NCBI GenBank assembly: GCA_007118495.1
Contig: SKRM01000024.1
Location: forward strand, 1-64,000
DNA: 64,000 nt
Direction of reading: 5' to 3'
DNA from: Bacteroidales bacterium
GTDB taxonomy: Bacteria; Bacteroidota; Bacteroidia; Bacteroidales; UBA7960
Below, in pieces: positions 1-64,000 of the stretch. Below the pieces are notes generated by a model that had not been told where the DNA came from, ran no database searches, and saw only the letters and a program-made list of their open reading frames with translations. Both the position numbers and the translations under genes were made by a program. The first letter of the stretch is position 1; each line of letters begins with the position of its first letter.

Positions 1-2
1 GC

Positions 3-383
3 GGTAAGGTAGTTGTGGGCTGCGTAGAAGGAGAATTTCACCAGGTCGGGGCCAGAATGGTTGCAGACATGTTCGAGATAAAAGGATGGGATACCTGGTT
101 TCCGGGATCAAACGTCCCAACAGCCGAATTAATCCGCTATATAAACAAGGTTAATCCCGATCTGGTCGCGATATCTGCCAGCATTTATTTTCACCTGCCT
201 ATGCTGGCAAAAATGATGGATGAAATCATGTCAGCATTTCAGGGGTTGGACATACTTGTAGGAGGACAGGCATTCAGGCATGGTGGTATAAGTTTGTTAT
301 CCGCTTACCCGACAGCAAGCTTTATTAAAGACCTTCAGGAACTTGAAATATTCATAGATAATTATGCCAATGAAGATGCATGA
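3..383 (+). CDS. Cobalamin (B12)-binding domain protein, C-terminal part (5' end outside window)
   Basis: The reading frame is open to the left edge, so this is the C-terminal ~126 residues of a longer protein. The segment is a Rossmann-like B12-binding domain. An E-x-H-x-x-G motif (EFHQVG) supplies the histidine that would ligate cobalt from below. It is followed by the serine motif (AISASIY) and the GG motif (LVGGQAF), which normally line the nucleotide tail of cobalamin. The sequence after the histidine (ARMVADMFEIKGW) resembles the regulatory/photosensory B12 branch (CarH, LitR, AerR) more than methionine synthase or mutases; that is family knowledge applied by eye. The helical cap domain expected before it would lie outside the window. 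The gene overlaps the next by 20 nt, so the two are probably co-translated. Confidence 0.85.
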   Translation, partial: GKVVVGCVEGEFHQVGARMVADMFEIKGWDTWFPGSNVPTAELIRYINKVNPDLVAISASIYFHLPMLAKMMDEIMSAFQGLDILVGGQAFRHGGISLLSAYPTASFIKDLQELEIFIDNYANEDA

Positions 384-828
384 ACTAATAGAATCGGCCC
401 GGACACTGGGCCCATTCAGTGAAGATGATGCACTTGCCTATCAACGTTATGCCCCCCGTCTGGTTGCCCTGGTAAACGAACGGATGACCGAACGCGAAGA
501 TATCCATGATCTGCTGGGAGTAGCCTCACTGGAGCTCATGAGGGACAACCATGCCAATCATGCACGCTTTATTGGTTCAATCCTGAAAGCATTTCAGGCC
601 GAGGTGCTGGTCGAAACCATTATCTGGGTGCTCAGAACGTATAAAAGCAGGGGCATTTCTTCAGCATACTGGGCTGCCCAGCTTAACACGTGGCATATAG
701 TTATCAGTGAGACACTGAAAGAAGCAGAGGTCGCCAATGTACTTGAGCTTTATGCGTGGATACAGGTTCATCTGCCTGTATTTGACAAACTTGCACAAAT
801 GGAATCGGGGCAGGAACAAAACCTTTAA
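364..828 (+). CDS. Unrecognised small, probably all-helical protein in B12/kinase cluster
   Basis: I do not recognise a named family. The 154-residue product has no signal peptide or membrane segment and looks all alpha-helical. Its central part (around residues 65-110) has a dense aromatic/aliphatic pattern with the sequences TIIWVLRTYKSRG and AYWAAQLNTWH. It overlaps the B12-domain gene by 20 nt and is followed 11 nt later by a histidine kinase, so it very probably works with both. A role as a separate helical partner or cap of the cobalamin domain, or as a coupling protein between B12 domain and kinase, is inference only. Starts at 364, 370 and 376 (three ATGs in frame) are all possible; all lie inside the overlap. 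Confidence 0.75.
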   Translation: MPMKMHELIESARTLGPFSEDDALAYQRYAPRLVALVNERMTEREDIHDLLGVASLELMRDNHANHARFIGSILKAFQAEVLVETIIWVLRTYKSRGISSAYWAAQLNTWHIVISETLKEAEVANVLELYAWIQVHLPVFDKLAQMESGQEQNL

Positions 829-839
829 CAACCCAATCT

Positions 840-2015
840 ATGAAACAAATCTCACACAAGGTACTTTCAGCATGGTATGGCGTGATCAATGAAAGCGCCA
901 TCAAAAGTGAAGCCCTGTGTATTGCACTGTTTCATACGAACTCACGCAATTTCCTATTTGGCAACAAAGCATTTCTAAACCTATCGAAAGGTGATCCGGC
1001 ACTCAGTCTGATCAACCCCGATTTTAACACCCTGGCCGAAAATGTAACCAGTGAATCAGCTGACATACAAAACATTTTTGAAGGCCTACTCACTATAGGT
1101 GATGAAAAATCGCTGAACACAACCATTCAGGCCAGGGTATTTGAAAAGCAAGGTCAAATTTTGGTCGTTGGAGAAATTGATTTATTCAAGATCAACCAGC
1201 AGCACCAGATTTTGACCGGGCTGAACCGGGAGGTCAGCAACCTCCAACGCCAGCTTACCAAAGAAAAGATTCAGCTGGAGCGCGCCCTCAATGAGCTAAA
1301 AAAAGCCAACAACGAACTGGCCATTCTGAATGCAGAAAAAAACAGATTTCTGAACATGGCCGCCCATGACTTGCGCAATCCCATTTCAACGGCCATCTCC
1401 TATGCCGATCTTTTGATCAGAGATCGCGACAGTTACACAGAAGAACAAAGGATCTTGTTCTTGCGAAAAATGGAAGACAGGTTACAGTTTGCCATACGGT
1501 TGATGACTGAATTACTGGATGTCTCCAAGATCGAAGCGGGAACGGTTGAACTGGATAAGCGTGAACAGGATTTCACTACGTTGATCAGGCAGGTGGTCGA
1601 GTTCAACCAACTGATAGCCAACTACAAAAACATCAACATTGATTTGCATACCGGACCAGGTAAACATATCTTTCCTTTTGACAAAAATAAAATGGAACAG
1701 GTTCTCAACAACATCATCAGCAATGCCATCAAATATTCACCCCATAATAGCCACATAATAGTTCATGTGGATGCAGGCCAGCATACAGCCACCGTCTCTG
1801 TGAAAGACAATGGGCCAGGTATAAAACCAGAGGAATTACCCCTGGTGTTTGAGCCCTTTCAGAAAACGAGTAACAAACCAACGGCAGGAGAATCAAGCAC
1901 AGGCCTTGGCCTGGCAATTTCAAAAAAAATAGTGGAGCAACATGGGGGCAGCATACATGTTGACAGTGAATCCGGAAGGGGTTCAGTCTTTTATTTCAGT
2001 ATTCCTGTTTATTGA
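840..2015 (+). CDS. Cytoplasmic PAS-like sensor histidine kinase
   Basis: This is a 391-residue kinase without signal peptide or transmembrane helix, so the signal is intracellular. Residues ~20-115 look like a degenerate PAS sensor. Residues ~125-168 are a coiled coil. The DHp helix carries the phospho-acceptor His176 (AAHDLRNP). The ATPase domain has the N box near residues 288-296, a G1 box (DNGPG, ~323) and a G2 box (TGLGLAISKK, ~354). The gene lies 11 nt after the small helical protein and 30 nt before a hybrid kinase. No DNA-binding response regulator is present, so phosphate may pass to the receiver of the next gene or to a distant regulator (inference). Confidence 0.93.
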   Translation: MKQISHKVLSAWYGVINESAIKSEALCIALFHTNSRNFLFGNKAFLNLSKGDPALSLINPDFNTLAENVTSESADIQNIFEGLLTIGDEKSLNTTIQARVFEKQGQILVVGEIDLFKINQQHQILTGLNREVSNLQRQLTKEKIQLERALNELKKANNELAILNAEKNRFLNMAAHDLRNPISTAISYADLLIRDRDSYTEEQRILFLRKMEDRLQFAIRLMTELLDVSKIEAGTVELDKREQDFTTLIRQVVEFNQLIANYKNINIDLHTGPGKHIFPFDKNKMEQVLNNIISNAIKYSPHNSHIIVHVDAGQHTATVSVKDNGPGIKPEELPLVFEPFQKTSNKPTAGESSTGLGLAISKKIVEQHGGSIHVDSESGRGSVFYFSIPVY

Positions 2016-2045
2016 TCACACATCGGTAGGGAAAATTCAATAAAA

Positions 2046-4853
2046 ATGACCGAAACAGAAAGAAAACTCAGAGAAAGGGTCAAGGAACTCAGTTGCCTTT
2101 ATGCAATAAGTCAGGCCATGCTTTCTAAACTTTCACCAGAATCTTTTTCTGAGTTAGTAAAAAAAGAATTGGTAAACAGTTTGCAGTTTCCCGATGCAGC
2201 AAGGGTTGAGGTATTTGTCAACAAGACAAAAAGAAAAGAAGAACCAAACCAGTCATTCCATGCCAGCATCATGGTGCAAGGCCATGAAAGAGGTTTTATA
2301 AGCGCATATTACGACAAGCCAGGATTACAACTTCTACCTGAAGAACACAAGCTGATACAAAGCATCGCCCGCCTTGCTTCTTTGTGGCTTCAGGAGTTCG
2401 AAACCGAAAAACACAATTACAAACTGGCCCTTGAAGAAAGTGAAAAAAAATACAGGGAGCTGTTTGAACATGCAAGTGATGCCATCATTATCCTGTCTGG
2501 AGATAAGATCATTGACTGCAACCAACGTGCCGCTGTTTTATTTCGGGGCCTGAAAGATGATCTGTTGGGGCTTACCCCCCGGGAACTTTCACCCGACATC
2601 CAGCCTGATGGCAATAGTTCAGCAACCAAGGCCATGCGATTGATCCAACTCTCAGGCAAAGGCAAACCGGTCAGGTTTGAGTGGCAGCACAAAACCCTTG
2701 ACGGCCAGTTATTCGATGCTGAAATAAGTCTTCAGAAACTGGTTCTGCAAAACGAAAGCTTTCTATTATCTATTGTGCGCGATGTCTCAGACCGTAAAAA
2801 AGCAGAAAAGGAATTGGCGTCAGAGAAACATTTCTTTGAGCAGATGTTTCTGCAGTCAACCATCAGCACCCAGATACTAGACAAAGACGGCTGGTGTATC
2901 AGTATAAATCCGAAATTATCCCAGCTATTCGGTGTCAAACCTGAAGATATTGAAGGAAGAAAATACAATATCCTCAAAGATCAGGAGGTCATTGACAAAG
3001 GTGTTATTAAACACCTTGAGAAGGTTTTTAGCAAATTGAGGCCCGCATCATGGGAAGTTCATTTTGACATAGGCGCTGCTGCATCTTCACAACAGATCAA
3101 GGTAAGCTCACCGGTCTTGAAATGGTTTCGGAATTGGGCCTTCCCCATCACCGACCGCGAAGGAATACTGCAGTATGTGGTCATCCAGCACATGGACATC
3201 ACTGAAGAAAAAGAAAAAGTCCTGGCCCAGGATATTTTTTATCAGATCGCCAGCGCCTCAATAACCACCAAAAATCTGGAAGACCTGCTGGCAAGGGTAA
3301 GGTCAGAATTGGGAAGGTTGATTGATACCACCAACTTCTTTGCGGCCCTGTACGAAGAAGAAACAGGCATGTTATCGATTCCATTTATTAAAGACGATAA
3401 AGAAATAACAGACTGTTTGCCAGCCAGAGGGTCACTTTCTGGGCTTGTTATTGAGAAAAAGCAGACCCTCTTGCTAAAAAAAGAAGACATCCACAAATTG
3501 ATAGGCGACGGGCTCATCAATGCCACCGGAGAGGTTTCAGAAGTCTGGCTGGGGACACCGCTTTTGGTCGACAAAAAGGTGTTTGGTGTTATCGCAGTAC
3601 AGCATTATGAAAACCCCAATGCTTATGACGCAAAAAGTGTTGCTATGTTTGAGTTTGTCGGGAGCCAGATAAGCCTGGCCATTCAACGGAAACAACATAC
3701 CGACCAACTAAGAGAAGCCAAAACCAGGGCAGAACAAAGTGACAGGCTAAAAACGGCCTTTCTCAACAACCTGTCTCATGAAATACGCACTCCGCTGAAT
3801 GCCATCATGGGATTTTCAGAGGTATTATGTGATGGCAATCTGGCAGACGACAAGATGCGCCATATAACAACCATAATTCGGCAAAGTGGCTTGCAGTTGA
3901 TGTCGGTTATCGATGACATCATTGACATGTCGAGCATAGAAAGCGGAATGATGGAGGCCGATATGGAAGAAACCAATTTAAACAATATACTGGAGTTACT
4001 CTTCCATCAGTTTACACCCCAGGCCAAAGAAAAGTCTGTAGAACTGGTTTTACAAAAAAAGTTGCCGGCCCATGAAGCTTCAATCATTACCGACAAAACC
4101 AAAGTTACCCAGGTATTGACCAACCTTTTGCAAAATGCCCTGAAATTCACCGAAACAGGTATCATCGCCTATGGTTGCAAAAGAGAGAAGAATCAATTGA
4201 TGTTTTATGTGAAGGATACAGGTATTGGTATTGCCAAAGAAGATCAGCAAAAAATATTTGATCGTTTTACCCAGATTGAAACCATGCCTGCAGGCCAAAG
4301 GTCAGGTGTCGGACTGGGGTTGTCAATTTCCAGATCGTTTGTGGAGTTGCTGGGGGGTAGAATTTGGGTAGACTCCAGCCCGGGACAGGGGTCTGAATTT
4401 CACTTTGCGCTACCATGGATTCCGGCAAAATGGTCAGCAACCCACCAGGAGCAAGCAGATCCAATACAAAAGGATATTGCCGGTATGAGGATACTGGTGG
4501 CTGAAGATGAGATTCTTAACTATGAGCTTGTAAGGGAGATCTTGTCTATGCATGGGTTTGTGACTCTGCATGCAGTCAACGGTGAAGAAGCGGTAAGCAT
4601 CGTTCAAGAACGCCAGGATATTTCAATGGTATTGATGGATATCAAAATGCCTGTACTTGACGGACTGGAGGCAAGCAGATTAATCAAGGCCATAAAACCA
4701 GATCTGCCAATTGTAGCGCTGACAGCCCACGTCCTGCAAGGTGACCGTGAAAAAACGCTGGAAGCGGGCTGTGATGATTACCTCACCAAACCTGTTTCGA
4801 GAAAAATCCTTATTGATTGTATAGAGAAATACACTGGAAAATCAAGCTCTTGA
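2046..4853 (+). CDS. Hybrid sensor histidine kinase / response regulator (PAS-PAS-GAF-HisKA-HATPase-REC)
   Basis: The 935-residue protein has no transmembrane segment. An N-terminal region with a GAF-like look (1-120) is followed by a PAS domain (~133-255), a second PAS (~262-390), a GAF domain (~400-548) and a HisKA helix with His578 (LSHEIRTPLN). The ATPase domain follows with its N box near 690-700, G1 near 724 (DTGIGIA) and G2 near 754 (GVGLGLS). A C-terminal receiver has the acidic pair at 820-821 (AEDE), phospho-acceptor Asp865 (MDIKMP), Thr893 and Lys915 (LTKP). All catalytic residues are present, so autophosphorylation and internal transfer are expected. It is the last gene of the left-edge cluster; the RND operon behind it is convergent. 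Confidence 0.95.
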   Translation: MTETERKLRERVKELSCLYAISQAMLSKLSPESFSELVKKELVNSLQFPDAARVEVFVNKTKRKEEPNQSFHASIMVQGHERGFISAYYDKPGLQLLPEEHKLIQSIARLASLWLQEFETEKHNYKLALEESEKKYRELFEHASDAIIILSGDKIIDCNQRAAVLFRGLKDDLLGLTPRELSPDIQPDGNSSATKAMRLIQLSGKGKPVRFEWQHKTLDGQLFDAEISLQKLVLQNESFLLSIVRDVSDRKKAEKELASEKHFFEQMFLQSTISTQILDKDGWCISINPKLSQLFGVKPEDIEGRKYNILKDQEVIDKGVIKHLEKVFSKLRPASWEVHFDIGAAASSQQIKVSSPVLKWFRNWAFPITDREGILQYVVIQHMDITEEKEKVLAQDIFYQIASASITTKNLEDLLARVRSELGRLIDTTNFFAALYEEETGMLSIPFIKDDKEITDCLPARGSLSGLVIEKKQTLLLKKEDIHKLIGDGLINATGEVSEVWLGTPLLVDKKVFGVIAVQHYENPNAYDAKSVAMFEFVGSQISLAIQRKQHTDQLREAKTRAEQSDRLKTAFLNNLSHEIRTPLNAIMGFSEVLCDGNLADDKMRHITTIIRQSGLQLMSVIDDIIDMSSIESGMMEADMEETNLNNILELLFHQFTPQAKEKSVELVLQKKLPAHEASIITDKTKVTQVLTNLLQNALKFTETGIIAYGCKREKNQLMFYVKDTGIGIAKEDQQKIFDRFTQIETMPAGQRSGVGLGLSISRSFVELLGGRIWVDSSPGQGSEFHFALPWIPAKWSATHQEQADPIQKDIAGMRILVAEDEILNYELVREILSMHGFVTLHAVNGEEAVSIVQERQDISMVLMDIKMPVLDGLEASRLIKAIKPDLPIVALTAHVLQGDREKTLEAGCDDYLTKPVSRKILIDCIEKYTGKSSS

Positions 4854-4871
4854 AACACCCTGCTGCATTGA

Positions 4872-6191
4872 TCAGAGATATTCCAGTATCCGACCTGAGA
4901 TACGTAACAATGAGATTTCAGCCAGTTTTGTCTGGTATTGTATGGAAACCAATCTTTCTTCGGCTTCAAGTAAACTCTTTTGCACCTCTCTGAGTTCCAA
5001 CCCTGACAATGCTCCCAAACGGTAACGCTCCATGGCAATTTCAAGGGTTTCGTAGGCGACAGACAGGTTATGGGTTTCCATCTCAACAAGTCGCAGGTTA
5101 TTCAGGTATACGTTATATGTCCTGAGCAAATCTGCTTTCAATGCATTTTCTGTATCCTCAATGCGCAGCCGGCTATTCTCAACCTCAATGGCTGCATTGC
5201 TCATGCGTCTGCGCTGGTTAAAACCATCAAAAATATTAACCCCTATCGTTACAGCATAATTCATCCCAAAAGTCTGTTGATCACTGAAAGCACCCGTCTG
5301 AAAGGTATTGTGTGAATAGCCATACCCTGTGCTAAAGTTTACATAGGGGTAATTACGCGAGGCCACGATGCGCTGATCCTGGACAGACAAGTCTTTAAAA
5401 CGTTGTGCCATGATCATAGAGGTGTTGTTTTCTCTGGCAGATGCAAGCAAGGTTTCATAAATAAGGATATCTCTCAATTGTATAACAGAATCGGCAGGCT
5501 CCAATCCACGACTCAGGTCATCTGATGCCATCAACTCGTGAAGCCGTATGCGTGATGCACGCACCACCTCTTCCTGTCTCCCCATCCTTGAACTGTCAGC
5601 ATTCAAAAATACTTCTGCCTGAAGCAATTGTAGCTTAGAGCCAGATCCCAGAAGGAAACGTTCTTCATCAATTCTCACCCTTTCTCTGGACAGCTCAACG
5701 GCAAACTGCAGATTTTTCAGCAGCCGCTTTTGTTGGATAAGATTAAAATACTCAGCAGCCAGGTTAGAAACCAGGTTCTCAACAGCCATCCTTGTATTCA
5801 ATTCACCCATATCTTTGAGGGTTTCAAGTCGCTCGTAGCTTGCCTGAACACGAAACCCGTCAAAAATTGTCCATCCAAGGCTCATATTTACATTGGCAAC
5901 CGTGTTGTGAATATTTCTCAACGAAGAGGTCTGCCCGTCAAAATCAGTGCGGTCAGTGCTGTTCCGGTTACCTGAATATTGACTACGCAGGTCAAGTGAG
6001 GGCAAAAAACCAGCGTTTCCGGGTGAATGGTTATTTGCAGATATCTCTTGCTGATTTCTGGTAACCTGCAAGGCGTAATTGTTCTCGAGCCCAAACGATA
6101 TGACTTCCTGCAAACTGATCAGCTGTTGCGAAAACAACCCATTAACCAATAAAGCGAATACAACACTAAGCGTCAAGCGTTTCATCATCAT
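4872..6191 (-). CDS. TolC-family outer-membrane efflux channel
   Basis: The 439-residue protein has an N-terminal signal peptide (LTLSVVFALLVNGLFSQQ) and two internally similar halves of long amphipathic helices with beta-strand segments (SLGWTIFDGFR, ITIGVNIFDGFNQRR), the pattern of the TolC/OEP family. It would form the trimeric outer-membrane and periplasmic duct of the pump encoded upstream. It is the third gene of the operon adaptor-pump-channel, and its start overlaps the pump gene by 26 nt. Three ATGs lie in tandem at the start (6191, 6188, 6185); which one is used cannot be decided here. Confidence 0.92.
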   Translation of the reverse strand: MMMKRLTLSVVFALLVNGLFSQQLISLQEVISFGLENNYALQVTRNQQEISANNHSPGNAGFLPSLDLRSQYSGNRNSTDRTDFDGQTSSLRNIHNTVANVNMSLGWTIFDGFRVQASYERLETLKDMGELNTRMAVENLVSNLAAEYFNLIQQKRLLKNLQFAVELSRERVRIDEERFLLGSGSKLQLLQAEVFLNADSSRMGRQEEVVRASRIRLHELMASDDLSRGLEPADSVIQLRDILIYETLLASARENNTSMIMAQRFKDLSVQDQRIVASRNYPYVNFSTGYGYSHNTFQTGAFSDQQTFGMNYAVTIGVNIFDGFNQRRRMSNAAIEVENSRLRIEDTENALKADLLRTYNVYLNNLRLVEMETHNLSVAYETLEIAMERYRLGALSGLELREVQKSLLEAEERLVSIQYQTKLAEISLLRISGRILEYL

Positions 6192-9100
6192 TTTTTATAT
6201 TCTTTGAATCTGAGGATATATAACTATAAACTGCCGGAACCACAAACAATGTGAGGAAAGTGGACAAAATCAGGCCTCCGATTACGGCCACACCCATTGA
6301 AATACGACCCTGGGCGCCTTCACCGAATCCAAGTGTCAGTGGCATAACACCCAAAATGGTAGACAGGCTGGTCATCAGAATTGGACGGAACCGGGCAGCT
6401 GCCGCAAATTTTATGGCTTCAAGCTTTTGCATGCCCGCCTGTTTCCGCTGGTTGGCAAATTCAACCATCAGAATACCGTTTTTCGAAACCAAGCCTATGA
6501 GCATGATAATACCGATCTGGCTAAAAATATTCATGGTTATACCAAAATACCAGAGAAAGACCATGGCACCTGTAATGGCAAGGGGGACAGTCATCATAAC
6601 AATCAAGGGGTCTTTGAAGCTTTCAAACTGAGCCGAAAGAACCAGGAAAATCAGAATAATGGCCAGTACAAAAGCAAAAATCAGGCTTGAGGAACTTTCT
6701 TCAAAATCTTTGGAATCGCCGGTCAGGGCAGTTCTGAAAGTTTCGTCCAGCACTTCATCAGATATTCTGTACATTTCATTCAATCCTTCACTGATAGTCC
6801 GACCCGGTGCCAGGTTTGCCGAAACCGTTGCAGATACAAAGCGATTGTATCGAAACAGCTGCGGAGGTGCAGTATGTTCGTGCAAGCTGACCAGGTTGTC
6901 CAATTGTACCATGTCACCGTTATTGCTTCTAACATAAAGTGACTTCAGGTCAAGGGGGGTATTCCTGTCTTCTCTGGCAAGTTCACCCAATACCTGATAC
7001 TGTTTCCCATGCATAAAGAAGTATCCGAAACGTTGTCCGCTGAGGGCCAGCTGTAGCGTTTGCCCGATATTCTGCGTAGAAACTCCAAGGGCATTGGCCT
7101 TATCCCGGTCAATATGAATCTGCATTTCAGGCAGGTTGAAACGAAGGTTCAGATCAGGAGCCTGCAGAATGGAGCTTTCATTGGCTTTTTCCATGAATTC
7201 AGGAAGCACATCTCTCAACCTCTCAATGCTTTGTGCCTGAATTACGAATTGTACAGGTCGGCCACCTCTTCTTCCACCAAAAGTTGACTGCTGGTTTACA
7301 AAGGCTGCTGCTCTGGTCTTATCCCTCAACGCCAATGACATCCTGTCAGCAATTTCTTGCTGACTCGCTTCGCGTTCATTGGGTTTGACAAGGTTAACCC
7401 TGATATTTCCTCTGCCGCCAAAAATCATGGTGGTAATGGTTTCCCGCTCGGGAATCAGTTCTTCTGCCAGCTCAGCCACATCTTCAATATAGTCACGCAT
7501 GAATTCATATGTAGTTCCTTCAGGCATCCTTGAACTGATGGAAATCTGGCTACGGTCTTCAAGGGGAGCCATTTCGGCCGGAATGTTTATATACAGCAAC
7601 ACCACAAGACCTCCGGCTGCAAAAAGGATGACGATGGCAAGCCACCTTCGTTGCAGAAAACTGTCCAGGGCATTTTTATACGTATTGTTCATTGACTGGA
7701 AAAAACCTTCAGTTTTGTGATAGAACCATCCCCTGGTTTTTCGCTGTTTCAATATTTTGGTTGATATCATGGGCGTAAAACTCAGGGCCACAAAACTGGA
7801 AATGGCCACTGCTCCGGCAATAACAATACTAAACTCTCTGAACAACCTGCCTGTCATACCCTCGAGGAACACGATGGGAAAGAAAACAGCCACCAGTGTA
7901 ATGGTAGTGGCGATGATGGCAAAAAAGATCTCCTTTGCTCCTGCCAGACCAGCTTCAACCGGTGTCATGCCTTGCTCAATCTTGACATATATGTTTTCCA
8001 TCATAACAATGGCATCATCAACCACAAGTCCGATGGCAAGCACAATGGCAAGCAGGGTCAGCACATTGATTGAAAAACCTGCTATATACATGATGAAAAA
8101 TGATCCCACTAGTGAAATGGGGATAACCAAAACAGGTATAATGGTGGTCCTCCAGTCACGTAGAAACAAGAATATGATGATCACAACCAGAACAAAGGCT
8201 ATGAAAATGGTATTCCTTACCTCTCGTATGGATGAGCGGATATATTCGGTATTATCAAATCCGATATTCAGGCTGACATCATCAGGAAGATCCCTTTTGA
8301 TCATTTCAAGCCTGCGGTATACCTCATCTGTAATTTCAATATGGTTTGACCCGGGTTGGGGAACAATGGCGTTTCCAACAAGCGGGACGCCATCTCTCCG
8401 TACGATACCGCGAAGGTCTTCGGGGCCCAGCTCAGCCCGTCCTATATCCCTGAACCTGACAATTCTTCCTTCACGCTCACTAAGGATCATATTGTTGAAT
8501 TCTTCGGGGGTTGACATTAAGCCAATGGTCCTGATGGTCAACTCAACAGTATTTCCTTCAATGCGGCCTGAAGGTAACTCAACATTTTCTCTTTGCAGCG
8601 CATTGCGAACATCCAGCGGTGTAAGGCCATAACCGGCCAGCTTGACCGGATCAAGCCACAGTCGCATGGCATATCGTTTCTGACCCCAAATATGGATTCC
8701 ACTCACCCCCTCAATGGTCTGTAACTGTTCTGCCAGGGTCAACTCGGCAATTTCAGAAAGTTCGAGAAGGTTACGGGTCTCGCTTTCAACCGTTACAAAC
8801 ATAATGGGGGTAGCATCCGCATCAGCCTTTGAAACAATGGGCGGATCAACGTCCCTCGGAAGCCTTCGCTGTGCCTGCGCAACCTTATCCCGCACATCAT
8901 TGGCAGCGGTTTCCATATCTACGGTTAATTCAAACTCAATGGTTATATTGCTGCTCCCCTGTCTGCTCACACTTGTCAGCGAGCGGATACCAGGCACGGC
9001 GTTTATGGCCTGTTCAAGGGGCTCGGTAATCTGTGTCTCAATCACATCTGAGTTGGCTCCCGGATAAGAAGTACGTACTGAGATGATTGGAGGATCAACA

Positions 9101-9216
9101 CTGGGGAACTCCCTTACGCCAAGAAAGGTCATCCCGATTAAACCAAACAGCAAAATCAGGATGGTAAAAACAGAGGCCAGTACAGGCCTTTTGATACTTA
9201 ACGACGATAGACTCAT
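6166..9216 (-). CDS. RND-family efflux transporter (HAE1/AcrB type), inner membrane
   Basis: The product (1016 residues) has the AcrB-family architecture: an N-terminal transmembrane helix (PVLASVFTILILLFGLIG), a large periplasmic pore/docking region, a six-helix bundle, a second periplasmic region and a second helix bundle. The proton-relay Asp-Asp pair is visible in GLVVDDAIVMM, and the second-half counterpart LIGLVSKNGILMVEF is typical. It would export hydrophobic compounds or lipophilic molecules using the proton gradient, with the adaptor and TolC channel in the same operon. An upstream TTG (9222) is also in frame, but ATG 9216 gives the usual short cytoplasmic N terminus. Substrate cannot be inferred. 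No TetR/MarR-type regulator lies beside it. Confidence 0.95.
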   Translation of the reverse strand: MSLSSLSIKRPVLASVFTILILLFGLIGMTFLGVREFPSVDPPIISVRTSYPGANSDVIETQITEPLEQAINAVPGIRSLTSVSRQGSSNITIEFELTVDMETAANDVRDKVAQAQRRLPRDVDPPIVSKADADATPIMFVTVESETRNLLELSEIAELTLAEQLQTIEGVSGIHIWGQKRYAMRLWLDPVKLAGYGLTPLDVRNALQRENVELPSGRIEGNTVELTIRTIGLMSTPEEFNNMILSEREGRIVRFRDIGRAELGPEDLRGIVRRDGVPLVGNAIVPQPGSNHIEITDEVYRRLEMIKRDLPDDVSLNIGFDNTEYIRSSIREVRNTIFIAFVLVVIIIFLFLRDWRTTIIPVLVIPISLVGSFFIMYIAGFSINVLTLLAIVLAIGLVVDDAIVMMENIYVKIEQGMTPVEAGLAGAKEIFFAIIATTITLVAVFFPIVFLEGMTGRLFREFSIVIAGAVAISSFVALSFTPMISTKILKQRKTRGWFYHKTEGFFQSMNNTYKNALDSFLQRRWLAIVILFAAGGLVVLLYINIPAEMAPLEDRSQISISSRMPEGTTYEFMRDYIEDVAELAEELIPERETITTMIFGGRGNIRVNLVKPNEREASQQEIADRMSLALRDKTRAAAFVNQQSTFGGRRGGRPVQFVIQAQSIERLRDVLPEFMEKANESSILQAPDLNLRFNLPEMQIHIDRDKANALGVSTQNIGQTLQLALSGQRFGYFFMHGKQYQVLGELAREDRNTPLDLKSLYVRSNNGDMVQLDNLVSLHEHTAPPQLFRYNRFVSATVSANLAPGRTISEGLNEMYRISDEVLDETFRTALTGDSKDFEESSSSLIFAFVLAIILIFLVLSAQFESFKDPLIVMMTVPLAITGAMVFLWYFGITMNIFSQIGIIMLIGLVSKNGILMVEFANQRKQAGMQKLEAIKFAAAARFRPILMTSLSTILGVMPLTLGFGEGAQGRISMGVAVIGGLILSTFLTLFVVPAVYSYISSDSKNIKNDDETLDA

Positions 9217-9228
9217 TGACAAATATTA

Positions 9229-10305
9229 TTATAAATTATCCAAAACCACTGGCAATCCATGGCGTAGCTGCAATACTCCTGTGGTAAGCAGGGTATCACC
9301 AAACGACAGTCCATCCAGTATTTGTATCCTGTCTTCGGTACGGATACCCGAGCGGACATACACTGCTTCAGCCCTGCCAGATCTGTAAACAAAAACCCTG
9401 TCTCCCTCCATTTCAGGAATCAATGCCTCTGAAGGGATGGCAATGGCATCACTGGTTTCAGAAAGTTGCAGAGTAATGGATGCAAATCGGCCCGGATTCA
9501 GCACTTCATTTACGTTATCATATAAACCGCGTACGCGGAAGGTGCGGGTTCTTTCTTCAACAAAGGGATCAACAGCATATACCTGAGCAGCGAAAGGCTC
9601 AAGAAAACCGTCAATTCTGAATTGGAAAGGGAAGCCTGGCCCAATTTCACCTGAATATCTTTCGGGAACAGAAAATTCAATTTTTAAAGGACTGACTTTG
9701 ATGAGTCGTGCAAGTCTTGAATTTGGCGATGCAAAACTTCCCTCACTCAGGTAGCGCATACCCACTACACCGTCAAAAGGTGCCCTGACCTCTGTTTCTG
9801 CAATTCGGGCTTCAAGCAGCTCTATATCAGCATCAAGCGACTCCAATTCAGTTACTGCCTGGTCATAGGCTTCCTGGCTAATGGCATCGCGTTCAAGGAG
9901 TGACCGCTGCCTGAATTCCCTTTCAACTGATAATCGTCTCTGGGCCTCCAGTTTTTGCAGCTGGGCCTGAAGATGCCTGTCATTCATTTTGGCCATAAGC
10001 TCCCCTTTCGAAACATGGGTGCCTTCCTGAAAATATATACCAACAACTTTTCCTGAAGTTTCAAAAGCAAGGTCAACCTCTTCATCGGGCAGCAGGGTGC
10101 CGGTACTGCGTATGAACTCCCTGAGTTCTCTCGGTTCAACAATGTATGCGCTAACACTCAGCGGCTGTCGTTGCTGTGGCTGAAAACCCGGACCCTGCTG
10201 AGCAGAACTACTTGAAAAAAGAGGTCTGATTTTTGGGTAAGCGATGATTCCGATTAAAACCAGAAGCAAAAAGAAATTTACTAAAAAGCGGAGATTCTTG
10301 TTCAT
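9229..10305 (-). CDS. RND efflux periplasmic adaptor (membrane fusion protein)
   Basis: The 358-residue protein starts with a membrane anchor (residues ~7-22) and a Gln/Pro-rich linker. A lipoyl/barrel-sandwich half-motif follows (around 80-105), then an alpha-helical hairpin (~105-165), the second lipoyl half (EVRAPFDGVVGMR, ~172) and beta-barrel and membrane-proximal domains. This order is that of HlyD/AcrA adaptors. It is the first gene of the pump operon, 12 nt before the RND gene, and joins the inner-membrane pump to the TolC channel. The presumed operon promoter lies in the space to its right, but I could not find an exact TAnnTTTG box on this strand. Confidence 0.93.
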   Translation of the reverse strand: MNKNLRFLVNFFLLLVLIGIIAYPKIRPLFSSSSAQQGPGFQPQQRQPLSVSAYIVEPRELREFIRSTGTLLPDEEVDLAFETSGKVVGIYFQEGTHVSKGELMAKMNDRHLQAQLQKLEAQRRLSVEREFRQRSLLERDAISQEAYDQAVTELESLDADIELLEARIAETEVRAPFDGVVGMRYLSEGSFASPNSRLARLIKVSPLKIEFSVPERYSGEIGPGFPFQFRIDGFLEPFAAQVYAVDPFVEERTRTFRVRGLYDNVNEVLNPGRFASITLQLSETSDAIAIPSEALIPEMEGDRVFVYRSGRAEAVYVRSGIRTEDRIQILDGLSFGDTLLTTGVLQLRHGLPVVLDNL

Positions 10306-10728
10306 TTGAAAACGATTTATAACTGCATGTATTAGACGGTCACTGGCCTCAGGGTAAAAGCCTTTTCATTTATTTGCCTGTTTATTTTGATTGTTCCCAG
10401 TTATATTGGATGGTTTACCAGGTATATGGTTTAATGAAGTTGAAAAAAAATTACAGTGTTTTGTGTTTATATATTCAAACAACTAAAAAATGTTATTGTT
10501 TTGGCAACCTGACCATTTCCAAAAATGCCTATCAGTCAAGCGGTTGATTAACCAATAAGGACAATCGGTAAAAATAGCCTAAAATTATTCATCCCAAAAA
10601 AACACACTGCTTATGATTTTCACTATTTTTAGCCATTCTTTTGACTTATCCGGCGCCCGTTTGCTTTCATGTCTTTAAGAGAGGGATTGGCAGGAAATTA
10701 TTTTTTTCATAATTAAACATAAAAAAGC
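10306..10728. other. 423-nt intergenic region between divergent genes
   Basis: This AT-rich spacer separates the leftward efflux operon from the rightward M16 peptidase and should contain both promoters. On the plus strand there is a near match to a -7 box (TATTTTTA, around 10624-10631). I saw no exact TAnnTTTG on either strand, no strong hairpin, no tRNA and no convincing small ORF. Confidence 0.5.
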
Positions 10729-13650
10729 ATGAGAGATTTTTTTTCAGGCAGGCTGGTTCTCATACTGGCTGTCATTTTTTCACTCGGAGGGAATACGCTT
10801 GCACAGCGCACTTACCCTTACGAATCTGTCCAGGGCGATCCTATTAACGCCCGCATCTATACCCTTGATAACGGGTTAAAAGTGTATTTGTCGGTATATG
10901 AAGAAGAACCCCGCATTCAGACTTATGTGGCCGTCAGGGTTGGAAGCAAGCATGACCCTGCCGAAACAACCGGCCTGGCTCATTATTTCGAACACCTGAT
11001 GTTCAAGGGGACCAGTAGTTTTGGCACCCTTGACTGGGAAAAGGAAAAACCCCTGCTTGACGAAATTGAATCTCTTTTTGAAATTTACAGACAAGAAACC
11101 GACGATGCAAAAAGAGCAGCAATCTACAGGCAAATAGACAGCATTTCTTACATTGCCTCTACATACGCCATTGCCAATGAGTATGACAGATTAATGACAG
11201 CCATCGGCTCTATTGGTACCAATGCAGGGACTTCAAATGATTATACAATCTATATGGAGAACATCCCCTCTAATCAGATTGAGCACTGGGCCAGGATACA
11301 GGCTGATCGTTTTAATGATCCGGTACTGAGGCTTTTCCACACAGAACTCGAAACTGTTTATGAAGAATTTAATATGTCACTCACAAGTGATGCAAGAAGG
11401 GCTTCGCAGGAGCTATACAGGGGCCTGTTTCCAGCACATCCCTATGGGCTTCAAACCACCCTGGGCGAAGCTGAACACCTGAAAAATCCCTCCATCATCA
11501 ATATCAAGAACTTTTTTGCCGACTACTATGTCCCAAACAATATGGCTGTAGTTATGTCAGGCGACTTTGACCCCGATGAAGTCATTCAGATTATCGACAT
11601 GCATTTTGGACAGCTAAAACCCTCACCCTTGCCGGAGCTGGTATTTGAACCCCAGCCAGAAATAACAAGTCCGATCATCCATGAGGTTACAGGCCTGCAA
11701 GCTGAGAACATACAAATCGGATGGCGATTTGAAGGCGCAACCTCTGAACATGTGCCCTACATCAATATGATCCGCATGATTATGTCCAATGGCCGGTCGG
11801 GTTTAATCGACCAGAACCTGAACCAGCAAATGGCCACCCTTGGAGCAGGATCGGGTGTCCGCACCATGGCTGATTATTCTGTTTTCACGCTATCAGGGCG
11901 CAACAGAAGGGGACAAACTCTCGACGAAGTTAAAGACCTTCTTTTTGAGCAGCTTGCCTTGCTTAAAAATGGCGAATTCCCCGACTGGATAATGGAGGCA
12001 GCCATCAACAATATGCGGCTACAGGAAATCAGGAGCCTTGAAAACAACAGAAGCAGAGCCATGTCAATGGCCATGAGCTTTCTAAACAATGTACCCTATG
12101 AGCAAAGTATCGGCAGCCTTGACAGATTGGCTTCGATTACCAGAGATGATCTTGTGGCGTTTGCCAATGAACATCTCAGAGAAGACAACTATGTGGTAGT
12201 GTACAAATGGCAAGGGCAAGCTGATGATTTTGAGCAGGTTGACAAGCCACAAATCACCCCTATATACATCAACCGTGATGCAGAATCTGAGCTGTTGAGA
12301 GAAATTAACAAGGCACAAGTAGAGCCTCTGCAACCAGTATTTATTGATTATGCAAGAGATATTGAACGGGGCAAAACTCCTGGGGGAATCGAAGTTCTTT
12401 ATTCACAAAATGATGTTAACCAATCTTTTACATTGACTTACTTCTGGCGAATGGGCAGCTACCATGACCCATACCTGCCACTGGCGGCTAATTTCATACG
12501 CTTTATGGAAACAAGTCAATACACATCTGAAGACATCTCAAACGAATTCTTCAAACTGGCATGCACATACAATGTAAGCGTTGGGTCAGATGAAACACGC
12601 ATTTCAGTGAGCGGGTTGGCTGAAAATATGGAAGCTGCCCTCGAATTATTTGAGCACCTGATTGCAGAAGCAAAAGCAGATGAGTCTGCCCTGCAGAGGT
12701 ATATTCAAAACCTGATAAACGCAAGAGAGAACAGCAAAGCTGACCAGAGCGCCAATTTTTCTGCACTGGTAAACTACGCCATGTATGGCCCCGAAAACCC
12801 GTCAACCTACGCACTTACAAATGAGGTGTTGGAGAGCTTAACAACAGAACAACTCATTCACTCTCTCAGGAACCTCTGGAACATCCGGCACAAGGTGGTA
12901 TTTTATGGTCCACAGTCAATGAATGAAATAACCGGAGTTATTGAAAGACATCATCCAACACCGGCACAAATGGCCACAGTACCCGATGGAATCAGATTTA
13001 CACCAAGGGAGACCAAACAAAGCGTTGTATATTTTGCGCATTATGACGCAAACCAAAGCTATCTGCAAACCATCACCAAAGGCATGGAGTACAACACAGA
13101 AATGGTTCCGCTCATTTCAATGTATAACAGATACTTCGGAGGTGGCATGAATGCCATTGTGTTCCAGGAAATGCGTGAAAAGCGGGGATTGGCGTACACA
13201 GCCAGATCAAGCTACTCTTCTCCTTCATGGCCTGATGAACATTATATGAATACCAGCTTTATCGCAACCCAAAACGACAAAGTTATTGATGCGTTTGATG
13301 CATTTAATGAACTCTTTAATGATATGCCGGTTTCTGAAACAGCTTTCCGCCTGGCTCAGGAACAAGCTATCACCAATATTCGCACCCAGCGCATTCGCAA
13401 CACATCAATTATCTGGGATTACCTGTCTGCAAAACGCATGGGCAGAGATTATGACCAACGCGAAGTACTTTTTAGCGAAATACCTGGTATTAGCCTTGAT
13501 GATGTACTTACTTTCAACAGGACGTTCATTCAAAACCAACCCAAAACCTATGTTATTCTGGGAAATGAAAATATCGTTGATTTTGATGAAGTTGAAAAGC
13601 GTTATGGCCCGGTTATCAGATTAACCCAAGAAGACTTGTTTATATTTTAA
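10729..13650 (+). CDS. Secreted M16-family zinc metallopeptidase (pitrilysin/insulinase type)
   Basis: The 973-residue protein has a signal peptide (residues 1-25, ending NTLAQ), so it acts in the periplasm or is exported. The first M16 unit carries the inverted zinc motif H85-x-x-E88-H89 (HYFEHLMFKG). A downstream glutamate cluster (ETVYEEF, ~208-213) supplies the third ligand. The second half (~560-960) is the inactive M16C partner that closes the chamber, with the FGGGMNAIVFQEMREKRGLAY element that contacts substrate. Two-unit single-chain M16 peptidases of ~950 residues are common in Bacteroidota and degrade peptides. It is monocistronic, with a weak terminator after it. Confidence 0.93.
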   Translation: MRDFFSGRLVLILAVIFSLGGNTLAQRTYPYESVQGDPINARIYTLDNGLKVYLSVYEEEPRIQTYVAVRVGSKHDPAETTGLAHYFEHLMFKGTSSFGTLDWEKEKPLLDEIESLFEIYRQETDDAKRAAIYRQIDSISYIASTYAIANEYDRLMTAIGSIGTNAGTSNDYTIYMENIPSNQIEHWARIQADRFNDPVLRLFHTELETVYEEFNMSLTSDARRASQELYRGLFPAHPYGLQTTLGEAEHLKNPSIINIKNFFADYYVPNNMAVVMSGDFDPDEVIQIIDMHFGQLKPSPLPELVFEPQPEITSPIIHEVTGLQAENIQIGWRFEGATSEHVPYINMIRMIMSNGRSGLIDQNLNQQMATLGAGSGVRTMADYSVFTLSGRNRRGQTLDEVKDLLFEQLALLKNGEFPDWIMEAAINNMRLQEIRSLENNRSRAMSMAMSFLNNVPYEQSIGSLDRLASITRDDLVAFANEHLREDNYVVVYKWQGQADDFEQVDKPQITPIYINRDAESELLREINKAQVEPLQPVFIDYARDIERGKTPGGIEVLYSQNDVNQSFTLTYFWRMGSYHDPYLPLAANFIRFMETSQYTSEDISNEFFKLACTYNVSVGSDETRISVSGLAENMEAALELFEHLIAEAKADESALQRYIQNLINARENSKADQSANFSALVNYAMYGPENPSTYALTNEVLESLTTEQLIHSLRNLWNIRHKVVFYGPQSMNEITGVIERHHPTPAQMATVPDGIRFTPRETKQSVVYFAHYDANQSYLQTITKGMEYNTEMVPLISMYNRYFGGGMNAIVFQEMREKRGLAYTARSSYSSPSWPDEHYMNTSFIATQNDKVIDAFDAFNELFNDMPVSETAFRLAQEQAITNIRTQRIRNTSIIWDYLSAKRMGRDYDQREVLFSEIPGISLDDVLTFNRTFIQNQPKTYVILGNENIVDFDEVEKRYGPVIRLTQEDLFIF

Positions 13651-13671
13651 TTATTTGTTTATTTTGCAAAG

Positions 13672-13703
13672 GCCGTCATTCCTTCGACAGGAGACGGCTT
13701 TTG
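13672..13703 (+). terminator. Weak candidate terminator after M16 peptidase
   Basis: A six-base GC-rich stem (GCCGTC at 13672-13677 with GACGGC at 13693-13698) can be extended by an inner CCT/AGG pairing. It is followed by TTTTGCTTT. The loop is long, so strength is doubtful. It also marks a TTG at 13701 as an unlikely start for the next gene. Confidence 0.45.
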
Positions 13704-13721
13704 CTTTACCGCCATTTTCCT

Positions 13722-14312
13722 TTGAAGATAAAAAATAAAATAACCATTCCCAACGCCCTCTCCTTTTACAGGATACTGGCTTTCCCTGTTATTCTCGTGC
13801 TGGCACTTGAAGGTCATGAAAGGGCTTTTGCACTGCTGATTGTAATTAACCTTATTACTGATGTACTAGACGGATTGCTGGCCAGGATGCTAAAGCAACA
13901 GACAGAATTTGGAGCCCGGCTTGACAGTATTGCAGATATCGGAACCTATTTTTTGGTCTTCCTCGGCATCTGGCTGTTTAAGCGGGATGATTTTGCACCC
14001 CATATTTTGAGTTTTTCTGTTTTTATCGGATTGCTTTTTATTGCTCTTGGTCTGTCAGTCATCAAATTCGGACGGTTTCCCAGCCTTCATCTTTATTCGT
14101 GGAAAATCGGAGGGTATATCCAGGGTTTCTTTTTCTTTTTATTGTTTACCGTCGGATTCCAGACTGTTTTCTATTTTTTTATGATCAGTTGGGGCATATT
14201 GGCTTTTATTGAACATATAGTTATTCAGTTGATCATTCCTGAAATGAGGTCAAACGCCAAAGGTCTTTACTGGGTGCTGAGAGAACGAAAAAACAAGGAT
14301 GATCCGGAATAA
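13722..14312 (+). CDS. CDP-alcohol phosphatidyltransferase family membrane protein
   Basis: The family signature D-x2-D-G-x2-A-R-x8-G-x3-D-x3-D is complete (DVLDGLLAR, then FGARLDSIAD), so the metal-binding and catalytic aspartates are intact. Five or six transmembrane helices follow the usual pattern. The enzyme would transfer a phosphatidyl or similar group from a CDP-linked lipid to an alcohol acceptor (PgsA/PssA-like chemistry); the acceptor cannot be told. No ATG precedes the conserved KITIPNALSFYR start region. TTG 13722 gives the typical N terminus, while TTG 13701 lies in the hairpin T-run. It is the first gene of a four-gene operon with a CTP transferase, a CTP-dependent lipid kinase-like gene and a GH13 protein. 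Confidence 0.88.
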   Translation: MKIKNKITIPNALSFYRILAFPVILVLALEGHERAFALLIVINLITDVLDGLLARMLKQQTEFGARLDSIADIGTYFLVFLGIWLFKRDDFAPHILSFSVFIGLLFIALGLSVIKFGRFPSLHLYSWKIGGYIQGFFFFLLFTVGFQTVFYFFMISWGILAFIEHIVIQLIIPEMRSNAKGLYWVLRERKNKDDPE

Positions 14313-14342
14313 TAAACGGTTTGTCAAACAATCAATATAATC

Positions 14343-15068
14343 ATGGAGCAAAACTTATACATGGCTATTTTGGTTTACTTCCTGCTTGGAGCTGCGGCAT
14401 TTGCTTATATATCCAGAAACAAGGACAGGAATACCAGAAGAGCCATATGGACCAAATACATCTCCTATCTGCTCATTATCCATACCCTTTTTGCCTCCAT
14501 TTATTTTGGGCCTCATATTTTCACTTTTGTTGGGGCAATTATCGTAACTGCAGGAGTGTATGAGCTTATTCGCACCCATTTAACCCATGGAGGGCAGCGT
14601 TCGCGGATGTTTTTGGCGAGCTCTATGCTGCTTTATCTGGTCTTTGCCTTTGGGTTTCTCCGCTATACAAGCCTTGAAAAGGAGTTATTGTATTTTGTTT
14701 TCTTTATTGTGACGGTTTTTGATGCTTTCAGTCAGATAAGCGGACAATTGATTGGCGGGACCAAGCTCTGGCCATCCATCAGCCCCGCAAAAACAATTTC
14801 AGGAACGGTTGGCGGAGGTACGCTTGCCCTCATTACCGCATCTGTATTAGCCGGTATAATCGGCACCTCTTTGATCTTTGCCTTGTTTTTTGCGCTGATC
14901 ATCGTTATATTTGCACTATCGGGTGATCTTCTGGCATCCTTTTACAAGAGACATTATGGAGTAAAAGACTTCAGCCACTTCATCCCGGGTCACGGAGGTT
15001 TCCTTGACCGGTTTGACAGCCTGATCCCGGGTGGCGCGGCCATGTACATTATAAACTGTTTGCTATGA
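14343..15068 (+). CDS. CdsA-type phosphatidate (lipid phosphate) cytidylyltransferase
   Basis: The 241-residue protein has about seven hydrophobic helices. Its C-terminal CTP-transferase signature includes FYKRHYGVKDFSHFIPGHGG followed by FLDRFDS; the KR, KD and DRxD residues bind CTP and metal. It would form CDP-lipid from phosphatidate and CTP in the inner membrane. It sits 30 nt after the CDP-alcohol transferase, which could use its product, and overlaps the next gene by 4 nt (ATGA). It may be the housekeeping CdsA or a specialised copy; the window does not show whether another exists. Confidence 0.85.
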   Translation: MEQNLYMAILVYFLLGAAAFAYISRNKDRNTRRAIWTKYISYLLIIHTLFASIYFGPHIFTFVGAIIVTAGVYELIRTHLTHGGQRSRMFLASSMLLYLVFAFGFLRYTSLEKELLYFVFFIVTVFDAFSQISGQLIGGTKLWPSISPAKTISGTVGGGTLALITASVLAGIIGTSLIFALFFALIIVIFALSGDLLASFYKRHYGVKDFSHFIPGHGGFLDRFDSLIPGGAAMYIINCLL

Positions 15069-15739
15069 TCAGTCAGGAACTACTCTATACCCTCTTTTAC
15101 TCCATTGCTTTTCTGGTTATTCTGGTAACAGGAGAGATTCTGCACATCAGGTACAGCATCAAAGCCGAACATACCAGGAAACTTGCACATAGCAGTGCTT
15201 CGTTATTGTCTCTGTCATTCCCCATGGTTTATGATGGTTATGGGTATGTGCTGGTTATGGGAGTGCTCTTTTTTCTGATACTGCTCATTGCCCAGCGACG
15301 CAAGCTGTTACAGTCAATCAACGATGTTTCAAGACATACTTACGGAGGTATCTTACTTCCTGTTGCCATTTGCGGAGCCTTTATCATATCCGTCTGGCAA
15401 AACGACACCAAATTGTTTATCATTCCCATTCTCATCATGGGGATAAGCGACTCATTGGCAGGGCTGGCAGGGATGTCTCTTGGATTAAAGATGAAAAGAA
15501 TTACACTCTTCAGAAAAGAATTCAATAAAACCTATCTCGGGTCAGGGGTATTTCTTATTTCAACCTTTGCCATTTCGGTAGTTGTTCTGCACCAATACCT
15601 TGGCAACTACAGTCTGGCAACCATTCTGACTGCAACTGCCCTGGCAGTAGGAACAGCAGTAGCAGAGGCATTAAGCAGCAAGGGTCTGGACAATTTATCT
15701 GTTCCCCTTGCTGCAATTCTAATTTTAATGATTTCCTGA
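15065..15739 (+). CDS. Polyprenol/diacylglycerol-type CTP-dependent kinase (SEC59/DGK1/VTE5-like)
   Basis: The 224-residue membrane protein shows the family elements HTRKLAHS in the N-terminal third, GISDSLAGLAGMSLG in the middle and a KTYLGSGVF motif after it. Members phosphorylate dolichol, diacylglycerol, phytol or related lipids with CTP instead of ATP. The substrate here is unknown. Its start overlaps the stop of the cytidylyltransferase gene (ATGA at 15065), so translation is coupled. A kinase making a lipid phosphate next to a cytidylyltransferase and a CDP-alcohol transferase suggests one route that activates and couples a lipid (inference). Confidence 0.82.
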   Translation: MISQELLYTLFYSIAFLVILVTGEILHIRYSIKAEHTRKLAHSSASLLSLSFPMVYDGYGYVLVMGVLFFLILLIAQRRKLLQSINDVSRHTYGGILLPVAICGAFIISVWQNDTKLFIIPILIMGISDSLAGLAGMSLGLKMKRITLFRKEFNKTYLGSGVFLISTFAISVVVLHQYLGNYSLATILTATALAVGTAVAEALSSKGLDNLSVPLAAILILMIS

Positions 15740-15749
15740 TAAGGTACAA

Positions 15750-18700
15750 ATGGAGTTACATATCAGCCAAAAGATACGAAAGCAATATCAATTGGATGCA
15801 TCTCTGTTTTCAGTCAGGGGGAATATGTTGTTTTCTGATTTTACAGCTGTAAGAAAATTTGCACACCATTGGAATCTTGAAAATCCCCCTTCAGACCATA
15901 TCAACGCACTGCAGTTGGCCGCTTCAGGGCTTATCCATGAGGTGTCCCACATGGTCATCATGGCCATTCAATCAGGCAAAAACATCAGTGTGTTTCAAAA
16001 GGCCATACAATCAATGGAAGAAAAATTGGGTAAGGCCGGGCTATACAGTTCACTGATAGATTTTGTGCAGACATTTCCTCCATCTGAGGTTTACAGGGGC
16101 AGGTTGAAAACCACCGAATATATTGATGCAAGTACCGGGGAGAGGTCAAACGCCAGCATACTTGTTGAAGAAAGCATGCTCCTTTCACTGGCCAATGAAA
16201 ATCCGGCCAACAAAGCCTTGTTGCCTTTGTTTGGAATCAGCAACCTGGCTAACCCGTCCTCGTTCATCAAGCAGATGGAAGAACTTGAATGGTTTTTCAA
16301 CGCATATCCCCTGCCCCGTGGACAGGGCGAAGGTCTGTTTTCTTTTTTGCGCCGCCCGTTTTTACACGCCCCTGACAACCTTGAAGCGCAAATTGACTTT
16401 ATTCTGGCAAACTGGAAAAAATACCTTAATACCGAAACAATAGCCCTCATCATGAGAGGCAAAGACTTTATCAGAGAAGAGGCATTTGCCGATCAGGGGC
16501 AGGTATGGGGTCAGGCCCCAAGTGTCGTACCGGTCTATGGCAAAGAGCAAGCAACTGGTTCAATGCCACTGGGCAAGTCAGGTTTTGATGCAGTAGGCGA
16601 ATCAGCCCGAGATTACGCAGAGCATCAGCAGTTTACCCCTGACACGCACTGGATGCCAAGGGTGGTACTCCTGGCCAAAAATACCTACGTGTGGCTTGAC
16701 CAGCTCTCAAAAAAATACGGACGGACAATCAGCCGTCTTGACCAGATTCCTGATAAAGAATTGGAGCAGATGGCTTCATGGCACATCAATGGCCTTTGGC
16801 TCATTGGCATCTGGGAAAGAAGTGATGCATCGCGCAAAATAAAGCATCAAATGGGCAACCATGATGCTACTGCTTCAGCCTATGCACTTTTTGATTATCA
16901 AATTGCCAGTGATCTGGGTGGAGATGAAGCATGGAGAGACCTGCATGAGAGGGCAACAAGATTTGGTATCAGGCTCGCAGGCGATATGGTACCCAATCAC
17001 ACAGGCATCTTTTCAAAATGGGTGGTTGAGCATCCTGAATATTTCATTCAGACCCATGAGCCGCCATTTCCTTCATACACATTTTCAGGTAAAAACTTAT
17101 CAGATAACCCAAATCTGGAAATCAGGATTGAAGATGGTTATTATACCAAAACCGACGCAGCTGTGGTCTTTCAGCGTATAGACAAACGTTTGAACAACAT
17201 CACTTACATCTACCACGGAAATGATGGAACAGTTATGCCCTGGAACGATACAGCCCAGCTGGACATGATCAAAGCTGAAGTCAGGGAGGCGGTCATCGCA
17301 AAAATATTTGACGTTGCCAGAAAGTTCTCCATCATACGCTTTGATGCAGCCATGACATTGGCCAAAAAACATTTTTCAAGGCTTTGGTATCCCATACCGG
17401 GAAGCGGAGGAGACATTCCTTCAAGAGCAAGCTATTCCATGACAAGGGATGAGTTTGACAGCTTGTTTCCCGTTGAGTTTTGGCGCGAAGTGGTTGACCG
17501 CATAAACCAGGAGTTGCCTGAAACCCTGCTCCTTGCCGAAGCTTTCTGGTTTATGGAAGGGTATTTTGTACGAACACTGGGTATGCACAGGGTGTATAAT
17601 TCGGCCTTTATGCATATGCTCAAAAATGAAGAAAACGAAAAATACAGAGACCTCATTACCAATACGCTTGAATTTGAGCCTGATATTCTTAAACGCTACG
17701 TCAACTTCATGAGCAATCCTGACGAAGAAACAGCTATTCAACAATTTGGCACAGGTGATAAATATTTTGGCGTTTGCATACTTATGAACACACTACCGGG
17801 ATTACCCATGTTTGCACACGGACAAATTGAAGGATTTACTGAAAAGTATGGCATGGAATACCTGCGGGCCAGGTACCACGAAACTGCCAATGAGGCGCTG
17901 TTGGAAAGGCACAGGAGAGAAATTTTTCCGCTTACCGGCATGAGATACTTGTTCAGTGAGGTAAAGCATTTCCATTTATTTGACTATCTGGATCATCAGC
18001 ATTCGGTGAACGAGAATGTCTTTGCATATATCAACAGACACAACCATGAGAAAGCCCTGATACTTTTCAACAACACCTATGACAGGGCGAATGGGTATAT
18101 CGAAAGATCTGTCCCCAGACTTCCGTCAGATGGTTCAGGGAAAAACACCTTTAGCCTGTCACTGGGTGATGCCCTCGACCTTAGAGACGACGATAATACA
18201 TTTTACGTACTAGACGAGCACATATCAGGATTACAATACCTTTACAAGGGGAAAGACATTCACACCCATGGATTTCAATGGAATCTGCAAGGTTTTGAAT
18301 ACAGGGTATTTCTGTCATTTGATGAGTTGACCGACCATGATGGAAGCATCGGGCAGTTGCACCAACATCTGCAAGGTCAGGGAACAGACAATGTAAAAGA
18401 GGCCCTGATGCGTCTTCAGCTTTCAGACATCCACAGTGCATTTGCTTCAATATTCGACAACCAGCTCATTGACGCCCTTATAAAGCATCTTAAAGCCAAA
18501 AAGCACCTGGCCGGTGAAGAAAACATAAAGATAAAAATAACTGACAATTTCCGACACTTTGCAACTCTGGTATGCAGCCATGAAAACAACCCTGAAGCAA
18601 GCATCCTGGAAGCGACAGCCTTATTTGATGATAGCCTGCAGGCCTTTTCTGCGGCAAACTCCGGCACCGATTTGCCAGCTCAAAATGACCTTGCTTTTAC

Positions 18701-19304
18701 TGAGGACACAAAGACCAACACTGCCGAAGCACTTTTCGTAGCTACTGCAGCCAACCCCTATCGGGATAATACATTGGTTGCCCTATTGTATCTAACACTG
18801 TCTGAACTTGAAAATTTGCTGGACAACCCCGAGCACCTCCATGACTTTGACACTGGCCCCCTTATGCTAAAATGGCCATTGCAGGACATTTTATCCCAGA
18901 CTGGTAAAAGCCGTGAAGACACCCTGGCAGACTTTTCTCTACTTAAAATTTTGTTGCGTTATCGGAATCAAATCATGTGTCGGAAATCAACTGTCAGCTA
19001 CAACCAGATCAATACATTGCTGTTGGATGATGAAGTCAGACAATTTCTGGGGATCAATAGTTACAAGGGAGTAGAATATTATAGCAAAGAGAAACTGGAA
19101 CAATTGGTCAAGTGGTTGTTTTCAGTTTACTATATCTCACTCAAAAAAAGAAGACCGGCACCACTGTCAGCTCCATTCGTCAAGGTAAAAACCCTTGAGG
19201 GTGCTCAGTTTTATACCGGTCTCCTTCAAAAATCATTCCGAGCCGGTTATCGCATGTCTGCCCTCAGAGAGATGCTGACAGCAGAAAATGGCTCAGCCGA
19301 TTAA
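15750..19304 (+). CDS. Large GH13 (alpha-amylase superfamily) protein, cytoplasmic
   Basis: The 1184-residue protein has no signal peptide. A helical N-terminal part of about 300 residues without recognised motif precedes a (beta/alpha)8 domain. Conserved region I is DMVPNHTG (~412). The nucleophile lies in IIRFDAAM (Asp532) and the acid/base in LLLAEAFW (Glu597). The third carboxylate is probably Asp658 in MSNPDEETA, where Pro replaces the usual His before Asp. A beta-sandwich-like part and a long helical C-terminal region (~850-1184) follow. It may act on maltodextrin/glycogen or transfer glucose to an acceptor. Its place 10 nt behind three lipid enzymes is unusual and suggests a linked product, but the reaction is not inferable. 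It is convergent with a lipoprotein gene. Confidence 0.88.
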   Translation: MELHISQKIRKQYQLDASLFSVRGNMLFSDFTAVRKFAHHWNLENPPSDHINALQLAASGLIHEVSHMVIMAIQSGKNISVFQKAIQSMEEKLGKAGLYSSLIDFVQTFPPSEVYRGRLKTTEYIDASTGERSNASILVEESMLLSLANENPANKALLPLFGISNLANPSSFIKQMEELEWFFNAYPLPRGQGEGLFSFLRRPFLHAPDNLEAQIDFILANWKKYLNTETIALIMRGKDFIREEAFADQGQVWGQAPSVVPVYGKEQATGSMPLGKSGFDAVGESARDYAEHQQFTPDTHWMPRVVLLAKNTYVWLDQLSKKYGRTISRLDQIPDKELEQMASWHINGLWLIGIWERSDASRKIKHQMGNHDATASAYALFDYQIASDLGGDEAWRDLHERATRFGIRLAGDMVPNHTGIFSKWVVEHPEYFIQTHEPPFPSYTFSGKNLSDNPNLEIRIEDGYYTKTDAAVVFQRIDKRLNNITYIYHGNDGTVMPWNDTAQLDMIKAEVREAVIAKIFDVARKFSIIRFDAAMTLAKKHFSRLWYPIPGSGGDIPSRASYSMTRDEFDSLFPVEFWREVVDRINQELPETLLLAEAFWFMEGYFVRTLGMHRVYNSAFMHMLKNEENEKYRDLITNTLEFEPDILKRYVNFMSNPDEETAIQQFGTGDKYFGVCILMNTLPGLPMFAHGQIEGFTEKYGMEYLRARYHETANEALLERHRREIFPLTGMRYLFSEVKHFHLFDYLDHQHSVNENVFAYINRHNHEKALILFNNTYDRANGYIERSVPRLPSDGSGKNTFSLSLGDALDLRDDDNTFYVLDEHISGLQYLYKGKDIHTHGFQWNLQGFEYRVFLSFDELTDHDGSIGQLHQHLQGQGTDNVKEALMRLQLSDIHSAFASIFDNQLIDALIKHLKAKKHLAGEENIKIKITDNFRHFATLVCSHENNPEASILEATALFDDSLQAFSAANSGTDLPAQNDLAFTEDTKTNTAEALFVATAANPYRDNTLVALLYLTLSELENLLDNPEHLHDFDTGPLMLKWPLQDILSQTGKSREDTLADFSLLKILLRYRNQIMCRKSTVSYNQINTLLLDDEVRQFLGINSYKGVEYYSKEKLEQLVKWLFSVYYISLKKRRPAPLSAPFVKVKTLEGAQFYTGLLQKSFRAGYRMSALREMLTAENGSAD

Positions 19305-19318
19305 AAAATTGCCTTTGG

Positions 19319-19891
19319 TTAAATGGGGTTGGTCAGATCAAAATCAGCCTGAAAGACTACTTCACCATCATATAACAACCTGTATGAAAATGTGGTCATT
19401 TGTTCATCAAGTACCACATGCCATTCGCGGCCATAGAACCCCTGAAGGAGTTCTCTTGAATATTCATCTTTCGGAAAATACTGTTCATAGGCCGTGCCTT
19501 TTCCATCAGCATATCCGCCATAAAGTGTTTGTGCATGGGGTGTTCCGTCAGGATAACTGTGATCATGCCTGAATCGCAACCTGCCATTTTCATTGATAAA
19601 CATCCAGGTACGTGAGGTATCATCAGACAAATGGAAGGGGATATGAACCAAATCCTCTTCGCATACTGTTACATGCATCACAAAATCAAGGTGTGCCCAG
19701 CTTTCACGACCATCAGCCATATAGGTTTCCTGGCCTCTGAACGATTGACCACAAAGACTTGCAAGATTATCCATGAAAGCCCTTTCCTCAGCTGAAAGCC
19801 CTGGCTCTGAAGCTTGTTCTTCTCTGGGTGCCTGTCCGCATGATGCCATTATAAACAATGCCAGCGTTGCAATAAAAAAATTTTTGTACAT
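19319..19891 (-). CDS. Unrecognised lipoprotein, paralogue of the gene at 24950-25540
   Basis: The N terminus is a lipoprotein signal (lipobox MASC, Cys18). The 190-residue product belongs to no family I recognise but is clearly homologous to the lipoprotein at 24950-25540. Shared blocks include LASLCGQSF, a WAHLD-x-VMHV block, a HIPFH block, SRTWMF, GRLRFRHDH followed by YPDGTP, LYGGYAD and a final DFDLTNP. The conserved Cys, His and Trp-rich blocks suggest a small beta-rich periplasmic domain. Loss of signal and attachment to the membrane are likely; function is unknown. A degenerate -7 box (TACATTCG on the minus strand, 19927-19934) is the only promoter candidate. Confidence 0.85.
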   Translation of the reverse strand: MYKNFFIATLALFIMASCGQAPREEQASEPGLSAEERAFMDNLASLCGQSFRGQETYMADGRESWAHLDFVMHVTVCEEDLVHIPFHLSDDTSRTWMFINENGRLRFRHDHSYPDGTPHAQTLYGGYADGKGTAYEQYFPKDEYSRELLQGFYGREWHVVLDEQMTTFSYRLLYDGEVVFQADFDLTNPI

Positions 19892-20001
19892 CTTTTGTTT
19901 TTTTGGTGAATGATTGAAATGGATTACGAATGTACGATTTTTTCAAAAACCCCTGTAACTTTTCAATGCTGAAGCCGTCTTATGTCTGAAAAGCAAAAGA
20001 A

Positions 20002-20754
20002 ATGACTGCCATGAATAACATATACAAAACAAACCGGGCCATCCTTATGATCGTACTGCTGGTTTCGGGCCTCCTGCTGCAAGCGTGCTATGTAGGGAGC
20101 ACCAATGTGGTAAGAGGAGATGGCCAGGTGCTGGCCAAAACACACAGACTTGAAAATTTCAGGCACATCGACATACAGGGGATGTTTGACATTCAGGTCT
20201 CAAGGGGCGATGATACTTCAGTGGTTCTGGAAACAGATGAAAATCTTCACGAACTTACATCCATTGAAGTCAGAGACAATACCCTCTTTATCTGGACAGA
20301 AAAAGACGTAGTCATCAGACCCACAAAAATGGAGTTGAAGATCACCTTTGCACAGTTGGACGAAATTCATATTGGAGGAGCCTGTAAGCTACACGCTGCA
20401 GAGACCTTGATTGCAGACAGGCTGCAACTGCAGGTGAGTGGTGCCGCTGATATCGACCTTGACCTCAATGTAACAGACTTGATCACCTCAATCTCAGGAG
20501 CAGCCAACATTCAGCTTGCGGGCATAGCTTCATCCCATCATATCAGCTTATCCGGAGCAAGCAATATGCGGGCAGAAAGCCTCAGAACAGAGCAAACCAA
20601 CATCAGGGTGTCAGGAGCAGGTTCAGCGCATGTTTTTGCCACAGAGAAATTACATGCCTCACTCAGCGGCGTTGGCAACATCAGGTACTACGGTAACCCC
20701 CGTCAGGTAACTACAGATAAATCGGGACTGGGGTCTATCAGAAGTGCAAATTAA
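20002..20754 (+). CDS. GIN/DUF2807-domain lipoprotein
   Basis: The 250-residue protein has a lipoprotein signal (LLLQAC, Cys29) followed by a DUF2807 'head GIN' domain, recognised from the start motif EN-F-x-x-I-D-I-x-G-M-F and the repeated short blocks LQVSGAAD, TSISGAAN, ISLSGASN and IRVSGAGS, each one turn of a right-handed beta-solenoid. Such proteins are abundant on the cell surface or in the periplasm of Bacteroidota, with no firm function. ATGs at 20002 and 20011 are both possible starts. It is followed 36 nt later by a second GIN protein, so they are probably co-transcribed. Confidence 0.88.
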   Translation: MTAMNNIYKTNRAILMIVLLVSGLLLQACYVGSTNVVRGDGQVLAKTHRLENFRHIDIQGMFDIQVSRGDDTSVVLETDENLHELTSIEVRDNTLFIWTEKDVVIRPTKMELKITFAQLDEIHIGGACKLHAAETLIADRLQLQVSGAADIDLDLNVTDLITSISGAANIQLAGIASSHHISLSGASNMRAESLRTEQTNIRVSGAGSAHVFATEKLHASLSGVGNIRYYGNPRQVTTDKSGLGSIRSAN

Positions 20755-20790
20755 GTTCATACAATTACGAATAATCGAAAAAACAAAGCC

Positions 20791-22260
20791 ATGAAAACAA
20801 TAAAAAACATGATTATGCTGGCATTCCTTATTCTGCCTGCAGGGCTATTGGCCCAGGATATAAAAGAGGAACGCTATATGCCAGATCTTCAATTTACTGG
20901 TATCGAGACAACCAGCATATTTAAGATCACTATTGAGCAGGCAGACAACTATTCTATTATAGTTGAAGCACCTGAAGAACATATTGATGATATCATGACT
21001 TACGTAAGCAATGGGGTACTGAATATTGAATATACAGGCAACCAGCGGAATGTGCGTGGCTTAAAGGTGCATCTCCAGCTTCCGGTCATTGATTATTTAC
21101 ATGTTGGTGGAGCAACCGAATTAACCGGCTTGCATACCATTGAGGCCAGCAGGCTCAAATTAGTGGTTTCAGGAGCTGCAAGCATTGAACTGGATGTGGA
21201 GGCTGAGCGTCTTGCTACAACAGTGAGCGGAGCATCCCGGATAACACTTTCAGGATTAGCCGGAAGGCACGAATTGATTGCCAGTGGTGTTTCTCAGGTA
21301 AGGGCCTATAATCTGTCAACAGATATAACAAATGTGCAAACCTCAGGAACAGCCACAGCCAGGGTCACTGTGCATGAAAGCATTGCAGCTGAAGCCAGTG
21401 GTACCTCAAGTATCATGGTAAGAGGCAATCCAGAAGTCACCCGCTACAATAAATCAACGGCAGCCACCATTCGGGGCATAGACAGAGCAGCTGCAACCAC
21501 ACGGACAGCAGCCCCCACCACAAAAGCCAGTTCAGACACCCTGGTCATCAGGATGGGGAATCGCGAAGTAACCATGATTGACGGTCGCCGGGTGAGTACC
21601 AGAACCATTTCACGGGCAAGCTGGAATTCAACATGGACAGGTCTTTACCTGGGGGTGAATGGCTATCTTACTCCTGATAACAGCCTCGATTTAAAACCTG
21701 AAGACGCATACTTAGATCTTGAATACAATAATTCCATTTCTGTTAACCTCAACTTATGGCAACAAAACCTCAGCCTTTCCAGGGGAAGCAACAGCGCATT
21801 GGGGATGTACACAGGACTGGGATTCAGTTGGAATAACTATAGGTTCAAGAACAATATCAGGTTGGTGCATGAAGATGACCAGATAGGATATATAACTGAC
21901 TCAGAGCATAATTTCAAGAAAAATAAACTCACTGTTTCACATCTGAATATCCCGCTGATGATCGAATTCCAGAGCAGTCAGCGTAACCCGCGCAGCCAGT
22001 TTCATATGTCGGCCGGGGTGAACCTTGGCATCAGATTGCGGAGCCATACCAAGCAGGTTTATACCTCAGACGGAAGCAAGGTAAAGGACAAGGATTTCCA
22101 GGATTTTCACCTGGCGCCATTTCGCTATGAGGCCATCGCCAGGGTCGGATGGGGAAAGCTTAACCTTTTTGCAAGCTATGCTCTCAACGAGATGTTCAGA
22201 GAGGACAAAGGCCCGGAGATACACCCATTTAGTTTAGGGATACGGGTCTTAAACTTCTGA
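20791..22260 (+). CDS. GIN/DUF2807 domain fused to C-terminal outer-membrane beta-barrel
   Basis: The 489-residue protein begins with a signal peptide (residues 1-21, ending GLLAQ). Residues ~30-215 form a DUF2807 beta-solenoid with repeats such as LVVSGAAS, TTVSGAS and VQTSGTAT. A Thr/Ala-rich linker (~225-245) follows, then a PorT/OmpW-like beta-barrel region (~275-489) with alternating hydrophobic strands and aromatic ends (GLYLGVNGY, GMYTGLGFSWN, MSAGVNLGIR, final FSLGIRVLNF). The domain order suggests a periplasmic or surface solenoid held by a small barrel. It lies directly behind a GIN lipoprotein and before a strong terminator. Confidence 0.88.
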   Translation: MKTIKNMIMLAFLILPAGLLAQDIKEERYMPDLQFTGIETTSIFKITIEQADNYSIIVEAPEEHIDDIMTYVSNGVLNIEYTGNQRNVRGLKVHLQLPVIDYLHVGGATELTGLHTIEASRLKLVVSGAASIELDVEAERLATTVSGASRITLSGLAGRHELIASGVSQVRAYNLSTDITNVQTSGTATARVTVHESIAAEASGTSSIMVRGNPEVTRYNKSTAATIRGIDRAAATTRTAAPTTKASSDTLVIRMGNREVTMIDGRRVSTRTISRASWNSTWTGLYLGVNGYLTPDNSLDLKPEDAYLDLEYNNSISVNLNLWQQNLSLSRGSNSALGMYTGLGFSWNNYRFKNNIRLVHEDDQIGYITDSEHNFKKNKLTVSHLNIPLMIEFQSSQRNPRSQFHMSAGVNLGIRLRSHTKQVYTSDGSKVKDKDFQDFHLAPFRYEAIARVGWGKLNLFASYALNEMFREDKGPEIHPFSLGIRVLNF

Positions 22261-22303
22261 TCAATTTTTATTATCGCTCTTTTTAATGTGGTTGGTTTTT
22301 GGG

Positions 22304-22333
22304 ACAGCCGGTGGAAACACCGGCTGTTTTTTT
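22304..22333 (+). terminator. Strong rho-independent terminator after GIN genes
   Basis: A perfect 10-bp stem (ACAGCCGGTG at 22304-22313 with its complement at 22318-22327) encloses a GAAA tetraloop and runs into eight T residues. It ends the GIN-domain operon before yebC. Confidence 0.95.
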
Positions 22334-22355
22334 GATCATAAAGTTGAGAATTGAT

Positions 22356-22363
22356 TAATTTTG
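22356..22363 (+). promoter_or_regulatory. Candidate promoter for yebC (Bacteroidota -7 box)
   Basis: TAATTTTG matches TAnnTTTG exactly, with TTTG 21 nt further upstream (22331-22334) as a possible -33 element inside the T-run of the terminator. The leader would be about 10 nt. Confidence 0.6.
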
Positions 22364-22379
22364 AGAAAAAATTCCACAT

Positions 22380-23135
22380 ATGGCAGGTCACAGTAAATGG
22401 TCAACAATTAAACGCAAGAAGGGCGCTCTTGATGCCAGGCGTTCAAAGATCTTCTCCAGAATTGTAAAAGAGATCAACATCTCAGTTAAGGAAGGCGGTA
22501 ATGACCCTGCAGGCAATCCACGACTCAGGCTGGCAATAGCCAATGCGAAGGGTGTTAACATGCCCAAAGACAACATCCAAAGAGCTATATCCAAGGCCGG
22601 AGATAAAGATGCTGCCAGTTTTCAGGAAGTAACTTACGAAGGTTATGCCAATTTCGGGGTGGCGGTTTATGTTGAGTGTCTCACCGATAATATTCAGCGT
22701 ACTGTGGCCAATATCAGATCATACTTCAACAAACACAACGGCAAACTTGAAACCAACGGGGCACTTTCTTTTCTGTTTGACAGGAAAGGGGTTTTCACCC
22801 TGCCAGAAAAAAGCCCGCATGATAAAGACATGGAAGAAGATGATTTTATGATGGAAGTCATAGATGCCGGTGCTGAGGATGTTGAAAAAGAAGATGGCTT
22901 TTTTACCATTTATACGGCCATGGAAGACTTTGGAAAAATGATAAAAAAGCTTGAAGAAATGGAGCTGGAGGCAGAAAACGCTGAGCTACAACGAATTCCA
23001 AAAACCACGACAAGGCTTGATCCGGAAAATGCCCGAAAAGTACTCAAGCTGATAGATATGTTTGAAGATGATGATGATGTTCAGAACGTTTTCCACAACC
23101 TGGAACTTACCGATGAGATCATAGCTGATATGTAA
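22380..23135 (+). CDS. yebC: YebC/PmpR (TACO1) family protein
   Basis: The N terminus MAGHSKWSTIKRKKGALD is the diagnostic start of the family, and the 251-residue length is typical. Three domains are expected: a helical N-terminal domain and two alpha/beta domains (with the YEGYANFGVAVYVE segment in the middle). YebC proteins were first called transcription regulators. More recent work on YebC/TACO1 assigns a role in ribosome function at difficult sequences such as polyproline. The C terminus has a very acidic segment (MFEDDDDVQNVF). It is monocistronic with its own promoter and convergent with the ABC ATPase gene, leaving only 3 nt between stops. Confidence 0.95.
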   Translation: MAGHSKWSTIKRKKGALDARRSKIFSRIVKEINISVKEGGNDPAGNPRLRLAIANAKGVNMPKDNIQRAISKAGDKDAASFQEVTYEGYANFGVAVYVECLTDNIQRTVANIRSYFNKHNGKLETNGALSFLFDRKGVFTLPEKSPHDKDMEEDDFMMEVIDAGAEDVEKEDGFFTIYTAMEDFGKMIKKLEEMELEAENAELQRIPKTTTRLDPENARKVLKLIDMFEDDDDVQNVFHNLELTDEIIADM

Positions 23136-23138
23136 ACA

Positions 23139-24860
23139 TCAATGTATAGGAATTGCTTCAATAAGTTTTCTTGTATAATTATTCCCTGGATTGGCATAGA
23201 GGGCATCGGCCTCATTTATATCAACGAGCCGGCCCTGGTACATGACCATTACCCTGTCTGACATATATTTTACAACCGACAAGTCATGTGAGATAAAAAT
23301 ATAGGTCAAACCAAACTCTTCTTTGAGGTCATTGAGCAAATTCAATACCTGCGCCTGTACAGACACATCAAGGGCAGAGACAGACTCATCGCACACAATA
23401 AAATCAGGATGCATGACAAGCGCCCTTGCAATACAAATTCTTTGCCGTTGCCCACCCGAGAACTCATGAGGATACCTGTCAAAATGCCTTGCTTCAAGTC
23501 CTACTTTCTCAAGAAGCCAGATAATCCTGTCCTTTCTTTGCTTTTTCCCTTCAAGAACACCGTGCACCTGCATGGGTTCCATCAAGGCACTGCCAATGCT
23601 AATTCCGGGTGTCAGCGAAGCATAGGGGTCTTGGAATATGATCTGAAATCTGGTTCTTAATTTTCGCAGCTCTTTTGCAGACAGTGCAGCCAGGTTAATG
23701 CCACTATAAACTACCTGCCCTTCTCCTGGGCGAACCAATTGCATAATGCTGCGGCCCAGTGTGGTTTTACCGCATCCTGATTCTCCTACAAGCCCCAGTG
23801 TTTCACCCTTAAAAACGGTGAAACTTACATCATTAACAGCAGTAAATGACCTTGTGGGGCGACCCCACCAGTTACGGCCGGTAACAAAAGATACTTTGAG
23901 GTTCTTAACTGCAAGCAAAGGTTCAGAAGCATATATTTTTTCGTGTCTTACCAGACGCCTCTTTTGTGTCAGAGACAAATTTTTCTTCCAGATTCCCAGA
24001 CTGGCATTTGAAAGGAAGTCATCTACAATGGCAAGTCTTTCAGGACGCTCGCCCAGGGGTGGTCTGCAGGCGATCAATGCTTTTGTATACGGATGATCTG
24101 GGGTCTTAAATAGTTTTGTCGCCCTGCCCTGCTCCACCACATTGCCAAGCCGCATCACAGAAACCCTTGCTGAAAGCTCCTTTACCACCCCTAAATCATG
24201 CGATATAAACAATATGGACATCTGGTGTTTTAACTGCAGTGATTGCATGAGTTCAAGAATGCCTTTTTGAACGGTAACATCCAGAGCGGTGGTAGGCTCA
24301 TCGGCAATGAGCATCAATGGATCACAGGCCATGGCCATGGCAATCATTACCCTTTGTTTCTGTCCTCCTGAAAGTTCATGGGGCCATGCATTAAACGCTT
24401 TTAAAGGATCATCAAGTCTGACCTCATTGAACAACTCCATCACCCGATCCCTTGCCAGGTGGGAACTCATTCGCTTGTGCCATAAAAGGCTTTCCATGAC
24501 CTGCCACCCACAACGTCTGACGGGGTTAAGCGATGTCATGGGTTCTTGAAAAACCATGGATATGTACCTGCCCCTTATGGATTCCATGGCCGATGCAGGG
24601 ATCTTTAACAAATCTGAAGGCCCCATCAGCGGGTGGTTGAACCAGATCTCACCCGAAATAATATGTGCCGACTTGCGATTTAGCAAGCCCATGATGGCCA
24701 AGGCGGTAACCGATTTTCCCGAACCGGATTCACCTACCAGGCCATGGGTCTCACCTGACATAATATCCAGATTGACATTTTCAGTGGCCATTTGCAAACC
24801 ATCATCGGTGGTGAATGAAATGCTAAGGTTGCGCACTGAAATCAAATGCCCATTTGTCAT
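23139..24860 (-). CDS. Fused oligopeptide/dipeptide-type ABC transporter ATPase (DppD-DppF-like tandem)
   Basis: Two complete ATPase domains are joined. The first has Walker A GESGSGKS, signature LSGGQKQR and Walker B IADEPTTALD; the second has GESGCGKTT, FSGGQRQR and VCDESVSALD. Both domains end with the extended C-terminal motif of the oligopeptide/nickel family (HPYTKALIACRP and NNYTRKLIEAIP), so a peptide or nickel importer is likely. No permease or binding protein is nearby. A longer frame exists from TTG 24884, but that TTG lies inside a -7 box (24882-24889), so ATG 24860 is the likely start. The region is divergent from a lipoprotein gene. Confidence 0.92.
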   Translation of the reverse strand: MTNGHLISVRNLSISFTTDDGLQMATENVNLDIMSGETHGLVGESGSGKSVTALAIMGLLNRKSAHIISGEIWFNHPLMGPSDLLKIPASAMESIRGRYISMVFQEPMTSLNPVRRCGWQVMESLLWHKRMSSHLARDRVMELFNEVRLDDPLKAFNAWPHELSGGQKQRVMIAMAMACDPLMLIADEPTTALDVTVQKGILELMQSLQLKHQMSILFISHDLGVVKELSARVSVMRLGNVVEQGRATKLFKTPDHPYTKALIACRPPLGERPERLAIVDDFLSNASLGIWKKNLSLTQKRRLVRHEKIYASEPLLAVKNLKVSFVTGRNWWGRPTRSFTAVNDVSFTVFKGETLGLVGESGCGKTTLGRSIMQLVRPGEGQVVYSGINLAALSAKELRKLRTRFQIIFQDPYASLTPGISIGSALMEPMQVHGVLEGKKQRKDRIIWLLEKVGLEARHFDRYPHEFSGGQRQRICIARALVMHPDFIVCDESVSALDVSVQAQVLNLLNDLKEEFGLTYIFISHDLSVVKYMSDRVMVMYQGRLVDINEADALYANPGNNYTRKLIEAIPIH

Positions 24861-24881
24861 ATCCGCAGTTGTATGGAGTGA

Positions 24882-24889
24882 CAAACTTA
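24882..24889 (-). promoter_or_regulatory. Candidate promoter for the fused ABC ATPase gene
   Basis: On the minus strand the sequence reads TAAGTTTG, an exact TAnnTTTG box, 21 nt before ATG 24860. It overlaps the TTG at 24884 and so argues against the longer reading frame. A second box on the plus strand lies 11 nt away. Confidence 0.55.
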
Positions 24890-24900
24890 CAAAATAAGAT

Positions 24901-24908
24901 TATCTTTG
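24901..24908 (+). promoter_or_regulatory. Candidate promoter for lipoprotein gene at 24950
   Basis: TATCTTTG is an exact TAnnTTTG box 41 nt before the start codon. It is nearly back-to-back with the minus-strand box at 24882-24889. No good -33 element is seen. Confidence 0.55.
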
Positions 24909-24949
24909 CTTTCGTAAGACGTACATTTAATGCATAAAAACCAAGAACA

Positions 24950-25540
24950 ATGACAGGAAAAAAAACTGCCGTTTTACTACTTTTTGCATGCGTGATGGTG
25001 TCATGTGCAAGTGGCACCCGTGATCAGGCCGAGGTAACTGAGGCACCAGCGGGCCTTCTCATTTCAGAGGCTCAACAGTCATTTTTTGAGAACCTGGCCA
25101 GTCTCTGCGGACAATCTTTTGCCGGTCAGCAAATCTACCGCAGCCACCATGCTTCGGGATGGGCTCATTTAGACATGGTTATGCATGTTGCCCTTTGTGA
25201 AGATGACCGCATCCATATCCCCTTTCATGTTGGATCAGATCAGTCAAGAACATGGATGTTCCTGGTTGAGGATGGTAGACTCCGTTTCCGGCACGATCAT
25301 CGCTACCCTGATGGCACACCTGAAGAGGAAAGCCTATACGGAGGATATGCCGATATTTCCGGCACGGCCTTTGTACAACATTTCCCAGCAGATGAATATA
25401 CAGCCCAGCTGATTGAAGGAGGAGGTGGCAACATCTGGACAGTGATGATTGACGAAGCCTTCACCACATTCACCTACCGCCTTGAACGGGATGGAGAGAA
25501 GAGGCTTAGGGTTGATTTTGATTTGACTAACCCTCTCTGA
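24950..25540 (+). CDS. Unrecognised lipoprotein, paralogue of the gene at 19319-19891
   Basis: The lipobox (MVSC, Cys19) marks a lipoprotein. The 196-residue product shares long blocks with the lipoprotein 5 kb to the left: LASLCGQSF, WAHLDMVMHV, HIPFH, SRTWMF, GRLRFRHDH, YPDGTP, LYGGYAD and a final DFDLTNP. The two differ mainly in the N-terminal linker and near residues 165-180. The matching ends and strong conservation suggest a duplicated single-domain family; I know no function. It is the first of four same-strand genes with an alpha/beta hydrolase, a TonB-C-domain protein and QueD. Confidence 0.88.
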   Translation: MTGKKTAVLLLFACVMVSCASGTRDQAEVTEAPAGLLISEAQQSFFENLASLCGQSFAGQQIYRSHHASGWAHLDMVMHVALCEDDRIHIPFHVGSDQSRTWMFLVEDGRLRFRHDHRYPDGTPEEESLYGGYADISGTAFVQHFPADEYTAQLIEGGGGNIWTVMIDEAFTTFTYRLERDGEKRLRVDFDLTNPL

Positions 25541-25544
25541 TGTG

Positions 25545-26417
25545 ATGAATTTGCAACTACAAAAAAATGGCACAGATGTTACCAAAAAGGTTGACAATCG
25601 GCCAAATCCTGAACATACCCCATTAAGCGGAGCCAGGTTATATTACAAAACGTATATCAAAGGGCCCGAAGCTCCCTGGGTAACATTAATTCATGGTGTT
25701 GGAGGAAGCTCTGTTATCTGGTTCAGACAAATCCGTGATTTCTCCCTGCATTTCAATTTACTTGTGGTAGATCTGCGCGGGCATGGCCGCTCACGTGATC
25801 TCTTTACTGCATATATGGGCAGGGATTATACCTTCGAAGATATCAGCATGGATGTTTTGGATGTGCTTGATCACCTAAATATCAAAAAAAGCCATTTTGT
25901 GGGTGTATCTCTGGGCACCATTCTGATCCGTGTCATTGCTGAACTTGATCCGGAGCGCGTAGAGTCAATGGTACTGGCCGGAGCCATCACCAGGCTGAAT
26001 ATCAGGTCTCGTTTTCTGGTGTGGGTAGCCAAGGTGTTTAAGCCTGTTATTCCCTTCATGTGGCTATACCGGCTCATGGCAAGGATACTTATGCCCAGCA
26101 AACGACATAAAGAAAGCCGCTATCTTTTCATCAAAGAAGCACAAAAAATATACAGGCGTGAAATTAACCGCTGGTTCAAGATGCTAAGGAATGTTAATCC
26201 GCTGCTTCAGTATCAGCAGGAACAAAACCCCCACATCGCTACCCTTTACCTGATGGGAGATGAAGACCACCTCTTTTTAAGGCCTGTAAGAGAACTGGTA
26301 AAGCACAACGATATGGCTACGCTGATCACCATCAGTAACTCAGGCCACGTTTGCAATGTTGATCAGCCATTTGACTTTAACAGACACACCATTGATTTCA
26401 TAAAAAACAAGGGTTAA
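25545..26417 (+). CDS. Alpha/beta-hydrolase fold protein
   Basis: The 290-residue cytoplasmic protein has the oxyanion loop HGVGGSS (~50), the nucleophile elbow GVSLG (Ser122), an acidic residue in MGDEDHLF and the catalytic histidine in SNSGHVCNVDQP. A Lys/Arg-rich lid region between about 150 and 215 is typical of esterases and carboxylester hydrolases. The substrate is unknown. Four nt after the lipoprotein stop, so probably translated together. GTG 25542 is also possible, but ATG 25545 follows at once. Confidence 0.88.
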   Translation: MNLQLQKNGTDVTKKVDNRPNPEHTPLSGARLYYKTYIKGPEAPWVTLIHGVGGSSVIWFRQIRDFSLHFNLLVVDLRGHGRSRDLFTAYMGRDYTFEDISMDVLDVLDHLNIKKSHFVGVSLGTILIRVIAELDPERVESMVLAGAITRLNIRSRFLVWVAKVFKPVIPFMWLYRLMARILMPSKRHKESRYLFIKEAQKIYRREINRWFKMLRNVNPLLQYQQEQNPHIATLYLMGDEDHLFLRPVRELVKHNDMATLITISNSGHVCNVDQPFDFNRHTIDFIKNKG

Positions 26418-26424
26418 CTCCAGT

Positions 26425-26874
26425 ATGGAAAAACCTGCCAGAAAATTCCTGAAACTTCCTCACCTTGATGGAGGGCGTGAGTTGTTGAAACAATTCATTA
26501 AGGAAAACTTACAATATCCCCCGGGGGCATTTAAGGCGGGTATTGAAGGAGACGTTATTGTTCGCTTCAAAGTAACTGGCAAAGGCGAAGTGATAGACCC
26601 GGTGGTTGAAAAGGGATTGGGCCATGGATGTGACGAAGAGGCCATCAGGCTCATAAAAATGCTGCGATACCAGGCAGTTAAAAACAGAGGCGTCAGGGTT
26701 ACTGCCGGACAAAAGATCAAAATTCCTTTCAGAATCAAAAAATCCAATATTAAACAATCTGTTCACTACAGCTATACTACCGCACCCAAAACCCAACCTG
26801 GTCAAAAAACCACCGAAAAAGATACTGCAAAGAAAAATGGTGTGTATAGTTATACCATTCGAATCAGACAATAA
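26425..26874 (+). CDS. TonB C-terminal-domain protein lacking a membrane anchor
   Basis: Residues ~25-110 match the TonB C-terminal fold: YPPGAFKAGIEGDVIVRF, then a central GKGEVIDPVVEKGLG segment, EEAIRLIKML and a final IPFRIKK strand. Unlike normal TonB it has no N-terminal transmembrane helix, no signal peptide and no Pro-rich spacer. The C-terminal tail (~112-149) is basic and Thr/Lys-rich with two similar short blocks (VHYSYTTA and GVYSYTIR). It cannot span the periplasm as a classical TonB. A cytoplasmic, adaptor-like role is inference. Confidence 0.82.
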   Translation: MEKPARKFLKLPHLDGGRELLKQFIKENLQYPPGAFKAGIEGDVIVRFKVTGKGEVIDPVVEKGLGHGCDEEAIRLIKMLRYQAVKNRGVRVTAGQKIKIPFRIKKSNIKQSVHYSYTTAPKTQPGQKTTEKDTAKKNGVYSYTIRIRQ

Positions 26875-26897
26875 ATAAACGGAAAGCTTTTTCAGCC

Positions 26898-27353
26898 ATG
26901 CATAAACAACCGGTAATACGCATCACCAAGCAATTTCGTTTCGAAGCGGCCCACGCACTCTGGAACTATGATGGTCCTTGCAGAAATGTGCATGGACACA
27001 GCTATCTGCTGTTTGTTACCATAAAAGGACATCCTGTAGATAATCAGAAAGATGCTAAAAATGGGATGGTGATGGACTTTTCTGCACTAAAGCTCATAGT
27101 AAACAGGCTGATCATCGAACCCTTTGACCACGCTTTGCTTGTAAATGGACAAACCCCTCACAGAGAGATGGCTTCAGGTGACCATCTCTTTGGCAAAGTC
27201 GCTTTAGTCCCCTATCAGCCAACATGTGAAAACATGGTAGTAGATTTTGCAGAAAAAATCGGCAAGGCTCTTCCTGCAGGTATCAGTTTACATTCATTGC
27301 GCCTGCATGAAACAACAACCGCATATGCAGAATGGGTTGCCGAAGACAATTAG
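26898..27353 (+). CDS. queD: 6-carboxy-5,6,7,8-tetrahydropterin synthase (QueD family)
   Basis: The 151-residue protein has the zinc ligands His19 (FEAAHAL) and His32/His34 (VHGHSY), with the catalytic Cys28 in GPCRNVHGH. This fits QueD, which converts dihydroneopterin triphosphate to 6-carboxytetrahydropterin for queuosine; the close relative PTPS is a possible alternative. Catalytic residues near the C terminus (RLHETTTAYAEW) are present. It is the last gene of the four-gene run and its TAG stop interlocks with the TAA stop of the opposite gene (27350-27353). Confidence 0.9.
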   Translation: MHKQPVIRITKQFRFEAAHALWNYDGPCRNVHGHSYLLFVTIKGHPVDNQKDAKNGMVMDFSALKLIVNRLIIEPFDHALLVNGQTPHREMASGDHLFGKVALVPYQPTCENMVVDFAEKIGKALPAGISLHSLRLHETTTAYAEWVAEDN

Positions 27354-29773
27354 AACAAAAATCGGTAACTTAGCCTGACGCTCAGATTATCTTTCCATTT
27401 AGGTAATCCATGGGGGCCGTATCTCATCATACACTCAAGACCCATACTGGAAAATCCTGAACCAATCAGGTCAAGAACAGCAATTCCCGACTCAAAATAG
27501 GCGCTTTCAAGCGTCCGGAAACCTTCGTGTTCGTGGTTTTCTCTATCACCAAGCGTCCCGGTTATAATATTTGTCAGCAGCAGAAACTGGGGATTAAAGC
27601 GTCCTCCCTTGTAAAGCAGGTTCTCAAAATGATGATACCAAAAGAGGGCTATATACCGGTCAGAAAAAAATTCACCCGGTCTCATTGTGGCAAAAGAAGC
27701 TGGGGTACTGAGAGCAAACTGGCTGAATGCTGCCGGCGGATGAAAACGTTTGTCCAAAGGAGCTTCACCCACGAACAGGCCTGCTCTTACACGCCAATGC
27801 TGGGCTCCCAGCATGGGGATTCTGAACTTCCTGTAAAGCATGGTTTCAATCCGCCAATAATCAAAGTCTCCATCCATCAGGCCATGTAATCCCCTCGCAA
27901 TATTTAATTGTATTTCGGGAACAAGATCGCCCATTGAAAGTATTCTGTCAGGAGTTTGAATAAAACGCTCTCCCCAGGCCAGCCGTAACCTTATGCCTGT
28001 CTCAAAATATTTTGCATCTGCTGTTTGTTCATCGCCTGGCAGTGTCTCCATAGCCGGTTGAATAAACCGGTACCCGTCTGTGTGATTAATCCTTTCTAGC
28101 GCGACATAGGGTCTTATTGTCAGATAATTTCTAAAAATCCGCATATTTAGCCAAAGGCTGTGGCTTTCCATTAAGTCCATGTGCCGAAGATAAAACAGCC
28201 TCAGGTTTTGGGTTGACAAAAAGCCTCCATCGCCCAAAAATTTCGAACCTCCTCTTTCGGTCACATCATACAAATAATGATATCCCAGCCTGAGATCGGT
28301 CAATCTGTCAATCAATATGCTGCCACCTGCCTCATACTTCAAAGTTTGGTCTCTAAAACCATAGGCAATGCCTCCCCGCAGGTCAAACCCTGGAGAAAGC
28401 CTGTCGTTGGTTACAAAGCTGACTCCGGGTCTGAATCCCTCATGGGCATTATATCGAAGCAATGATGAAATAGCCACATTAAAAACGCCCCTGCGCCAGT
28501 AGCCGCTCAACAAAGCTTCGACTCGCGCAATCTGTCCGTCAAGATCAAGTTCACGGCCAATACTGTCGAGGTAATGGTAGGTATTGGTGTCTTTGGGTGA
28601 TAATTGTTCTGCCCTGTACTTTTCCCAAAATGTCTCATCATCAACAATGGTCTCTGGTGAATAAGACAGATGAAAAGGAGAAAAATCCCTTCTGGTCAGC
28701 GGGGGGTCAAGCCTGATGTTTTTGAGATAGGTACGCCCCTCTCCCACAACCTTAAAACCACTTATATCATTGAGATCGATTATCTCAAAATCAGTATTCA
28801 GCTGAACCGGAAACCATTGCCGCCCCTGAACATGTTCATATTGTTGCTGAATTCTTATCCTGGTATTGCCGAAGTCACTGGCAGGCCCTGCAATAACCGA
28901 CTGGAGAGCCCAGCCATTGGTGTTGATGTACATTACTCCACTCAGGCCTTCAAAATTCCTTCCACGCCCTGGCCTGTAAGAAATTACAAAAACTGTATCC
29001 CGTCCGACATATGTGGTGTCTTCAAGATGAAAAAAATACCTGTTTGTACCACCCCTGGCCAGTGGACTCAAATATTGATTATCAAATATCTGTATATAAT
29101 CATCATAGAATGAGAAAGACTGCATTTGAGTCATCAATATGGCAAAAATTGGATTTTCAACCCCTGAAATTCTTGAGGCCAGAATTGTTTCGTTACTTCT
29201 GTCAGGATAACTAAACTTTCTCTCGGCCACCGTTTCCATGAGAAAAAAGTGTCGTTGCCCGATAAAACGGTTGATGCGCGAGGTGAGGGTGTCCCCGGAA
29301 TCTTCGTCTCCACGGGCCTCAAGTTCACCGGTAAAGGTGAACTTATTGTAAGATTCATAGGTGAATGACCCCATTTTTTCAGGGTTGTTCAGGTCACGAT
29401 TGGCCATGACCAAATCAATGATACGATTTGCAGGATTTTCACCGGGCAAAACAACCACCTCTGTCAATTCAATGGGCTTCCGCACCATGCTTATACTAAG
29501 AACTCCGGCTTCGTCAGGCAGTGTAAAAACTTTGGGTTCATATCCCACATAGCTTAACCTGAGAAAACTTTCGGTTTCATGAGAAGTTATGCGGAAATAT
29601 CCATCAATATCTGTCATGGCCCCCAGCCGGCTTTCACCATACATAATATTTACAAAAGCAAGAGGCTCTCCGCTTTCGGCATCAACAACCCTTCCTGAAA
29701 TGGATACAGGTGAGCCGCCCGCAAACACCGTTCCGGAAAAAATCAACAGCAGAACAGATAATAAGCTTGTCAT
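27350..29773 (-). CDS. DUF5686 outer-membrane protein with N-terminal carboxypeptidase-regulatory-like domain
   Basis: An 18-residue signal peptide precedes a CarboxypepD_reg-like beta-sandwich (residues ~22-110: ISGRVVDAESGEPLAFVNIMYG, then a DIDGYFRI loop and LRLSYVGYEPK). The remaining ~680 residues match the DUF5686 pattern seen in Bacteroidota: a linker and a long beta-barrel of alternating hydrophobic strands (RLSYRFLF at the C terminus). This is the phylum-typical architecture of TonB-dependent-receptor-like proteins, but without plug domain. Function unknown. It is followed by the convergent queD. Confidence 0.85.
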   Translation of the reverse strand: MTSLLSVLLLIFSGTVFAGGSPVSISGRVVDAESGEPLAFVNIMYGESRLGAMTDIDGYFRITSHETESFLRLSYVGYEPKVFTLPDEAGVLSISMVRKPIELTEVVVLPGENPANRIIDLVMANRDLNNPEKMGSFTYESYNKFTFTGELEARGDEDSGDTLTSRINRFIGQRHFFLMETVAERKFSYPDRSNETILASRISGVENPIFAILMTQMQSFSFYDDYIQIFDNQYLSPLARGGTNRYFFHLEDTTYVGRDTVFVISYRPGRGRNFEGLSGVMYINTNGWALQSVIAGPASDFGNTRIRIQQQYEHVQGRQWFPVQLNTDFEIIDLNDISGFKVVGEGRTYLKNIRLDPPLTRRDFSPFHLSYSPETIVDDETFWEKYRAEQLSPKDTNTYHYLDSIGRELDLDGQIARVEALLSGYWRRGVFNVAISSLLRYNAHEGFRPGVSFVTNDRLSPGFDLRGGIAYGFRDQTLKYEAGGSILIDRLTDLRLGYHYLYDVTERGGSKFLGDGGFLSTQNLRLFYLRHMDLMESHSLWLNMRIFRNYLTIRPYVALERINHTDGYRFIQPAMETLPGDEQTADAKYFETGIRLRLAWGERFIQTPDRILSMGDLVPEIQLNIARGLHGLMDGDFDYWRIETMLYRKFRIPMLGAQHWRVRAGLFVGEAPLDKRFHPPAAFSQFALSTPASFATMRPGEFFSDRYIALFWYHHFENLLYKGGRFNPQFLLLTNIITGTLGDRENHEHEGFRTLESAYFESGIAVLDLIGSGFSSMGLECMMRYGPHGLPKWKDNLSVRLSYRFLF

Positions 29774-29846
29774 GCTGTAAAGTTACCAATTTGATAACAG
29801 CAACTAAAGACTTATAAATTAATTCGCAGCCATATGTAAAATGTAT

Positions 29847-29854
29847 TAATTTTG
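29847..29854 (+). promoter_or_regulatory. Candidate promoter for gldE-gldD
   Basis: TAATTTTG matches TAnnTTTG, 26 nt before the TTG start of gldE. A degenerate TTCG lies at the -33 position (29823-29826). Confidence 0.6.
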
Positions 29855-29880
29855 TATAAAACAAAGCATTAAAGGCAACC

Positions 29881-31245
29881 TTGACTGATTCAACGGAGAC
29901 ATTTTTATGGCTGGCACACAATCTGGCCACAATTTCGCTGCATTTATCCCCAAATATCCTTCTGGGCCTGGTAACCACATTATTACTCTTGTTTTTTTCA
30001 GCCATGATATCCGGCTCTGAGGTGGCTTTTTTCTCTCTAACACATAACCAGATAGAAAGATTCAGAAAACAACAGAAACCAGGTGATAAACTGGTGCTGT
30101 CTCTGTTGGAAAAACCCAACCGCTTGCTGGCAACCATTCTGATCGCCAATAATGTGATCAATATTGGCATTATCATTTTATCTTCTATAATTCTCAGCCC
30201 ACTGACAGCACTTGACATACACCCTGCACTGGCCTTTATCCTGCAGGTAGCATTGATCACCTTTATCATTTTGCTTTTTGCTGAAATACTGCCAAAGGTA
30301 TACGCGTCAAGACATGCTGAACGCTTTGCAGCTATAATGGCCGGGCCATTGCTGCTGTTGCGCAGGTTGTTCTATCCACTGAGTTCGCTGCTTGTTAAGA
30401 CAACCCGCATCATTGACAAGCGCATGGCAAAAAAAAGACCCAATTTAAGCATGCACGAACTATCACATGCTTTGGATATTACCACCGATGATACCACTAC
30501 CGAAGAAGACAGAAAACTGCTGCGGGGCATCGTCCGTTTTGGGAACACCTATGTGCGTGAAATAATGAAAGCCAGGGTTGATGTGGTATCAGTAGAGTTC
30601 AACACCCCGTTTGCAACACTCATTGAAATTATCAAAGATGCTGGCTACAGCCGGATACCTGTGTACAGGAACAGTTTTGATAATGTTGAAGGCATTCTGT
30701 ATATCAAAGATCTGCTGCCCTACCTTGAGAAGAAAAGTGATTTTGCCTGGCAAAAACTGTTGCGCATCGGTTTCTTTGTGCCTGAAAGTAAACGAATAAG
30801 TGATTTGCTCAAAGAATTTCAAGAAAAGAAGATCCACATGGCCATTGTCGTAGATGAATATGGAGGAACTTCAGGCCTTGTTACGCTTGAAGATATTCTT
30901 GAAGAAATAGTTGGAGAAATCAACGATGAGTTTGATATGGAAGAGGCCTTTTACTCCAGGATAGATGCCAATACTTATATCTTCGAAGGGAAAACACTTT
31001 TGAAAGATTTTTGCAAAATCACTGGTGTCAACGACGAGGTTTTCAATGATGTAAAAGGTGAAGCCGATACCCTGGCCGGGTTGATCCTTGAGATCAAACA
31101 AGAAATCCCCTTTAAAGGCGCCAGGATATCATTCAATCAGTTTGAGTTTGAAGTTGAGGGAGTGGATAAGAGGCGCATCAAGGCGATTAAGGTCAAGGTT
31201 AAGGATAACGTTAAGGATAAGGATAAGGTTAAGAACAAGGAATGA
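29881..31245 (+). CDS. gldE: Gliding-motility-associated protein GldE (CNNM/DUF21-CBS-CorC type)
   Basis: The 454-residue protein has a DUF21/CNNM membrane domain (three to four helices within ~30-170, including SEVAFFSLT), a pair of CBS domains (~205-335, with [10 protein letters not shown] and [24 protein letters not shown]) and a C-terminal CorC_HlyC domain (~355-440). The gene directly behind it encodes GldD, so this is the GldE member of the hemolysin/CorC family, linked to T9SS and gliding in Bacteroidota. TTG 29881 is the first possible start after an in-frame TAA. The last ~20 codons are an expanded six-nucleotide repeat, giving a Lys/Asp/Val tail. It overlaps gldD by 4 nt. Confidence 0.9.
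31186..31239 (+). repeat. Hexanucleotide repeat (G/A-T-T-A-A-G type) at the end of gldE
   Basis: Nine consecutive six-nt units, mostly GTTAAG or GATAAG, encode an alternating Lys tail just before the gldE stop. Repeat unit length keeps the frame. It looks like a slippage-prone array; unit number may differ between strains. Confidence 0.8.
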
Positions 31246-31823
31246 ACAGGTTAGTTTGGGTATACATGATTTTTACCGGCTTGCTCCTTGGCTCATGCCG
31301 TCAGGGTGATGCTCCCAAGCCCAGGGGGTACTTTCGCATTGATATGCCTGAGAGAGACTATCAGTTGCTGGACAAGAACTACCCCTATAGTTTCGAATTT
31401 CCTGTTTATACAGTATTTGCCCCCGATACCCGCCAAACTGCTGAGGCTTACTGGGCAGATGTAATTTACCCCGACTATAGGGGTCGCATCCATCTGAGCT
31501 ACAAACACATTGAAAGCCGTGAAGACCTTGAAGCCTATCTTGAAGACACCAGAACCTTTGTTCACAGACATATCCCAAAAGCCACAGCCATTACGGATGA
31601 AATGATCATTCATACTGAAAACGACGCTTTCGGAATGATCTATCATATCAAGGGAAGGGAAGCCGCCTCAGCATTGCAATTTTTCGTTACCGACAGCGTA
31701 AAACACTTTTTAAGGGGGGCATTATATTTTGATGTATCACCCAATAATGATTCATTGGCACCTGTAATTTCACACATCGAGGGAGATGTACGCCACTTAT
31801 TCAAAACAATTAACTGGCACTGA
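31242..31823 (+). CDS. gldD: Gliding-motility lipoprotein GldD
   Basis: The lipobox LGSC (Cys19) and the following PKPRGYFRIDMPERDYQ motif are characteristic of GldD, a periplasmic lipoprotein of ~190 residues needed for gliding and protein secretion in Flavobacterium. The rest is a mixed alpha/beta domain with the conserved DVIYPDYRGRIHLSY and YFDVSPNNDSL segments. The start ATG overlaps the gldE stop (ATGA), indicating translational coupling. Whether this organism glides is not known; many non-gliding Bacteroidota retain the pair. Confidence 0.92.
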   Translation: MNRLVWVYMIFTGLLLGSCRQGDAPKPRGYFRIDMPERDYQLLDKNYPYSFEFPVYTVFAPDTRQTAEAYWADVIYPDYRGRIHLSYKHIESREDLEAYLEDTRTFVHRHIPKATAITDEMIIHTENDAFGMIYHIKGREAASALQFFVTDSVKHFLRGALYFDVSPNNDSLAPVISHIEGDVRHLFKTINWH

Positions 31824-31838
31824 CAGCTGCAGCGAACA

Positions 31839-33263
31839 TTACTCATACTTTTGTTCCTGAAGCATATTATTGGCCGTGCTGATTTCAACAAATGACGGTC
31901 CGGCTTTTTTTCCGAAATTTCCTGCCAATACCACGATCAGGTCTCCTTCTGCAATTTCGTTCCTGTCAAGCAAGCGGGTAAGGGTGGCACGGATAAACTC
32001 CTTTTTCGATAATTCAACATCCATATAATCTGCAACTACCCCGTATGTGAGGGCCAATTCTCTCATCACACGTTCATCATAACATTGGGCATAAATGGGT
32101 GTCCTGCCCCTGAAGGCGGCAAGGTAGCGTGCCGTTTTACCCGTATCGGTGTCTGTGATAATAGCCCGCGAATTAAGCTTTTGAATAGATCGGACGGCAG
32201 CTTTTGACAAAAAAACTGAAATCTGATTATCATGTGGCATAACTTTACTGTCAACAGAAAAAGACCTGCTCTTTTCTGCCTCTCTAACCGTACTGGTCAT
32301 TATCTGAACTGATTCAAGCGGATATTTCCCAAAGGCCGTTTCTCCACTGAGCATAACTGCATCTGTCCCGGAAAATACAGCCGTGGCGATGTCGCTGACC
32401 TCAGCCCTGGTGGGTCTCGGATTGCTAATCATACTATGCAACATCTGGGTAGCTATGATCACTGCTTTTTTTCGCCGTATGCATTTTTTAACCAAATCAG
32501 CCTGCAAGCCGGGAATTTTTTCAGCGGGAACTTCAATAGCCAGATCACCACGGGCTATCATGATACCATGAACATGGTCAAGAATTTCATCAATGTTGTC
32601 AACACCTTGCTGGTTCTCAATTTTGGCAATAATCTTAATCTCACTGTCGTGCTGATCAAGAATTGTCTGAATGGCAAGCACATCGTCCTTGTTACGTACA
32701 AATGAGTGGGCTATAAAGTCTAGCTCATGCTCAATGGCAAAACCAATATACTCCTTGTCTTTTTCACTTAGTGAGGGCAAGCTCACAGGAGTACCCGGAA
32801 GGTTAACACTTTTTCTGGGTTTGATAAACCCGGCGTTTTCGACACGACCTATCAGGTATCCTGAATGCTTTTCAACCACTGTAATGGCAATGTCTCCGTC
32901 GTCAATCATAATTTGTTTACCCACTTCGAGTTGGGCAGAAAACCCGGCATAGCTCACGTAGATGGTATCGGGACAAGAGCGTTTCTGCGGATTGCCTTCA
33001 AGGCGGATGAGCATTCCTTTTTCGACGGGTATCTCGCCATCTGATTCACAGGTTCTGATCTCCGGCCCTTTAGTATCAAGCATGAGCGGTATCTTATTGG
33101 ATACCTTCCGGACATTCTCGACCACTTTCAACGTCTGAGCTTGCACCTGGTGGGCTGTATTAAGCCTCACCACATCCATTCCGGCTTCATAAAGAGAACG
33201 GATAAACCCAGGCTCACAGTGCTTGTCTGAAATGGTGGCAACTATTTTTGTCAGTTTCTGCAT
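31839..33263 (-). CDS. pyk: Pyruvate kinase
   Basis: The protein (474 residues from ATG 33263) shows the PK barrel motifs: NTAH at the K+ site, LDTKGPEIRT, IIAKIENQQGVDNIDEIL with the catalytic lysine, and IMIARGDLAIEVP. The C-terminal allosteric domain follows. It converts PEP and ADP to pyruvate and ATP in the cytoplasm. The frame is open upstream to 33338, but conserved sequence begins at MQKLTKIVATI, so the longer N terminus is rejected. A hairpin with T-run lies directly in front of the start. Last gene of the leftward cluster, convergent with gldD. Confidence 0.95.
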   Translation of the reverse strand: MQKLTKIVATISDKHCEPGFIRSLYEAGMDVVRLNTAHQVQAQTLKVVENVRKVSNKIPLMLDTKGPEIRTCESDGEIPVEKGMLIRLEGNPQKRSCPDTIYVSYAGFSAQLEVGKQIMIDDGDIAITVVEKHSGYLIGRVENAGFIKPRKSVNLPGTPVSLPSLSEKDKEYIGFAIEHELDFIAHSFVRNKDDVLAIQTILDQHDSEIKIIAKIENQQGVDNIDEILDHVHGIMIARGDLAIEVPAEKIPGLQADLVKKCIRRKKAVIIATQMLHSMISNPRPTRAEVSDIATAVFSGTDAVMLSGETAFGKYPLESVQIMTSTVREAEKSRSFSVDSKVMPHDNQISVFLSKAAVRSIQKLNSRAIITDTDTGKTARYLAAFRGRTPIYAQCYDERVMRELALTYGVVADYMDVELSKKEFIRATLTRLLDRNEIAEGDLIVVLAGNFGKKAGPSFVEISTANNMLQEQKYE

Positions 33264-33296
33264 ACAAAAAAATCTCAACCGGCTGATGTCCCGGTT
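33264..33296 (-). terminator. Possible terminator/attenuator hairpin before pyk
   Basis: On the minus strand a six-base stem (AACCGG with CCGGTT, + strand 33277-33282 and 33291-33296) encloses eight bases and is followed after GAGA by seven T. It lies between the MacB-type gene and the pyk start. The T-run ends just before the ATG, so readthrough must be possible or another promoter used. A 7-nt near-match to a -7 box lies before it. Confidence 0.4.
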
Positions 33297-33315
33297 ATGG
33301 ATACAAATTACACTT

Positions 33316-34560
33316 TTACTCGTAACGAAGCGACTCAATGGGATCTAGTCTTGATGCCTTGGCAGCAGGATAATATCCGGCGACAAGTCCAACCCCAAGA
33401 CATAAAAGCACACCAGAAATGATCCACATCCAGGGAATAATAAACGGACTCCCGACTATGACAGATATTCCATTACCTGCCAGCATTCCGAAAATAATCC
33501 CCACAATACCCCCTATCTGACAAATCACAATAGCTTCTGAAAGAAACTGTTGCTTTATATTGGCTCTGGTAGCTCCAAGCGCTTTTCGAATGCCTATCTC
33601 CTGCGTCCTTTCAGTTACCGAAACCAGCATAATATTCATCAAACCAATGGCTGCACCGGCCAGGGTAATCAGGCCAATGATGGTGGCCGCCAGGGTAACA
33701 AAACGGATGTTTTCAAGCAGGGCCTGCGCAATATTGTCACTTTTTGACACATCAAAAGAGTTGGGATCGCCGAAACGATCTCCCCTGATAACGCGGAACA
33801 AGCCGGTGGCTTCATCGATGGCTTCTTCCAAACCTTCAAGGGTATATGAACTCACATTGATGGTATAATTCATATTAGGCCTTGAAAAGTTCTGTCTTAC
33901 CGTTCTGTAAGGAATAACGCAATTCAGGTCTTCAGAAAACCCAAGGCCGGCTCCCTGTCTGGAAAGAACCCCAATCACCTGATACCTCTGACTGGCAATG
34001 CTGACTATTTCTCCCAGAGGGTCTTCGTTATTGGGGAACAATGTACTTGCCACATCATAACCCAATAGTACCACATTGGCTCCATATAGCAACTCAGGAT
34101 TTGAAAAGTTACGGCCACGTTCAAGCTCGGCACCTGAAGTCAGCAGATAGTTTTCATCGCTTCCTATAATACGGATATTGGGATTGGTTTCTCTGCTTGC
34201 GTAACGTGCCGTAGCCGACCCGGTACCTGGCACCTGGATTGACACATAGGCAGGAAAGTCAAATCTTTCCTTGAAAGCGACAGCTTCATCGTAGGTGATC
34301 CTTGAAAACCACTGTGACTGAAAATTTCCTCCAGTCTGAATCAGGGTCCGGTTTTGTATGGAGAAGCTGTTGGCTCCCAGACGGGCAAAGTTGTCGGTAA
34401 TAGAAAGCTTAATAGAGTCAATGGCCGTAAGGATGCCTACCAGAGCCATGATGCCAAAAGCAATAATCAGCACAGTAAGCGATGCCCGCAGCAAATGGCT
34501 GCGGATAGAATCCAGTGAAATTTTGATGTTCTCAAACAGAACAGTGTGGGTCAATTTCAT
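33316..34560 (-). CDS. MacB-type ABC transporter permease (FtsX family)
   Basis: The 414-residue protein has one N-terminal transmembrane helix (residues ~25-50), a periplasmic MacB_PCD domain (~55-265) and three C-terminal helices of the FtsX fold. The coupling-helix motif ERTQEIGIRKALGA lies after the second helix. Such proteins work with a MacB-like ATPase as mechanotransmitters for lipoprotein, peptide or antibiotic export; no ATPase gene is adjacent. ATG 34560 is taken over TTG 34566. It lies in a leftward run after upp and before pyk. Confidence 0.92.
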   Translation of the reverse strand: MKLTHTVLFENIKISLDSIRSHLLRASLTVLIIAFGIMALVGILTAIDSIKLSITDNFARLGANSFSIQNRTLIQTGGNFQSQWFSRITYDEAVAFKERFDFPAYVSIQVPGTGSATARYASRETNPNIRIIGSDENYLLTSGAELERGRNFSNPELLYGANVVLLGYDVASTLFPNNEDPLGEIVSIASQRYQVIGVLSRQGAGLGFSEDLNCVIPYRTVRQNFSRPNMNYTINVSSYTLEGLEEAIDEATGLFRVIRGDRFGDPNSFDVSKSDNIAQALLENIRFVTLAATIIGLITLAGAAIGLMNIMLVSVTERTQEIGIRKALGATRANIKQQFLSEAIVICQIGGIVGIIFGMLAGNGISVIVGSPFIIPWMWIISGVLLCLGVGLVAGYYPAAKASRLDPIESLRYE

Positions 34561-34576
34561 CGGCAATGAGTATTAT

Positions 34577-35245
34577 CTATAGTTTACTTCCAAAAGCGAG
34601 GTCGCCGGCATCACCGAGTCCGGGCACGATATAGGCCTTGGCAGTAAGCTCATCATCAACGGCTCCCAGCCACATGGTATAATCATCTGTAGGCATATGC
34701 TTTCGCACATAATCCACACCCTGGTTACTGGCCAGAATAGAAACGATATGTGTGTGAATGGGTCTGCCTTTTCTGATCAGCTCTTTGTAACCCAGTATCA
34801 TCGAAGCACCTGTTGCGAGCATGGGATCGCTTATAATCAGTACTTTGTCATCAAGTGAAGGACTTGAAACATATTCAACCTGAATGTCGAAACGTCCATC
34901 TTTCCGGTGCTTTCGGTAAGCTGATATAAAAGAATTTTCTGCACGGTCAAAAGCATTGAGTAATCCCTGGTGCATCGGCAATCCTGCCCTGAGTATGGTG
35001 GCAATGACTGGCTGCCGCTTTAAGACTTCACAACTTGCAATACCTAAACCTGTCACCACATCTTTTTTCTCCCACTCAAGTGTTTTGCTTATCTCATAAG
35101 CAAAAATTTCACCAAGCCTTTCCATATTTCTCCTGAATCTCAGGCTGTCACGCTGAATATCAGAATCTCTGAGTTCAGCAATATACTGATTGAGCAACGA
35201 AGAAGAGTTTCCAAGTATCCGGATCATTGGCATCGAATTTAACAT
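34577..35245 (-). CDS. upp: Uracil phosphoribosyltransferase
   Basis: The 222-residue protein has the type I PRTase features: the PRPP-binding loop DPMLATGASM (Gly-Gly of most UPRTases is Gly-Ala here), VIATILRAGLPMHQG for the pyrophosphate loop and the uracil-binding C terminus GLGDAGDLAFGS. It salvages uracil to UMP. It lies 4 nt after the GNAT-like gene and 16 nt before the MacB-type gene, so probably in the same transcript. Confidence 0.93.
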   Translation of the reverse strand: MLNSMPMIRILGNSSSLLNQYIAELRDSDIQRDSLRFRRNMERLGEIFAYEISKTLEWEKKDVVTGLGIASCEVLKRQPVIATILRAGLPMHQGLLNAFDRAENSFISAYRKHRKDGRFDIQVEYVSSPSLDDKVLIISDPMLATGASMILGYKELIRKGRPIHTHIVSILASNQGVDYVRKHMPTDDYTMWLGAVDDELTAKAYIVPGLGDAGDLAFGSKL

Positions 35246-35249
35246 GATA

Positions 35250-36185
35250 CTATCTGAGGCTAAGGTAAGCCCTGACCAAAGGTTTAATAATCAAGGGCAT
35301 CTTATTTATTCTGATGTGTAAAAATACACATTCTTTAGAACCAAACCCACTATAAAATCGGGATAAATTAGCATCAGACGATCCTTCAAAGTCAAGGATC
35401 ATTTCTTTGCCGGCATTTTCCCTGATAAAATGGTCAACAAGCAAACTCATGGCCCCATTATTTCTGGCTTCAGGGGTCGATCCTGAGAAAAGCCATACTG
35501 ACTTTTTATGGCTGGTAAAAAAAATAATTCCTGCGCAGAAATTATTGGTCTCAGAATAGGCATACCTTATCTTAACCATACCACGATGCATTCCCGCATA
35601 AATCATATGCTTGAGTATCAAATAATCATGTTCAGAATAACCCACCTTGTACCTGCCCTTATGCTTCCTGAAAGCATCAATTACCTCTTCTGGTCTTCCG
35701 TGATCGGTTACAAAAACTCCATGTTTAACGGCTTTTTTAATGTTCCTGGCTGTATTGTCTGAATAGTTTGAAAAAAGTTGCTTATAGGGTGGTATCAGAT
35801 CAAGTTCATGGGTTATTCCTTTTCCATAAACAAAAGGATGATCGTCGGCTATTCTGTTGTATGTGTTGAGGTTGTAGTCAAGAAACCGGATGTGGCCAGG
35901 CAAGGCGTTTAAAAACCTCTGACTAACCGCCGGAGATAAACTGTAGGTGCTGAAAACCCCCAATTGCTGTATAAAATACGGCTGATAAACATAATACAAG
36001 CCCAGTTTTTTTCTTAGGGGGAGTGGCATTACCGCCCTGTAGTCATCCTCAACCAGAGCATCCCATGTGTCTGCAGCCATATCCAGAAACCAGGAGTAGG
36101 CATAGAATATGCCATTGATGGAATTCTCCAAACAGCTATCCCATTTTTCAAAATCAATTTCATCATGCCGAATATATCGGATCAT
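35250..36185 (-). CDS. FemAB/GNAT-like acyltransferase-fold protein
   Basis: The 311-residue protein (from ATG 36185) resembles GNAT acetyltransferase_6/FemAB-like proteins: an N-terminal WDSCLENSINGIFYAYSWFL segment, then a central NIKKAVKHG segment and a C-terminal SGSTPEARNNGAMSLLVD/LDFEGSSDANLSRFYSGFG acyl-carrier-like motif. Members add an amino acid or acyl group to peptidoglycan or polysaccharide. Following a deacetylase-like gene with a 23-nt overlap, it may act on the same cell-surface product (inference). A longer frame to 36323 lies fully within the upstream gene and carries no family similarity. Confidence 0.85.
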   Translation of the reverse strand: MIRYIRHDEIDFEKWDSCLENSINGIFYAYSWFLDMAADTWDALVEDDYRAVMPLPLRKKLGLYYVYQPYFIQQLGVFSTYSLSPAVSQRFLNALPGHIRFLDYNLNTYNRIADDHPFVYGKGITHELDLIPPYKQLFSNYSDNTARNIKKAVKHGVFVTDHGRPEEVIDAFRKHKGRYKVGYSEHDYLILKHMIYAGMHRGMVKIRYAYSETNNFCAGIIFFTSHKKSVWLFSGSTPEARNNGAMSLLVDHFIRENAGKEMILDFEGSSDANLSRFYSGFGSKECVFLHIRINKMPLIIKPLVRAYLSLR

Positions 36186-37509
36186 TGGCCTTGCTGTGTT
36201 TTTGCGATGCCCGCTGGTACATGCTGAGGTATACATCCCTCCAGCCCTGCCAGCCTTGACACTCGCACAATGCATCATTGTGCCAGAGGCTAATAAAAGT
36301 TCCCCCGACTTTTTCCACTTCATCCATCAGACTGTTAATAACTGCCAGCGCATTTTCCGGATTCATTTTAAGATAATCTCTGAATGTCCCGTCCATTATA
36401 GCAAAAGGCATGATGGTCAATGGGGCCTGGCTTTCGGTTTCCAGATCATAAAAAGGATACGGTGAACAAATGCCTGCCCGAAAACCTGGCTGGCTGGCAT
36501 ATCCCATTGAAAAGTCATATCGTATATTTTGTGAAACCAATGCCTGGTAGGTTCCCGGAAAATTCAACTTCAAAAAATGCTGTCGGCTGAAACGGGCCTC
36601 TTCATGCATGATTTTTTTCAGTCTCGCAATCTCTCTACCCATTAGTACTTCATTGTCTCCAGCTGCAAAACTGGGGTGGATGCCGATATGGGCATAATCT
36701 CCAAGTTTCCGTATAAGCAAAAACAGTTTTTGGGAAAAGTATGATACATTTTTGTCAAAAGGCCCATAGTCTCCCAGCAAAAAGAAATAAATGGCTCTGA
36801 TCTCCGATTCACGTGATAATTTCAACTGAAGGTCAAAGGTATCAAAAGGATCTCTGTCCTTTCCCAATAGTACGTTAACTCTCTGAACAACAGAAGCAAA
36901 ATCCATTGCAGCAATAGATCTCAGGGCGCCCAGGATTGTGCGCAAAATTCCTCTGCCCCTGTATGCAAATGCCACGTCAATATCATAGGTTGGAATAAAG
37001 GTAAATTCAGGCAGGCTGAAGTGGTAGTCAGGATAGAGTTTTGTTAACTGCTCCCTGATCAGCCGGGCATAGTGGTTGACAACTGGCAAATGCAGAAAAC
37101 CATGCCTGAATGCATACGATTCAGTTGCTTCAAAACGTCCGCAACTGTCTTTTCTGTGGGGGAGGTATTCCTCATACCTGCTTAATTGATAGAAAATGGC
37201 CGAAAGCATGTCAAAAGCCAGTTCAATCTCCTTGTTTTCCATTGGAAAAAGTTCAGGGAGGTCATGATTCATTCTGCATTCGGGCCGGAAATAATGCACC
37301 CCCCTTTCCAGTAAAAATCCATGTGCCGGAATATGGAGCAACTTTCCATCGGGTTTTCTTTTTCCATAGCAAACCCTCGGACCTGAATGTGCAGCAAACT
37401 CATTTTCGCTGGTGGTCAAACCATACGATACATTCAACAGCTGTCCGAACAAAACAGAGACCGTATATTCAATACGGTTGGATATTTTTTCACTGTAGAT
37501 AAGAATCAT
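36163..37509 (-). CDS. Polysaccharide-deacetylase-like protein (DUF7033-type N terminus)
   Basis: The 448-residue cytoplasmic-looking protein has no signal peptide. The N-terminal half matches the Bacteroidota-specific region that precedes polysaccharide deacetylase domains. The C-terminal half (~165-445) has the metal-site motif YDIDVAF, a GIHPS motif and the pattern SMGYAS-P-GFRAG-C-PY-F typical of these proteins. A carbohydrate deacetylase role in cell-envelope or extracellular polysaccharide synthesis is inferred. It heads the leftward run with FemAB-like, upp, MacB-type and pyk genes. Confidence 0.85.
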   Translation of the reverse strand: MILIYSEKISNRIEYTVSVLFGQLLNVSYGLTTSENEFAAHSGPRVCYGKRKPDGKLLHIPAHGFLLERGVHYFRPECRMNHDLPELFPMENKEIELAFDMLSAIFYQLSRYEEYLPHRKDSCGRFEATESYAFRHGFLHLPVVNHYARLIREQLTKLYPDYHFSLPEFTFIPTYDIDVAFAYRGRGILRTILGALRSIAAMDFASVVQRVNVLLGKDRDPFDTFDLQLKLSRESEIRAIYFFLLGDYGPFDKNVSYFSQKLFLLIRKLGDYAHIGIHPSFAAGDNEVLMGREIARLKKIMHEEARFSRQHFLKLNFPGTYQALVSQNIRYDFSMGYASQPGFRAGICSPYPFYDLETESQAPLTIMPFAIMDGTFRDYLKMNPENALAVINSLMDEVEKVGGTFISLWHNDALCECQGWQGWRDVYLSMYQRASQKHSKANDPIYSA

Positions 37510-37546
37510 ATTGATAGGGCTCAGGCTTTACTCCTGTAAAGGTATG

Positions 37547-37554
37547 CAAAATTA
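37547..37554 (-). promoter_or_regulatory. Candidate promoter for the deacetylase-to-pyk run
   Basis: On the minus strand TAATTTTG matches TAnnTTTG; the start codon at 37509 lies 37 nt downstream. No -33 element is obvious. Confidence 0.55.
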
Positions 37555-37589
37555 GCATTTCAGGTTATGCCTGCCTTACCCGGATCAAT

Positions 37590-38309
37590 TCATAGCATGC
37601 CCTCATCAGCAAAACTGAAGTAATGCCCGCTGGTAATAATCATGTGGTCAAGAACCGGAAGGTCAAGAAAAGCACCCGCTTCACTACATTGTGAAGTAAT
37701 TCGTTTATCGTTACTGCTGGGTGTGGTTTGACCGCTGGGGTGATTATGACAAAGGATAATGGAAGATGCATTATGCTCAAGGGCTGTCTTAAAAATCTTT
37801 TTCGGATCAGCAACTGTTCCTGATACACTACCCTCGCTGATGCACACGGTTTTCAGTATCCGATTCCCGCGGTTGAGCAACATGACCCAGAATTGTTCGT
37901 AGGGTAAATCACCAAGCAGTGGTTGCATAATTTCAAATGCATCCATGCTACAACCAATGGCCTTTTTCTGCAGACCCTCTGAGAGTCTTCGCCGTCTTGC
38001 AAGTTCCATCACAGCCATGATGTTGCTGGCCTTGGCAGTTCCTATGCCCTTAAATCTGAGCAGCGCGGGCAGGTCTAGCCTGGCCAGTTCTGAAAGGTTA
38101 TTTGAAACACTGTTTAAGATATTTCTGGAAAGTTCTACGGCGCTTTGCCTGGCCGTTCCTGAGCCTATGACTATAGCCAGAAGCTCTGTATCCGTTAGTG
38201 CTCGCTGGCTTTTTGACAACAACTTTTCTCTGGGTCTGTCATCACGCGCCCATTGTTTTATCCCTACGGCAAAGTCAGCCTGATAATCTCTTTCATTACT
38301 GGTTGGCAT
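37590..38309 (-). CDS. radC: RadC family JAMM/MPN+ protein
   Basis: The 239-residue protein has an N-terminal helix-hairpin-helix-like region (LLRFKGIGTAKASNIMAVME) and a C-terminal JAMM metalloprotease-fold domain with the HNHPSG...SND metal-binding motif. RadC was once linked to DNA repair; its true activity is not established. It is monocistronic on the minus strand, with a one-mismatch -7 box (TATTTTCG) ahead of it. Confidence 0.93.
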   Translation of the reverse strand: MPTSNERDYQADFAVGIKQWARDDRPREKLLSKSQRALTDTELLAIVIGSGTARQSAVELSRNILNSVSNNLSELARLDLPALLRFKGIGTAKASNIMAVMELARRRRLSEGLQKKAIGCSMDAFEIMQPLLGDLPYEQFWVMLLNRGNRILKTVCISEGSVSGTVADPKKIFKTALEHNASSIILCHNHPSGQTTPSSNDKRITSQCSEAGAFLDLPVLDHMIITSGHYFSFADEGML

Positions 38310-38385
38310 ATCTGACTGTTTTTCGGCGAAAATAGCATATACCCCGAAAAAAAAACAGGACCTTCCGGCTGAAAGGTCCTATTTG

Positions 38386-38457
38386 TAGCCCGTAGGGGAT
38401 TCGAACCCCTGCTACCAGGATGAAAACCTGGCGTCCTAACCCCTAGACGAACGGGCC
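38386..38457 (-). tRNA. tRNA-Glu (anticodon TTC), second copy
   Basis: The 72-nt minus-strand sequence folds as a cloverleaf: acceptor GGCCCGT paired with ACGGGCT (first pair G·U), anticodon stem CCAGG/CCTGG with loop TTTTCAT (anticodon TTC) and T arm GGGGTTCGAATCCCC. No CCA is encoded; the discriminator is A. It is identical to the copy at 38795-38866 and lies on the same strand, directly after rpsT. Confidence 0.97.
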
Positions 38458-38501
38458 AAAATAAGTTTTAAGGAAACATGCAGGCATACCTGTACAAACC
38501 C

Positions 38502-38756
38502 CTATTGCATGTGATTAACACGCCTTGTCAGTTTCGACTTCAGGTTTGATGCCTTGTTTTTATGGATCACTGATTTTTTGGCCAGGCGGTCAATGAGAGA
38601 AATTACTGCCGGAAGATTTTCCTGGGCCTCAACCTTGTTCTGTGTCAGTTTGAGCTTTTTAATAGCCGTGCGGGTGGTCTTGGCATAATACCGGTTCCTA
38701 AGCCTTTTGGCATTATTGGCGCGGATTCTTTTTTTTGCTGATTTATGGTTGGCCAT
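38502..38756 (-). CDS. rpsT: Ribosomal protein bS20
   Basis: The 84-residue basic protein begins MANHKSAKKRIRANNAKR, the S20 signature, and its length is typical. It is a three-helix bundle on the 30S subunit. It lies between two identical tRNA-Glu genes on the same strand, 38 nt after the first and 44 nt before the second, and is probably made from one primary transcript with them. Confidence 0.98.
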   Translation of the reverse strand: MANHKSAKKRIRANNAKRLRNRYYAKTTRTAIKKLKLTQNKVEAQENLPAVISLIDRLAKKSVIHKNKASNLKSKLTRRVNHMQ

Positions 38757-38794
38757 GATAACCTGTTAAATAATGTATAAAATGGTTTTCAAAG

Positions 38795-38866
38795 TAGCCC
38801 GTAGGGGATTCGAACCCCTGCTACCAGGATGAAAACCTGGCGTCCTAACCCCTAGACGAACGGGCC
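38795..38866 (-). tRNA. tRNA-Glu (anticodon TTC), first copy
   Basis: Identical in all 72 nt to the copy at 38386-38457, with the same anticodon loop TTTTCAT. A strong Bacteroidota promoter with ideal spacing lies 34 nt before its 5' end. It is followed by rpsT. Confidence 0.97.
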
Positions 38867-38899
38867 TTGTCCGGGACAGCTTCACGCTGAAAAGGAGTG

Positions 38900-38931
38900 C
38901 AAATGTAAAACAATTTTAGAATTCCACAAAA
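38900..38931 (-). promoter_or_regulatory. Strong promoter for tRNA-Glu-rpsT-tRNA-Glu
   Basis: On the minus strand the -33 element TTTTG (+ 38927-38931) and the -7 element TACATTTG (+ 38900-38907) are separated by 19 nt, the best-matched promoter in the window. A start around 38893 would give a leader of about 27 nt before the tRNA. Confidence 0.8.
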
Positions 38932-39036
38932 CAGAATTTGATTTTTTGTTTTATAACAGCCCTGTACTGCCTTTAATTACTGAAAAAGTTTTTTACACTT
39001 AACCAAAAGTGGCTGATATTGTTTTATTCTTTTTTA

Positions 39037-39044
39037 TATATTTG
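39037..39044 (+). promoter_or_regulatory. Promoter box for the OmpA/TPR lipoprotein
   Basis: TATATTTG (followed by TA) matches TAnnTTTG. TTG at 39019-39021 gives a spacing of 15 nt, shorter than usual. The leader would be ~60 nt. Confidence 0.65.
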
Positions 39045-39111
39045 TACTCTCTAAGGCGGAAAATACAATAAAAACCAATCCTTTAAGATTAACCAATACA
39101 ATTCAGGCATT

Positions 39112-40833
39112 ATGAAAAACATCAACTTTAAATTACTGGCCGTAATGCTTATTACGGCAGGACTGTTCGCCAGCTGTGGACTCAACAGAATGGTGAGAAA
39201 TTATGACGAGGGCGTCAGGTACACACCTGATGTAAACCCACTAGAGAACCACGGCGGGCAGGTAGCTGCCAATGTTGAGGGTTCTGTGCAAGAGGGCTAT
39301 TTCCACCGCAGGGCTGTGGTTGAGATCACCCCGGTACTAAAGTATGCAGGTGGCGAGAAAGAACTTGAGACAGTCATTTTGCGCGGCAGTGGCACGACCA
39401 CTGTTGGTACAATGGTTAATCGGGATCGCAGATCAGGCTTTAACCTGAACAATGTGATTTCTTACGAACCGGATATGCTGGCTTCAGAACTGTACGTCCG
39501 TGCCATCCTGTATCGTGAAGGCCGTGCTGACAATGCCAGGGTGCTTCCTGAACGCAAAGTTGCTGATGGAGTTATCCTGACTTCACAGCGTGTCAAAAAA
39601 GACCATTTGGTCTCGTTGGCACCCCACGGATACGAAGAAGAAACAATCATTTCAAAAACGGCCAATGTTTATTTTGCCTACATGCGTCACAACCTCAACT
39701 GGAGGCTTGAGCTGAACCGTGCTTCAGAAGCGCAGGCGAAAATTGCAGAAGTTACAGAGTTCATCCAAAGGGGATGGGAACTGAAGGCCGTTGATGTTCA
39801 CGCATGGGCTTCACCTGAGGGAGAAATTGCCTTTAACATGAAGCTTTCTGAAAATCGTGCCAGCACGGGTGAAACTTACATCAAACGTCTGTTCAGCGAT
39901 AAAGGAGTTGAAATGCCTCAGTTGAATGTGTTGGCAAAAGGGGAAGACTTTGATGGTTTCATGACAAAGCTCAACGCTTCTAATCTTCCTGACAAGCAAG
40001 CTATTGCCAACGTGATTAACACCCAGATCGCCCCAGCTGAAAGGGAAAGAAGAATCAAGGACATGACCCTGATCTATGCTGAAATTGAAAAAATTCTGGA
40101 ACCTTTGCGTCGCGCAGAAATTACTGTTCACGCTTATGAGCCCAAGAAAACCAGGCAAGAGATCTCAAGGTTGGCAACAAGCAACCCTTCAGAACTCGAT
40201 GAAAAAGAACTGCTTTTTGCAGCAACGCTTACTGACAACAAACAAACCCAACTGGCTATCTACCGCTCTGCCCAGCAGTTGTTCCCAAGAAACTACAAAG
40301 GCTTTAACAATGCAGCCGCCATTCTTCTTGAACTGGGTGAAGTGCAGCAGGCAGCTTCTTATCTGGAGCGCGCAAACCAGCTTGCTCCCGGCAATGGACA
40401 TGTACAGAACAATCTAGGCGTAGTTGCTGCATGGCAATATGACGACGAAACTGCCGTGTCACTTTTCAACGCTGCAAAGGCCCAGGGTATCAATACTGAT
40501 TACAACCTTGGCATTCTGCAAATAAGGGCAGGACAGTATCAGGCGGCCTTGTCATCTTTCACAGGACACACCTGCAAATTCAACGTAGCACTTGCTCAGC
40601 TAATGGCTGGCAATGAGAGAAATGCCGTAAACACCCTGAATTGCTCTCCTGAATGTGCACAGGTTGCTTACCTGAAGGCTGTCATTGCAGCAAGGAACAA
40701 CGATGGAGCTGCTCTTTACAGCAACCTTCGCCGTTCTATTGAGTTGAATGCTGATATGAGAAATATTGCCAGAGAAGACCGTGAATTCATCCAGTTCTTC
40801 GGACAAAGTGAATTCCAGGACATCGTCCGTTAA
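39112..40833 (+). CDS. OmpA-like/TPR lipoprotein
   Basis: The 573-residue protein has a lipoprotein signal (lipobox FASC, Cys22). Residues ~30-190 are a beta-rich domain. Residues ~210-330 contain an OmpA-like peptidoglycan-binding motif (VDVHAWASPEGE, then LSENRA). Residues ~380-560 carry tetratricopeptide repeats (NNAAAILLELG, NNLGVVAAWQYDDETA). Such proteins anchor the outer membrane to the cell wall and are often very abundant; the strong promoter box and perfect terminator here agree with high expression. Codon use is like its neighbours. Confidence 0.9.
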   Translation: MKNINFKLLAVMLITAGLFASCGLNRMVRNYDEGVRYTPDVNPLENHGGQVAANVEGSVQEGYFHRRAVVEITPVLKYAGGEKELETVILRGSGTTTVGTMVNRDRRSGFNLNNVISYEPDMLASELYVRAILYREGRADNARVLPERKVADGVILTSQRVKKDHLVSLAPHGYEEETIISKTANVYFAYMRHNLNWRLELNRASEAQAKIAEVTEFIQRGWELKAVDVHAWASPEGEIAFNMKLSENRASTGETYIKRLFSDKGVEMPQLNVLAKGEDFDGFMTKLNASNLPDKQAIANVINTQIAPAERERRIKDMTLIYAEIEKILEPLRRAEITVHAYEPKKTRQEISRLATSNPSELDEKELLFAATLTDNKQTQLAIYRSAQQLFPRNYKGFNNAAAILLELGEVQQAASYLERANQLAPGNGHVQNNLGVVAAWQYDDETAVSLFNAAKAQGINTDYNLGILQIRAGQYQAALSSFTGHTCKFNVALAQLMAGNERNAVNTLNCSPECAQVAYLKAVIAARNNDGAALYSNLRRSIELNADMRNIAREDREFIQFFGQSEFQDIVR

Positions 40834-40857
40834 TTCTCAGAAATACGATAATTATCG

Positions 40858-40888
40858 AGCGTCCGTAGTTCATACGGACGCTTTTTTT
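40858..40888 (+). terminator. Strong rho-independent terminator after OmpA/TPR lipoprotein
   Basis: A perfect 10-bp stem (AGCGTCCGTA at 40858-40867, complement at 40873-40882) with a 5-nt loop is followed by seven T. Its last two bases overlap the end of the convergent deoxynucleoside kinase gene. Confidence 0.95.
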
Positions 40889-41525
40889 ATGTGGTAAGCC
40901 TGACGCTGGTCATTCCCTTTGGATAATCTTTATCAATGGCATCAATGACTTTGTCAAGGTGAAAGGGATAAGCTACAAAATCAATGTTATTGACATCAAG
41001 CAATAATATTCGCATCTGTGGTTGTTGCTGAAGGTAGTTAAAGTAACTGTCCTGTATCTTCTCAAGGTAGTTATCGGGTATGCGCTGTTCGTAGTCTCTT
41101 CCCCTGCTTTTAATATTCATCTGCAGCCTGTCGGTCTTAACGTACAAGTGGACCAATAAGTCCGGGCGGGGCAGGTTGGCGTTCATTATATTGAACAGGG
41201 TGATAAAAAGATGATATTCATCGTCATTCAATGTTTTTCTGGCAAAGATCAATGACTTGTTTAAAAAGTAATCGGAAATGGTGAAATCTGCAAATAATTC
41301 TTGATGAGACAGTTCACGTTTTAGTTGCTGATACCGGTCTGCAAGAAAAGAAAGCTCAAGAGGAAAAGCATATTTTTCCTGGTCATCATAAAATTTGGCA
41401 AGAAATGGATTGTCTTCAAATTGCTCCAATATAAGCTTACCGTTATACAGTCGTGCTATTTTGGTGGCCAGTGTTGTCTTGCCTGCGCCTATATTTCCTT
41501 CAATGGCAATGTAGTTATACCTCAT
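40887..41525 (-). CDS. Deoxynucleoside kinase family protein
   Basis: The 212-residue protein begins with a P-loop (IAIEGNIGAGKTT) and has the ERS/DR-type motif ISDYFLNKSLIFA and the LID Arg segment KSRGRDYEQ of the dNK/dAK/dGK family. It phosphorylates deoxynucleosides (deoxyadenosine and/or deoxyguanosine in relatives) for salvage. The exact specificity is not readable. It is 18 nt from folK on the same strand. Confidence 0.93.
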   Translation of the reverse strand: MRYNYIAIEGNIGAGKTTLATKIARLYNGKLILEQFEDNPFLAKFYDDQEKYAFPLELSFLADRYQQLKRELSHQELFADFTISDYFLNKSLIFARKTLNDDEYHLFITLFNIMNANLPRPDLLVHLYVKTDRLQMNIKSRGRDYEQRIPDNYLEKIQDSYFNYLQQQPQMRILLLDVNNIDFVAYPFHLDKVIDAIDKDYPKGMTSVRLTT

Positions 41526-41543
41526 GATTTGTTCACCGTATTT

Positions 41544-42038
41544 TCAAACTATGATTCCCAGTTTGGTAACTTTAAGTTTATCTGTACAATCCTGCAGTAA
41601 TTGGCCGATGGTATGATGCAGTAACGGATGCCTGGCCAGAGGGGCAATTTCGTACAGGGGCTCCAAAACAAATCTTCGCAGATGCATTCTTGGATGGGGG
41701 ATGGTTAGTTCAGGCAAACAGACAACCCGCTCATCAAAGAGCAAAATATCAATATCAATGTTTCTTGACAGCACCTGCCCTTCAATCCGGGTGCGCCCAA
41801 ATATCTTTTCAATATCAAGTAAGGCGTTAAGCAATTCTACCGGATCCATTGAAGTAAAAACTTCAACAGCCTGGTTAATGAATAATTTGCCTGATTCCAT
41901 TCCCCATGGCTCACTCTGATATAGGGCGCTTTTTCTCAGTACTGAAATACCTCTTGCTTCCAGAAGATTCAATGCATTGCTGAATGTATCCGGAACATCT
42001 CCAAGGTTCCCGCCCAGAAGCAGAAAAGCTTTATGCAT
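41544..42038 (-). CDS. folK: 2-amino-4-hydroxy-6-hydroxymethyldihydropteridine pyrophosphokinase
   Basis: The 164-residue protein has the HPPK signature LLLGGNLGD, the pterin and Mg sites around NIDIDILLFDE and the substrate-binding IPHPRMHLRRFVLEPL. It makes the pyrophosphorylated pterin for dihydropteroate synthesis. GTG 42044 is possible but ATG 42038 starts at the conserved MHKAF. Its upstream region is shared with the divergent sppA. Confidence 0.93.
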   Translation of the reverse strand: MHKAFLLLGGNLGDVPDTFSNALNLLEARGISVLRKSALYQSEPWGMESGKLFINQAVEVFTSMDPVELLNALLDIEKIFGRTRIEGQVLSRNIDIDILLFDERVVCLPELTIPHPRMHLRRFVLEPLYEIAPLARHPLLHHTIGQLLQDCTDKLKVTKLGIIV

Positions 42039-42151
42039 AGCCACTAATTATGTAACAGCAAAATTGAACAAAAAAAACATCAACGCAAAATCTTAATAAT
42101 TCCTATCTTTAAGCTTCTGAAAATATTTGTTTGTCCACAATCCGTAAAACC

Positions 42152-43924
42152 ATGAAGCAATTTTTTAAATTTATGTTTGCATCCATGCTGGGATTCCTGA
42201 TCACATTTGTGATCATCTTTTTCCTGGCCGTTGGAATGATCGCATCCATTGCAAGCTTTTCGTCAAAAGATTCAGTCGAAGTACCCCCCAATTCTGTGCT
42301 TCACCTCACACTATCAACAGAGATCGTTGACCGGGGAGGGCGCAACCCTTTTGAGTCTTTTGATTTTATGTCCATGCGGCCGTCCCGGACCATAGGACTC
42401 AATGAACTCATTGAGAACCTGAAAAAAGCAAAAGAAGACGAAAACATAGAGGGGATTTATCTTGACCTTAGTTTTTTGGCCACTGGTTGGGCAAGCGTCG
42501 ACGAAATCCGTCAGGCCATCTCTGATTTCCGCGAATCAGGCAAGTTTGTCATTGCTTATGGTGAAACCATGATGCAAAGCGCATATTATCTAGCCAGTGT
42601 GGCAGATGAAATTTATATGCACCCCGAAGGACTGATCGACTTCAGGGGCATCAATGCTGAGCTTGTGTTCATTAAAAATATGCTTGACAAACTGGGTATA
42701 GACCCACAACTTATTCGTCATGGTGAATACAAAAGTGCTGGTGAACCCTTGTTCCGTGAAGACATGAGCCGCGAAAACAAGGAGCAGGTATTGTCTTATA
42801 TTAGCGCCATCTGGAACAATATAATGGCAGATGTTGCTGATTCACGAGGACTTACAATCAATCACCTGAATGATGTAGCCAATGGGGTCAAAACCAGAAA
42901 TGCCTTATCGGCACTTGAGTGGCAGATGATTGATGGCATTGCCCACAGGGATGAGATTATGGAAATCATCAGGGAGCGTTCAGGCGTAGAAGAGGGTGAG
43001 GAGCCTCGCCTTGTCACTTTCTCAAAGTACACCAATGCGCCCTTACCAAAAAGTATGGTTACGCCACGCAGCAGGGATAAAATTGCGGTTGTATATGGCA
43101 GTGGCAACATCATTTCCGGTCAGGGTAGTGACAGAATCATAGGTTCGGACAGGATAGCCGAGGCCATCAGAGACGCCCGCAAGGATGAAAGTGTGAAAGC
43201 CATTGTGTTCCGGATCAATTCTCCGGGTGGCAGTGCCCTTGCCTCTGACGTTATTTTGCGTGAGGTAGTACTGGCAGCAAAGGAGAAACCAGTGATAGCA
43301 TCCATGGGAGACCTGGCGGCATCAGGAGGTTATTACATTGCCTGTGGGGCTGATTATATCATGGCCAGCGCCAATACATTAACTGGTTCAATCGGTGTTT
43401 TCGGAATGATTCCCAATATGAAAGAGTTTTTCAATGATAAACTGGGGGTGACTTTTGACAATGTCAAAACCAATGAATTTGCAGACCTGGGATCGGTATC
43501 AAGGCCATTGACACAGGCTGAGCGCAGACTGATTGAAGGTGAGATTGCCCAGGTTTATGAAACTTTCATTGGCCATGTTGCAAAAGGCCGCAATATTCCG
43601 GTGTCTACCGTGGATGAATTGGGTCGCGGCAGGGTATGGAGCGGAGTGGAAGCCAGGCGAAACGGGCTTATAGACGAATTGGGCGGACTCAATGATGCCG
43701 TCATAAAAGCTGCAGAAATGGCTGAACTTGAAAACTACCGTGTTGTGGAATACCCCATCCGTAAAGACTTCCTCACCCAGATCATGGAAGATTTTGGGGG
43801 TATCCGTGAACGGAAGATCCAAAAGGAATTAGGCCCTGCCTACCAATTCTACAGGCAATGGCAGGATGTTCAGCATATGACTGGCATACTTGCCAGACTG
43901 CCCTACAATATTGTGCTGGAGTAA
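42152..43924 (+). CDS. sppA: Signal peptide peptidase SppA (67-kDa, two-domain form)
   Basis: The 590-residue protein has an N-terminal transmembrane anchor (~8-35) and two tandem ClpP/crotonase-fold halves. The catalytic lysine is in HGEYKSAGEP (Lys194) and the nucleophile in LAASGGYYIA (Ser391), as in the E. coli-type enzyme. It degrades released signal peptides at the membrane. TTG 42131 is in frame but ATG 42152 begins the conserved MKQFF anchor. A one-mismatch -7 box (TATCTTTA, 42103-42110) precedes it. Confidence 0.95.
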   Translation: MKQFFKFMFASMLGFLITFVIIFFLAVGMIASIASFSSKDSVEVPPNSVLHLTLSTEIVDRGGRNPFESFDFMSMRPSRTIGLNELIENLKKAKEDENIEGIYLDLSFLATGWASVDEIRQAISDFRESGKFVIAYGETMMQSAYYLASVADEIYMHPEGLIDFRGINAELVFIKNMLDKLGIDPQLIRHGEYKSAGEPLFREDMSRENKEQVLSYISAIWNNIMADVADSRGLTINHLNDVANGVKTRNALSALEWQMIDGIAHRDEIMEIIRERSGVEEGEEPRLVTFSKYTNAPLPKSMVTPRSRDKIAVVYGSGNIISGQGSDRIIGSDRIAEAIRDARKDESVKAIVFRINSPGGSALASDVILREVVLAAKEKPVIASMGDLAASGGYYIACGADYIMASANTLTGSIGVFGMIPNMKEFFNDKLGVTFDNVKTNEFADLGSVSRPLTQAERRLIEGEIAQVYETFIGHVAKGRNIPVSTVDELGRGRVWSGVEARRNGLIDELGGLNDAVIKAAEMAELENYRVVEYPIRKDFLTQIMEDFGGIRERKIQKELGPAYQFYRQWQDVQHMTGILARLPYNIVLE

Positions 43925-43945
43925 AGAAAGGATCAACTTTCCTCT

Positions 43946-45400
43946 TTACCTGTTAAGGCGATGTACCTCAATTTGTGGTTTACCCCACATAAGGAATATG
44001 GCCTGGGCGATTTCTGTGTTCTGCAGAAACCTTCCGCGGACTGGGTCTTTCTCATCTGCAAACAAAGAAAATATTTCAACCCCGGGGCCCTTGGCGTAAA
44101 AGGGAACCAGCATATTGGTATGGGTATCAAAGTTCCATTGAACCTGGGGTAATTCACCCTGCCCCATATTGACTACGGCGTCATTAACCGGATTGGGGTG
44201 ATTTGGGCCTGTCAGGTAACCACATTCGTGATCGCTGGTCACAATGATCAGGGTTTCATCCCATGAACTATGAGTTTCAACCCACTCAATGGCAGCAACA
44301 ACACTATTGTTAAAATCAATCTGCTCTTCAATGGTTCTGACAATGTCATTATCATGGCTGGCCCAATCAATGGCTCCACCCTCTATCATCACAAAAAAGC
44401 CCTGATCATTTTGCCCCAACACATTTAGTGAAGCCCTGGTAAGTTCTTCGAGGGTGGGCACATTATCATTCAGGGGGGTACTGAATGGCATGGGTTCTCC
44501 TTCGCCATAGCTGCGGCCCTGATGAAGTGTAGAATAAGCCTTGGGAATACCCAGTACGCGCTTTGGTGTGGGGCCGCTGGCCAAAGAAACAAAATCTGCC
44601 CTGTCCTGAATAAAAGTCCATGGATCATGCTCACCATCACCATCCACATCCTGTACATAGAGAATATGATCTCCATCGGTAAAGCTGACACGCCCATCAT
44701 TGGCCATAAGCTGTCCCCATATTTCACGACCTCCAACATAGCGGGCTGACATTTCTTCAGCTTGTCCGTCATTGTTATAGTCGGGGTGTCCCGGTGCCAT
44801 AATCAAATCGAGCTGCGTACTAAATAATAAATATTTTCCCAGTTCTACATAATTTTGGCGGCTGTGGTTATGTGCTGCAAAACCTGCCGGTGTTGCATGG
44901 CTTAAAGGGACACTGCTGACAATCCCAATTGATTTACCCCTGGCCTTGGCTGCCTGGCTAATATGGGTCAGTGTATCACCACCCAGGGCAATGCCTATTG
45001 ATCCGTCAAAAACTTTACTTCCGGTAGAAAGAGCTGTTGCAGCTGCTCCACTATCTGTATAATCACGCATAAGATAATCAGGATCTTCCCACGCTGTCCG
45101 TGGGGCATACCCATTCAGGTAGGTGGTATCACCATCTCTGAATCGGGCAGCACTATATGTGGCCTGGCCAAGGTGCAACCAGTCACTTTGCTCGTAAGGC
45201 TGCACCCCGTCTTGCCCATATTGATAATAATTTGCTGCCAGAACGTGGTTGTATCCCATCCCATCACCTACAAAAAAGATGATGTTTTTCGGATAAGGCA
45301 TGGTTTCAGCTGTCTCCTGGCCAGTGTGTGTCTGACAGGAGAAGAGCGCAAAAAATAAAAATGCGAATAGTGCAAGCTTAAGGTGTCTCTTCGGTTTCAT
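43946..45400 (-). CDS. Alkaline phosphatase, lipoprotein form
   Basis: The 484-residue protein has a lipobox (LFSC, Cys22). The metal-binding Asp is in FVGDGMG (~46) and the phospho-serine in YTDSGAAATA (Ser117). VTSDHECGYLTG near residue 390 and a final HTNMLVPFYAKG metal site complete the PhoA-type active site. It releases phosphate from organic esters at the outer membrane or periplasm. Its promoter box is at 45439-45446. Convergent with sppA. Confidence 0.95.
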   Translation of the reverse strand: MKPKRHLKLALFAFLFFALFSCQTHTGQETAETMPYPKNIIFFVGDGMGYNHVLAANYYQYGQDGVQPYEQSDWLHLGQATYSAARFRDGDTTYLNGYAPRTAWEDPDYLMRDYTDSGAAATALSTGSKVFDGSIGIALGGDTLTHISQAAKARGKSIGIVSSVPLSHATPAGFAAHNHSRQNYVELGKYLLFSTQLDLIMAPGHPDYNNDGQAEEMSARYVGGREIWGQLMANDGRVSFTDGDHILYVQDVDGDGEHDPWTFIQDRADFVSLASGPTPKRVLGIPKAYSTLHQGRSYGEGEPMPFSTPLNDNVPTLEELTRASLNVLGQNDQGFFVMIEGGAIDWASHDNDIVRTIEEQIDFNNSVVAAIEWVETHSSWDETLIIVTSDHECGYLTGPNHPNPVNDAVVNMGQGELPQVQWNFDTHTNMLVPFYAKGPGVEIFSLFADEKDPVRGRFLQNTEIAQAIFLMWGKPQIEVHRLNR

Positions 45401-45438
45401 ATGATTTAATTAAATGTGTCCGGATAAAAATTCGCATA

Positions 45439-45446
45439 CAAAGGTA
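45439..45446 (-). promoter_or_regulatory. Candidate promoter for alkaline phosphatase
   Basis: On the minus strand TACCTTTG matches TAnnTTTG, 38 nt ahead of the start codon. No -33 motif at the expected spacing; no Pho-box-like repeat seen. Confidence 0.6.
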
Positions 45447-45503
45447 TGAATATACAAATATGTAACCACCTCCTGGTCGACTTGTTCAAGACCACACTGC
45501 TAT

Positions 45504-46565
45504 TTATCCTGCAAGAAACTTAACAGCCGATGCTTTAAATGCAACCCAGATATGCTCGCCAGGTTTTAATTGAAGTTTATCATATGATTGCCTGCTAATA
45601 GAAACAACAAACTCAATACCTGTATCCACGACCAGTTCCATACCCGAGCCTGCCAGGTAAGCTTCACTGATAAGCCCGGAGAATAGGTTTATGGCTGAAG
45701 TATCAATTGGTTGCCGTGATACAAATATGTCTTCTTGGGGGATCAGCAAAAAACCATCCTGGGGATGATGGTCGCCCAGAAAAGAAATTCGATTCTTTTT
45801 TGCAACAATTGCTTCCCTGACGCCAGTTCCGGGTTTTGCCTGTAGCACCTGGCAAGGGAAAAGGTTTTTGATTCCACTAAAACGGGCGACAAATTCCGTT
45901 GCGGGATGCCTGAAAACTTCGTCGGGAGTACCGCATTGTATAAGCCTTCCGTTTTCAACAATTGCAACTTTCGTTGCCAGGGTAGCAGCCTCCATAAAAT
46001 CATGCGTTACATGAATAACCGTCTTTCCGCTTTTATGGATGCGGCGAAGCAACGACCTGAGTCCGGCCTTCAGCTTTACATCCAAATTAGACAACGGTTC
46101 ATCCAATAACAGAATTTTCGGATCAGAGGCCAATGTCCTTGCTAGAGCAACCCTCTGAGCCTCCCCACCTGACAATGTGCCCGGAGAACGGTCAAGCAAA
46201 TGAAGCACACCTGTTTCGCCAGCCAATTCACTAACCCGCTCTCTTACACCTTGCCGGCCAAGGTTTTTACTTTTGAGCGGATACGCTATGTTTTCAAAGA
46301 CACTCATGTGGGGAAATAGTGAAAGATCTTGATAAACCAAGCCCATACCCCTATTCTGGATTTTGTCATCAGTGACATCCCTTTTCTCCAGATAGATTCT
46401 CCCTGTTTGTGGTTTGACAAGTCCGGCCAATACCTCAAGCAAAACGGTTTTTCCTGCGCCCGACATCCCAAGGAGAGCCAGATAATCACTCTTTTCCAGC
46501 TCAAGGCTGATATCTTCGAGTGCAAATGACTCAAAGCGAACACTTATGTTTTCAATGCTGATCAT
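45504..46565 (-). CDS. Molybdate/tungstate-type ABC importer ATPase
   Basis: The 353-residue protein has Walker A GMSGAGKT, signature LSGGEAQRVALAR, Walker B LLLDEPLSNLD and the H-loop VTHDFMEAATLA. A C-terminal TOBE domain (~240-350, with the oxyanion-binding-like motifs INLFSGLISEAYLAG) follows. This is the ModC/WtpC architecture. The gene overlaps the permease by 4 nt (ATGA at 46562). No binding-protein gene (ModA/WtpA) lies in the window. Context with molybdopterin genes supports molybdate or tungstate, but the TOBE ATPase family also serves sulfate and polyamines. Confidence 0.88.
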   Translation of the reverse strand: MISIENISVRFESFALEDISLELEKSDYLALLGMSGAGKTVLLEVLAGLVKPQTGRIYLEKRDVTDDKIQNRGMGLVYQDLSLFPHMSVFENIAYPLKSKNLGRQGVRERVSELAGETGVLHLLDRSPGTLSGGEAQRVALARTLASDPKILLLDEPLSNLDVKLKAGLRSLLRRIHKSGKTVIHVTHDFMEAATLATKVAIVENGRLIQCGTPDEVFRHPATEFVARFSGIKNLFPCQVLQAKPGTGVREAIVAKKNRISFLGDHHPQDGFLLIPQEDIFVSRQPIDTSAINLFSGLISEAYLAGSGMELVVDTGIEFVVSISRQSYDKLQLKPGEHIWVAFKASAVKFLAG

Positions 46566-47350
46566 ACTCTGTTTCCCTTTTTTTCAGCAGACAACAACCT
46601 CATGGCTACAAACACAGCAAGGCAAACTACCACAAAAACAGCAGCTACGGGTCGTGCATAAGATAAGCCGAATGAAGTAAATCTTTCCCAAATTAAAACT
46701 GGAGCAACCATGGGGTGGTAAGCAATAATGACCACAGCACCAAACTCACTTAAACCCCGGGCCCACATCATGGTTAAACCAGTGAGTATGTGGCGCCTGG
46801 CCAGCGGCAGAGAAACAGTGAAAAACACCCTGAAGGGTGAAGCGCCCAGGTTTAATGCGGCCTTTTCAAGTCTTTCGGGGACAGCTTCAAATCCGTCTCT
46901 GGCTGCATTAATTAAAAAAGGTATACTTACAAAAGCCATGGCCACCACAATTCCTGCCACCCCACCGACAAACTGTATACCAACAGCTTCTCCGGCTTGT
47001 CCAATAAAAGAACCCCTGCTTACAATTCCAAGAATTGCTATGCCGGCTGCAGAATGGGGGATTACCACCGGCAGGTCAATAACCCCATTAACCAAGCCTT
47101 TGCCCGGAAAACTTTTACGCGCCAGAAAATAGGAGAACGGAATGGCTGCTATACCAAAGATAATGACCCCGGCAAGCGAGCTGAACAAGGTAAGGCGGAT
47201 GCTCTGCATTACCTGTTTGTCAGCCAATGTTTCAGTATACTCATCTACTGAAGTGTTCAGAAACATACCAAGAAGGGGAGCAATAATAAATAACAGGACA
47301 AACCCACTGAAAAAAAGAAATACGATACGGATTTTCCAGCTTTTTAGCAT
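46562..47350 (-). CDS. Molybdate/tungstate-type ABC importer permease
   Basis: The 262-residue membrane protein has about six helices and the EAA loop (EAALNLGASPFRVFF), where the ATPase docks. The DLPVVIPHSAAGIA segment is typical of ModB/WtpB/CysT permeases. It overlaps the ATPase gene by 4 nt and is transcribed away from the moeB-like gene. A promoter box (47376-47383) and a palindrome (47384-47399) lie just in front. Confidence 0.9.
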   Translation of the reverse strand: MLKSWKIRIVFLFFSGFVLLFIIAPLLGMFLNTSVDEYTETLADKQVMQSIRLTLFSSLAGVIIFGIAAIPFSYFLARKSFPGKGLVNGVIDLPVVIPHSAAGIAILGIVSRGSFIGQAGEAVGIQFVGGVAGIVVAMAFVSIPFLINAARDGFEAVPERLEKAALNLGASPFRVFFTVSLPLARRHILTGLTMMWARGLSEFGAVVIIAYHPMVAPVLIWERFTSFGLSYARPVAAVFVVVCLAVFVAMRLLSAEKKGNRV

Positions 47351-47375
47351 AGTTGCTTCACCTTTACCTGCACAA

Positions 47376-47383
47376 CAAATTTA
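47376..47383 (-). promoter_or_regulatory. Candidate promoter for Mo/W transporter genes
   Basis: On the minus strand TAAATTTG matches TAnnTTTG, 26 nt from the start codon at 47350. A 16-nt inverted repeat abuts it on the upstream side. Confidence 0.6.
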
Positions 47384-47399
47384 CATGAATTTTTTCATG
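47384..47399. promoter_or_regulatory. Inverted repeat CATGAA-N4-TTCATG next to the transporter promoter; possible operator
   Basis: A perfect six-base palindrome arm pair (CATGAA at 47384-47389, TTCATG at 47394-47399) around TTTT lies exactly between the -7 box and the -33 position. This is where a repressor that senses molybdate or tungstate would block RNA polymerase. The sequence is AT-rich, so chance is possible. No ModE-like gene is in the window. Confidence 0.4.
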
Positions 47400-47452
47400 C
47401 GAAACGAAAGTCTGGTATGCCTCCGGCAGTTTCATTATCAAATCATAACTGT

Positions 47453-47460
47453 GATTTTTG
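47453..47460 (+). promoter_or_regulatory. Candidate promoter for molybdopterin operon
   Basis: GATTTTTG differs from TAnnTTTG by one base and is followed by TACCTTCGCA, a common sequence around the -7 box and start point in this phylum. It lies 31 nt before ATG 47491. Confidence 0.45.
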
Positions 47461-47490
47461 TACCTTCGCAATCTGAAACAACAGATAATA

Positions 47491-48180
47491 ATGGACTTAA
47501 AAGACCGCTACAAAAGGAATGAGAACATGCTCAGTCCGGATGAAAATAAGCGTTTGCGCAGCTTTAGGGTCGCAGTTGTGGGGTGCGGAGGCCTGGGCGG
47601 ACATATTATTGAGATGCTGGCGCGCCTTGGGGTTGGTCATCTGACCTGTATCGATGCCGACGTATTTGAGGTTACAAACCTGAACCGACAGCTGCTTTCA
47701 ACCCCAGACAACCTTGGACAGCCAAAATCTGCTGTGGCTGAAAAACGGGTAAAGCTCATTAACCCGGAGGTGAAGGTGAAAGTTCACCAAACCATGCTGG
47801 GTGCTGAAAACGCCTTGAAGTTGTTGCAAGACCATGATTTGGTTTGCGACGCCCTCGACAACATCGAAAGCCGCCGGGTGGTTGAGAAGTGTGCTTCAGA
47901 ATTGGGTATCCCCATGGTGTTTGGAGCCATCGCCGGGTGGTATGCCCATGTGGGAGTAATTTTGCCTGGGCAGTCGTTGCTGGATAAGATTTATCCTGAC
48001 GATCTCAACAAGGGAGCGGAGACGCATCTGGGAAATCCCTCATTTACTCCAGCCCTTGCCGCATCTCTTCAGGTGGCCGAAATCGTCAAGGTATTGTTGG
48101 ACAAAGAAGGGGTGTTGTCTAATAAGCTATTAATGATCAACACATTGAATCACGATTATCAGATTATTGATTTCAACTGA
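47491..48180 (+). CDS. HesA/MoeB/ThiF family adenylyltransferase
   Basis: The 229-residue protein has the nucleotide-binding GCGGLGG motif, the adenylation residues DVFEVTNLNRQLL and the K-x-VAEKRV helix of the E1-like family. No CxxC zinc pair is visible, so it differs from the longer MoeB/ThiF with rhodanese domain. In this operon it probably adenylates MoaD or a sulfur carrier (inference). A longer frame to 47458 exists; ATG 47491 fits the promoter. Confidence 0.88.
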   Translation: MDLKDRYKRNENMLSPDENKRLRSFRVAVVGCGGLGGHIIEMLARLGVGHLTCIDADVFEVTNLNRQLLSTPDNLGQPKSAVAEKRVKLINPEVKVKVHQTMLGAENALKLLQDHDLVCDALDNIESRRVVEKCASELGIPMVFGAIAGWYAHVGVILPGQSLLDKIYPDDLNKGAETHLGNPSFTPALAASLQVAEIVKVLLDKEGVLSNKLLMINTLNHDYQIIDFN

Positions 48181-48230
48181 AGCCCTGGTCAACAACACCC
48201 ACGGCTATATATGCATAACTGCTGTTAAAT

Positions 48231-49406
48231 ATGGTAAGTTTTAAAGAAGCACTGGACATTATTCTGGGCAACGCCCGAACCTTGGGAAAGGAACAGGTGG
48301 AAGCGTCCATGGCACTTAACAGGATCTTGGCTGAGGATGTATTTTCAGATGTGGATATGCCACCCTTCAATAAAGCTGCCATGGACGGATATGCCTGCAA
48401 ACACGAAGATATTCAGTCAGCGTTAAAGATTATTGAAATACTTGCTGCAGGTGATGTGCCATCAAAGACAATTAACAGGGGTCAGTGCAGTAAGATCATG
48501 ACCGGAGCCATGGTGCCGGAAGGAGCAGATACAGTGATTATGATCGAGCACACAAGCCATACTGCCGATGGTAAAGTGCGATTTACCGCAGAAAAAACAG
48601 CTCCTAATATCGCCTTGAAAGGAGAAGACGTCAGGTCGGGTGATCTGATTTGCAAAAAGGGAACACAGCTGCTTGCCCAGCATATGGCTATGCTGGCAGC
48701 CGTGGGCTGCACCAATCCATGGGTGTACAAACAGCCATACGTAGCCATTTTGTCAACCGGTGACGAGCTTGTGGAGCCCTCTGCCAAACCAGAAAAAGGG
48801 AAGATTCGCAACACCAACGGGCCCCAATTGGTCTGTCAGGTTCAGGCAGCCAACTGCATGCCAAACTATATGGGCATAGTTCCTGACGATCAGGATGCCA
48901 CCAATGCAGCCATTGCAAAAGCCCTGGCTGAGCATGATGTGGTTATCCTGAGCGGAGGTGTATCCATGGGCGATTTTGACTTTGTACCTGACATCCTGAA
49001 AAAGAATGGCGTATCACTTATGTTCCAAAAAGTAGCAGTTAAGCCGGGCAGACCTACCGTTTTTGGAAAAACCGCATCAAGTTTCGTTTTTGGGTTGCCG
49101 GGAAACCCTGTGTCGTCTTTTATTAATTTTGAAACATTTGTCAAGCCCTTGCTGTTTCAAATGATGGGAGCTACTTACAAGCCTCTTGAGGTGCAAATGC
49201 CCCTTGCTGAAAACTATTTTAGAAAAAAAACAGACCGTTTGGAGTTTCTGCCTGTAACCATCAACGATTTGGGGCAGGTTACACCTGTAAGCTATCATGG
49301 CTCAGCCCATATACATGCCCTCAGCCAGGCTCGCGGACTAATGACGATCCCTGAAGGGGTCAGTGAATTGAAAAAAGGAACAAACGTACATGTTAGACCG
49401 CTATAA
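48231..49406 (+). CDS. moeA: Molybdopterin molybdenumtransferase MoeA
   Basis: The 391-residue protein has the MoeA landmarks PPFNKAAMDGYA, KIMTGAMVPEGADTVI, the LSTGDELVEP segment and the GGVSMGDFDFV MPT-binding motif, then the GLPGNPVSSF loop and a C-terminal domain IV. It inserts molybdate (or tungstate) into the adenylylated pterin. It follows the HesA-like gene by 50 nt and overlaps moaA by 17 nt. Confidence 0.95.
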   Translation: MVSFKEALDIILGNARTLGKEQVEASMALNRILAEDVFSDVDMPPFNKAAMDGYACKHEDIQSALKIIEILAAGDVPSKTINRGQCSKIMTGAMVPEGADTVIMIEHTSHTADGKVRFTAEKTAPNIALKGEDVRSGDLICKKGTQLLAQHMAMLAAVGCTNPWVYKQPYVAILSTGDELVEPSAKPEKGKIRNTNGPQLVCQVQAANCMPNYMGIVPDDQDATNAAIAKALAEHDVVILSGGVSMGDFDFVPDILKKNGVSLMFQKVAVKPGRPTVFGKTASSFVFGLPGNPVSSFINFETFVKPLLFQMMGATYKPLEVQMPLAENYFRKKTDRLEFLPVTINDLGQVTPVSYHGSAHIHALSQARGLMTIPEGVSELKKGTNVHVRPL

Positions 49407-50190
49407 CAGAGAAATAAACTACCTGCGTATTTCGGTAACAGACCGCTGTAACCTCAGGTGTCATTATTGCATGCCCGAAAATGACCCATGTTTGCTTCGG
49501 CATGAAGACATCATGAGGTTTGAGGAGATAAGAGAAGTTGTTGGAGTGGCTGTATCCATGGGTGTTGATAAGATAAGGCTTACAGGCGGAGAGCCTTTGG
49601 TAAGAAAAGACATTGTCGATCTTGTTTCTATGATTGCATCAATATCTGGTGTTAAAGACCTGGCCATGACAACCAATGGGGTATTGCTGTCGAACTATGC
49701 GGCATCACTTGCCAAAGCCGGACTGCACAGGGTTAACATCAGCCTGGATACAATTGATCCGGTCAAATTTCGAAGCCTGACACGTGGAGGAGACATTCAG
49801 AAGGTGTTTAAAGGAATCAATGCCGCCAGGCATGCCAGATTGGAACCCATAAAGATCAATTGCGTAATCACTGAAAGCCCGGATGAAGCTGACGCCATGC
49901 AGGTTGGGAGCTTTTGCCGTGCAGAGGGCTTACAGGTCAGGTACATCCCAAAAATGGATTTACAGCTTGGTCATTTCGGTGTTGTTGACGGGGGGTCAGG
50001 TGGCGATTGCGGCAGTTGCAACCGACTCAGGCTGACAAGCGACGGCAAAATTAAGCCCTGTCTTTTCAGTGATATAGCTTATGATATCCGCATCACGGGC
50101 ATAAGGAAGTCACTGGAAATGGCCCTGGGCAACAAACCTGAAAAAGGAACCATAAACCTGAGTAATTGTTTCCATAATATTGGTGGATAA
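49390..50190 (+). CDS. moaA: GTP 3',8-cyclase MoaA, compact form
   Basis: The radical-SAM cluster motif C-x3-C-x2-C is at Cys20, Cys24 and Cys27. GGEPL lies at residues 66-70, the second cluster motif C-x2-C-x13-C at Cys207, Cys210 and Cys224, and the C-terminal GG is present. The protein has only 266 residues, against about 330 for most MoaA. The missing ~50-60 residues lie between the end of the barrel (~190) and the second cluster. All cysteines and the GG tail are kept, so activity is plausible. It overlaps moeA by 17 nt. Confidence 0.9.
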   Translation: MLDRYNREINYLRISVTDRCNLRCHYCMPENDPCLLRHEDIMRFEEIREVVGVAVSMGVDKIRLTGGEPLVRKDIVDLVSMIASISGVKDLAMTTNGVLLSNYAASLAKAGLHRVNISLDTIDPVKFRSLTRGGDIQKVFKGINAARHARLEPIKINCVITESPDEADAMQVGSFCRAEGLQVRYIPKMDLQLGHFGVVDGGSGGDCGSCNRLRLTSDGKIKPCLFSDIAYDIRITGIRKSLEMALGNKPEKGTINLSNCFHNIGG

Positions 50191-50203
50191 AAAAACCTAT
50201 GCT

Positions 50204-50674
50204 ATGCATACATTTTCACATATAGATGACCAGGGCAAAGCACGCATGGTAGATGTGGGAAACAAGCCCATACAGCAACGTTCAGCTTCTGCTGAAGGGT
50301 TCATAAAACTAAGGTCGGAAACGCTGCAGCTGGTTGCTGAAAATAAACTAAAAAAAGGCGATGTGCTTACCGTGGCTGAAATAGCAGGTGTACAAGCTGC
50401 CAAACAAACTTCAAGCCTGATTCCGCTTTGTCATCCTTTACAGATTACCAAAGCAGTTGTTACAACCCAACTGATAAACGAAGAAAAACAAACCGGTGTC
50501 CTGGTAAGGGCCAGCGTGCATTGTAACGGCCAGACCGGGGTAGAAATGGAGGCGCTGACGGCCGTCAGCCTGGCCTTGTTGACCATTTACGATATGTGTA
50601 AAGCCGTGGATAAAAACATGGTAATTGAAAACATCCATTTAACCGCCAAGAAAAAAGAAACCCCATGCAGCTAA
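50204..50674 (+). CDS. moaC: Cyclic pyranopterin monophosphate synthase MoaC
   Basis: The 156-residue protein shows MoaC signatures LIPLCHPLQITK and VEMEALTAVSLALLTIYDMCKA, with the active-site Lys (KAVDK). It converts the MoaA product to cPMP. The frame also starts at TTG 50180 and GTG 50183, but only ATG 50204 gives the family N terminus (THIDEQG-like FSHIDDQGKARMVDV). It overlaps the next gene by 10 nt. Confidence 0.95.
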   Translation: MHTFSHIDDQGKARMVDVGNKPIQQRSASAEGFIKLRSETLQLVAENKLKKGDVLTVAEIAGVQAAKQTSSLIPLCHPLQITKAVVTTQLINEEKQTGVLVRASVHCNGQTGVEMEALTAVSLALLTIYDMCKAVDKNMVIENIHLTAKKKETPCS

Positions 50675-51594
50675 AAGTATTATCGGTTAATATTTCAAAA
50701 GAAAAAGGAACGGTAAAAACCCCGGTTCAAGAAATAACCCTGAATCACCGGGGCGTCATGGATGATGCCCATGCAGGCCCATGGCACAGGCAGGTAAGCA
50801 TGCTGGGAAAAGAAAGCATTGACCGGTTCTCACATCAGGCTGGCCGTCCCATGAAACATGGGGAGTTCGCAGAAAACCTTACAACCGAAGGTATTGAACT
50901 GGTAAAAACCTCTCCGCTCGACAGATTTTCAGGAGAACATATTGAACTTGAAGTTACGCAGATTGGTAAGTCATGCCATGGTTCAGCATGTGCCATCTAC
51001 AGAGAAGTGGGTAACTGTGTGATGCCAAAAGAAGGCATTTTTGCAAGGGTTATCCGTCAGGGGTCAGTCAAATCCGGTGACGTGCTGAAATATAAACCCC
51101 GCATATTCCGGTTCCATGTAGTCACCCTGAGTGACCGGGCCAGCCAGGGTGCGTACAGTGATCGAAGTGGACCACGAATCATTGAAATACTCAATGGGCA
51201 TTTTGCTGACACGCCACGAAAGATTGAAATCACACATGATATCATTCCGGATGATGCTTCAAGCCTCAGTGTACTATTAGAAAAAACAACCTACGATGAT
51301 ATGGATGTGATCATCACCACAGGTGGTACCGGGATTGGCCCGAGGGATATTACAGTTGAAACCGTAAAACCCATGCTTGATAAGGAAATACCAGGCATCA
51401 TGGAGCTGATCCGCGTCAAATATGGTCAGGAAAAGCCCAATGCACTATTAAGCAGGGGTGTTGCAGGTTTGATCGGTGGCAGCCTTATTTATACACTTCC
51501 GGGAAGTGTCAAGGCCGTGAACGAGTATATGAACGAAATTCTGAAAACCCTTGAACACCTCATATACATGCGCCACGGCCTGGACGTACACTAG
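50665..51594 (+). CDS. Fusion of MOSC domain and MoaB/MogA-like domain
   Basis: Residues 1-145 are a MOSC domain with its conserved Cys in GNCVMPKEGIFARV. Residues ~148-309 are a MoaB/Mog domain with VVTLSDRASQGAYSDRSG, VIITTGGTGIGPRD and the final LPGSVKAVNEY. The second domain adenylylates molybdopterin. MOSC domains handle sulfur or metal in cofactor transfer. Joining them suggests direct hand-over during cofactor maturation. It is the last gene of the operon; MoaD, MoaE and MobA are not in the window. Confidence 0.92.
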   Translation: MQLKVLSVNISKEKGTVKTPVQEITLNHRGVMDDAHAGPWHRQVSMLGKESIDRFSHQAGRPMKHGEFAENLTTEGIELVKTSPLDRFSGEHIELEVTQIGKSCHGSACAIYREVGNCVMPKEGIFARVIRQGSVKSGDVLKYKPRIFRFHVVTLSDRASQGAYSDRSGPRIIEILNGHFADTPRKIEITHDIIPDDASSLSVLLEKTTYDDMDVIITTGGTGIGPRDITVETVKPMLDKEIPGIMELIRVKYGQEKPNALLSRGVAGLIGGSLIYTLPGSVKAVNEYMNEILKTLEHLIYMRHGLDVH

Positions 51595-51609
51595 CAGTAA
51601 TCTGGCTTT

Positions 51610-53280
51610 TTAGAACAAACCAGAAATATTTCCATCATTATCAATATCAATCTTTTCTGCTGAAGGCATTGAGGGCAACCCAGGCATCCGCATGATTGTG
51701 CCCGCGATGGGAATCAGGAATCCTGCTCCAGCTGCAACCTCAAATTCTCTGATCTTGACGGTAAAGTCTTTGGGACGGCCCAACTTGTACTGGTCGTCAG
51801 ACAATGATTTTTGGGTTTTGGCAACACATACCGGCAATTTATCCAAACCAAGCTTTTCAAACTGGACCATCTGCGACCTGGCTTTAACTGTATACTCCAC
51901 ATGGTCCGCTCCATAAAGCTTTGTGGCAATGGTATGGAGCTTTTCTTCAATACTTGAATCAAAATTATATAGTGGTGTAAAACAAGTTGTGCAAGATTCA
52001 GCTGCCTCTCTGACCATTTCGGCCAGTTCAATAGCACCCTTTCCACCTTTCTCCCAGCCCTCATAAATGGCAACTTTTACACCAAGTTGCTCACAATGCG
52101 CACGCACAATCTCAATCTCTTCATCGGTATCCGTGTAGAATTTATTGATGGCTACAACCGGCTGCAGGTTAAAGTGCTTGATATTCTCAATGTGTTTCTC
52201 CAGATTCTCCAGCCCCCTTGAAACAGCTTCAGGGTTGGGCTCTTTCAGGGTAGCAAGCTTTGCACCACCATGATATTTCAATGCGCGGATAGTCGCAACA
52301 ACTACAGAGGCATTGGGCGATAAGCCACCATATTGACATTTGATGTCAAGGAATTTTTCAGCACCCAGTTCTGAGGCAAAACCAGCTTCTGTCACCACAT
52401 AATCAGACAAGGATAAACCCATCTTGGTTGCTATCAGGGTGTTGGTCCCCTGGGCTATGTTGGCAAAAGGTCCACCATGCACAATTGCAGGATTGCCCTC
52501 AATGGTTTGTACAAGATTGGGCATGATAGCATACTTCATAAGTGCAGCCATGGCACCTTCAGCCTTGAAATCACGGGCATAAACCGGTTCATCATCGTAG
52601 GTGAAGCCAACCAGGATCTTGCCAAATTTTTCTTTCAGATCATTCAGGTCTTTGGCGAGGCACAAGGCAGCCATAATTTCTGAGGCAGCTGTAATATCAA
52701 ATCCGGTCTGACGCGGGATACCCTGTTTTGGACCTCCCAGTCCGATGATGATATCCCTCAGTGCTCTTTCATTCATATCAATAACCCTTTTCCAGATGAT
52801 CTTTCGTGGGTCAAGGTTCAGGGAATTGTTCTTGCTCTGCAAATGATTGTCAACAAGGGCAGCCAAAAGATTATGGGTTTTTTCAACAGCTGCCAGGTCA
52901 CCAGTAAAATGCAGGTTGATATCCTCCATGGGAAGAACCTGGGCGCGACCACCTCCGGCTGCACCACCTTTAATGCCAAATACGGGCCCCAGCGAGGGCT
53001 CTCTGATTACCACCGTAGTTTTAATTCCCAAAAGGTTCAGCCCTTCAGACAAGCCTATTGAGGTTGTGGTTTTACCTTCACCGGCTGGTGTTGGAGTGAT
53101 GGCAGTTACAAGAATAAGCTTCTTTTTCCTGGCAACTGAGTCATTGATAAGCTTTAATGGTAACTTGGCAATATATTTACCATATTGGTACAGGTCAGAC
53201 TCTTCAACGCCGAGTTTTGCGGCAATCTCCGTGATGGGACGCATGGTAGCAGCCCTGGCAATGTCAAGATCAGTCTTCAT
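51610..53280 (-). CDS. fhs: Formate-tetrahydrofolate ligase
   Basis: The 556-residue protein has the ATP-binding loop TPTPAGEGKTTT (residues ~62-73) and the long conserved segments of FTHFS, including GGPFANIAQGTNT and EAGFASELGAEKFLD. It makes 10-formyl-THF from formate, THF and ATP, for purine and C1 supply. Convergent with the MOSC fusion. No second C1 gene (folD, metF) is adjacent. Upstream a one-mismatch box TTAATTTG lies near 53320. Confidence 0.97.
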   Translation of the reverse strand: MKTDLDIARAATMRPITEIAAKLGVEESDLYQYGKYIAKLPLKLINDSVARKKKLILVTAITPTPAGEGKTTTSIGLSEGLNLLGIKTTVVIREPSLGPVFGIKGGAAGGGRAQVLPMEDINLHFTGDLAAVEKTHNLLAALVDNHLQSKNNSLNLDPRKIIWKRVIDMNERALRDIIIGLGGPKQGIPRQTGFDITAASEIMAALCLAKDLNDLKEKFGKILVGFTYDDEPVYARDFKAEGAMAALMKYAIMPNLVQTIEGNPAIVHGGPFANIAQGTNTLIATKMGLSLSDYVVTEAGFASELGAEKFLDIKCQYGGLSPNASVVVATIRALKYHGGAKLATLKEPNPEAVSRGLENLEKHIENIKHFNLQPVVAINKFYTDTDEEIEIVRAHCEQLGVKVAIYEGWEKGGKGAIELAEMVREAAESCTTCFTPLYNFDSSIEEKLHTIATKLYGADHVEYTVKARSQMVQFEKLGLDKLPVCVAKTQKSLSDDQYKLGRPKDFTVKIREFEVAAGAGFLIPIAGTIMRMPGLPSMPSAEKIDIDNDGNISGLF

Positions 53281-53416
53281 AATCTGTGGATTTTTGTTGT
53301 GGTTTGGATTCAGTTCAAATTAAGAATTTATTGTACTTTAAACCAGCCAGTCATGTGTTTTGTTTAAGCCAATTGTTAATTCTCTGTATCTTAGTGTCGG
53401 TCTAAATCATTCACGC

Positions 53417-55702
53417 ATGCGTAGTCTTCTATTTATTGCCATGATCATTTCCACCATTTTTTCATCCTGCCGCCCGGGAATCAGCAAATTGCTTGAACCC
53501 GGAGTTAGCAGAGAGCTGGCTTTATACAGGGTTAGATACATCAGCGATGTACATTACAAACTATTTCTCGACATTCCCGCTGATAAAAGCCAAGCTGTAA
53601 CAGGTAACATACATATTGATTTCAAACAGGCACGTGCACAGCATGGGGTAATTATCGATTTCCAGGCTGCAGAAAACCACATTCACTGGGTTAGTGCCAA
53701 CAATATGCCAACTGATTATCAATTCATCAACAACCATATAATCATTCCGGCATCATCCATAAAACCTGGACAAAACCAAATTTCGGTTTCCTTCACCTCT
53801 ACTGACCAGGCCCTGAACAGGTCAGATGATTTTTTATATACACTGGTTGTGCCCGACAGGGCGTCAACCGTCTTTCCGTGCTTCGACCAACCAGATATCA
53901 AAGCCACCTATAGCCTTAGCTTGCAAATCCCTGAGGGATGGACAGCAGTAGCAAACGGTCCGGAAGTAATAAATGAAAATCCTGATCCGCCCCATGTGCT
54001 GCATTTCGAACAGAACCAACCTATCAGCACCTACCTGTTTGCATTCGCTGCCGGAAAATTTGAAAAGATATCTGAAACACAAAATGGTAGAGTCATAACT
54101 ATATACCACAGAGAACCTGACAAAAAGAAGCTTGAACAAAACATATCCCAGATATTTGACCTTCATTTCAGCTCATTGAAATGGCTTGAAGACTATACCC
54201 AGATCACCTACCCTTTCAGCAAGTTCGACATGGTTCTGCTTCCCGGTTTCCAATACAGCGGAATGGAGCATCCGGGAGCCATCTGGTACAGAGATAATCG
54301 CCTGCTCCTGGATGAAGATCCTCCCATTACGCAGCGTTTATCCAGAGCCAGTCTCATAGCCCATGAAACTGCACATATGTGGTTTGGAAATCTGGTAACC
54401 ATGGAGTGGTTTGATGATGTGTGGCTTAAGGAAGTGTTTGCGGGTTTTATGGCTGACAAAATAGTCCATCCGCTTTATCCTGACATTAATCATGAACTTC
54501 AGTTTTTGTTGACACATTATCCGAGAGCCTACGCTGTTGACCGCACCAGGGGTACTCACCCCATCAAGCAAAGTCTGGAAAACCTCAAGTTGGCAGGCAC
54601 CTTGTACGGAGCCATAATATACAACAAGGCCCCTATTGTATTCCTTGAACTGGAAGCACTTATGGGCGAAAAAAACTTTCAGCAAGCTGTAAGGGAGTAC
54701 CTCCAAAGCTATTATATGGATAATGCAGACTGGGATGATCTGGCTCAGATACTTGACCGTCACAGCCAGCATGACCTTAAAGCCTGGAGCCGGCAATGGA
54801 TTTATGGGACAGGTATGCCGGGCATTTCAACTTCTGGTATGAGCCAGGAGACTGAACGTGCAGCCGGCTATCTGATGAAACATGAGGAATTCCTTCATCA
54901 GAAGGCAAATGCCCGGGCCTATATGCTCAGGTTGATGGAGCATTTGGAATCAGAAGAAAACACACAGATATCATCGTACCTGCTTGGTATTGCCCAGGAT
55001 GTTTTCTGGTTGTTCTTAACTGAAAGCGAAAGAGAACTGTTGGCCCCAGGGTTTGAGTTATTGATGTGGGAAAAAGCTGAAAAACTGCCTCCGTCAGACG
55101 GGCAGATTTTTTTGGATGCCTTTGCAGGCATAGCCTATACATCAGAAAGTCAGCAAAAATTAATAGCCCTGTTGAAAGGCAATGTGAGGTTCCCGGGCTT
55201 AGAAATTTCTGAGGACAGACAGTTTGAAATAATCGCACAGTTAATGATTCGAAACAGGTATGAGGCTTCCGGATTAATGGAGAGACTTCTTTCAGCTACA
55301 GAAAACCCCGACCGGATCAGACGCATTAATTACCTGCTCCCTGCCTTGAATCCGGATCAGGATGTGAGGCATACTTTCTTTACTTCACTTGGCAACCCGG
55401 CCAACCGACGTCCTGAACCCTGGGCGTTGGATGGACTGCGTTTTCTTCATCACCCCACACGTCGCCAACAGAGTATTGAGTGGTTGCCAGGTGGATTGAA
55501 CATGCTTGAAGAAATTCAGCAAAGCGGGGATATTTTTTTCCCCTTGCGTTGGCTTGAAGCCATGCTGGGCCGACATAACAGCCAGGAAGCGGCCGGTATG
55601 GTGATGGAGTATCTTGAAAGCAATCCACAGTTGCACCCCAACCTGCAGCTTAAGGTATGGCAGGCAGCCGATATGACGCTGCGTGCCGCTTGGTTCAATT
55701 AA
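53417..55702 (+). CDS. M1-family aminopeptidase, lipoprotein
   Basis: From ATG 53417 the 761-residue protein has a lipobox (FSSC, Cys18). The zinc motif HETAH (316-320) and Glu339, 18 residues later, match HExxHx18E. The usual GAMEN exopeptidase motif is YSGMEHPGA here (N replaced by H). It cleaves N-terminal residues from peptides outside the cytoplasm. A longer frame from 53360 begins upstream of the promoter-like TATCTTAG (53387-53394), so it is rejected. It overlaps the convergent barrel gene by 8 nt. Confidence 0.93.
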   Translation: MRSLLFIAMIISTIFSSCRPGISKLLEPGVSRELALYRVRYISDVHYKLFLDIPADKSQAVTGNIHIDFKQARAQHGVIIDFQAAENHIHWVSANNMPTDYQFINNHIIIPASSIKPGQNQISVSFTSTDQALNRSDDFLYTLVVPDRASTVFPCFDQPDIKATYSLSLQIPEGWTAVANGPEVINENPDPPHVLHFEQNQPISTYLFAFAAGKFEKISETQNGRVITIYHREPDKKKLEQNISQIFDLHFSSLKWLEDYTQITYPFSKFDMVLLPGFQYSGMEHPGAIWYRDNRLLLDEDPPITQRLSRASLIAHETAHMWFGNLVTMEWFDDVWLKEVFAGFMADKIVHPLYPDINHELQFLLTHYPRAYAVDRTRGTHPIKQSLENLKLAGTLYGAIIYNKAPIVFLELEALMGEKNFQQAVREYLQSYYMDNADWDDLAQILDRHSQHDLKAWSRQWIYGTGMPGISTSGMSQETERAAGYLMKHEEFLHQKANARAYMLRLMEHLESEENTQISSYLLGIAQDVFWLFLTESERELLAPGFELLMWEKAEKLPPSDGQIFLDAFAGIAYTSESQQKLIALLKGNVRFPGLEISEDRQFEIIAQLMIRNRYEASGLMERLLSATENPDRIRRINYLLPALNPDQDVRHTFFTSLGNPANRRPEPWALDGLRFLHHPTRRQQSIEWLPGGLNMLEEIQQSGDIFFPLRWLEAMLGRHNSQEAAGMVMEYLESNPQLHPNLQLKVWQAADMTLRAAWFN

Positions 55703-56246
55703 GGTATATATCTACGCCCACCTTAAAGAATGGGTTGTCAAAGTAGACCTGACTCTTTTCATTCAGGTTATACAATAACAGGAGGTTAACCCTTACCCTG
55801 TCAGAAAGAGGTAGTCCATACCCCACACCGACAAGGACATTATTTTCTGTAATGGTGGGACGATCTTCAGGTGCGATAAGGCCAGCTCTCGATTGCAGGC
55901 GCAACCTTTCAACCTCTGAGTGTAGAAAAAAATGATCAACTACCCTGAACCTTGCAAAGACTGATCCGCCCACAACGTGCGATGAATGCGACTGGCCAAG
56001 AAAGCGGTCATTGGCATACTGATAGTTTCCGCCGATTCCTGCAGAAAAACGATTGGTGATCAGATACCCTACATGCAGGTGCAGGTTGATGGCAGTAAAA
56101 GTTCCCAATTGAACCCCCACAAAGCCTCCCACAAAGATCCTTTCCTTGTTGGTCATTTCTGAAACATCCCTGTCGGCAGCCTTTGCCTGGGATGGTGTAA
56201 ATAAACTTCCAGCCATCAACAGGAGAAGTAAGATATTTCTTTTCAT
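55695..56246 (-). CDS. Small outer-membrane beta-barrel protein
   Basis: From ATG 56246 the 183-residue protein has a signal peptide (~1-20, ending AKAAD). The rest is about eight antiparallel amphipathic strands, with glycine-aromatic ends such as GFVGVQLGTF, VGYLITNRFSAGIGGNY and a final GVDIYLN. The pattern suggests an OmpX/PorT-like eight-stranded barrel. The longer frame to 56306 overlaps pabB and lacks a signal peptide. No function can be given. Its start lies 13 nt after pabB. Confidence 0.82.
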   Translation of the reverse strand: MKRNILLLLLMAGSLFTPSQAKAADRDVSEMTNKERIFVGGFVGVQLGTFTAINLHLHVGYLITNRFSAGIGGNYQYANDRFLGQSHSSHVVGGSVFARFRVVDHFFLHSEVERLRLQSRAGLIAPEDRPTITENNVLVGVGYGLPLSDRVRVNLLLLYNLNEKSQVYFDNPFFKVGVDIYLN

Positions 56247-56259
56247 TGCATACTTTGTT

Positions 56260-57600
56260 TTACTGGTTATTATCATCTGAAGATGCCCACAACTCAGATG
56301 TGGCATCCAGCACAGCTTTAGCCTTTAACAGACATTCCTCATATTCTTTTTCAGGCACTGATCCCGCTGTAATGGCACTGCCTGCCATATATGAAAGATA
56401 CTGCTTTTCACGATTATAAAGCAGACTTCTGATCACAACATTAAAATCAAAATCCTTGTTTGGGTCAATATATCCCACCGCCCCTGAATACAACCCCCTG
56501 AGTGTATCCTCAAATTGATCAATCAACTCCATGGCCCTGATTTTTGGAGCACCAGTCATTGAACCCATGGGGAATGCACACCTGATCGGATCAAGAAAAT
56601 GTAAATCAGGTTTCAGGTTTGAAACCACGGTTGAGATCATTTGATGCACATGGCGAAACGGGTAAATTCCGAATAGTTCTTCAACCCTTACGCTATCCTT
56701 CACAGCGGTTCTGGCAAGATCATTTCTTACCAGGTCAACAATCATTACATTTTCACTTCTTTCTTTAGGATCATTGAACAACCTATGCATTCTGGCCTGG
56801 TCTTCTTCAGTATTATGGCCCCTGGCAAGCGTACCCTTTATAGGTTGAGAAATAATCTTCTGGCCCTGTTTCTTCATAAAACGTTCCGGACTGGCACATA
56901 AAAGATATTTATCATCCAGTTTATAAAAACACGAAAATGGTGTGGGTGAAACGGAATTCAGACTGAGGTAAACGTCAACAGGATCTATGACGGTTTCACT
57001 GGCAAAAAATTCAATACAGTAATTCATCTCATAAATATCCCCAGCCTGGATATGCTCTTTGATGGCATGGATCTTATCCAGGTATTTTTTCCTGCTCACC
57101 CTGGGCTTCATCTTTACAAGTGGAGGGTGCATTTCATGTTTGGCTTCATGTGTTGTGATGGCAGAATATACCCACCGGGGGTCAGACATATTTCCGTAAC
57201 CCTGAAGACAGCCGATCTCCAGGCTGTCATCATGCATATGGATCATGATAACCGGTTGAAAAAAATGGGCCACGGGCATAAGAATACCATCAGGGTTTTT
57301 TGAATTAAGCTTTTCAAGCTGGTTTTTCAGTTCATATGAGAAAAAACCAAATATCCAGTCATTGATATTGTCTGCAAATCTCCTCAGTTCTGAAAAATCA
57401 TCTGGCGCACCTCCAGTAAACGAGTTTGCTGCACCAATCGCAAAAACACCCTCCACATTGCCATAGCGGTCATGTTTATAATTGTTTGTATTCAGAAAAG
57501 CAATATGCTCGCTTACTGACTCAGACCATCGTAAAACACACTGCAAGGTTTGACAGGTATTTGGTTTTATATTAAACGACTGATATCTTCTGACTCCCAT
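56260..57600 (-). CDS. pabB: Aminodeoxychorismate synthase component I (PabB type)
   Basis: The 446-residue protein has the chorismate-binding core: KxNYC-like EMNYCIEFFASE, SENVMIVDLVRNDLAR, GSMTGAPKIRAMELID and a PIKGTLARG loop. The PIKGT lysine is the catalytic nucleophile of PabB, whereas anthranilate synthase has Ala at this site. It would make 4-amino-4-deoxychorismate with a glutamine amidotransferase partner (PabA), which is not in the window. Start ATG 57600 is chosen; a longer frame to 57657 crosses a promoter-like box. FolK in the same window uses its end product. Confidence 0.9.
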   Translation of the reverse strand: MGVRRYQSFNIKPNTCQTLQCVLRWSESVSEHIAFLNTNNYKHDRYGNVEGVFAIGAANSFTGGAPDDFSELRRFADNINDWIFGFFSYELKNQLEKLNSKNPDGILMPVAHFFQPVIMIHMHDDSLEIGCLQGYGNMSDPRWVYSAITTHEAKHEMHPPLVKMKPRVSRKKYLDKIHAIKEHIQAGDIYEMNYCIEFFASETVIDPVDVYLSLNSVSPTPFSCFYKLDDKYLLCASPERFMKKQGQKIISQPIKGTLARGHNTEEDQARMHRLFNDPKERSENVMIVDLVRNDLARTAVKDSVRVEELFGIYPFRHVHQMISTVVSNLKPDLHFLDPIRCAFPMGSMTGAPKIRAMELIDQFEDTLRGLYSGAVGYIDPNKDFDFNVVIRSLLYNREKQYLSYMAGSAITAGSVPEKEYEECLLKAKAVLDATSELWASSDDNNQ

Positions 57601-57620
57601 CCTATCATGCTTTTGAAAGG

Positions 57621-57628
57621 TAAAGATA
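57621..57628 (-). promoter_or_regulatory. Weak promoter candidate for pabB
   Basis: On the minus strand TATCTTTA differs from TAnnTTTG only in the last base. It lies 21 nt before ATG 57600 and after the kor terminator. Confidence 0.3.
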
Positions 57629-57649
57629 GTTGTTTTGTAACTCAGGCTG

Positions 57650-57685
57650 AAAAACAAAGGGCTGGCAAATCAGTTTGCCAGCCCT
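57650..57685 (-). terminator. Strong rho-independent terminator after korAB
   Basis: A 12-bp perfect stem (AGGGCTGGCAAA at 57658-57669 and its complement at 57674-57685) with a 4-nt loop is followed on the minus strand by TTGTTTTT. It ends the korAB transcript. Confidence 0.93.
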
Positions 57686-57709
57686 ATAATTATGTAACCA
57701 ATAAGCTTG

Positions 57710-58744
57710 TTAAATTTCCCAGGTATCACCGCTGCGAAGCAGGTCGTTGACACATTGAATTTTTGAGGTTTTTTTGGCATTCTCAATCTGAAGCTCAATC
57801 AGGTCATCATATGTATCAGCCGGAGCTGAACGTATCACGCCAACAGCTACCGGGAAATCGGGTGCTTTCATGCGTCCCAGCATGCGATGTATGCTCGGAT
57901 CGGTGGCGTACTGGTCGTGAACAAGCAGATCATTTTCATTGACCCCGTTTTTACCAATCTCAACCACCCTCAGGCCATTATTCATCAGCATGATACCTTT
58001 ATCTCTGTTTTTACCAAAGATCATAGGCTCACCATGTTTGAGGAAAAGCTGTCTTTCTTCACGCATTTCACGGTTGGTGATATGCTCATGAACTTTATCC
58101 GCAAAAATGATACAGTTCTGGAGAATTTCCACCACCGAAGTTCCGTCATGCTTTGCCGCTTCATACAAGACCTCGGTCATTAGCTTGATATTGTTATCAG
58201 GAACACGTGCAAAGAAAGTGCCCTGGGCCCCCAATACAAGTCCTGAAACGGTGAAGGGGTGCTCTATGGTACCGTGGGGTGATGTTTTTGTTACAGTACC
58301 CATGGGGGTTGTGGGAGAGAACTGACCCTTTGTTAAACCGTAAATCTGGTTATTGAACAATAATATATTGATATCAATATTCCTTCTTAATACATGGATG
58401 AAGTGGTTACCACCGATGGCCATGGAATCACCATCGCCTGTCGCAACCCAGACACTAAGACCGGGATTGGCCACTTTAAGACCGCTTGCGATGGCTGATG
58501 CACGGCCATGGATTCCGTGAAAGCCGAAGGTGTCAACGTAGTATGGGAATCTGGACGAACAGCCAATCCCTGATACCATGGCAAAATTCTCCTTGCGGTA
58601 ACCAATTTTTGGAAAAACATTACCTACAGCAGCCAAAATGGCATGTGCACCACACCCGGGGCACCATTTTACCATCTGGTCGCTGACAAAATCCTGTTTG
58701 GTTAATTCTACCGGAGATTTTTCTATTCTTTTATATTCTATCAT
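57710..58744 (-). CDS. korB: 2-oxoacid:ferredoxin oxidoreductase beta subunit (KorB/PorB type)
   Basis: The 344-residue protein has CPGCGAH (Cys28, Cys31), IGCSSRF, FHGIHGRA and the thiamine diphosphate motif GDGDS (103-107) ending with NN at 131-132. It binds ThDP and one 4Fe-4S cluster. The TKGQFSPTTPMG pattern is typical of 2-oxoglutarate or branched-chain type enzymes. It follows korA by 2 nt, and together they form an alpha/gamma-fused two-subunit enzyme coupled to ferredoxin. Confidence 0.95.
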   Translation of the reverse strand: MIEYKRIEKSPVELTKQDFVSDQMVKWCPGCGAHAILAAVGNVFPKIGYRKENFAMVSGIGCSSRFPYYVDTFGFHGIHGRASAIASGLKVANPGLSVWVATGDGDSMAIGGNHFIHVLRRNIDINILLFNNQIYGLTKGQFSPTTPMGTVTKTSPHGTIEHPFTVSGLVLGAQGTFFARVPDNNIKLMTEVLYEAAKHDGTSVVEILQNCIIFADKVHEHITNREMREERQLFLKHGEPMIFGKNRDKGIMLMNNGLRVVEIGKNGVNENDLLVHDQYATDPSIHRMLGRMKAPDFPVAVGVIRSAPADTYDDLIELQIENAKKTSKIQCVNDLLRSGDTWEI

Positions 58745-58746
58745 GG

Positions 58747-60594
58747 TTATACCTCCTCCAATAATTTTGTGAATGTTTCGGTGAGTTCCTGGACATGGAA
58801 TGGCAAACCCTGTACTTTGTTATACTGCTCATACTGGAATTCAGGATAGAGCATGCGCAGATAATTGACAAATTGCCCACTGTTCAACTCACAAACAACA
58901 ATCTTTTTGAATCCTGCCAGAATTTCCCTGGTGTTTTTGGGAAGTGGCTTGATATAATTAAACTGTGCATGGCTGACGTTGTGTCCAGCTTCTTGCATTT
59001 GTTTTACAGTTGATAACAGGGCGCCTTCTGTGCCGCCCCAACCAACGACTAAAAGATCTCCTTCTGATTCGCCGTTGACTTCTTGCAAGGGAATAAAATC
59101 TGCAATCCGGTTTACTTTCTCTTCACGGATATTAACCATGAGTTGGTGGTTCAGGGGATCAGTTGAGACATTCCCATCAATATTTGTTTTCTCAAGCCCG
59201 CCGATACGGTGACGCAAACCTTCAACACCTGGGACAGCCCACTTGCGCACAAGGGTTTTTTCATCTCTTCGGTAAGGTTTAAAGTTTTTGTCATTGGGGT
59301 CAGCCATTGGCGGGGTGATTGAAGGCAGGTCATTTACATCAGGTATCCTAAATAACTCTGAGCCAAAGCCAAGGTAGCCGTCTGTCAGTAGAATAACCGG
59401 TGTCATGTGCTCCATGGAGAATTTTGACGCCATATAAGCATAATAAAAGCAATTGGCTGCACTTGAAGCTGCCATCACCATCAGGGGGCTTTCACCATTG
59501 CGTCCGAACAGAGCCTGCATCAGGTCAGACTGCTCACTTTTCGTGGGCATTCCCGTTGAAGGTCCGGCACGCTGCACATTTACGATCACCAGTGGGAGCT
59601 CAGTGATTACAGCAAGACCCATGGCCTCGCTCTTCAGGGAGAGGCCCGGGCCTGAGGTTGTGGTTACCGCCATGGAGCCTGCAAAACTGGCACCTATGGC
59701 AGAGCAGATTCCTGCAATTTCATCTTCAGCCTGAAAAACTCTGGCTCCCAAAGATTTATGCTTTGAAAGTTCCATGAGTATTTCAGTAGCAGGTGTAATG
59801 GGATATGATCCCAAAAACAGCGGCCTGCCGCTCCTCTCGGCGGCAGCGAGCAAACCCCAGGCTGTGGCAATATTTCCTACAATATTTCGGTACAATCCTT
59901 TGGGCAGGGTGGCAGGTCCAACCTTATAAGTCATTTTGATGGCTTCGGTTGTTTCAGCAAAATTATAGCCAGCTTTCAAAGCCGCCTGGTTTGCTTCAGC
60001 AACCTTGGGTTTTTCTTTAAATTTGGTTTTGATAAAGGCCAATGGCTTTTCTATCTCTCTGCCGAACAGGTAGAATACCATGCCCAGCACGAACATATTC
60101 TTGGTGCGCTCAGCAACCCTTTTATCAACGCCCAATACTGCAAGACTCTCGTGTGTAAGCTGGGCAATGGGAGCCGGGATAATCTGGAAAGTGCCCAATG
60201 ATCCATCTTCTATCGGATTGGTAGTATAACCCGCTTTCTCAATGGCTTTCTCATCAAAAGCCGATGAGTCAACAATAATGGTAGCTCCTTTCTTTGCCCA
60301 CTTCAGGTTTGACTTCAGCGAAGCTGGATTCATAGCTACAAGAACATCGCACATGTCACCGGAAGTATATATCTTCCTTTTGCCCATATGCACCTGAAAA
60401 CCGCTAACTCCGGCTATTGTATTGTGAGGTGCCCTGATTTCAGCCGGGAAATCGGGAAAAGTGGCCAGGTCATTGCCGGAAATGGCAGCAGCATCGGAAA
60501 AAAGGGTTCCCACAAGCTGCATTCCGTCACCGGAATCACCTACAAATTTCACCACTACATCCTCTAGTTCACGTACATCATGTATTTTTACCAT
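58747..60594 (-). CDS. korA: 2-oxoacid:ferredoxin oxidoreductase alpha subunit (gamma-alpha fusion)
   Basis: Residues ~1-180 form the gamma domain, with VVKFVGDSGDGMQLVG and RAPHNTIAGVSGFQVHMG. Residues ~215-615 form the alpha domain, with GSYPITPATEILMELSK, TTTSGPGLSLKSEAMGLA and NVQRAGPSTGMPTKSEQSDLM. This two-gene form is common in Bacteroidota and anaerobes. It oxidises 2-oxoglutarate (or a related acid) to acyl-CoA and reduces ferredoxin. It is divergent from a ferredoxin gene. Confidence 0.95.
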   Translation of the reverse strand: MVKIHDVRELEDVVVKFVGDSGDGMQLVGTLFSDAAAISGNDLATFPDFPAEIRAPHNTIAGVSGFQVHMGKRKIYTSGDMCDVLVAMNPASLKSNLKWAKKGATIIVDSSAFDEKAIEKAGYTTNPIEDGSLGTFQIIPAPIAQLTHESLAVLGVDKRVAERTKNMFVLGMVFYLFGREIEKPLAFIKTKFKEKPKVAEANQAALKAGYNFAETTEAIKMTYKVGPATLPKGLYRNIVGNIATAWGLLAAAERSGRPLFLGSYPITPATEILMELSKHKSLGARVFQAEDEIAGICSAIGASFAGSMAVTTTSGPGLSLKSEAMGLAVITELPLVIVNVQRAGPSTGMPTKSEQSDLMQALFGRNGESPLMVMAASSAANCFYYAYMASKFSMEHMTPVILLTDGYLGFGSELFRIPDVNDLPSITPPMADPNDKNFKPYRRDEKTLVRKWAVPGVEGLRHRIGGLEKTNIDGNVSTDPLNHQLMVNIREEKVNRIADFIPLQEVNGESEGDLLVVGWGGTEGALLSTVKQMQEAGHNVSHAQFNYIKPLPKNTREILAGFKKIVVCELNSGQFVNYLRMLYPEFQYEQYNKVQGLPFHVQELTETFTKLLEEV

Positions 60595-60823
60595 AACGAA
60601 CTATTGATTTTTGTAGATAAGATGATGATAGGTTTTTTTATTCTAAATATTTGACAACAAATAATTTTGCGAAGTTACATGATTAAACCAAAATCACTAA
60701 GAAAAATCGGTACTTTTTTTCCATTTCAGTCTTCGCAAACCCCTGCAAACAAAAACTTTATTTAAATCAATTTCAAATTAAGGCCGCCAACTAAAATTCT
60801 GTCGCGTGTGTGTATAAAGCAAG

Positions 60824-60831
60824 TATATTTG
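60824..60831 (+). promoter_or_regulatory. Candidate promoter for ferredoxin
   Basis: TATATTTG (followed by TAC) matches TAnnTTTG, 45 nt before the start. The rest of the 281-nt space between korA and the ferredoxin is AT-rich and without other clear features; a -7 box for korA was not found. Confidence 0.65.
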
Positions 60832-60875
60832 TACCGGAATTAACCCATTTAGAAACCAATTAAAAACACAAAGAG

Positions 60876-61043
60876 ATGGCTTATATTATCAATGAAGATT
60901 GCACTGCATGTGGCAGCTGCATTGACGAATGCCCGGTTGATGCTATTTCTGAGGGTGATATCTATGTAATAGACCCCGATGTATGTACTGACTGCGGTGC
61001 TTGTGCAGACGTTTGCCCGGTTGAAGCAATTCATCCCGCATAA
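60876..61043 (+). CDS. 2[4Fe-4S] ferredoxin
   Basis: A 55-residue protein, MAYIINEDCTACGSC and onward. Two perfect C-x2-C-x2-C-x3-C-P motifs (Cys9/12/15/19 and Cys37/40/43/47) bind two 4Fe-4S clusters in the classical clostridial arrangement. It is divergent from korAB, 281 nt away, and is the obvious electron acceptor of that enzyme (inference from context). A clean promoter box and a strong terminator flank it, so it is monocistronic. Confidence 0.97.
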   Translation: MAYIINEDCTACGSCIDECPVDAISEGDIYVIDPDVCTDCGACADVCPVEAIHPA

Positions 61044-61080
61044 GACCTGTCTGGCCGGGCTTGGTCCGGCACAGAAAACA

Positions 61081-61127
61081 AAAAGCACAGGCTGTCTCAT
61101 ATGAATGAGGCAGCCTGTGCTTTTTTT
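61081..61127 (+). terminator. Very strong terminator after ferredoxin (both directions possible)
   Basis: A 17-bp stem (AGCACAGGCTGTCTCAT at 61084-61100 with its complement at 61105-61121, one G·T pair) with a 4-nt loop is followed by seven T and preceded by AAAACAAAA. The flanking A-run would also serve the other strand. Confidence 0.95.
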
Positions 61128-61158
61128 GCGCGGGTTTTTAAAACCCCGATTTTTAGCT

Positions 61159-61166
61159 TATTTTTG
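61159..61166 (+). promoter_or_regulatory. Candidate promoter for tatC
   Basis: TATTTTTG matches TAnnTTTG, 35 nt before GTG 61202. A near-perfect palindrome (61131-61148, CGGG arms) lies just upstream, between terminator and promoter. Confidence 0.6.
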
Positions 61167-61201
61167 TCCGAACCTGAAAGCAATCATTTATAGTTATCCC
61201 G

Positions 61202-62032
61202 GTGGATCAGAACAAGCGAACATACAGAAAGCCACCCGATGGCACCATGACATTCTGGAGTCACCTGGAAGAATTACGCGGTCATCTGATCAGGTCAGCA
61301 ACCGCTGTTCTGGTTTTTGCCATTGCTGCCTTTGTCTCAAAAGATTTTTTATTCAATCAGGTGATTCTTGCACCCAAAGAGCCTTACTTTTTAACCAACA
61401 GGGCATTCTGCTGGCTATCGCAACAACTCAATATGCCTGCACTTTGTATAAATGCTGATCCGGTAAAGCTCATCAACATCGACCTGGCCGGGCAGTTTAC
61501 TACCCATGTAGTTGTTTCACTGATTGCCGGAATCATTATCGCTGTTCCATACATTGTGTGGGAAGTCTGGCGTTTTATCAGACCGGGGCTTAAACCCACT
61601 GAACAGGCAAACTCCCGTGGGGCCGTGCTGGTCATCTCAGGCCTGTTCCTCACTGGCATTTTATTCAGTTACTTTCTCATTGTTCCCCTGTCAATCAATT
61701 TTCTTGGGTCATACCAGGTGAGTGGCATGGTTGAAAACCAGGTGGCCCTCAGGTCATTTATAACCACTGTTACGACCATAACTTTTGCTACAGGAATTCT
61801 GTTTGAATTACCGGTGTTTGTATTTTTTCTCAGCAAAGTTGGCATTCTGACACCTGAAATCATGCGCAAACAACGCAAGCTGGCCTTTGTTATCATCATC
61901 GCTCTGGCTGCGCTAATCACCCCCCCCGATGTATTCAGCCAGATTATGGTCGGATTGCCCCTGTTCCTGCTTTACGAGATCAGCATCCGTATTTCAAGCC
62001 GTGTAGCAGCAAAGGAAGCTGAGCAATTCTAA
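61202..62032 (+). CDS. tatC: Sec-independent translocase subunit TatC
   Basis: The 276-residue protein has six helices and the TatC signatures WSHLEELRGHLIRS and VWEVWRFIRPGLKPTE. It recognises twin-arginine signal peptides and forms the Tat complex with TatA. Start may be GTG 61202 or ATG 61247 (MTFWSHLEELR); the promoter does not decide. No tatA/B lies beside it. It is followed by pruA after 95 nt. Confidence 0.95.
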   Translation: MDQNKRTYRKPPDGTMTFWSHLEELRGHLIRSATAVLVFAIAAFVSKDFLFNQVILAPKEPYFLTNRAFCWLSQQLNMPALCINADPVKLINIDLAGQFTTHVVVSLIAGIIIAVPYIVWEVWRFIRPGLKPTEQANSRGAVLVISGLFLTGILFSYFLIVPLSINFLGSYQVSGMVENQVALRSFITTVTTITFATGILFELPVFVFFLSKVGILTPEIMRKQRKLAFVIIIALAALITPPDVFSQIMVGLPLFLLYEISIRISSRVAAKEAEQF

Positions 62033-62127
62033 GTTCTCCAAAAAAATGCTTTTGGCTCGTTTTAAACTTTTATCATTCAGGCTTGTTTGACTTATTAACC
62101 TGAATAATCATTTAAAACCACCATAAG

Positions 62128-63780
62128 ATGAATAACGCACAATTTTTTTACAGCAGGCCCGACAATGAACCGATTTATCCTTACAAAAAGGGCACACCTG
62201 AGCGCGATGCGCTTGAAGCCGAGCTCAAAAGACAAAGTAAGCTTGAGGTGGAAATTCCTTTGATTATAGGTGGCAAAGAAATCAAAACAGGAAGAACCGG
62301 CCAGGTAGTCATGCCACACAACCATAAAAAGGTGCTTGCCACCTTTCATCAGGCAGGTGAGAAAGAAGTGCAGATGGCCATTGACGCAGCTTTGGTAGCC
62401 CACAGGCAATGGGCTGAAATGTCATGGGTAGAGCGTGTTTCTATTACTCTGAAAGCAGCAGCCCTAATCTCAGAAAAATACCGCTACCTGATCAATGCCT
62501 CTACCATGTTGGGGCAGGGCAAGAATGCCTACCAGGCCGAAATAGATTCGGTATGTGAAACCATTGACTTTATTAGATTCAATGCCCACTATGTGTCTGA
62601 AATTTATGATGACCAGCCTCATTCTGAAGTTGGAAATCTGAACCGGCTTGAATACAGGCCACTGGAAGGTTTTGTGTTTGCAGTGAGTCCCTTCAACTTC
62701 ACCGCCATTGCATCTAATCTGGCTTTGGCCCCTGCTGTATTGGGCAACACCATCGTATGGAAACCAGCATCCACTTCTTTGCTTTCGAATTATTATCTGA
62801 TGCAGGTATTCAAAGAAGCGGGATTTCCTGACGGAGTTATTAATTTCATTCCAGGTCCAGGGAGCACCATTGGAGACGCCATACTAAAAGATCGCAATCT
62901 GGCCGGAGTTCATTTTACAGGATCAAACAGAACCTTTAACCACATTTGGAAGTCAATTGGAAACAACCTCGAAAACTATCGTTCCTATCCCCGGATTGTC
63001 GGTGAAACCGGAGGAAAAGACTTCGTATTCGTACACCCATCGGCCGATGTGGACGAAGTGTCGACAGCGCTTGTCAGAGGAGCTTTTGAATACCAGGGAC
63101 AAAAGTGTTCGGCTGCTTCAAGGGCCTATATTCCAAGTTCTTTGTGGAATTCTGTTCGCGAAAAAATTGAAGAAAATATTGGCCTGATCCGCAAAGGAGA
63201 TGTCAGGAACTTTTGCAATTTCGTAAATGCAGTAATTGACGAGAAAGCTTTTGACAAAATCATGGGATATATTGAACAGGCAAAAAACTCGTCCGAAGCA
63301 GAGGTTATTATTGGGGGCAATGGAGACAAGTCGAAAGGCTACTTTATTGATCCAACCGTTGTCTTAACCACAAATCCCCACTTTGTCACTATGGAGGAAG
63401 AAATATTCGGACCTGTACTATCCATATATGTTTATGAAGACGACGATTTTGAAAAAACGCTTCATATATGTGATGAGACCTCTCCATATGGCCTGACAGG
63501 AGCTATATTCTCCAAAGACAGGTATGCAACCGTGAAGGCTTGCCAGGTTTTAAGGTATGCAGCGGGGAACTTTTACTTCAATGACAAACCAACAGGTGCG
63601 GTAGTGGGGCAGCAACCCTTTGGAGGTGCCAGAATGTCAGGAACAAATGATAAGGCAGGAAGCTATTTAAATCTACTCAGGTGGATCAACCCGCGTACTG
63701 TCAAAGAAACATTCAATCCGCCCACAGACTTCAGGTATCCGTTTATGCACGAAGAAAAATGTGCAAGCGATTTGCCATAA
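62128..63780 (+). CDS. pruA: L-glutamate gamma-semialdehyde (1-pyrroline-5-carboxylate) dehydrogenase
   Basis: The 550-residue ALDH has the catalytic Cys in GQKCSAASRAYIP, the Glu in VGETGGKDFV and the NAD-binding SPFNFTAIASNLALAPA. The C-terminal half shows EEIFGPVLSIYVYEDDDFEKTL and the final FGGARMSGTNDKAGSYLNLLRW, typical of the P5CDH group. It oxidises glutamate semialdehyde to glutamate in proline or ornithine breakdown. No proline dehydrogenase gene is visible beside it. Confidence 0.96.
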   Translation: MNNAQFFYSRPDNEPIYPYKKGTPERDALEAELKRQSKLEVEIPLIIGGKEIKTGRTGQVVMPHNHKKVLATFHQAGEKEVQMAIDAALVAHRQWAEMSWVERVSITLKAAALISEKYRYLINASTMLGQGKNAYQAEIDSVCETIDFIRFNAHYVSEIYDDQPHSEVGNLNRLEYRPLEGFVFAVSPFNFTAIASNLALAPAVLGNTIVWKPASTSLLSNYYLMQVFKEAGFPDGVINFIPGPGSTIGDAILKDRNLAGVHFTGSNRTFNHIWKSIGNNLENYRSYPRIVGETGGKDFVFVHPSADVDEVSTALVRGAFEYQGQKCSAASRAYIPSSLWNSVREKIEENIGLIRKGDVRNFCNFVNAVIDEKAFDKIMGYIEQAKNSSEAEVIIGGNGDKSKGYFIDPTVVLTTNPHFVTMEEEIFGPVLSIYVYEDDDFEKTLHICDETSPYGLTGAIFSKDRYATVKACQVLRYAAGNFYFNDKPTGAVVGQQPFGGARMSGTNDKAGSYLNLLRWINPRTVKETFNPPTDFRYPFMHEEKCASDLP

Positions 63781-63791
63781 GCAAATCATGT

Positions 63792-64000
63792 TTAAACTGT
63801 CATTTCGCCACGTAGTGACTTTTGAAGGTATTTTTTAATCCGTTCAGGAGAGTAGTTGTTACCAAGCAGATACATCAGCTTGGTAATAGCTGCTTCGAGC
63901 GTGATGTCGGCTCCACTGATTACGCCAGCCTGTTCAAGCCAGGCGCTGGTTTCATACTTACCTTGAATAACCGCCCCGCCCCTGCATTGTGTAACATTGC
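63792..64000 (-). CDS. Type I L-asparaginase, C-terminal part (5' end outside window)
   Basis: The frame is open at the right edge; 69 residues are visible. The motif VTQCRGGAVIQGKYETS and the segment ISGADITLEAAITKLMYLLG match the C terminus of cytoplasmic type I (AnsA) asparaginases. It hydrolyses asparagine to aspartate and ammonia. It is convergent with pruA, with 11 nt between stops. Confidence 0.88.
   Translation of the reverse strand, partial: NVTQCRGGAVIQGKYETSAWLEQAGVISGADITLEAAITKLMYLLGNNYSPERIKKYLQKSLRGEMTV

Follow-up and report, generated by a model that had tools for sequence, protein, structure and literature searches.

The B12-binding protein, the small helical protein and the first histidine kinase encoded at the start of this contig probably form a photocobilin whose components are encoded by separate genes and which is linked to a two-component kinase. 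This reading is based on a conserved gene order, on the motifs and on homology to photocobilins, together with globin and PAS folds taken from predicted models; from these we infer that cobalamin is bound, that docking takes place in trans, that light is the signal and that the sensor controls the kinase. In the window, that is, the whole stretch of 64,000 nucleotides analysed (G000:C1:1-64000, where base 1 is the contig start), four open reading frames lie on the plus strand at 3-383, 364-828, 840-2015 and 2046-4853. The coordinates confirm the layout given in an earlier note on this DNA, with a 20-nt overlap between the B12 and globin genes followed by gaps of 11 nt and 30 nt. The absence of membrane segments from the four proteins was likewise borne out, as a hydropathy scan found no membrane-like 19-residue stretch in any of the products (maximum 19-residue means of 1.42, 1.43, 0.96 and 1.38, where an RND pump used as control gave 3.03).

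The first frame (3-383, plus strand) encodes the C-terminal part, 126 residues, of a protein of the cap plus B12-binding photoreceptor type, and its B12-binding domain scored 62.3 bits against the Pfam cut-off of 32.1 (PF02310). The domain is thus present as the earlier note had it, but the frame is truncated at its 5' side by the contig start, so that "stand-alone" cannot be read from the window. Contig C65 carries at its end the probable N-terminal cap half (G000:C65:17843-18115, locus L065). This half matches the homologous B12 protein P0002 with an E-value of 6.6e-23, has the same upstream neighbour as in relatives and, judged against P0002, stops no more than a few bases from the start of C1. 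The expected EFHQVG motif is present at 33-50 (plus strand) and represents ExHxxG, whose histidine is the expected lower-axial ligand of cobalt; ExHxxG occurs in 35/35 B12 proteins scanned. W-x9-EH, which reads WAVNKITVAEEH on C65 of this genome, occurs in all 33 of these proteins that cover the site, L028 and L041 beginning beyond it. Read by eye, the gene itself carries the full CarH-type signature GxxW, EH, GxxH and GxxxP, as GELW and EH on C65 and as GEFH and GSNVP in the window, where GxxH is not strict across homologues (TEFH in L014). When P0002 was compared with solved structures, the four best relatives were all light sensors, namely 8j2w and 8j2x (E 2.2e-22), 8jbs (CtMerR, 1.6e-19) and 8j2y (6.7e-15), followed at lower rank by MetH (5.9e-10) and CarH (2.4e-7). 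No DNA-binding domain was found in the full-length relative. The genome also encodes an adenosyltransferase, an ORF named from its sequence as methylmalonyl-CoA mutase and a separate MerR-B12 protein (L066:9265-10149).

The second frame (364-828, plus strand) encodes SP154, a stand-alone protein of 154 residues. Described before as an unrecognised helical protein, it is by predicted model and profile comparison a photoglobin-type globin and not an unknown kind. The AF2 model (pLDDT 93.6) has a globin fold and superimposes on smURFP (Z 13.0, rmsd 2.8, 123 aligned), allophycocyanin (Z 12.9, rmsd 2.4, 117 aligned) and the photocobilin globin domain of 8j2w (Z 11.2, rmsd 2.7, 115 aligned), where Z below about 13 can mean just a common helical arrangement, and haem-globin sensors equal the bilin globins in fold score (DosC, Z 13.7). 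Foldseek E-values were all above 0.001, the best being 0.023. By hhalign, the alignment A1 (27 rows of 39 loci) matched the fused globin-B12 group at 99.9% and canonical photoglobins including SasPcob at 90.8% (E 1.2e-6). The photoglobin link passes via fused intermediates; the SP154 sequence gave no useful match in the PDB (four chance-level rows) and the 27-row profile gave zero. Pfam returned a sub-threshold sigma-70 match only, NCBIfam nothing, and a scan of viral_contigs zero relatives. The B12 cap is also helical, and SP154 was considered as a second cap; this was ruled out because the fused protein L054 carries globin, cap and cobalamin-binding domain in order. SP154 forms a distinct clade with support of 100/98 in a rough tree with long branches and unsettled bootstrap.

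The bilin-motif site was located by alignment with photoglobin and allophycocyanin. The site of the bilin motif CxRD/CxQD is altered to M59-x-D-N62-H-x-N-H (538-561, plus strand), and M59 and N62 stand in place of its Cys and Asp in 39/39 loci, comprising the 27 of A1 and 12 others whose motif was read separately (L015, L017, L021, L022, L035, L043, L044, L046, L047, L050, L053 and L054). Within A1, Asn65 is conserved in 27/27 rows and His63 and His66 in 26/27 each. Trp88 (625-627, plus strand) aligns with SasPcob Trp296, which touches the corrin as well as the D ring of biliverdin (PMC10979010, excerpt), and is kept in 38/38 readable proteins (27/27 in A1 and 11 of the remaining 12, as L053 ends short of the site). 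The position aligned with the biliverdin-binding Asp270 of SasPcob is Asn in 27/27 rows of A1. In the excerpted text of PMC10979010, AbPcob also lacks this Asp, so the residue may not define the photocobilin family. Proteins as long as the fused form occur in G015, G011, G058 and G047, and those of G015 and G058 retain the Asp. Haem oxygenase above the cut-off was found in 0/13 and 0/24 genomes, which indirectly suggests that the globin may function without biliverdin; that it carries biliverdin is doubtful. As an anaerobic source of bilin, the HutW/ChuW model matched in 12/13 genomes and reached its cut-off in 0/13 (best 222.4 against 400 bits); these matches are presumably HemN/HemW relatives.

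The third frame (840-2015, plus strand) encodes a soluble sensor histidine kinase with a predicted PAS fold (residues ~1-120), a helical linker, HisKA and HATPase, based on Pfam, AF2 and Foldseek. Pfam gave no PAS domain at E<=1 in this protein, and a PAS model reached E 0.017 in just 1/22 homologues. Residues 1-122 were modelled with a pLDDT of 91.4 and their best Foldseek rows were PAS-type, so that the label "PAS kinase" holds by fold rather than by Pfam. The fourth frame (2046-4853, plus strand) encodes a hybrid histidine kinase with PAS, PAS, GAF, HisKA, HATPase and receiver domains in Pfam. The hybrid-kinase label agrees with the earlier note, but the gene is not a conserved member of the cluster: few loci have a related gene after the cluster (L014, L017, L041, L048 and, as a fragment, L015), where it is the next gene in two genus relatives (L014, L017). 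Since it is absent from most loci, we left the hybrid kinase out of the conserved core.

To examine the neighbourhood, 39 distinct loci were compared, with L029 counted together with L014 since their contigs agree in length and content; other loci may still stem from one species. The B12 gene adjoins the globin gene, lies one gene off or is fused to it in 36/37 loci with a readable upstream side, and a related kinase is present in 34/36 readable loci, contig or locus ends having removed L015 and L021 from the former count and L022, L051 and L053 from the latter. Among the kinases, L038 has broken frames, L018 is represented by its N-terminal part alone and L054 was matched by the hybrid-kinase query only. 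The proposed signal cluster is thereby conserved in its B12 domain, small protein and first kinase. Homologues of the small protein lying mostly away from B12 domains would have spoken against the cluster in the earlier note; they do not lie so, but there are exceptions. In L052 the globin is an orphan with neither partner near, in a genome whose B12 matches lie elsewhere and are weaker (best E 6.3e-13), and the relatives G021 and G057 carry the B12 gene and the kinase but no globin. In G017, the globin lies at a contig end and a B12 protein of this type was not found. Distances of SP154 and the B12 protein correlated with r 0.71 over 20/39 loci, and 0/5000 permutations were as high; both the conserved neighbourhood and this correlation reflect shared descent too. 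Natural fusions of this globin with cap and cobalamin-binding domain occur in L054, L071 and Ilyobacter polytropus. In L054 and L071 a kinase ORF comes next, and in Ilyobacter the following gene encodes GGDEF. Fused photoglobin-B12 proteins of the same order and genus (L115, L116) lie directly upstream of a related kinase. A 660-residue ORF in L040, seemingly a kinase-B12 fusion, looks like frameshift read-through and was set aside. The hosts are mostly Bacteroidota, with some Spirochaetota, Desulfobacteraceae and Lentisphaerota; cultured members include Geofilum rubicundum, Lutibacter sp. HS1-25 and Oligosphaera ethanolica. We take anaerobes to be among the cluster-bearing organisms.

Based on these features, we propose that in the dark the B12 protein would bind adenosylcobalamin base-off/His-on, with the cap Trp and Glu-His closing over the adenosyl group and the protein dimerising. 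The globin would dock on the corrin edge via the invariant Trp88, like the fused globin domain in SasPcob. Once green light, or departure of the adenosyl group, breaks the Co-C bond, the cap and the dimer would change, which would alter the contact with the kinase PAS domain and the autophosphorylation of the kinase. A more specific version, which we hold tentatively, is a bilin-free two-gene photocobilin that would serve as a two-component kinase sensor, mainly in Bacteroidota but with related systems in anaerobes. In this version, the change from Cys/Asp to Met/Asn and the lack of a detected haem oxygenase are taken to mean that biliverdin was given up; the globin would be a detachable lid on the corrin or bind another ligand via N-H-x-N-H, and photolysis of adenosylcobalamin would lead to globin release and a change in histidine phosphorylation.

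The earlier note had named light and alkyl-cobalamin availability as possible signals. Since all four top-ranking solved relatives of the B12 protein are photoreceptors, the sequences point to light with an adenosylcobalamin chromophore more than to cobalamin supply. It is rather unlikely that the cluster senses the form or supply of cobalamin (adenosylcobalamin against hydroxocobalamin or none), with the kinase reporting adenosylcobalamin status, although the same Trp and Glu-His contacts would give adenosyl-specific binding and the signature residues bind adenosylcobalamin as such (PMC11796333, excerpt). To judge from inferred habitats, many of the hosts probably live in sediments or digesters, where light may be scarce. 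The exemplar proteins with this signature were nevertheless light-responsive in the excerpts of PMC11796333 and PMC10979010.

Less likely still, the ligand of the globin would be haem or a different tetrapyrrole that senses gas or redox state, and oxygen or redox state would be integrated with B12 by the cluster. DosC, BpeGReg and HemAT fit the SP154 fold as well as bilin globins do, and the near-invariant His63 and His66 would suit haem. However, these two residues occupy the site of the CxRD bilin motif, in helix 56-75 according to the AF2 model and alignment positions, and the following helix (79-95) has no conserved His (1/27 rows at 91; residue 96 is His in 12/27). Profile similarity of SP154 also runs to photoglobins, and that of the Azospirillum photoglobin to allophycocyanin (E 1.8e-6). 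Very improbable is a methyl-transfer corrinoid protein of the MtaC/MtbC kind with kinases merely adjacent: the sub-threshold NCBIfam matches of the B12 protein to corrinoid families fall far under their cut-offs (best 38.1 against 215.3 bits), as does that to CarH (47.9 against 400), and both the co-occurring kinase (34/36) and the photoreceptor motif (33/33) speak against it.

The outputs described for B12 photoreceptors in the excerpted sources are DNA binding and diguanylate cyclase. A conserved B12-globin-kinase operon would place adenosylcobalamin photochemistry atop phosphorelays in Bacteroidota as well as in some Spirochaetota, Desulfobacteraceae and Lentisphaerota. With the globin partner in its own gene, the putative photosensor can be tested in trans, and the occurrence of both split and fused forms, together with loss of the bilin Asp, lets the role of a photoglobin without bilin be addressed directly.

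The photoglobins of Schneider et al. 2022 are said to be non-haem globins that go together with domains for B12 binding and signalling, and SP154 would be of the same type. While photoglobins have a CXQD motif (PMC10151467, excerpt), SP154 has neither this motif nor a fused B12 domain. BBAG-2 occurs in three-gene clusters of globin, B12-binding protein and pre-2, binds biliverdin, has an RGMC motif and belongs to clusters tied to haem oxygenase (PMC10151467, excerpt). Those clusters and the present one share a globin gene that stands alone next to the gene of a B12-binding protein, whereas here a kinase gene adjoins the pair. CtMerR (8JBS) and CarH/LitR share the cap and cobalamin-binding domain with the light-response signature, but the full-length relative here lacks their DNA-binding domain. 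The earlier note had seen novelty in a different output; a B12 photosensor with a diguanylate cyclase is known (PMC10979010, excerpt), so a non-DNA output alone is not new. The photocobilins SasPcob (8J2W/8J2X) and AbDPcob (8J2Y) share the cap and Rossmann B12 domain with W..EH and ExH, and a globin paired with the B12 module whose Trp, in photocobilin, touches corrin and bilin (PMC10979010, excerpt). In contrast to their single chain, the globin here has its own overlapping gene and a distinct clade, fusion being seen only in relatives; compared with SasPcob, the Trp296 equivalent is retained, Asp270 is replaced by Asn, haem oxygenase was not found in the genomes searched and a histidine kinase probably serves as output in trans. 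Photocobilins, photoglobins and separate globin and B12 clusters are already published, and the split globin/B12 pair with a kinase is a variant of them.

The four ORFs of the cluster lie on the forward strand at 3-383 (B12-binding domain), 364-828 (SP154, 154 residues), 840-2015 (first kinase) and 2046-4853 (second, hybrid kinase), with an overlap of 20 nt and then gaps of 11 and 30 nt, and none of the four proteins (0/4) contains a membrane-like stretch, as the earlier note had described. SP154, the small helical protein that the note regarded as unknown, could be assigned, since its AlphaFold2 model has a globin fold and its profile points to kinship with photoglobins. The model, built from 27 sequences, was confident (pLDDT 93.6), and Foldseek searches with it returned globins and phycobiliproteins with probabilities up to 1.00 and a best E of only 0.023. 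In VIA-align, the Z-scores were 13.7 for DosC, 13.0 for smURFP, 12.9 for allophycocyanin, 11.3 for RsbR and 11.2 (rmsd 2.7 over 115) for the globin domain of 8j2w, the photocobilin SasPcob, where values below about 13 may reflect a mere common helical arrangement. On the model, haem and bilin globins are inseparable by fold alone, and the alignments make sequence the more telling guide to the kind of globin. The SP154 profile matched at 99.9% in hhalign to a group of fused proteins, comprising a 366-aa fusion of an SP154-like globin, cap and B12-binding domain followed by a hybrid kinase in an uncultured bacterium (L054), a similar fusion (L071), and a fusion of the L054 type on a large plasmid of Ilyobacter polytropus (pILYOP01, L100:5968-8011), where the next, overlapping gene encodes GGDEF. 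I. polytropus is a cultured bacterium in which a globin of the SP154 clade is accompanied by a different output. In one comparison against the canonical fusions of Azospirillum thermophilum and L072-L074 together with SasPcob, the match was 90.8% (E 1.2e-6). The Azospirillum fusion precedes a hypothetical gene and then a histidine kinase; comparison of its globin gave E 1.3e-4 for 8j2w and E 1.8e-6 for allophycocyanin. A rough tree placed the SP154 type and its fused kin apart from the canonical type (support 100/98).

SP154 homologues were found in 9/59 genomes of the relatives set and 5/395 of the phylum sample, each count including the window genome, and genome_contigs contributed 26 places, for a total of 39 distinct loci (L029 repeats L014 and was counted once). 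Most of the named hosts belong to Bacteroidota; Spirochaetota, Desulfobacteraceae and Oligosphaera are also represented. As the loci were fetched by SP154 alone, the neighbouring genes, surveyed with profiles against all six-frame ORFs, are independent evidence. Of the 37 loci whose upstream side could be read, 36 have a B12 gene next to SP154, separated from it by one gene (L020 and L028) or fused with it (L054); the sole exception is L052, whose upstream stretch contains a single short run of N besides other ORFs. A related kinase (phmmer E <= 1e-6 to the first or second kinase of the window) was present in 34/36 readable loci, the exceptions being L021 and L052. The orphan SP154 of L052 (8001-8468) belongs to a spirochaete; neither a B12 gene nor this kinase occurs in the 14.5 kb fetched, and weaker B12 matches lie elsewhere in its genome. 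With start codons as set by the ORF finder, the gap between the B12 gene and SP154 was -32 to +18 nt in 19 of the 20 loci measured; at L020 the kinase lies between them. Across 20 of the 39 loci, protein distances correlated between SP154 and B12 (r 0.71), SP154 and kinase (r 0.69) and B12 and kinase (r 0.84), each with 0/5000 permutations as high, and shared species history contributes to these values. The association is looser from B12 to SP154 than from SP154 to B12. The full-length B12 protein of L014 (P0002) matched at E <= 1e-15 in 14/59 relatives, four with fused-length ORFs and ten with a stand-alone B12 protein; in two of these ten the B12 gene directly precedes the kinase and SP154 is absent (G021, 68% complete; G057, 99%). 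In G017, SP154 lies at a contig end and no B12 match of the P0002 type was found in the genome.

The first ORF had been described as a stand-alone B12 domain. The B12 assignment held, and the ORF is not a complete gene but a truncated 3' part, because the window opens at base 1 of contig C1 in a draft genome of 2.63 Mb. When this genome was searched with P0002, residues 97-214 matched at C1:6-362 and residues 10-88 at C65:17861-18100, 17 bases short of the end of C65. The preceding gene on C65, which we identify as cysS, shares 73-74% identity with the ORF that in L014, L017 and L022 comes before the B12 gene; therefore, C65 and C1 are very probably neighbouring contigs. A full-length relative has a helical cap (PF02607) and a Rossmann domain (PF02310), and Pfam found no DNA-binding domain in it. 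The best solved relatives of P0002 were the light sensors 8j2w/8j2x (photocobilin, E 2.2e-22), 8jbs (CtMerR, 1.6e-19) and 8j2y (photocobilin, 6.7e-15), all ahead of MetH (5.9e-10) and CarH (2.4e-7). The cap motif W-x9-EH, written W-(10)x-EH for identical residues in the photocobilin paper (PMC10979010), occurs in 33/33 B12 relatives whose reading spans the site and in the C65 half as WAVNKITVAEEH, and ExHxxG in 35/35. All four elements that PMC11796333 gives as the signature of light-responsive modules (GxxW, EH, GxxH and GxxxP) are present in the B12 gene of the window genome, spread over C65 and C1. This genome has a second B12 sensor, a 294-aa CarH/LitR-like MerR-type regulator (L066:9265-10149, contig C17) in which W-x9-EH and ExHxxG were both recognised by eye, adjoined by a 165-aa ORF resembling a sigma factor.

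In the globin pocket, CVED of Azospirillum aligns to CLRD of allophycocyanin and, gap-free, to M59-R60-D61-N62 of SP154, so that Met replaces Cys and Asn replaces Asp of the bilin motif in 27/27 aligned sequences. In SasPcob, Asp270 makes the key biliverdin contacts and Trp296 contacts the biliverdin D ring and the corrin (PMC10979010). W88, the counterpart of Trp296, is present in 27/27, and the 12 loci outside the alignment agree on Met, Asn and Trp, L053 being cut before the Trp. The loss of Asp is not limited to the SP154 clade: AbPcob, another photocobilin, has His there and binds biliverdin weakly (PMC10979010), and the canonical fusions L072-L074 have His, Asn and His. Haem oxygenase exceeded the Pfam cut-off in 0/13 and 0/24 genomes (five of the 13 are <90% complete), with sub-cut-off matches in 2/13 and 3/24, whereas 3/14 control genomes exceeded the cut-off; HutW exceeded its own cut-off in 0/13 genomes and 1/14 controls. 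Biliverdin could also be imported. Two genomes of the same order as the window genome, one of the same genus, encode a fused photoglobin-cap-B12 protein that keeps the Asp, directly upstream of a related kinase (L115 in G015, L116 in G058). G011 and G047 have matches of similar length.

The first kinase contains HisKA and HATPase domains. The PAS domain claimed for it was not found by Pfam at E <= 1, and PAS_9 was matched in 1/22 homologues; the claim fared better in the model, where residues 1-122 form a confidently predicted (pLDDT 91.4), PAS-like fold. The best Foldseek rows for this region were PAS, LOV, PYP or PAS-containing proteins (lowest E 0.005), and at least two of the best 50 (rows 39 and 47) are not PAS-related. 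A hybrid kinase is the next gene in the window, L014 and L017, and does not generally follow the cluster. Convergent to the cluster, reverse-strand ORFs at 4872-9222 resemble a TolC-type outer membrane protein and an RND efflux pump; L015 has two ORFs of the same sizes beyond the kinase.

With gene order, motifs and homology observed and the folds seen as models, we propose that the B12 protein would bind adenosylcobalamin, that the globin would dock in trans on the corrin edge through W88, that green light or adenosyl loss would be the trigger, and that the PAS domain of the kinase would receive the signal. An adenosyltransferase and a probable methylmalonyl-CoA mutase encoded in the window genome suggest that adenosylcobalamin is available in this host. 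The two genomes with a B12-kinase pair and no globin suggest an essential sensing role for the B12 protein and a modulating one for the globin.

Among the entries listed in the literature searched, none names a split B12-globin-kinase operon. The photoglobin paper reportedly describes B12 and signalling gene neighbourhoods, and part of the present finding may therefore already be published. Photocobilins and photoglobins are already known, as is a cluster of separate globin and B12 genes, that of BBAG-2, which is accompanied by haem oxygenase (PMC10151467).
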